Positions 1 to 25,008 of a stretch of 25,008 bases of DNA are shown here, one piece after another. The stretch is from the IMG/VR virus record IMGVR_UViG_3300031841_004037, positions 1 to 25,008 of that record, one strand, 5' to 3'. Within the stretch, counting starts at the first letter, position 1, and each line of letters opens with the position of its first letter. The translations under genes and the position numbers were made by a program. The notes under the pieces are model-generated. The model did no database searches and was not told the origin of the DNA. It worked only from the letters and a program-made list of their open reading frames with translations. The DNA is from a virus.

Positions 1-3000
1 ATAGATTTCATTAGTTCTTCCACCGTGTATAGATGGAACTCTTATAGTTCGAGTTCTATTATCAAGTCTAGGAACTAGTGTAACGACACCTGTTCTATCT
101 AATACTCCAAATGGATTAACATTTTCCGATCTTGTGGCAAGTGCTTGTTCTATCCAACCGATGGAGTCATATTTTAAAGTGATTAAATTTCCAGTTTTCT
201 GAACATTTGGATCTAATAAGTCATAATTTTCCGATAAATCTAGTGTGCTCTCAGAAATTTGTGATGCTGGAATAGGTCTTTGTTTTAAAGTATTTGAAAA
301 AACTGGAGGTCTAAGAGTTTTATTTCCAATTCTAGCTTTTGTTAAATTTTCATCTGATAATGAGTTGTCAGTAAAATCATCAACAAATATTCCAGATTTA
401 AATCTACTATTTCCTGCAGAATCTTCAATAATAAGTGATTTTACTCCAAGTTCAAGTAAACTCAGAGAAGTAACTTTTTCTAAATTTTCTATTCTATCTT
501 CAATTGATCCAATATCACGCATTGTATATCTTCTGTTATCAATTAACCTTACAAAAGCATCATCTACATTATAAAGATATGCTGGAAGTCTTACTTCGGC
601 AAGATGCATTAAATCTACATCTTGATTTACGGGAGGTTCTGGATTTTTTGAAGAAATTCCTCTTCTTACTAAAATGTTCCCAAACTTATCAAGATAAACA
701 TTGTCAATTCTTGGTAGATAAAAGTCATAACCTACGACAGAACTTTCTCCAGATTTTAAATTAAATCGAGTCGAATTTGTAGTAAAAGTTCTGGAATCAA
801 ATGCAAAGGGAGATTGTGTTGTTGAAGAATTATTTTGAACTCTGGGTCTAAAATCGAGAACATCAGAAGCTTTTATATTTCTTGATCCTATTCGAGGAAT
901 ATCTCTAGAATATCTATCTCTATCATAACTCAAAACTGTGAATACGTCACCATTATCCGATGATGGGACAGTATAATGATCGTATACGACCAAAAGTCTT
1001 CTTTCTGGAGTTTGAGAACCAACTCTTACTATTCTAGAATAATCATAATAATCATTTTTTTGTCCTTTATTAAGTCTAAAATTAGTTGTTACGTTTTTAT
1101 AATTGCCTAAGGTAATTGATTGAATGGTAGATTCTATGTTAGATTCTCTAAATTTTACGGTTTCTCCGACTAAAAATGTCTCTTCATTTAAATATACAAT
1201 TCCAAGATGATTTGAAGATTCTGCCGCTGGTGAAGAATTTGAATTTGATACAATTCTAGCAACAGCACCACTACTAGACCCTACAATATTTTCTCCAATG
1301 ATTGCATTTGTTCCTACACTGGATATGCTGGAAAATTGAATTTCATCTAACAATGGGTCACCAGTTCCAGTCGATTCATATACAACTAAAATATTTGCAA
1401 CATCAGGAACATCTAAAGAAATTTCTTCATCTTGAACTCTCAATCCGTAATATTGATTATAAATCAATCCGTCAACTATTGATGAAGATCCATTACCAAC
1501 GGCAACAGACCCAGATTCTGGATATTTAGAAAGATTTATAACTTTTACGGCACTTCTAGTATATTCTTTAATTTTACTCTTGATACCAGTTTTTTTCAAA
1601 GTGGTATTTACAACAAGACCACCATTATCCGTGCTCTGATTGGGTAAAAGACCTCTAATAGTTACAGTATTTGTTGAAGAATCTATAGAAAACGCATCGG
1701 ATGTAATTGTTCCAATTCCAGCACCACTATATCCTATTCCATATCTTTCCTGATCAAAAGATTCAAAGGTTACGTTAGTAATATCGGAAACAGAATCGGT
1801 GTCAAAAGTCAATACTCCGGAAGAGTCAGTTGTTTCTCCTGTTATTTGTTTTGATATTAACAATTGAGAATCTGAAAGGTCTATGGAAGAAATATTACTT
1901 TCTGGAAGTTTTGCGTAAAGGTATGAATCCTCACTGTTTCTTAATTTTGGAACTCTGAGTTCTGCTACATAATTTCCATTCGTAATTGTTCCACCTTCAA
2001 AAACACCAGTAACTGTGGAAAGAGTCCCGGCAAGAGTAAGAGATGTTAAATCACTACCTACAGTATTTACTCTATCATATTTCAAATCACCATCAACAAT
2101 TACACTAATAATGTCTCCATATTTAAATCCAGTGAATAATTTGCCAGGACTTGTTAATGTACTTCCAGTAATATTAACTTCTGTTATTCCATTTGGAAAT
2201 TTTTTAGATTCTAATACAGAGTCTGCTGTAAAAGTTTGAAACCCAACATGTCCAGATTGAGCAACAGATTTAACATCACTAGAACTATAAACACTGATAC
2301 TTTTTACCGATACAGGTGTATCAATTCCATTGATTATTAATTGCTCACCAACTGCAAAAGTCCCTGAAGTTTGAGTAAGTGCAAAATTATCATCAGATGA
2401 AGAATTTACAACATATCCACTGGCACCACTGCTTTTTCCTTTTACAAAAAATGAAGGTTCTACAGAAATATCTCTATTTGTTGTAATTGTTGTATGTGTT
2501 TGTACATCATAAAGATAAAGATCCCACTGAGTAGAATCTCCAGAATATGCGGAATCTGTTAGATTGAAACCGTAAACTCTTGCTTTTCCAATTGTGTTTA
2601 CACCAACACTATCACCTTTTAATTCCCTTCTCAAATCAATAGTTTCATTTTCCTTTAAAAATCCATTTACATTATTAATCCTCAATAAATTACCCATTTC
2701 AAATGGAATACCAACATTAGATGCACTTTGTGTATCTCTTGGTTTTTGGACATCAATGGATTGTGTCGAGTCAAACTCAACATCATATCCTGCTACATAT
2801 GCCTTTCCAGGAGAAACCTGAAAACACATCAGGTTTTCAGAAGGTGCATTTCCTTGATCGGTAATTTCATCTTCTAAATATACACCATCATTAGAAATTC
2901 TATCATTTAATGATTCTTCAACATTTAAGGTGAATGGATCAATAGTATAATGTCCAGATTCATCATAAGTTCTTTCTGCAAAATAATCTCTTAATATATT

Positions 3001-3876
3001 ATATGTCGTTTTATTGGATATTTTTTTAATTCTTCCATTTTCTACTCTGAGTATCTCTATAAAATCAGTATCACTTAAATCCGTTAATGGTTTTTTATCT
3101 AAAGTTAATCCAATTTTGAATCTATCTGCACCTGGAGAAGCAAAATTGCTAAATCCTTTTGCATTGTCAAAAAGTGAACTATCATCTTTCGAGTTTACAA
3201 TATCTTCCGATATTCTTAGTCCTACTCTGTAAGATGGTGTATTTGTATAAAAATCTAATATAATTGTTTGCCTTGAAACATTTACAAAAGAACCTCTGAC
3301 AAAATAAACACCGTTGTCAATAGACGCTGCAGATCCAACAGATGTTGCATTTACTCCCAATAATGAAGCAAATGTGGTTCCGGAAACAATCGTGGTGTTT
3401 CCATAGGTAACATTTTCACTGGCAAACAATGATTCGCCATCTTGAAATGTTGTTGTTTGAGAATCGAAACCAACATTAATATATTTGACGTAAATCGTCA
3501 CATTGTCTACAAGACTACTATCTGAAGGCAAAGCTACGTACTGCACAGTAGCTGTGACACCAGAAAGTTGTCCAGTTATTGTTTTTCCAACAAAATTCTT
3601 TATATAAAGAGAAATATCTATTCCAAGATTTAATGTATTTAATCTTACCGCAGAAAATTGACTATCAAAAGTAACATCTCCAGGAAGAACCATTGATCCT
3701 TCCTTGAAAAAATTATTTCCAAAAGACTCTATCTGACCCTGTAAAATAGATTGAAGAGTTGTTAATTCTCTAGCTTGAACTGGATATCCTGGTTTGAATA
3801 AAACTTTATAAAAGTTTTTATTCTGATCAAAATCATCATAATATGGATTGATATTTAAATCGGTTTTTTGTGCCAT
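1..3876 (-). CDS. DUF4815-type baseplate/tail structural protein (C-terminus outside window)
   Basis: The frame stays open for 1292 codons from the ATG at 3876 to the left edge, so the C-terminus is missing. The N-terminus (MAQKTDLNINPYYDDFD, then KPGYPVQARELTTLQSIL at about residues 28-45, then FFKEGSMVLPGDV) is the signature I associate with DUF4815 virion proteins of marine T4-like phages. A second conserved stretch lies at about 1100-450 nt: NKGQKNDYYDYSRIV, then YLPRIDNVYLDKFG, then RLIDNRRYTMRDIGSIEDRI. The start is 6 nt after the gp8 stop, so the gene is probably co-transcribed with gp8 from the late promoter at 5430-5437. Its place, right after gp8, is where T4 has gp9/gp10, so a peripheral baseplate or fibre-attachment role is inferred. 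Family is fairly secure; exact role is not. Confidence 0.88.
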   Translation of the reverse strand, partial: MAQKTDLNINPYYDDFDQNKNFYKVLFKPGYPVQARELTTLQSILQGQIESFGNNFFKEGSMVLPGDVTFDSQFSAVRLNTLNLGIDISLYIKNFVGKTITGQLSGVTATVQYVALPSDSSLVDNVTIYVKYINVGFDSQTTTFQDGESLFASENVTYGNTTIVSGTTFASLLGVNATSVGSAASIDNGVYFVRGSFVNVSRQTIILDFYTNTPSYRVGLRISEDIVNSKDDSSLFDNAKGFSNFASPGADRFKIGLTLDKKPLTDLSDTDFIEILRVENGRIKKISNKTTYNILRDYFAERTYDESGHYTIDPFTLNVEESLNDRISNDGVYLEDEITDQGNAPSENLMCFQVSPGKAYVAGYDVEFDSTQSIDVQKPRDTQSASNVGIPFEMGNLLRINNVNGFLKENETIDLRRELKGDSVGVNTIGKARVYGFNLTDSAYSGDSTQWDLYLYDVQTHTTITTNRDISVEPSFFVKGKSSGASGYVVNSSSDDNFALTQTSGTFAVGEQLIINGIDTPVSVKSISVYSSSDVKSVAQSGHVGFQTFTADSVLESKKFPNGITEVNITGSTLTSPGKLFTGFKYGDIISVIVDGDLKYDRVNTVGSDLTSLTLAGTLSTVTGVFEGGTITNGNYVAELRVPKLRNSEDSYLYAKLPESNISSIDLSDSQLLISKQITGETTDSSGVLTFDTDSVSDITNVTFESFDQERYGIGYSGAGIGTITSDAFSIDSSTNTVTIRGLLPNQSTDNGGLVVNTTLKKTGIKSKIKEYTRSAVKVINLSKYPESGSVAVGNGSSSIVDGLIYNQYYGLRVQDEEISLDVPDVANILVVYESTGTGDPLLDEIQFSSISSVGTNAIIGENIVGSSSGAVARIVSNSNSSPAAESSNHLGIVYLNEETFLVGETVKFRESNIESTIQSITLGNYKNVTTNFRLNKGQKNDYYDYSRIVRVGSQTPERRLLVVYDHYTVPSSDNGDVFTVLSYDRDRYSRDIPRIGSRNIKASDVLDFRPRVQNNSSTTQSPFAFDSRTFTTNSTRFNLKSGESSVVGYDFYLPRIDNVYLDKFGNILVRRGISSKNPEPPVNQDVDLMHLAEVRLPAYLYNVDDAFVRLIDNRRYTMRDIGSIEDRIENLEKVTSLSLLELGVKSLIIEDSAGNSRFKSGIFVDDFTDNSLSDENLTKARIGNKTLRPPVFSNTLKQRPIPASQISESTLDLSENYDLLDPNVQKTGNLITLKYDSIGWIEQALATRSENVNPFGVLDRTGVVTLVPRLDNRTRTIRVPSIHGGRTNEIY

Positions 3877-3882
3877 CTTTTT

Positions 3883-5412
3883 TTAGAATTCCAGAATAAT
3901 TTTAACGTCTTCTTTTTGTTTAGAGTCTCTCTGAACAATGGGTCGGTTGTCAATGTAAATTATATCCCCTGTCTTTTTATTTATCTCAGGATTTGCCAGT
4001 CCTTCTGTGAAAGTTACATCCAGATTAATTACTTTACCATCACTCGTAGTAATTGTGTTTGTGCCATCCACTGTTGTATCTATACTAACATCAACATTAT
4101 CAACAGTAATACCTTGAGAAGAAACAAAAGAAACTATTTTCTCAGTGTCATTCGAATGAGTTTGATCAATCCCACCATCATAACCATAAGATAATGATCT
4201 GTCCTGATAGTATTTTAAAATCTTAGAATCTTTATCATATGATGCAACATAACCTTTTGCAATTCCAACTCCATCTATGTTTTGAGTTATTTTATCTCCA
4301 ATATTGGGATTAAACTCTGCATTACCATCAATTGCGATTGAATATAAAGAAGAAAAAGTATTTGCTGTATATGTCACTCCGGTTCTTTTTCCGGTGGAAG
4401 AAAAAGTTTCTGGATTTTTTATAACTCCAACTTGTGAAAATTTAGTATCTGTTGGAAAGTCTTTTGTAGAATCATCAAATCTTGCATATAGTAAAACCTT
4501 ATCAGCACCGAGTTCTTGATATATATCAAACCCATGACCTCTTGATGGTGGAATAATAGGTATTAATTTTGCTCCCGTTCCACTGGTTGGCATTTTTATT
4601 GATCCATATGTATATCCATATCCACCATTCGTTACAATTACTTTTGTTATTGTGCCATTTTCTACTGTTACACTAGCAGTTGCTCCAACTCCATCTCCTA
4701 TTATGTCAGCATTAAAACTAGATGTATAATTTGTTCCACCTTGCTCAATATATACGGTTTTAATTTGATTACTATTAGAATCAGAATTTCCCCCATCTCT
4801 AATTGATTGAATTTCAGAATCGGTGCTAGTGGACCAATTATTTGGTAAAGTAATGTATTCGGTAGAATCAAATTTTATAATATCTGCTGGTAATATTTTA
4901 TATAAGTATTTCCATTTATATCCATCACTATAAGAAACGGGTTCTATATCAGTATGATTTGGTTCTTGTGTTGATCCAGAAATAGTGGGACTTGTCCCCG
5001 AAGATCCATTTTCTATACAAATATAAACCTTATATTCACTCGTAACTACATAATAATTTGCACTATATAACCTTTCTGCATTTGATGCTGGAGATGGATT
5101 TCCGTCCCTATAATCATGCCTATACATGTCATAAGGGGTATTTGATATCCAATCGTATTTTTTTACAACTCTTCTAACATTCTCCGATGTTATTTTTTTG
5201 CCAAATAGACTTGTATCTCTATAATGTGACAAATAATCATAATTATCGATAGGATTATTTGCCGTACTAGTATTCCAATCAGTATTCCTACCAAATCCAG
5301 TTGCAGTTGGATTTGATAATCCTAAAAATGCATAATATGAATTATTACTGATAGAATCTACAAAAGAACCGGCATTCAATATTCTAAATTGATCTGTTAC
5401 GAATGCAGCCAT
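3883..5412 (-). CDS. 8: Baseplate wedge subunit gp8
   Basis: A 509-aa homologue of T4 gp8, a structural subunit of the contractile-tail baseplate wedge. The C-terminus GDIIYIDNRPIVQRDSKQKE followed by DVKIILEF parallels T4 gp8 (GEMIYMENRPPI, ending INILFTF). The N-terminal TDQFRILNAGSFVDSI and the GYKWKYLYKI stretch (T4 GYVWEYLFEI) also fit. It is longer than T4 gp8 (about 334 aa). Part of the extra length is a glycine-rich beta module at about residues 225-295 (GDGVGATASVTVENGTITKV, then GGYGYTYG), a type that also recurs in the giant upstream protein. A TATAAATA late promoter lies 18 nt upstream of the ATG. I see no good Shine-Dalgarno sequence. The next gene starts 6 nt after the stop. Confidence 0.92.
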   Translation of the reverse strand: MAAFVTDQFRILNAGSFVDSISNNSYYAFLGLSNPTATGFGRNTDWNTSTANNPIDNYDYLSHYRDTSLFGKKITSENVRRVVKKYDWISNTPYDMYRHDYRDGNPSPASNAERLYSANYYVVTSEYKVYICIENGSSGTSPTISGSTQEPNHTDIEPVSYSDGYKWKYLYKILPADIIKFDSTEYITLPNNWSTSTDSEIQSIRDGGNSDSNSNQIKTVYIEQGGTNYTSSFNADIIGDGVGATASVTVENGTITKVIVTNGGYGYTYGSIKMPTSGTGAKLIPIIPPSRGHGFDIYQELGADKVLLYARFDDSTKDFPTDTKFSQVGVIKNPETFSSTGKRTGVTYTANTFSSLYSIAIDGNAEFNPNIGDKITQNIDGVGIAKGYVASYDKDSKILKYYQDRSLSYGYDGGIDQTHSNDTEKIVSFVSSQGITVDNVDVSIDTTVDGTNTITTSDGKVINLDVTFTEGLANPEINKKTGDIIYIDNRPIVQRDSKQKEDVKIILEF

Positions 5413-5429
5413 ATTAATAGTTTTTTAGA

Positions 5430-5437
5430 TATTTATA
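5430..5437 (-). promoter_or_regulatory. T4-type late promoter TATAAATA upstream of gp8
   Basis: The minus strand reads TATAAATA exactly, the T4 late promoter octamer recognised by gp55-type sigma with the sliding clamp. It sits in the only sizeable gap of the baseplate block (46 nt between the giant gene's stop and the gp8 start), 18 nt before the gp8 ATG. It should start a transcript covering gp8 and the DUF4815 gene. Confidence 0.85.
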
Positions 5438-5458
5438 CGATGATGTGTAGGTCAATTA

Positions 5459-8400
5459 TTATAAGACTATTTTTGGAATTGCTCCCGTTTTTCTAATACC
5501 AAAACCTCTTCTCTGAATTGTTGGATATGTTGATAAACCAGAATAAGTTTTTCCGGTTACACCTATTGATATTGGATTGGAGGATCTAGTGCCAACTGAT
5601 AATTTACCCCATGAATATTTTCCAACTGGATTTAAAATACTTCCAGTTGTCCCAATACCAATAATATCAGAATCGGATTTTACATTACATGTAATAATAC
5701 CAATGTTGTCATTATTTGACCAATCTGATATACGATAGATATTATCAAAGAACGATGTTCCAATTCCAACAATTGCAGAATCCGAATCAATAATAGAAGT
5801 TACTCCATTGCCAATACGTGTATCAAAAATACAAATTGGATTTCCTGTTGCTATACCACTGAAATAATTTCCAGTAACATCGTGATAAACTTCAAATTTT
5901 AATGCTAAATCAGTTCCAATACCTGGTGCAGTTGTAATCCCTGTTACAATACCGGAAAATCCATTGACAATGGTAAATCCAGTAATTTTTTCATAGTTAA
6001 GATTTGGAGTTTCTGCAAATATTGATGGAGCAACCGTATATCCAAATCCCGAATTGGTAATAGCAACTGAGGAAACACTACCATTTGTTATAGTCGCTGT
6101 CGCAGTTGCAGTTGTTCCTATCCCAACTCCAATATTTGGTGGACTTGTAAATTTTAGAGATATTATTGTTTGATCGGATAGATATCCAGATCCAGAATTT
6201 ACTGTTGTTATTTCACTGACAGTTCCACCAGCACCAATTGAAGCAGTAAATGCGGCAGCAACCGGATTTGTATCTTCAAAAATCAAAGCATCAAATCCTG
6301 TTGCGGTATCATCAGTAAACCCAGTATTTCCATCATTTGATGCAAATGTACCATCTTCATATTCAAATAGTCCCACAGAATCTACAAATATTTCAGTAGA
6401 TGTAATATCAACATCTCCAATTATTTTTGATGTTGGTACGATTAATGGCTCAATAGAATCTCTTGATTTATAAACAAATTCCCCATTTATCTTTTTATCT
6501 TCTTTCTGTTTTGTCCAGGAAAGTGGTTTGTACACCGATTCGTTAATTCCTGGTCCAGAATATCTATTTGTTTCAAACTTATCTGAGAATGCTAAATTGT
6601 AAACAGTTCTTTTATTTTGTGTTTTAGTGTTCTGATCCGTATTGGTACTTATTACCTGAACAATATCTCCAGTTTTTATAGTGGGGAACACATTATCAAC
6701 TACATTAGAATCAGTTCCGTCTATACCTTTATAGAAAAATATATCTATTTCATCTTCGGGCAATGGTGCTGATGCAAACACGAAAGATGTACCACCCTCA
6801 AAAATATAATTAACTCCAGGTTCTTGTATAATTCCATTTATAAAGATTATAAGAACATTATTAATATTTTTTTCAATTTGAGTATTCTTTTCAGTTTCGA
6901 AACTAAGAAGTTCTCCATTATATACGATTGGAAATCTTCTTCTCGTTCCATTTTGATATTGAGATATTGAATCCAAATAATCAAGTTCTCCAAATTCCCA
7001 AGCAGCAAAATTGTCGGAATAAGTATCAACAACAGTAATTGTAAAATCGGATATAGGAGAACTCAAACTGCCATGAGTTACTAAGCCAACTGGTTTAAAT
7101 ACATCACCTCTTTGGAATCCATATCCAGACCTAGAGAACTTAAATTCTTTGACTTCGAATAAAGTAGATCCTATTCCCGTAGTATTCACACCACCAACAA
7201 TAATATCCATTAATAATCCAGTGCCAGTATCAGTTGTTGCGCCAATACCTCTTCTTTCAACTCCAATGATTGGTAAATTCTCATATGAGGGATCGGAAAC
7301 AAAGATTTGCGGGTTGTTATATCCAGTACCACCATCATTATCTACACTAAATGTTAGTGTTCCACCAGCACCTACTGTAGCACTAATGACTGCTACATCT
7401 CCAGTATGTCCCTCCTCAAAGACACTAACACCAATAGAAACTAAACCATTATATCCAGAACCAACATTATCAGTTGTCCCAAGTCCAACAGATACGATGG
7501 ATCCAGCAGCACCAACAACCGCAGTTACAGAAGCTCCTACAAGTGGTGCAAATCCAAGTCCAGGAGTGGAACCATATGATACTATGATGCCTCCTCTAGG
7601 CAATTGATTGAGATTAACATCATAGTCCGAAGTTATATAATCCTCCAATGTATCTGGTCTTTGAACCCCAGAAAAACTTATAGTTGTTATTCCAAGACTC
7701 TTATCTTCTTCAATTTCATAATTAAATTTTGTTGGATTGTTATCAGTTTTTGGTGATTGGTATATACTATTAATGAAAACCAGTCCACTAGCACCTTCAG
7801 TTCCAATTCCTGTTGTGTCGGCACCACCAACTTTTAATGTGTAGGTTTTGCCAATTCCAGTAAATTCATCTGATATATTATCATAAACTTTATTATCATC
7901 GTAATTTGATTTTAAGAAAACTCTTCCATTAAATTTAGAAGTTTCTGCATTAAAATTATTTCTTGTCCTATCAATTTGAGGATTTCCTCTTGGAGGTTCT
8001 GCAAAATGAATCTGATCATCTACAATATTAAATGCTCCTTTATAAACTCTTGCAGTAGTCGTGTCTGTGTGAGTTGATGCGGATGATCCAACAAATCCTC
8101 TCTTAACTTGTACTAAATTTAAAGATCCACCATATTCTATTGGACCAATATTTGTTGTTCCCAGACCCACATTTATAACATTCATATATTCATCATCTAC
8201 CAACAATATATCATTAGGATTAATTGTTGATATCCCACTTAAAGATATAATATCCGTGCTAATTCCAACCTCTCCATCTATATTTCCATCTAATGTATGT
8301 TCTATTTTTGTAAATGCTATTGGATACTGAACTAAACCGTCAATAGAAATAATGCACTTACTATTTCTATTTGCCATTGTAAATCTGTGAGCATTACCAG

Positions 8401-11400
8401 TAGAAATTCCTGTAAATGTTACTGCAGATCCATCCTTTGTTTCTGATACTTTGAATGTATCATTTGTCAGTTTGATGGCGTAAACTGTAGGTTGCAGATA
8501 TCCACCACCACTCTTTTCCATGGAACCTATTCCAACTCCTTCAATAGTAGAACCTGGAGTATAAATTAATTCTTCTCCATTCGCAAAAAAGTGATTTTTA
8601 ATTGTAAATGTTCCGGTTGAAGCATTAAGTTGTGAAGAATCTCCTGGATTAAATGTCTTAGAAAAAATAGGTATATTATCATCTGTAAGTACGAAATTGG
8701 TTTTGTTAATTCTTTCAAGATTAATACCATTATAGAATTTTTCATCAATACTTTCTATAATAGAACCATATTCCAAGTCTCTGTGGTCATTGAGAATATC
8801 TAAATTTTTATACAAAGATTTGCTGAAAATTTCTATATCAATATCACCAGTCATATCAGAATCTGGATAAAATTTCAATATTAAATTATCAGAGGAAACC
8901 TCTGCTCCAAAAGTTCCGATTCCAGAAGATTCATCAAATCCATCTTCATCTTTGGATATAGCCAAAAATGGTAACTGCTGTACGATGATATCAGAACCAT
9001 CATAAACCATCATTGTCTGATGAAGTGCCTGTGTTGCACCCATACTAACCTGAATAATTGATCTTGATGCATCAAACAGTGTTTTATCTATGGATAGTAT
9101 AGTTGTGGATAGTCCTGAAGTTGTTGTAGAAAAACCGGATTCATAAATCGCACTTCTTTCTTGACCATCCAATTGAGCAGATGTATTATATCGATATGTT
9201 CCTATTCCAGTAGTTGTTGTCCCAAAACCAACAATAGTGCTTCGTATTAATAAATCATTTGAGTTACTATTCTCATGGGTTATACTTAAAATGCCATTTT
9301 CTATATTGGAATAAAAAGTTCCTATTTGATTTCCATTAAATCCACTTTTTTCAGATCCATCAACATAATACTCTGACAAGTATGTTGATGTTCCAGCACC
9401 AACAACATATAATTTAGTATAACTAGAATCTAATGTAGTGCGATTTATTATATGTGAATTGATATAGAGGGAGTTATATGATTCAGAGTCTACTGAGATT
9501 ATAGTTGCCGTTCCTACACCAACTGTTGTTCCCAAACCAACAACTGTCGATCCAGTCAAATCAATAAATCCTACAGACTGTGTTCCTATTCCAGACTCCT
9601 GAGAATTAAAGACTTGTCTAATTATTTTTAGATCATAATCACTATTGTATGGATCTTCAGGAACAAATCTTAAAAATGTTTCCCCAAATTCATTTGTATT
9701 TAATTGAAAATCTCCAAATTTATTGTTATCAAATCCATCAGTAGTTCCAATTCCTGCTATTGATTCATTTTCAACAATAAAGTTTTCTTCTCCATCACTT
9801 AGAATGGTAATATCAACTAATTGAATTTCATGATTTTTTTCGGGATTAACTACTCTAATTAAAAAATTGTGATAAGGAATATCATCAATTTCTTCTATAT
9901 TTAAAAACTCGCTTGGTGGTATTTCGGTGCTGGAAAATTGGTTACTAATATCATCAATACTCAAAACATTCATACTCTCTTTTAATTCAGTATAGTTTGT
10001 GAGTTTCTCATTTTTTAATTTCAAGAATTTTGATCTTGATCCCACTACATCCTGATCAATAACTAAATCGAAATTATTAATAGTATCAACTCTATGCTCA
10101 CTTGTCAAATCTTTAATGATGGTGAGTTCATTCGAAAAAGTAGTAAATCTAGATAATGAACTCTTTATTATCTCAGTATCTGCAAAATTTTTCATCCCAC
10201 TTACATGAACTAAATTTTCAACTGGAGATTGTTGATCTCTATATGTAATAGGACTTTTTATCGAATAAGAAAGATTTTGATAATAATCATTATTAGGAGT
10301 TAATTGATAATCTTCACTCAGTTTTCCAGTTTCATTATTCCATCCAATATTTTTTAAGTTAGAATATTTTACATTAAATATTCCGTCATTAGATACTAAA
10401 TCTTTGATAAGTGCTATATTTCCAGAATCATTTCCAATAATTGTTTCTCCAATAGACAAATCATAAAAACCGGAAACTTTCAAAGATGCATCATTGCTTT
10501 CAGTTACTTTTAAATCCCTAATTATTCCATTAGATGATAATTTTTCTCCAACTTTAAATGTGGATGGTTTTTGTAATATTTCAAAAACTGGATAGTCCGA
10601 CTTTTTAATAATTGTTGCACTAAAATCTTGAACTATTTTCGCAGTTCCTATATTTGATGTTAATTGATCAGAAACTTCTATTGTTACAGTGTCATTAACA
10701 CCAGTATTATCATAATTAGTTACCTTTAAAAATCTATATCCATAATCAGATGAATTAAATCCATCACCAATAGATCCTGATTTTTGTATTCCTTCTACAA
10801 AAACTTCATCTCCTTCTTGGAATGGATCTTGTCTAAAAGTTGATATACCAAGAATTGTTGGTGTTGATATTGTACATTTAAAAGTATTTGAAGTTAGAGT
10901 TTCAACCTTTTCTACAGATATTCCATTACTGTTGTTAACTGTAAATATTTCCGTTCCAACATCCGGTAATCCTTTTGGTTCCGAATTGACTCTAGCAGAA
11001 ACTATAGAAGAACCTACAATTGTAAAATCTATTAATCCTGAGTTAATAACACTCCTATCGGAGGAATTTATTAACACATAATCTGGCAATTCAACATATC
11101 CCTTACCTCCACTAATAACGGTGATTTTTTCTATAGTATTTGAATTTTCCAATACTATTGTTGGAGAAGCTAATACTTTAGGTCTTAATGTTTTGTCTGA
11201 AGAATATGTAAATCTATCATTAATTGTTCTCAGTTGACTTATGCTTCCAATTTTTTTGGATCTTGGAATAATAGTTAAATTATCTCCGAAAGAAGAATTT
11301 GTAGACTTTAAAGTTGGAAGTTTTTTATATGAATTTCCCGATGAAATGATATTTAAAGAATTAACGGGTCCAGATGATCCTATTGAAACTGTAGAATATT

Positions 11401-14400
11401 CTAATATATCACATTCTGTAGAAGAATATGAAACTCTTTCTGGAGACTTTGTGAGATTTATATTAAATGTTGTTGTTCCAATTCCACTAATTGTATATGA
11501 ATTATTATATGTACTATCTACATATAGAATTTCATTATTATTAACAACTTCAATGTTACTGGTGCTGATATTTCCAGATTTTTCTAAATTATAATAAAGT
11601 TTATATGGAATAGAAGAATCATATTTGAGTGTTAATGAAGCATCGATAGAAACACCAACCGTTCCTACTCCAGAAACGTTAAATGTTGAAGTTTTTCCAG
11701 TGGACTTAAATTCGTCTTTAAAATTTTCATCCTTATATATTTTAAATTCATATCCTTCTAAACTTGAATCACTTAAATCAAATACTAAATCATTATTTTT
11801 AATTACCTTTATTTGGGGGTTAATTATTGATATTGATTGACTCGATCCCCCAGTATTTGCAAAACTAACTATATTTTTGGTTTTTCCAAATACATCAAGA
11901 TAAGTTTTTCCAAATTCTATATTATCATCATCAACTTTGTGTACAAAATATTCTCCATCATCAACCGGTTTTGTTGAATCATCACTTGAATATAAAATTT
12001 TATCTCCAGTTTCTAATCCATGAGAGTTTAATGTAATGTAGTTAGTAGAAGTACTAATATTTGAAGAACTAAATCCAATCGGATTAAAAACCAATGATCC
12101 CAAAGTATTCAAGACTCTTATAGCAGTTGAAGTTCCTATACCAACACTCAAATTTGGTTGAACATTTAACGTTATACTATCTCCGTTAGAAAGATTATGA
12201 GATGTTGAAACAGAAACTGTAGTTTCATTTTTATCAACATTTCCCAATAATTGAATAAAATTAGATTCTAAAGAATATTTGTCACTATCATCTCCATTAT
12301 CGTGGAAAAATAATTCTTGTCCCCCAATTTCAGTTTTTAATCCAATAATATTTGGACCTTTATTGATAGCAAAAACATTTGATGGTGATGGAAGACCAGT
12401 TGATGATCCCCCGTCTGTAGAAATTTGCAATCCAGTTGTGTCTGATGTGACAACAAGTGGTTGATTTGTTTTAAATGGGTGATTTTCAATGTAAATAGAT
12501 CTTGCAAGAATTTGTCTCGTCTCATTTGTCTCACCAAAAACAAATGATGTTGAATATCCAACACCAGTATTGATACCAACACCTACAGATTCTTTGGGAT
12601 TAAAAAATACTTTATCATTTACTTTAGAATTAAATTCATCTACCGATTTTAGAAATGTAAATGAATCTGGCAAAAATGTGACCGCAGTTCCAACAGTATG
12701 AGATACACCTGTGGCACCTCTCTGAACCCTTAAAATATTTTTATCTCTAAATGATCCCAGAACGCTTAAAGTTTCATTTCCAATAGTAATACTACTTCCT
12801 ACAGATATTTGATTTGGAATTGGAAAAACATATATCTCGGTTGTAAATCCGACAGCAGCAGTGGATAATATTGTAGAGATACATCTTCCCGTGTCATAAG
12901 AAGGGACATTAATTCTATAAGTCCCATTTAAAAATGGTGAACTTCCAAATCCAGATATTGTAACATAATCTAAATTTTTAAAATTATGATATGGTAAAAC
13001 CGATACTTTTATTTCATTTTTAGATTTCCAAGTAAAAACTGAATTAGTTTCGGATATAGAAGTTGTTTCTATATTAGTAATACTTTTACCTTTTACAGAA
13101 GCAACTTCAACTTTTAAACCATTTCCAGATGTTCCTGTATTATCAAAAATAAGTTCATCTCCGACCTTATAATTTTCTCCAGAACTTTGAATATCTATGG
13201 TTTCTATAGGTCCGGATGTTACAGAAACAACTTCAACTTCTTGTCCTAAAACATCACTAGTCTCATTAATAAAATCATAGTCAGAATTCTCTTCAGATAC
13301 TTTATATGGTAGAGTATTTCTTAACAAATTTGAATTATTAAAATCAAAAGATTGGTCTAAATCAGAATCTGAAATTAATTTTGATTTATATACATTTCCT
13401 ATAAAATAAGGAAATTCTTCTGTAGTATGATATGCATAAACTCCATTAGGAAATTCTGGAGTTTTTTCATATCTTCCATTGTATTGATCTAAATCCTTTC
13501 CTGCAGTAAATTTATAATCTTCTACGAAGAAACCATTACTAAATCCAGATGGTCTATCATCAACGTTTGATATATCTAAGACATATCCAGATTCCAATTT
13601 TTTCTTAACAGAATCTCTATTTTCGGGGTCACTATGTCCACGAGAATTATAAATTGGATTTCCGTCATATGCCCATCCAATTATTTTAAGATCACTATCA
13701 TCATCTCCAAAAGATGTTTTTAATTTATCAAAATAACTTAAAACAGAATATTGTAATTTGTCTTTTCCTTTTTGTAGTGATTCTCCCGAAGAAAATCTTG
13801 CAACTTTATCATTAAGTTGTAGTTTTCTTATATTTGAATTAATGATTTGTTTTTTGCCGGAAGGTACTATTTGGATTTTTGTTGTTTCTTGTAAGTATCC
13901 CGTACCGGCATTAATAACTTTAACCTCAGTTATTTGACCATTATTAATTACAGCTCTTAATTCTGCTCCCGTTCCAGATCCAGAAACAATCAAATCTGGA
14001 ACTGAATAGTATTCAATTCCATTATATGCAACAACAACACTATCAATAGATCCATTTACAACAACAGGTTTCAGTTCGGCAAACCTACCATTTTTTACAG
14101 AAATCCTAGGATTCTTTTGATAATTTAATACTGTAGAACCATATCCAGTTCCATTTTCATACAAATACGTATCAATTATACTTCCTTTTACAACAGGAGT
14201 CGTAACTAACTTTTGAGTCTCGGATGTAGTTCCTAAACCTACAGGATTATATTCAATAGAAACTGAAATATCTGGATATTTGAAATATTGATATCCATTA
14301 CCAGTGCTTTGCAAATTTATATAATTTTTTGTTTCATAATTAGATGTTATTGTTCCCCCAATTCCGGCATCACACAACCTAAAAGAATCATTATCAACTT

Positions 14401-17400
14401 TCAATATCTGATATTGATTTGCTGAATTTAATCCAGTTATACTAGTTGTTTCATAATCATATTCTATAATTTCACCATCATTAAAATTATGATTTTTAAA
14501 ATTAATCGTATTTCGAGTTGTAGATATTCCTGTAGGTTTAACAATTAATTTTCTATTAGTATATCCTTCACCTTCATTAAGAATTTTTACGTATGAAACT
14601 TGTTTTTTTGATGCTAGTGTTGAAAATTTATGAAGACCTCCAGTCCCCGTATATATTCCAACGGTGTTAATTCCCGCTTGCTGATCTTCGAGAGTGTTAA
14701 AAAGTGTTATTGCTCTTGCACTATCTACATTGGCATAATATACTGAATCATTTGGTAGTTTGTAATTATTAATTACCGATCCAAGAAGTATAGGATCATT
14801 TCCTAAAGAATTATAGACAATTTGCTCCCCATTTGAAAAATTATGATTTTTTAAAAATAAAATTTGATTAGTGCTTCTTACAACTCCACCACCATTAGTA
14901 AATGATTCCCCATCAAATAAAACTTCTCTAGACTTCTGTACTAATACTGGTTCAATAGAAGCTCCTTTACCATTTCCACCACTTATACTGATAGATGTGA
15001 TATTATTAATATTATAATCCTGAGAGTCTATATATACTTTTTTTAGTGATCCACTAATTACTGGTTGAATTTTTGCAGTATTTCCTGCTCCTACAGCAAC
15101 ATCAATTAAAGGTAGATTAATTACATCAAAATCTTCACCTCCGGATAAAATTTCAGTACTTTCAATGGGTCCATAATATACAAAATCTTTAGATTTATAA
15201 TTACTAATTTCCACACCATTTATTAGCATTCCCGTGTATCCGGGCAAAGTTTCTGTACCCAATCCATTTTCAATATTTTTTTCCAAAGGAAACTTTCTCA
15301 AAATTCCCTGTATTCCAAGATTTTTATCTATTTGAGAACTTAAAATAAAACTATGAGTTCCAATACCAGAACTTGGTTTTTCGAAAGATAAATTGTTTCC
15401 AGATTCTATCAAATTTGGAGAGGCATATAATTTAAAAGATCTTGAATCTTCTGCCTTTTCAACATAATAAAATCCAGTAGAGAGACCAATTAATGGTTCA
15501 CTTTCGGAAGAATAATATACTTTATCCCCAGTAATGAATGGAATATCGGGTCCACTTGCTAATGTTTTAAACTGCGTAAACTTATTATTTGAATCTTTAC
15601 CACCAATATTGTCAGTGTTATTAACATTGAATGCTACAACTGAGGCATCAATCTCATATCTATACAGACCCTTCTCATCTTTTATATCTTTTACATCTAT
15701 AGTCTGTGATGGTAAAGAATTTGATGCCACATATGCATATTCTTCCCCATCTACGTACAAATTCAATACGTCAGATAATATAGAACCACTTTTAAAATTT
15801 TCACCAGATTCTGATGATTTATTTAATTTTCTTCTTAAATCATATGAAGTCTTTATACTTAAATTTGGCCTATTTGTAAGAGTTAAAGTATTTTTTCCAG
15901 AATCAATAGTTTCAATAGAAACAGTACCAGAAGTAGATTTAACTACTGTTTCACTATTTTTTTCTAATATCTCAACCTCATCTCCAAATTTTAAACTGGA
16001 TTTATTAATAATAGATTCTAACTTTATACCCAAGTTTCCACTTTCACCTGTAGTGAATTTGTGTCTTGTACTTGTATTGTAAATCCACGAATTTGAAAAT
16101 ATTTCCTTCCAGTTATTGGAATTATCTTTTATCTTATCACCTATATTTTTAACTAATAAAATATCTCCTTCACTAACTTGAAAATCTTCAGATTCTTCTA
16201 CTATATCATCAGTAACCCCAAGAAGAATTATCTCAACTTTTTTTGATGTGTCTCCATCTTCATATGAAAAATAAGTATCTTCAGATGATACTTCTGAAGT
16301 TTTTGCAAACTCTTTTACTCCAGAACATCCAATAAACTGATTAACAGTTTTTTTGCTATATGAAACTTTATTATTTTCGCAATTAATGCTTCCAGATTCT
16401 GGAAATCCTACAGTAGAATCAACAGTCAATATTGTATCACCTTCATTTGAAGATTCTACTAATTTTGTATTTGGAGTAATAATAAAATTTCCTTGAGTAG
16501 AAGATACTTTATCAGTATTTCCAACATATAACTCAATCTTATAAAAATCTTTTTCCTTTCTAGTAAATTTTTCTATAAAAGATACTGAAGCGTTTGTATT
16601 TAAATCATTACTTTTAAATAAAGTCTGTCCAGATATTTTTAACGGATCTCCTGATATTACTTTTGCAGTACAAACTTCTCTTCTTACATAATTTGCAGAA
16701 GATGGTTTTATTAGATAATTCTCTAAATTTATAATAGATGGAATTTCTCCAAAAATAACTTTAAATAATATTTTTATGGATTCATCTGTACCTTTAGACT
16801 CATAAAAATCTTTTGCTCTTTTTATAAAATTACCAACATCCAGTTTTTCAGATAAAGTAATATCTTCCAAACCAGGAGTAAAAGTATATTTTAATTTCTT
16901 ATAAAATTCTTTTAGAAATAAAGAACTTAAATTTTGAACAGTTGATCCAGCAGAATGTGCTTCTGCAGTGGAAGTGGAAAATACAAGTTCTTCTTGGTTT
17001 AAATCTTGATGATAATCAGTAATTCCACTAAAACCTCTAATACAACCAGTAAAACTATTTGTAGTTAATCCGGTGTATGTAATAATTTCATCGTCGATTT
17101 TAAGAATTCCATATTCATTTGGAAATCCCTTTGTACTAGAGACACTGATAACAGTAGAATCTGATAATAATTCTACTTCTAAAGTCGTATTATCTACAAT
17201 AACTTCTGGTTTTAAGTTATCAACCTTTAAATATTGATCAAGGTTGTCTGTAATATCAGAAGGTCCACCCTGATATTCTTGCGAAATATAATATTGCTTT
17301 AAAAAGTCAACTGTTTTAGGACTTTCGTCCAAAATAAAACTTGGAATCTGGCTATTGATAAGGTCTTGTACCTTTACCTTAGATTCAAATCCAGTCTGTA

Positions 17401-17404
17401 TCAT
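5459..17404 (-). CDS. 7: Giant gp7-like baseplate wedge protein (3981 aa) with repeated beta modules and a YHYH domain
   Basis: One uninterrupted 3981-aa frame between gp6 and gp8, exactly where T4 encodes gp7 (1032 aa), the protein that starts wedge assembly. The gp7 core is at the N-terminus. IPSFILDESPKTVDFLKQYY (about residues 20-40) fits the T4 stretch around DSYLLQDSNFEAF. FIKRAKDFYESKGTDESIKI plus LFKVIFGE (about 193-220) matches T4 FFESRSYDFYSTKGIEASYK plus FLFKVLYNE. Beyond about residue 300 the protein is beta-rich and repetitive: about eight H-x-F-x-x-G-D/E modules, a YHYH domain at about 1238-1341, and many G-I-G-T motifs. At about 3520-3560 comes FINGIIQEPGVNYIFEGG and then DEIDIFFYKG, as in phage fibre and tail proteins. 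The ATG follows the gp6 stop by 1 nt, behind a weak AAGAGA ribosome site. No signal peptide or membrane segment is apparent. The gp7 assignment is strong by core motif and order; the function of the rest is inferred to be host contact or baseplate decoration. Confidence 0.85.
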   Translation of the reverse strand: MIQTGFESKVKVQDLINSQIPSFILDESPKTVDFLKQYYISQEYQGGPSDITDNLDQYLKVDNLKPEVIVDNTTLEVELLSDSTVISVSSTKGFPNEYGILKIDDEIITYTGLTTNSFTGCIRGFSGITDYHQDLNQEELVFSTSTAEAHSAGSTVQNLSSLFLKEFYKKLKYTFTPGLEDITLSEKLDVGNFIKRAKDFYESKGTDESIKILFKVIFGEIPSIINLENYLIKPSSANYVRREVCTAKVISGDPLKISGQTLFKSNDLNTNASVSFIEKFTRKEKDFYKIELYVGNTDKVSSTQGNFIITPNTKLVESSNEGDTILTVDSTVGFPESGSINCENNKVSYSKKTVNQFIGCSGVKEFAKTSEVSSEDTYFSYEDGDTSKKVEIILLGVTDDIVEESEDFQVSEGDILLVKNIGDKIKDNSNNWKEIFSNSWIYNTSTRHKFTTGESGNLGIKLESIINKSSLKFGDEVEILEKNSETVVKSTSGTVSIETIDSGKNTLTLTNRPNLSIKTSYDLRRKLNKSSESGENFKSGSILSDVLNLYVDGEEYAYVASNSLPSQTIDVKDIKDEKGLYRYEIDASVVAFNVNNTDNIGGKDSNNKFTQFKTLASGPDIPFITGDKVYYSSESEPLIGLSTGFYYVEKAEDSRSFKLYASPNLIESGNNLSFEKPSSGIGTHSFILSSQIDKNLGIQGILRKFPLEKNIENGLGTETLPGYTGMLINGVEISNYKSKDFVYYGPIESTEILSGGEDFDVINLPLIDVAVGAGNTAKIQPVISGSLKKVYIDSQDYNINNITSISISGGNGKGASIEPVLVQKSREVLFDGESFTNGGGVVRSTNQILFLKNHNFSNGEQIVYNSLGNDPILLGSVINNYKLPNDSVYYANVDSARAITLFNTLEDQQAGINTVGIYTGTGGLHKFSTLASKKQVSYVKILNEGEGYTNRKLIVKPTGISTTRNTINFKNHNFNDGEIIEYDYETTSITGLNSANQYQILKVDNDSFRLCDAGIGGTITSNYETKNYINLQSTGNGYQYFKYPDISVSIEYNPVGLGTTSETQKLVTTPVVKGSIIDTYLYENGTGYGSTVLNYQKNPRISVKNGRFAELKPVVVNGSIDSVVVAYNGIEYYSVPDLIVSGSGTGAELRAVINNGQITEVKVINAGTGYLQETTKIQIVPSGKKQIINSNIRKLQLNDKVARFSSGESLQKGKDKLQYSVLSYFDKLKTSFGDDDSDLKIIGWAYDGNPIYNSRGHSDPENRDSVKKKLESGYVLDISNVDDRPSGFSNGFFVEDYKFTAGKDLDQYNGRYEKTPEFPNGVYAYHTTEEFPYFIGNVYKSKLISDSDLDQSFDFNNSNLLRNTLPYKVSEENSDYDFINETSDVLGQEVEVVSVTSGPIETIDIQSSGENYKVGDELIFDNTGTSGNGLKVEVASVKGKSITNIETTSISETNSVFTWKSKNEIKVSVLPYHNFKNLDYVTISGFGSSPFLNGTYRINVPSYDTGRCISTILSTAAVGFTTEIYVFPIPNQISVGSSITIGNETLSVLGSFRDKNILRVQRGATGVSHTVGTAVTFLPDSFTFLKSVDEFNSKVNDKVFFNPKESVGVGINTGVGYSTSFVFGETNETRQILARSIYIENHPFKTNQPLVVTSDTTGLQISTDGGSSTGLPSPSNVFAINKGPNIIGLKTEIGGQELFFHDNGDDSDKYSLESNFIQLLGNVDKNETTVSVSTSHNLSNGDSITLNVQPNLSVGIGTSTAIRVLNTLGSLVFNPIGFSSSNISTSTNYITLNSHGLETGDKILYSSDDSTKPVDDGEYFVHKVDDDNIEFGKTYLDVFGKTKNIVSFANTGGSSQSISIINPQIKVIKNNDLVFDLSDSSLEGYEFKIYKDENFKDEFKSTGKTSTFNVSGVGTVGVSIDASLTLKYDSSIPYKLYYNLEKSGNISTSNIEVVNNNEILYVDSTYNNSYTISGIGTTTFNINLTKSPERVSYSSTECDILEYSTVSIGSSGPVNSLNIISSGNSYKKLPTLKSTNSSFGDNLTIIPRSKKIGSISQLRTINDRFTYSSDKTLRPKVLASPTIVLENSNTIEKITVISGGKGYVELPDYVLINSSDRSVINSGLIDFTIVGSSIVSARVNSEPKGLPDVGTEIFTVNNSNGISVEKVETLTSNTFKCTISTPTILGISTFRQDPFQEGDEVFVEGIQKSGSIGDGFNSSDYGYRFLKVTNYDNTGVNDTVTIEVSDQLTSNIGTAKIVQDFSATIIKKSDYPVFEILQKPSTFKVGEKLSSNGIIRDLKVTESNDASLKVSGFYDLSIGETIIGNDSGNIALIKDLVSNDGIFNVKYSNLKNIGWNNETGKLSEDYQLTPNNDYYQNLSYSIKSPITYRDQQSPVENLVHVSGMKNFADTEIIKSSLSRFTTFSNELTIIKDLTSEHRVDTINNFDLVIDQDVVGSRSKFLKLKNEKLTNYTELKESMNVLSIDDISNQFSSTEIPPSEFLNIEEIDDIPYHNFLIRVVNPEKNHEIQLVDITILSDGEENFIVENESIAGIGTTDGFDNNKFGDFQLNTNEFGETFLRFVPEDPYNSDYDLKIIRQVFNSQESGIGTQSVGFIDLTGSTVVGLGTTVGVGTATIISVDSESYNSLYINSHIINRTTLDSSYTKLYVVGAGTSTYLSEYYVDGSEKSGFNGNQIGTFYSNIENGILSITHENSNSNDLLIRSTIVGFGTTTTGIGTYRYNTSAQLDGQERSAIYESGFSTTTSGLSTTILSIDKTLFDASRSIIQVSMGATQALHQTMMVYDGSDIIVQQLPFLAISKDEDGFDESSGIGTFGAEVSSDNLILKFYPDSDMTGDIDIEIFSKSLYKNLDILNDHRDLEYGSIIESIDEKFYNGINLERINKTNFVLTDDNIPIFSKTFNPGDSSQLNASTGTFTIKNHFFANGEELIYTPGSTIEGVGIGSMEKSGGGYLQPTVYAIKLTNDTFKVSETKDGSAVTFTGISTGNAHRFTMANRNSKCIISIDGLVQYPIAFTKIEHTLDGNIDGEVGISTDIISLSGISTINPNDILLVDDEYMNVINVGLGTTNIGPIEYGGSLNLVQVKRGFVGSSASTHTDTTTARVYKGAFNIVDDQIHFAEPPRGNPQIDRTRNNFNAETSKFNGRVFLKSNYDDNKVYDNISDEFTGIGKTYTLKVGGADTTGIGTEGASGLVFINSIYQSPKTDNNPTKFNYEIEEDKSLGITTISFSGVQRPDTLEDYITSDYDVNLNQLPRGGIIVSYGSTPGLGFAPLVGASVTAVVGAAGSIVSVGLGTTDNVGSGYNGLVSIGVSVFEEGHTGDVAVISATVGAGGTLTFSVDNDGGTGYNNPQIFVSDPSYENLPIIGVERRGIGATTDTGTGLLMDIIVGGVNTTGIGSTLFEVKEFKFSRSGYGFQRGDVFKPVGLVTHGSLSSPISDFTITVVDTYSDNFAAWEFGELDYLDSISQYQNGTRRRFPIVYNGELLSFETEKNTQIEKNINNVLIIFINGIIQEPGVNYIFEGGTSFVFASAPLPEDEIDIFFYKGIDGTDSNVVDNVFPTIKTGDIVQVISTNTDQNTKTQNKRTVYNLAFSDKFETNRYSGPGINESVYKPLSWTKQKEDKKINGEFVYKSRDSIEPLIVPTSKIIGDVDITSTEIFVDSVGLFEYEDGTFASNDGNTGFTDDTATGFDALIFEDTNPVAAAFTASIGAGGTVSEITTVNSGSGYLSDQTIISLKFTSPPNIGVGIGTTATATATITNGSVSSVAITNSGFGYTVAPSIFAETPNLNYEKITGFTIVNGFSGIVTGITTAPGIGTDLALKFEVYHDVTGNYFSGIATGNPICIFDTRIGNGVTSIIDSDSAIVGIGTSFFDNIYRISDWSNNDNIGIITCNVKSDSDIIGIGTTGSILNPVGKYSWGKLSVGTRSSNPISIGVTGKTYSGLSTYPTIQRRGFGIRKTGAIPKIVL
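13380..13692 (-). other. YHYH-type domain inside the giant gp7-like protein
   Basis: Residues about 1238-1341 of the giant protein read IIGWAYDGNPIYNSRGHSD, then GYVLDISN, then DLDQYNGRYEKTPEFPNGVY, then AYHTTEEFPYFIGNVYKSK. This order (GxAxDGxPIY, a central LD, then Y-x-Y-H and FPYxIG) is the pattern of the YHYH domain family, found in secreted and surface bacterial proteins and as inserts in giant marine phage proteins. Its molecular function is not known to me. Confidence 0.7.
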
Positions 17405-17405
17405 A

Positions 17406-19301
17406 TTATTCTCTTATTAAATTTCCGTTTGAATAACTTGAAGTATAAAAATCATTGACAAATCTGGTTCCAGATATTTCATCTCCAGATGCAATCACAT
17501 CTCTTACCATATTTATTGAGCTTTTAGAAGTATCTAATGAGATATACAAATCTCTCAGTCCCACTACATCATTGGACTCTGGGAAAGCCTGTATTTCTAT
17601 CAAACCATTACTTAAAGAAGTTGATGTTATATTTACCGTACCTAAATTTATTTCCCCCTTTAGGTAATCCACTGTTCCTGCAGATTTTACAATAACCCTT
17701 ACATTATCAGAAGAAACTCTTTTTACAATTGACAATACTCCAGTTTTTAAATCTGGATTTGGAACATCCGTCAAATATACTGTACCTTCTTCACCTGCAA
17801 TATTAAATCCTGTAGATTTAATATTATATCCCTTCTCATTTACATGAAATCTATTTCCATAGCATAGTTCATATTGTGCAAACACATTAAAAACCGGTCT
17901 CAAATCTCTACGAATAATAATTTTTGTAATATTTGATGTAATTGAAGTGCTAGTATTGTCAATAACCTGTTGCATTTTACTATATTTAAATCTTCCACCA
18001 AATTTATTTACATCAAAAGACTGAGAATATTTTTCAATTGAATTTGTAACTAATGCTTTAAGTGAGTTTGGAGATGATGACTGTGAATAATTATAATAAA
18101 CATAACTATCAAGTTCAACGTAAAGTATTTTAAGATCTACTATTTTTTGATTTATTCCAGAAATTGAATATTGTTTTATTTTAGAAAGTATTTGAGATTT
18201 ATCAAAGTCGGAAACAAATGTTCCGTTCTTTGGTTTAATGCTTATTTGAACCGTCCCAAATTCTGGTGGATCCAATTCTTCTCCACCGACAATTGATACC
18301 GATTCCGTATTTGGGTATATTTTTTTTATAATAGATTCATAATCTCTTGATGTAACTGCTCTATATTGGGAGGAGTATAATTTGGGAGCAAAGTACTTAA
18401 TCGAATCTATCGATTCAATTTCTCCACCATTGATTGATGATTGATTTGTTGTTACTACAACTGTACCTGGATCTATGATATTGCCTAAAGAATCTTCTAA
18501 GGTTCCAGAAAAAGAAAAATTGCGAACTCCATTACCATCTCTTCCATCAGTTACAATATAATTTGCAGTAATGACTGTTCCATCACCAGAATCTCCCAAT
18601 TTTTTACCAATTAAATCATCACCAAATCTTAATTCATATTTTTCATCTTGAACTTCATTGAGAAAATAAACTCTGGAATTTTTTCCAATATTAAATATAT
18701 TTTCAGACAATGAGTATTCTAGTCCAAGTCCACTTGCATTAGTTTTTTTAACATAAACTTTAACTGTTGAGGTATCAATGAATGAATTATCTAAAATAAA
18801 TTTTTGATTCAATGATCCATCATATATGAATTGATTTGTTAAGAATATTCCCTGATAAACATCAATGTTACTGAAAGAAGCTACACCATTTTCAACATTC
18901 ACTACAATGTCTTCGGGTACTGCAAAAGTATATGAAGTGTCACTTACATTCCCTACACATACTATTCCTGCTTTAAGAGTAAGTGTAGTAGTATCTAAAT
19001 CACTTATTGTAAAAGATATTTGCGCTTTTGATGCATTTCTAGATCTTGGAACGTATCCAATATTTCCTGCAAGAGAAACAACATTTTCACGTAAAGTTGC
19101 TGAATCTAAAAAAGATTCGTTCACAACCATATTGGAGTTAAATGCTGTAATATAGGTATTATATGCTAATATGTCAATCAAAACTGACATATTGGACCCT
19201 TCATAATCAAAGTCCTTAAAGTCACTGTTTGCACGAAGATAATCCTTAATGGATGTCTTTATCTGATCAAAATCTAGATTTGTATATTTTGTAAAAGGCA
19301 T
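17406..19301 (-). CDS. 6: Baseplate wedge subunit gp6 (baseplate J family)
   Basis: A 631-aa protein close in length to T4 gp6 (660 aa), the wedge component that forms the iris-like ring around the hub and controls sheath contraction. The N-terminal stretch FKDFDYEGSNMSVLIDILAY followed by NTYITAF (about residues 28-54) matches T4 FLDYDFEGSRLNVLCDLLAY. It is followed by NESFLDSATLRENVVSLAGN and IGYVPRS, the usual continuation. A baseplate J-like segment, YRAVTSRDYESIIKKIYPN, lies at about 315-335. It starts 1 nt after the gp25 stop and ends 1 nt before the giant gp7-like gene, so the three are a single operon with likely coupled translation. Nothing looks truncated. Confidence 0.94.
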   Translation of the reverse strand: MPFTKYTNLDFDQIKTSIKDYLRANSDFKDFDYEGSNMSVLIDILAYNTYITAFNSNMVVNESFLDSATLRENVVSLAGNIGYVPRSRNASKAQISFTISDLDTTTLTLKAGIVCVGNVSDTSYTFAVPEDIVVNVENGVASFSNIDVYQGIFLTNQFIYDGSLNQKFILDNSFIDTSTVKVYVKKTNASGLGLEYSLSENIFNIGKNSRVYFLNEVQDEKYELRFGDDLIGKKLGDSGDGTVITANYIVTDGRDGNGVRNFSFSGTLEDSLGNIIDPGTVVVTTNQSSINGGEIESIDSIKYFAPKLYSSQYRAVTSRDYESIIKKIYPNTESVSIVGGEELDPPEFGTVQISIKPKNGTFVSDFDKSQILSKIKQYSISGINQKIVDLKILYVELDSYVYYNYSQSSSPNSLKALVTNSIEKYSQSFDVNKFGGRFKYSKMQQVIDNTSTSITSNITKIIIRRDLRPVFNVFAQYELCYGNRFHVNEKGYNIKSTGFNIAGEEGTVYLTDVPNPDLKTGVLSIVKRVSSDNVRVIVKSAGTVDYLKGEINLGTVNITSTSLSNGLIEIQAFPESNDVVGLRDLYISLDTSKSSINMVRDVIASGDEISGTRFVNDFYTSSYSNGNLIRE

Positions 19302-19302
19302 T

Positions 19303-19704
19303 TTATCTGGTTGCCTCTAAGAGGAATGAATATTCTTGTCTTGGAAACTCTTGACCAACAATATCAAATACTATAGTTACATCAAAGGCATTTTGATCAG
19401 GATATGGATTTACTTCAACAATCAAATTTGCCACTCTTTCTTCGAAGTTATTAATTGCTATTTCAATCTGATCTCTAATTATCGATGCAGTACCAAAATC
19501 AACAAATTCAAATAAACTCCTTCTTACATCAGATCCTAATAAAGAATTAAAAAATCTCTCAGTCGGTAATGTTTCTACAAGATTTCTTACCGAACGACGA
19601 ATTGCACTTTCATTTTTTAAGACGGGGAGATCATTTGTAATTGGATGAGGCTCGAAAGATAAACTAATATCCTTAAATGACCTCGATATCCTTTGAGATG
19701 CCAT
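19303..19704 (-). CDS. 25: Baseplate wedge subunit gp25 (gp25/TssE family)
   Basis: A 133-aa protein, almost the length of T4 gp25 (132 aa). This small wedge component seeds sheath polymerisation together with gp6 and gp53. The family core lies at residues 81-95: EIAINNFEERVANLIVEVNP against T4 NIESAVRNYEPRIDKLAVNV. The usual E-P-R triad is E-E-R here (E88, E89, R90), keeping the charged ends but replacing proline. Upstream parts also fit (VKNLV-like helix at 35-45, then FEFVDFGTA at 65-73 against T4 LFENMTPLTA). It is the first gene after a late promoter whose octamer ends 22 nt before the ATG. There is no clear Shine-Dalgarno sequence. gp6 follows after 1 nt. Confidence 0.9.
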   Translation of the reverse strand: MASQRISRSFKDISLSFEPHPITNDLPVLKNESAIRRSVRNLVETLPTERFFNSLLGSDVRRSLFEFVDFGTASIIRDQIEIAINNFEERVANLIVEVNPYPDQNAFDVTIVFDIVGQEFPRQEYSFLLEATR

Positions 19705-19726
19705 TGTTAAAGAGTTTTCTTAATTT

Positions 19727-19734
19727 TATTTATA
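19727..19734 (-). promoter_or_regulatory. T4-type late promoter TATAAATA upstream of gp25
   Basis: The minus strand reads TATAAATA exactly, followed by AAATTAAG. It lies 2 nt after the stop of the 58-aa gene and 22 nt before the gp25 ATG. It should drive one late transcript of about 14 kb covering gp25, gp6 and the giant gp7-like gene, with no other strong late octamer seen between these genes. Confidence 0.85.
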
Positions 19735-19736
19735 CC

Positions 19737-19913
19737 TTATTCCTGAAGATTCTTTTGATTTTCTTCTAAATCATCGTGCATGATCTCTTGAATTACCCTT
19801 TCTTTATTATCCTTAGTATTTTTTGATAATGACCAGTAATCTGTCGTTAAACTTGTAGTTCCCCATACTTCTCTCATATAGTTTTTATCTCTATCTACAG
19901 GTAAGTTTCCCAT
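19737..19913 (-). CDS. Small hypothetical protein (58 aa) upstream of gp25
   Basis: The frame is open further upstream, but the ATG at 19913 is chosen because it alone has a good ribosome site: CAGGAGC, then AAAA, then ATG. The protein is hydrophilic (MGNLPVDRDKNYMREVWGTT ... HDDLEENQKNLQE) with a highly charged C-terminal half and no membrane segment. I do not recognise it. It lies 55 nt downstream of the 218-aa gene and stops 2 nt before the gp25 late promoter. A short hairpin overlaps its ribosome site (see 19922-19939). Confidence 0.6.
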   Translation of the reverse strand: MGNLPVDRDKNYMREVWGTTSLTTDYWSLSKNTKDNKERVIQEIMHDDLEENQKNLQE

Positions 19914-19921
19914 TTTTGCTC

Positions 19922-19939
19922 CTGATTTGTGAAAATCAG
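19922..19939 (-). promoter_or_regulatory. Hairpin overlapping the ribosome site of the 58-aa gene
   Basis: A perfect 7-bp inverted repeat, CTGATTT and AAATCAG around a 4-nt loop. On the minus-strand transcript its 3' arm (AAATCAG) runs into CAGGAGC, so the CAG of the Shine-Dalgarno region is paired. It could tune translation of the small gene or act as a weak processing signal. No U-tract follows, so it is not a standard terminator. Confidence 0.4.
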
Positions 19940-19968
19940 AACTTTTAGAGGGGTTGCTATCCCTTTTT

Positions 19969-20625
19969 TTATTTATTTTCGCGTTCTTTTGCCGTTTTCC
20001 AAAAATATTCATCCTCACGACCCATTCCAAGTCGTTCATTTCCATTTTCAACTTGATAATATTGAGTTGAAACCTTAAAATCGGGTATTTTTGGTTCAAC
20101 AGGAGTTAAACTATTGTCAAAAATACGTAATCTGTTGTTTGGATAGAGTGCATATTGTCCATTTTCAAGTTCAATTAGGTTATGAGACTTATGTTCGGCA
20201 GGATTTTCACTCGTTGCCCAGTCAACATAGTCTGGATCATGATGATAATTATCAATTGTGCAGATATAAGTGCCTTTTACATTACCATGATCTCTTGTAT
20301 AGCACTCAAAGTCCATTGAACCAATAAATTTCTTATCAACCGAGACGACTCCATAATCCATACAATTCCAAAACTGAAGATTTGGTAGGTTCATGTCAGG
20401 AGAAGGGGTCTCAGGGTCCGAGACAAAGGCACTGATGGGCAATTTATCGTACATTGCCGCATACTCTGGTAAATATGTCTCAAAATAAAAAGCACGTCCA
20501 GGTATCGATTTAACCGATACCCAGACGCCTTTGACAAACTCACCATGCCCATTTTGATGATCTGTTAGATATTCTTTACGAACCCACACTTCCACTGAGG
20601 GAAGATTTGCGATCAAACATGCCAT
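19969..20625 (-). CDS. Conserved cyanophage-type hypothetical protein (218 aa)
   Basis: The function is unknown. The sequence (LPSVEVWVRKEYLTDHQNGH, then VSVKSIPGRAFYFETYLPEY, then LQFWNCMDYG, then GTYICTIDNYHHDPDYVDWA, then LIELENGQYALYPNNR) resembles a protein I associate with T4-like marine cyanophages close to their baseplate genes. It is rich in aromatic and acidic residues and has no signal peptide or membrane segment. It looks like a single compact domain with a charged tail (FWKTAKERENK). The start has only a weak ribosome site (AAGATT). An inverted repeat at 20635-20650 lies just upstream. It follows the 49-aa gene by 29 nt and probably belongs to the operon headed by the glycosyltransferase. 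Confidence 0.85.
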   Translation of the reverse strand: MACLIANLPSVEVWVRKEYLTDHQNGHGEFVKGVWVSVKSIPGRAFYFETYLPEYAAMYDKLPISAFVSDPETPSPDMNLPNLQFWNCMDYGVVSVDKKFIGSMDFECYTRDHGNVKGTYICTIDNYHHDPDYVDWATSENPAEHKSHNLIELENGQYALYPNNRLRIFDNSLTPVEPKIPDFKVSTQYYQVENGNERLGMGREDEYFWKTAKERENK

Positions 20626-20634
20626 GGTAATCTT

Positions 20635-20650
20635 TACATTTCTAAATGTA
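20635..20650. repeat. Inverted repeat between the 49-aa and 218-aa genes
   Basis: TACATTT and AAATGTA flank a 2-nt centre (CT), giving a 16-bp imperfect palindrome in the 29-nt gap just before the 218-aa gene. It could be an operator, an RNA hairpin at the start of the 218-aa message, or chance in AT-rich DNA. Confidence 0.4.
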
Positions 20651-20654
20651 TATA

Positions 20655-20804
20655 TTACCGTCCTTGACCACGATACATCTTTCGTTTTCCATTGCGAGAC
20701 GTAGCGGCATACTTAGTATTCTTACCACTCCCCTGACGAGTTTTCTTCGGCTTACCCGGCATAAAACCGTCTTTAACCAAACCAACTTTTGCACGAACTG
20801 CCAT
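20655..20804 (-). CDS. Small, very basic conserved phage protein (49 aa)
   Basis: A short ORF with a strong ribosome site (AAGGAG, 6 nt before the ATG at 20804). The product begins MAVRAKVGLVKDGFMPGKPK and ends KRKMYRGQGR. It has 15 Lys/Arg in 49 residues and a single acidic residue (D12), with many glycines. It is probably largely disordered and nucleic-acid binding (RNA, DNA or packaged genome). I believe similar small proteins occur in cyanophages, but the function is unknown. It follows the 53-aa gene by 9 nt. Another frame across the same bases is a shadow. Confidence 0.8.
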   Translation of the reverse strand: MAVRAKVGLVKDGFMPGKPKKTRQGSGKNTKYAATSRNGKRKMYRGQGR

Positions 20805-20813
20805 AATAACTCC

Positions 20814-20975
20814 TTAAATTTTAAACATTTTTGTCTCAAGATCTTGAGGTCTTGGAGAACCTTTCTGATAATACTCTATCGAAAGGTTCTCCATAATATC
20901 AAAGTATTCCTCCTGTGTCAATCCTTTATACAGAACCTCCCCTTTATGGAGAATTGTATACTCTGTCTCTGACAT
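20814..20975 (-). CDS. Small conserved hypothetical protein (53 aa)
   Basis: The ATG at 20975 shares its first base with the TGA of the glycosyltransferase (TGATG), typical of translational coupling. The product (MSETEYTILHKGEVLYKGLT, then QEEYFDIMENLSIEYYQ, then PRPQDLETKMFKI) is soluble, acidic in the middle, and probably a short beta hairpin followed by a helix. It resembles small proteins of T4-like cyanophages of unknown role. There is no separate ribosome site. The 49-aa gene follows by 9 nt. Confidence 0.8.
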   Translation of the reverse strand: MSETEYTILHKGEVLYKGLTQEEYFDIMENLSIEYYQKGSPRPQDLETKMFKI

Positions 20976-21733
20976 CAAATCACACGAGTCTTTTCGTGTC
21001 CAACGCGAATGCGAGGATCACACCAAATCTCAAATCCTGCTTCCTTTGCATCCAGACAGAAACTTACATCCTCTCCACACATGTCCTGAACCTCTCCAGA
21101 CTCAAAGACTTGCATCTTTGGTGCAAACCATGGATACTTCATCTCCTCGTTCTCAAAGACTCCGTGCTTAATCAATAACCATCCAAATCCTGCATAGTCA
21201 ACGGTAAATGGTTTGCGACGCTTTGAAATACTCTCCCCAGTCTCATGATTCATTACACCACCATTATTACGGAAGTCTTCCTCTTCCATCCAATGTGCCA
21301 CACTCGTCGTGCGACCGTCCTCTGTCATATACCATCCACTCGCAATATCCTTGTCCATCAGAATTAATTGATAGAACTTCTCTGTGTTAAACACAATGTC
21401 ACTATCAATCCATAACTGCCAATCATACTTTAACTTGCCATCCCAGGGAATTTGATCCGGTCCTCGCAGTACATTCGCACCAAGACACTTGCATCTTGCA
21501 AAGTTTACCATGGAGGAATAATCCTGCGAAATCTGAATACTTCCCCCTGCTTGTACAATGTCAAAACAAAGTTGTACAAAATTTTTGAGATATGTGTAGG
21601 AGACTCCTCTACCGGGAAGGCAAAATACAATGCTCTTGCCTCTGATCATCTCCCTTGCCTTATCATAGTCCCATTCTTGAGTGCTCTCTGATGGTTTGGG
21701 TGCCTTTGCTTTTACAGTAAATCCTTTTGCCAT
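20975..21733 (-). CDS. GT-A fold glycosyltransferase (252 aa)
   Basis: It probably transfers a sugar from a nucleotide sugar to phage DNA, a virion protein or a host glycan; the substrate cannot be read from the sequence. Visible features are a beta strand and loop SIVFCLPGRGVSYTYLKNFV at about residues 34-53, the metal-binding DxD motif in LWIDSDIVF (D110, D112), the acceptor/base region CGEDVSFCLDAKEAGF (E221, D222), and a C-terminal VGHEK (H246), as in GT2-like enzymes. An N-terminal extension of about 30 residues is hydrophilic (MAKGFTVKAKAPKPSESTQE). It has its own near-consensus sigma-70 promoter 23 nt upstream and a palindrome across the predicted transcription start, so it heads an operon with the 53-, 49- and 218-aa genes. 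The ATG at 21733 is the only sensible start, though its ribosome site is weak. Confidence 0.82.
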   Translation of the reverse strand: MAKGFTVKAKAPKPSESTQEWDYDKAREMIRGKSIVFCLPGRGVSYTYLKNFVQLCFDIVQAGGSIQISQDYSSMVNFARCKCLGANVLRGPDQIPWDGKLKYDWQLWIDSDIVFNTEKFYQLILMDKDIASGWYMTEDGRTTSVAHWMEEEDFRNNGGVMNHETGESISKRRKPFTVDYAGFGWLLIKHGVFENEEMKYPWFAPKMQVFESGEVQDMCGEDVSFCLDAKEAGFEIWCDPRIRVGHEKTRVI

Positions 21734-21738
21734 AATTC

Positions 21739-21750
21739 AGTAACGTTACT
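21739..21750. promoter_or_regulatory. 12-bp palindrome at the predicted transcription start (candidate operator)
   Basis: AGTAACGTTACT is a perfect 12-bp palindrome. It starts about 6 nt downstream of the -10 box of the glycosyltransferase promoter, that is, at the expected +1. A direct repeat TTCAGTA (21736-21742 and 21750-21756) frames it. The position fits a repressor operator. Confidence 0.45.
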
Positions 21751-21755
21751 TCAGT

Positions 21756-21784
21756 ATCATAACACTCTATCTATACACTGTCAA
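21756..21784 (-). promoter_or_regulatory. Sigma-70 promoter for the glycosyltransferase operon
   Basis: On the minus strand: -35 TTGACA (exact consensus), 17-nt spacer, -10 TATGAT (one mismatch). The -35 box begins 6 nt after the stop of the AbrB-like gene, and the -10 box lies 23 nt before the glycosyltransferase ATG. The host RNA polymerase should read this promoter, as expected for early phage transcription. Confidence 0.8.
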
Positions 21785-21789
21785 TATTC

Positions 21790-21984
21790 TCACTCTTCAA
21801 TATCACGAATTACAATACAATCATTCTCAACCTCGATGTTTACTTCTACTCCCTCGTACCATCCATTCTCATCACATATCCACTCAGGGATTATTACATA
21901 GTGCTCCCCAGTTACTGGATCGACCTCTATAGTCGTAAAATTTTCTTGCGGATTTTTTTGCATATCTTTTAACCCTGTTGTCAT
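21790..21984 (-). CDS. AbrB/SpoVT-like small protein (64 aa)
   Basis: The product contains TTIEVDPVTGEHYVIIPEWI (residues 17-36), then GWYEGVEVNIEVENDCIVIR, then DIEE. The order (short strand, V-x-x-x-G-x-x-x-I-P, W-Y-E-G-x-x-V, then acidic strands) resembles the swapped-hairpin AbrB fold of DNA-binding regulators, where the IP is followed by a helix. Basic DNA-contacting residues are few, so it may be a degenerate member or a different cyanophage family. It lies directly upstream of the glycosyltransferase promoter and could regulate it. No strong ribosome site is seen; a second in-frame ATG at codon 8 is possible. Confidence 0.65.
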   Translation of the reverse strand: MTTGLKDMQKNPQENFTTIEVDPVTGEHYVIIPEWICDENGWYEGVEVNIEVENDCIVIRDIEE

Positions 21985-22069
21985 TTTTTATATATGAAAA
22001 ATTTTTTTTATGAAAGAGAAATAAAGAGGTCGATCTGGGTCGTTTATAGCTTAGGGAAGTTGGGGGTTT

Positions 22070-22099
22070 TATATACGGGGCATCGGGCACGGCGGGCAA
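22070..22099 (-). promoter_or_regulatory. Possible promoter upstream of the AbrB-like gene
   Basis: On the minus strand: TTGCCC, 18-nt spacer, TATATA, followed by AAAC. The boxes are imperfect and the spacer slightly long. It lies about 85 nt before the AbrB-like ATG, in the only gene-free gap of this neighbourhood (21985-22147). Confidence 0.25.
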
Positions 22100-22105
22100 C
22101 ACATA

Positions 22106-22124
22106 AGGGGGCATAATACCCCCT
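22106..22124 (-). terminator. Strong G/C hairpin after the HicA-like gene (possible terminator)
   Basis: AGGGGG and CCCCCT pair perfectly around a 7-nt loop (CATAATA on the plus strand), 24 nt beyond the HicA-like stop. The transcript continues with UUAUGUG, not a proper U-tract, so intrinsic termination is uncertain; an mRNA-stabilising hairpin is equally possible. Confidence 0.45.
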
Positions 22125-22147
22125 ACTGCTGATTCACGAACGAATGA

Positions 22148-22330
22148 CTATGCTGTTAACAACCTGCGAATGTCTCTCTCTATTTGATTCAATGAGTGAC
22201 GGCAGGAAGGTGTTGCTGATGTAGAAATTTTCTTTCCTGTGTGATGCCTCCAAACTAAATGACGTTTCGAACGATGTAACTCAAACCCATGAGATTTCAT
22301 GAGTTTGGTGAGTGCTTTCTGATGTTTCAT
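22148..22330 (-). CDS. HicA-like toxin / mRNA interferase family protein (60 aa)
   Basis: HicA proteins are small dsRBD-fold ribonucleases that cleave mRNA with a catalytic histidine. This 60-aa protein has the family layout: helix (KHQKALTKLMKSHGF), strand with the key motif RSKRHLVWRH, strand (GKKISTSA), then helix (LNQIERDIRRLL). H24 in RHLVW is at the same position as the catalytic His of E. coli HicA in NHLKL. The length matches. No HicB antitoxin is visible on either side, so it is an orphan; cyanophages carry such genes and may use them against host mRNA or as a diverged RNA-binding protein. Its ATG overlaps the stop of the ligase-like gene (ATGA), so the two are translated together. 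Confidence 0.7.
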   Translation of the reverse strand: MKHQKALTKLMKSHGFELHRSKRHLVWRHHTGKKISTSATPSCRHSLNQIERDIRRLLTA

Positions 22331-23238
22331 GATGCAACGGAGAACTTAGAATTGTTGAAGTTAGCAACACTGAAACGTTGACGATCTACCAGTTTGAATG
22401 TTCCGAACTCACTGTCCATAACGTAACCCTCTGCAGAAATTTCATCCTGCCCAATGAACGCACGAGGTCCAACATTGCGACACTGATTCAGCAATTCTTC
22501 CTTCAAAACTATCATCAACCCATACAGGTGGCAGAGATTAGCATTGCCCAGGAAATCGTCGTCTGTGAGTGCCCAACCGTTACGCAGGGCACTGTTAACA
22601 TTTTGCTTGATTTGCTTTGCTTCTTTATCAGTCACGAACTCAGTCTTAGACATCACCTCACGGATCAAATCTACGATCGGGGGAATCTCAAACCCATCCG
22701 CACCTTCGAAATAAGAACCCGACCAAATGTAGGTCTTAGGTTTCACGAACTTACAGTAAAATGTGTCGGTGATGATGAACTTCATCGGGAACGCAATTGC
22801 ACCCCTTAAATCATCATCAGCAATGTAGAAGGTGTGAGGTGCAACGATGATTTCCTGAGAGATTACCTCATCGAACTTGTAGGTGATTGTGTTCGGGGTA
22901 TACTCATCAGATCCACCGAATCCGATAAAATCCCCTTGGAAAATGCCATTTGAATGAGGCAACCAATCAAAACAAGAGTGCAGAATTGTTGCAACTTCAC
23001 CGACGTGGTTCGCATCAATTTCCTCATGAGATTCGTTGATTTTGATTTTAACTTTGTTGAAGACAGATTTGGTGCCAACGAAGAAGTTTCCGGTGGCAGG
23101 ATTAGTCCCCCAAACGATTGCCGGGGCACCATCAATCTTGGTAGAAAGATTAATCTCAGACTTGAGAGATTGCAGGAACGAAGTATCACCTGTGAGGATG
23201 GTATCTTCGGGGTGTTCGATGTGAAGGTTTTGAGTCAT
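22327..23238 (-). CDS. Ligase/nucleotidyltransferase-like protein (303 aa)
   Basis: It shows the motifs of covalent nucleotidyltransferases (DNA/RNA ligases): motif I KIDGAPA with K34 as the candidate AMP-bound lysine, a motif III-like GIFQGDFIGFG (residues 98-108), PNTITYKF soon after, motif IV AEGYVM (E270, G271), and motif V FKLVDR (K282). The stretch after motif I (NFFVGTKSVFNK) resembles a phage family of unknown function that I know as DUF6267-like. ATP-dependent RNA or DNA end joining is inferred, not shown. I chose the ATG at 23238 over one 24 nt upstream, because the longer form adds only a low-complexity FSFFFFI stretch. No clear ribosome site precedes either. The end overlaps the HicA-like gene by 4 nt. 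Confidence 0.68.
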   Translation of the reverse strand: MTQNLHIEHPEDTILTGDTSFLQSLKSEINLSTKIDGAPAIVWGTNPATGNFFVGTKSVFNKVKIKINESHEEIDANHVGEVATILHSCFDWLPHSNGIFQGDFIGFGGSDEYTPNTITYKFDEVISQEIIVAPHTFYIADDDLRGAIAFPMKFIITDTFYCKFVKPKTYIWSGSYFEGADGFEIPPIVDLIREVMSKTEFVTDKEAKQIKQNVNSALRNGWALTDDDFLGNANLCHLYGLMIVLKEELLNQCRNVGPRAFIGQDEISAEGYVMDSEFGTFKLVDRQRFSVANFNNSKFSVAS

Positions 23239-23266
23239 AATGAAGAAGAAAAATGAAAACAATTGA

Positions 23267-23283
23267 GGGGGGATTGAACCCCC
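23267..23283 (-). terminator. G/C hairpin downstream of the 119-aa gene (possible terminator)
   Basis: On the minus strand GGGGG, a 7-nt loop TTCAATC, and CCCCC form a 5-bp stem, 10 nt beyond the stop of the 119-aa gene. No U-tract follows directly (UCAAUUGUUUUC). It closely resembles the hairpin at 22106-22124 and may have the same function. Its loop mimics a tRNA T-arm, but no tRNA body is present. Confidence 0.4.
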
Positions 23284-23293
23284 TTAGTTGTTA

Positions 23294-23653
23294 TCAAGCA
23301 AGAAGAAGATCGTTGGAAAGAGTGCCCAGTTTCATAGAGTTACGAAACTCAGTGACAAAGAACTCAGTGCCATTGTAGAGACGAATGAACCACTCATAGT
23401 TCTTCTGGAATACACTCTCACCTGCGATTGCGTGTTCTGAAAGAATAGCATTCAGACGGGATTTGGTGGTTGCAGATTGATAACCACCGTCCCACAAACG
23501 AACTCCGAAGTCACCAACTTCTGCAATCTTACCACCGTGGAGATACACTGTGGAAGTGTTAGTTTCAGGGTCGAAAGTAACAGCAGTGTTACCAGATTGC
23601 CAGTTGATGCTGTTAGTGATAGCATCGTTCATCTGCTGTTCGATCTTACGCAT
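23294..23653 (-). CDS. Conserved hypothetical protein (119 aa)
   Basis: The product (MRKIEQQMNDAITNSINWQS, then VTFDPETNTSTVYLHGGKIA, then EVGDFGVRLWDGGYQSATTK, then SRLNAILSEH ... VFQKNYEWFIRLYNG) resembles a small protein family common in cyanophages and not functionally assigned. It is beta-rich with a C-terminal TEFRNSMKLG. The ATG at 23653 is used: the frame's earlier codons would start at a TTG inside the promoter -10 box. Its leader, from promoter A, is about 50 nt. It is the first gene of the operon that continues with the ligase-like and HicA-like genes, unless the hairpin at 23267-23283 stops transcription. Confidence 0.82.
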   Translation of the reverse strand: MRKIEQQMNDAITNSINWQSGNTAVTFDPETNTSTVYLHGGKIAEVGDFGVRLWDGGYQSATTKSRLNAILSEHAIAGESVFQKNYEWFIRLYNGTEFFVTEFRNSMKLGTLSNDLLLA

Positions 23654-23708
23654 GAGAGAGAATAGAAAGGGACTGGGGTCGTGGGGGGTGTGCTCCCCTC
23701 CACTCCTA

Positions 23709-23773
23709 TACAATACACGGTTTTAGGGGTCGTGCCAAAATCGTGTGACACCTATTCGATCGTCCACCCGCGG
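23709..23773 (-). repeat. Promoter cassette, copy A
   Basis: This segment shares its layout with 24381-24444: TACAATACACG, TTTT, GGGG, TCGTGCC, then TGTGTGACAC and, 15-16 nt later, CCGCGG (plus-strand reading). GTGTGACAC is a 9-bp palindrome around a central G. Both copies lie upstream of a small-gene operon and contain its promoter. Confidence 0.7.
23710..23738 (-). promoter_or_regulatory. Sigma-70-like promoter A
   Basis: On the minus strand: -35 TTGGCA, 17-nt spacer, -10 TATTGT. The predicted start is near 23703, about 50 nt before the ATG of the 119-aa gene. The spacer sequence itself is conserved with promoter B (GCACGACCCC at its -35 side), which is unusual for plain promoters and suggests an extra factor. 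Confidence 0.65.
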
Positions 23774-23776
23774 CTC

Positions 23777-23808
23777 CGATTCTCAATAATAAAAATACTT
23801 GAGAATCG
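23777..23808. repeat. 10-bp perfect inverted repeat between two small operons
   Basis: CGATTCTCAA and TTGAGAATCG pair perfectly around a 12-nt AT-only-but-one loop (TAATAAAAATAC). It lies 13 nt after the stop of the 66-aa gene and upstream of promoter cassette A. It may act as a terminator-like hairpin or 3' end stabiliser, though no U-run follows on the minus strand. A protein-binding site is another option. Confidence 0.6.
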
Positions 23809-23820
23809 ACACGGTTAGTG

Positions 23821-24021
23821 TTAACGAAGAGGTTGCAGTTTCACAACCTCAGGCACACTATGATCCTCCCTCACAGTGTGAATGTGAAAGTGAAGATTGT
23901 TGCGTTGGCATATTGCAATTGCCTCTTCTTTACTGGCACTAATGTATGCCAACTGATCACGCATAATGTGACCATTAGGACGTTCAAAACGACCGGAGAT
24001 GATGAACTTAGTTTCTTGCAT
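23821..24021 (-). CDS. Small hypothetical protein (66 aa)
   Basis: The product (MQETKFIISGRFERPNGHIM, then RDQLAYISASKEEAIAICQR, then NNLHFHIHTVRED) has the pattern of a small alpha/beta fold: strand, strand, helix (KEEAIAICQRN), strand. I do not recognise a named family beyond similarity to small cyanophage ORFs. Its ATG shares one base with the TAA of the previous gene (TAATG), so translation is coupled. It is the last gene of the operon from promoter B. A strong inverted repeat follows the stop. Confidence 0.75.
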   Translation of the reverse strand: MQETKFIISGRFERPNGHIMRDQLAYISASKEEAIAICQRNNLHFHIHTVREDHSVPEVVKLQPLR

Positions 24022-24173
24022 TAGTCGTAGGGAAAGAATGAGGAACGGGTTGAATCTGTAGTGTAGGGGATGTCATAATCCTCCCCAAACATTTGATAGT
24101 AGAGTTCACTGAAGATGGCAAAATCATCAGGTGTTTCGCCATTCCAGATTTTGAGGATTTCTTCGTAATTCAT
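24021..24173 (-). CDS. Small acidic hypothetical protein (50 aa)
   Basis: The start at ATG 24173 is 1 nt after the TGA of the preceding gene and has a GGTGAG ribosome-like site. The product MNYEEILKIWNGETPDDFAI followed by FSELYYQMFGEDYDIPYTTD is strongly acidic, with two short helices likely. An upstream in-frame ATG would add MHTLHSSVSD but overlap the previous gene; I prefer the shorter form. The function is unknown. Confidence 0.72.
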   Translation of the reverse strand: MNYEEILKIWNGETPDDFAIFSELYYQMFGEDYDIPYTTDSTRSSFFPYD

Positions 24174-24174
24174 A

Positions 24175-24342
24175 TCACTCACCGAAGAATGCAAAGTGTG
24201 CATCGAGGACGAAATCTATCACCTCATCGGTAGCACTCACGTCGAAACGTTCGCAATACCAATCGACTGCCATTTCTGCAGATGCCATAGTGTCGAACAT
24301 AAAGTTCTGGAGTTCAGTGAGACGATCGGTTTCGATTGCCAT
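24175..24342 (-). CDS. Small hypothetical protein (55 aa), first gene after promoter B
   Basis: The product is MAIETDRLTELQNFMFDTMA, then SAEMAVDWYCERFDVSATDE, then VIDFVLDAHFAFFGE; it looks all-helical and acidic, with no membrane segment. The frame extends upstream to an ATG at 24375, but that codon coincides with the expected transcription start of promoter B and would need a leaderless message; I prefer 24342. No strong ribosome site is visible for either. The next gene begins 1 nt after the stop. The function is unknown. Confidence 0.68.
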   Translation of the reverse strand: MAIETDRLTELQNFMFDTMASAEMAVDWYCERFDVSATDEVIDFVLDAHFAFFGE

Positions 24343-24380
24343 TGTGCAGGGATCTTTGAAGGTGGTTTTGTTCATGTGTC

Positions 24381-24444
24381 TACAATACACGATTTTGGGG
24401 GTCGTGCCCATTTTGTGTGACACTTAGGCAACCGGTCGCCGCGG
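24381..24444 (-). repeat. Promoter cassette, copy B
   Basis: A second copy of the cassette at 23709-23773, with the same order of blocks: TACAATACACG, TTTT, GGGG, TCGTGCC, TGTGTGACAC, then CCGCGG after 15 nt. The differences are mostly single bases, while the surrounding genes are unrelated, so the shared blocks are not carried over from coding sequence. Confidence 0.7.
24382..24410 (-). promoter_or_regulatory. Sigma-70-like promoter B
   Basis: On the minus strand: -35 TGGGCA, 17-nt spacer, -10 TATTGT. The predicted start is near 24375. It drives the 55-, 50- and 66-aa genes. The GTGTGACAC palindrome (24415-24423) lies 4 nt beyond the -35 box, a position suited to an activator or repressor. 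Confidence 0.6.
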
Positions 24445-24448
24445 CCAA

Positions 24449-24634
24449 TCAGTTTGTATCACTTTCCTCCAAAATGTGTGGGTAGTATTCTTTCACCTCT
24501 TCTAGCAATTCTGCGTCCGAATACTTATCATAACTTTCACTCATGTTATCGTAAAGAATTGCCATCATAGTTTTGATGTCCATATCATCCAGGATTTGCT
24601 GGATCATGTTGTCTTGAAGTTCAGAACGATTCAT
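24449..24634 (-). CDS. Small acidic hypothetical protein (61 aa)
   Basis: The product MNRSELQDNMIQQILDDMDI, then KTMMAILYDNMSESYDKYSD, then AELLEEVKEYYPHILEESDT is helical and acidic, and resembles a small cyanophage protein family without known function. Its ATG is 1 nt after the TGA of the 67-aa gene, without a ribosome site of its own. It is the last gene of the operon from promoter C. Only 4 nt separate its stop from the CCGCGG edge of cassette B. Confidence 0.78.
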   Translation of the reverse strand: MNRSELQDNMIQQILDDMDIKTMMAILYDNMSESYDKYSDAELLEEVKEYYPHILEESDTN

Positions 24635-24635
24635 G

Positions 24636-24839
24636 TCAGTTAGCGGGAAAGTTTTTGCAGACAGCATCACACAAGGTGCGGATAAGATTCTCACAATCCT
24701 CGGGATATTCGTCACCCCAAGTTGCAACGAAGAATTCCTCTACGATACAATCAATGTCCTCCATAAGTTGTTCACGTTGGGTCAACATTTCCAGATTAGT
24801 GTTCATTTTGGAATAGGTGAAAGTTGATACGAAAGACAT
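24636..24839 (-). CDS. Small hypothetical protein (67 aa)
   Basis: The ATG at 24839 shares a base with the TGA of the previous gene (TGATG), which supports this start; the next ATG, at 24806, would give a 56-aa form that begins with MNTNLEML. The core LMEDIDCIVEEFFVATWGDE followed by YPEDCENLIRTLCDAVCKNF looks helical with three cysteines, and similar small proteins occur in cyanophages. The function is unknown. The start choice is uncertain. Confidence 0.72.
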   Translation of the reverse strand: MSFVSTFTYSKMNTNLEMLTQREQLMEDIDCIVEEFFVATWGDEYPEDCENLIRTLCDAVCKNFPAN

Positions 24840-24973
24840 CAATAATCAGTATTTCCGTTGATGTAACCTTCTACGTCAAACTTATCATCTTTCTCCCATT
24901 CTTCTTTCCACTCAATGACATCGAAGATCTCACCGGGAGCATCTTGAATTTCAGACCAGAGTTCATCAAACAT
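24839..24973 (-). CDS. Small acidic hypothetical protein (44 aa), first gene after promoter C
   Basis: The ATG at 24973 has a good ribosome site (CAGGAA, 8 nt spacing) and lies about 18 nt after the predicted start from promoter C. The product MFDELWSEIQDAPGEIFDVI followed by EWKEEWEKDDKFDVEGYING is very acidic and tryptophan-rich for its size. Such short acidic early proteins in phages often bind host proteins, but nothing specific can be claimed here. The stop overlaps the next ATG. Confidence 0.72.
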   Translation of the reverse strand: MFDELWSEIQDAPGEIFDVIEWKEEWEKDDKFDVEGYINGNTDY

Positions 24974-24997
24974 GGTGCAATTCCTGACGACTTGATA

Positions 24998-25008
24998 ACA
25001 ATACACGA
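24998..25008 (-). promoter_or_regulatory. Promoter cassette copy C, cut by the right end
   Basis: The last bases, ACAATACACGA, repeat the -10 side of cassettes A and B (minus strand TCGTG then TATTGT). The expected -35 box and palindrome would lie beyond the window. A gene with a good ribosome site starts about 18 nt downstream of the expected transcription start, as predicted. Confidence 0.55.

Follow-up and report, generated by a model that had tools for sequence, protein, structure and literature searches.

A repeated promoter-like cassette with an upstream dyad precedes small-gene modules in T4-like cyanomyoviruses

Introduction

Why should unrelated small genes of one virus be preceded by nearly the same stretch of intergenic DNA? 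This question is raised by the viral record IMGVR_UViG_3300031841_004037, which was analysed in its entirety as one window of 25,008 bases, there being no further genome sequence. About half of the window aligns to Synechococcus phage S-SKS1 at 77.7% identity, and its final 3 kb carry small genes on the minus strand, like the 146-169 kb region of S-SKS1. Judged by this similarity, the 25-kb window comes from a T4-like cyanomyovirus close to S-SKS1. The original prediction for this locus was that a single promoter cassette is repeated in front of several mini-operons, and that it serves either a regulator shared by the gene set or the shuffling of genes by a mobile cassette.

Results

Copies of the cassette in the window

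The repetition of the cassette was borne out. The two complete copies match without gaps at 39 of 46 positions (23709-23754 versus 24381-24426), the chance expectation for such a pair within the window being about 6e-8. Both copies are on the minus strand at a distance of 672 bp, and they are indeed sited similarly before unrelated small genes (Table 1). The third copy proposed at the window edge is also present, its first bases being TCGTGTATTGT at 24998-25008; in four relatives (L005, L048, L037 and L051) the full copy 3 and a stem-loop are found beyond the position of the edge, and its spacer and -10 box occur at the same place. The starts first estimated at 23703, 24375 and 24991 are identical to the predicted +1 sites computed here.

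Table 1. Features of the cassettes and of the genes around them in the window
Feature	Positions	Strand	Remarks
Gene after copy 1	23294..23653	(-)	Kyanoviridae Gp96 family (PF23790), phrog_554
Copy 1 -10 box TATTGT	23710..23715	(-)	Predicted +1 at 23703
Copy 1 weak -35-like TTGGCA and conserved spacer CGACCCCTAAAACCGTG	23716..23738	(-)	GCAC at 23732-23735
Copy 1 proximal half-site TGTCACA of upstream dyad	23744..23750	(-)	CACA conserved in cassettes
Copy 1 CCGCGG block	23768..23773	(-)	Variable among relatives
Copy 1 stem-loop CGATTCTCAAG...TTGAGAATCG	23777..23808	(-)	10 bp, no U-tract; between upstream gene and promoter
Mini-operon 2, third gene	23821..24021	(-)	66 aa
Mini-operon 2, second gene	24021..24170	(-)	50 aa; not in relative L005
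Gene after copy 2	24175..24375	(-)	66 aa, phrog_10297; ATG exactly at predicted +1
Copy 2 -10 box TATTGT	24382..24387	(-)	Predicted +1 at 24375
Copy 2 weak -35-like TGGGCA and spacer CGACCCCCAAAATCGTG	24388..24410	(-)	GCAC at 24404-24407
Copy 2 proximal half-site TGTCACA	24416..24422	(-)	
Copy 2 CCGCGG block	24439..24444	(-)	Variable among relatives
Mini-operon 3, last gene	24449..24634	(-)	phrog_1352; L005 alignment breaks across gene
Mini-operon 3 gene	24636..24806	(-)	phrog_2584
First gene after copy 3	24839..24973	(-)	44 aa
Copy 3 -10 box TATTGT	24998..25003	(-)	Cassette cut by window edge; predicted +1 at 24991

Some of the proposed parts of the cassette had to be revised. Shared -35 and -10 boxes had been described; the -10 box and the spacer are conserved, but the -35 is weak in both copies. 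A -35/-10 scan by itself found 12 sites against 9.0 +/- 3.1 expected, which is not above chance. A plain sigma-70 scan would not single the cassettes out; the evidence for them is their repetition and conservation. The CCGCGG block is present in both copies as claimed, but corresponds to a variable GCCGCSG-type stretch in the relatives. The palindrome GTGTGACAC did not hold up as a conserved unit, as relatives carry GTGGCACAC or CCTACACAC in its place. It belongs to a longer, 24-bp dyad, of which it forms the half next to the promoter. Of the distal half-site, copy 1 keeps a degenerate form (GTGGAC) and copy 2 nothing, and we class the window copies as a subclass with a degenerate distal half. 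Because they retain the proximal half only, the full dyad would not be required everywhere.

The mRNA from copy 2 is predicted to be leaderless, because the ATG of the gene that follows coincides with the predicted +1. An ATG exactly at this position was observed in 15 of the 133 distinct cassettes of the census described below, copy 2 included, and in 14 of these 15 the downstream protein belongs to the same family (judged by eye). In most of the remaining cassettes the ATG is 15-23 nt farther downstream.

Other minus-strand frames of the window were noted in passing. One of them is a single open frame of 3981 aa (5459-17404), presumably a structural or fibre protein. A DUF6267 protein (22327-23232; PF19782, E=6e-78) contains a stretch, KIDGAPAIVWG, which resembles the KxDG motif of nucleotidyltransferases and ligases, and a 60-aa ORF (22148-22330) shows a weak likeness to HicA toxins (Pfam E=0.0029, below the cut-off; phrog_2053 E=5e-13).

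Census of cassettes and the upstream dyad

The search of relatives for further cassettes, by pattern scans of viral contigs and phage records (126 records matched, nearly all of them cyanophages), yielded 133 distinct cassettes, three false loci having been discarded. CACA, the spacer end AAAATCGTG and TATTGT are nearly fixed across the census; the invariance of GCAC and of part of the -10 box is partly ascertained, as both were search criteria, whereas CACA was no criterion and is nevertheless conserved to at least 98% at each of its positions, directly upstream in the 133 cassettes. TGTG was found at -31 of the alignment in 40 cassettes, which defines the dyad TGTGNCA-N10-TGNCACA, followed 27-29 nt downstream by a TANNNT -10 box. 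A scan of viral contigs for the dyad with GCAC matched at least 120 contigs, and among the 125 dyad matches listed TANNNT was exactly in register in 103, where about 2 are expected (1/64). A conserved -35 TTGACA with a 16-18-nt spacer, the canonical sigma-70 pattern, was not found in 150 promoters of the family, the mode being 3 of 6 matches to TTGACA. A sigma-54 reading of TGGCAC was also considered and dropped, there being no TTGC at the proper distance; cyanobacteria are not known to have sigma-54.

The dyad is spread over several cyanophages. When the dyad plus a -10 box at 27-29 nt was counted, GCAC not being required, Syn9 held 11 (0.1 in Markov controls), S-SKS1 9 (0.2), the first 50 kb of S-PM2 6 (0.1), P-TIM40 13 (0.7) and P-HM2 6 (1.2); S-RIM8 gave only 3 full hits. 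Six strong copies of P-TIM40 are clustered at 50.3-55.0 kb among small genes. A strict profile, with GCAC and exact spacing obligatory, had no match in Syn9, although relaxed searches do find the element there, and the published early promoter of S-PM2 (5322-5350) is without it. The element is phage-specific: among 84,980 cellular genomes its full form was observed in none but two short contigs, both from the same Sphingobacteriales MAG (L209 and L210; JAAXIF010000060.1 and JAAXIF010000029.1). L209 shares similarity with 253 cyanophage records and is therefore most likely a phage contig binned by mistake.

Possible readings of the dyad

The reading which we consider fairly probable is that the cassettes of T4-like cyanomyoviruses are promoters of the host RNA polymerase with an upstream dyad for a dimeric protein, and act as recombination sites as well. 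They would drive blocks of small, probably early, genes, and would consist of a -10 box (TATTNT or TATAAT), a weak or absent -35 and the dyad, that is, two TGTGMCA half-sites separated by about two turns of the helix, with the centre near -52. With TGTGMCAVT as both of its half-sites, the dyad is most likely bound by a dimeric DNA-binding protein. This protein, either host-encoded or carried in the virion, would recruit the polymerase and co-regulate the set. The proposal of a shared regulator stands in part: a conserved dyad at a fixed distance from the -10 box does precede many small genes in several cyanomyoviruses, which suggests a regulator, while the regulator itself is a prediction. In S-SKS1 and S-RIM8, the proteins annotated as 'transcriptional regulators' gave no Pfam match.

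Palindromic half-sites would suit a dimeric repressor no less than an activator, and the proximal half-site is directly upstream of the -35 region, as if the dyad were an operator at which, for example, an early-made phage protein shuts the promoters before middle transcription. We regard this as unlikely: the -35 boxes are poor, as expected of activator-dependent promoters, and the fixed distance between dyad and -10 box suggests contact with the polymerase, whereas repressor operators tolerate more varied positions.

The cassettes might instead be strong sigma-70 promoters of the ordinary kind that were duplicated within the genome, their upstream similarity reflecting recent shared descent without a dedicated regulator. 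The -10 boxes fit the host sigma, and copies within a genome do share phage-specific stems and spacers. But the -35 is not kept, and the dyad is held at a fixed distance in distant phages with different spacers (Syn9, S-PM2, P-TIM40 and P-HM2), which makes this explanation improbable.

A role of the upstream inverted repeats at the RNA level, where they would terminate or process the preceding transcript as hairpins, is very improbable for the dyad itself. Its variable pairs have no excess of Watson-Crick combinations (65 vs 58.4, 33 vs 41.7 and 57 vs 64.4 expected) and therefore its symmetry is not that of an RNA stem, a candidate that was rejected. A general spacer hairpin was rejected as well, the folding z being below -1.5 in just 19% of spacers. 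What speaks for such a role are stem-loops of 10-12 bp with paired variants upstream of many cassettes, and terminator-like hairpins between dyad and -10 box at some sites of S-SKS1 and S-PM2. Of 128 cassette upstream regions, 36 hold a stem of 8 bp or more without mismatch, compared with 53 of 1540 random control stretches, and paired stem variants such as CGATTCTCAA/TTGAGAATCG and CCGTTCTCAATA/TATTGAGAACGG occur; relatives carry paired variants of the copy 1 stem. It is likely that an RNA role fits this separate stem-loop and not the dyad. In the dimeric-protein reading the stem-loop, where a cassette has one, would separate the cassette from the preceding operon. Copy 1 carries such a 10-bp stem-loop and copy 2 does not; since no U-tract follows, termination by stem-loops of the copy 1 type is only a guess. 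An Rfam search found nothing.

Hairpins were also noted within S-SKS1 cassettes (locus L010). At 158962 (-) and 159646 (-) a strong 10-bp hairpin is placed between dyad and TATAAT, and at 161443 and 152992 a T-run hairpin occupies this place, so that terminator and promoter overlap.

Gene-content changes and probable shuffling at cassettes

Gene content was found to change at cassettes, as had been proposed, in the form of whole-module indels with breakpoints in register inside cassettes. Whole modules differ between L028 and each of L016, L006 and L002, between L026 and L013, and between L054 and L004; the breakpoints fall at equal offsets (within 3 nt) in two cassettes, with flanks 83-99% identical, although alignment resolves a crossover no finer than the repeat length and recombination between repeats also predicts breakpoints within repeats, wherever these lie. 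Relatives differ by modules of a single gene; the breakpoints lie, for example, at +15/+15 between L002 and L028, and at +31/+31 between L028 and L006, with flanks 97-98% identical. A blast count of breakpoints (3894 vs 1057) is heavily pseudo-replicated and was not used as support.

Gene neighbourhoods are much less conserved at cassettes than at other junctions. At cassette junctions, pairs of loci with a shared downstream gene also share the upstream gene in 16% (198/1263); where junctions with gaps of 60 nt or more lack a cassette, the share is 53% (548/1028). The locus pairs are not independent, so this comparison carries no p-value, and hyper-variable early regions may show low adjacency regardless of cassettes. 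The promoter core is more similar within one genome (0.76 vs 0.60) and the leader more similar before the same gene (0.68 vs 0.45), a pattern that would arise if copies were exchanged between promoter core and leader. Between the window and L005 there is a difference across the gene at 24449-24634, and one of its breakpoints falls at position -21 of copy 2. A second difference, at small gene 24025-24173, has its breakpoints at the gene ends, away from any cassette, and cassette shuffling is therefore not the sole mechanism.

These findings are consistent with a process in which several near-identical copies, in direct orientation in each genome, would allow recombination within or between phages, and exchange between copies would insert, delete or swap entire promoter-plus-gene modules. 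The suggestion of a mobile cassette survives in this respect, as the module indels and low adjacency support shuffling, while nothing suggests that the cassette moves on its own. A self-mobile promoter element is hardly credible even though each genome has several near-identical copies, as no target duplication was observed and no intact empty site that had taken up a copy, the copies precede genes, and what was found to differ is the entire module lying between two copies, which recombination explains.

Discussion

A new early-gene element, conserved in T4-like cyanophages, was reportedly described in Syn9 and P-TIM40 by Doron et al. in 2016 (ISME J). The dyad and -10 box occur upstream of genes in both of these phages, and since both carry the dyad, the cassette is probably this same element. 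The module shuffling, the leaderless start and the spacing statistics come from the present analysis.

The cassettes also resemble the promoter-early stem-loops (PeSLs) of T4-type phages (Arbiol et al. 2010; Comeau et al. 2014), to which gene shuffling among T4-like phages has been attributed (PMC4503421). Both are repeated units between the small genes of a variable region, and in both the gene content changes at the units. PeSLs combine an early promoter with a stem-loop; the cyanophage units have a conserved -10 box and unit structure, with the promoter predicted from sequence. Unlike in PeSLs, the most widespread feature of the cyanophage cassettes is the upstream dyad, the -35 is weak, only part of the cassettes have a stem-loop, and the hosts are marine cyanobacteria. 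In S-PM2 there are only scattered PeSL candidates, too sparse to explain its gene gain (PMC4503421); the stem-loop at 11369-11391 named in that work sits between a dyad half-site and TATAAT.

With a predicted upstream protein box in place of the -35, the cassettes are similar to T4 middle promoters (MotA box plus -10), but the MotA box is near -30 without a long dyad, whereas the cassette dyad is centred near -52. Cyanomyoviruses are without motA and/or asiA (PMC5780444, PMC2984593), and their early transcription is thought to rely on unmodified host polymerase (PMC2984593). The intergenic repeats of halovirus HF2 are likewise promoter-bearing repeats of a tailed virus (PMC8707807); they differ in being archaeal TATA-type promoters of unrelated sequence.

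Tentatively, and as a possibility that falls short of being probable, one dimeric activator, of host or virion origin, may read the 24-bp dyad across Synechococcus and Prochlorococcus cyanomyoviruses and switch on their early genes; the same cassettes would be recombination joints at which host-takeover genes are traded, and at least one of the promoters would make a leaderless early mRNA.

With their early genes cyanophages take control of the most abundant photosynthetic cells, and for most of these genes no function is known. A recognisable promoter unit would flag early operons in the contigs of uncultured phages, and its defined 24-bp target could serve to fish out the regulator. The cassettes would also offer a concrete mechanism for the fast turnover of takeover genes.
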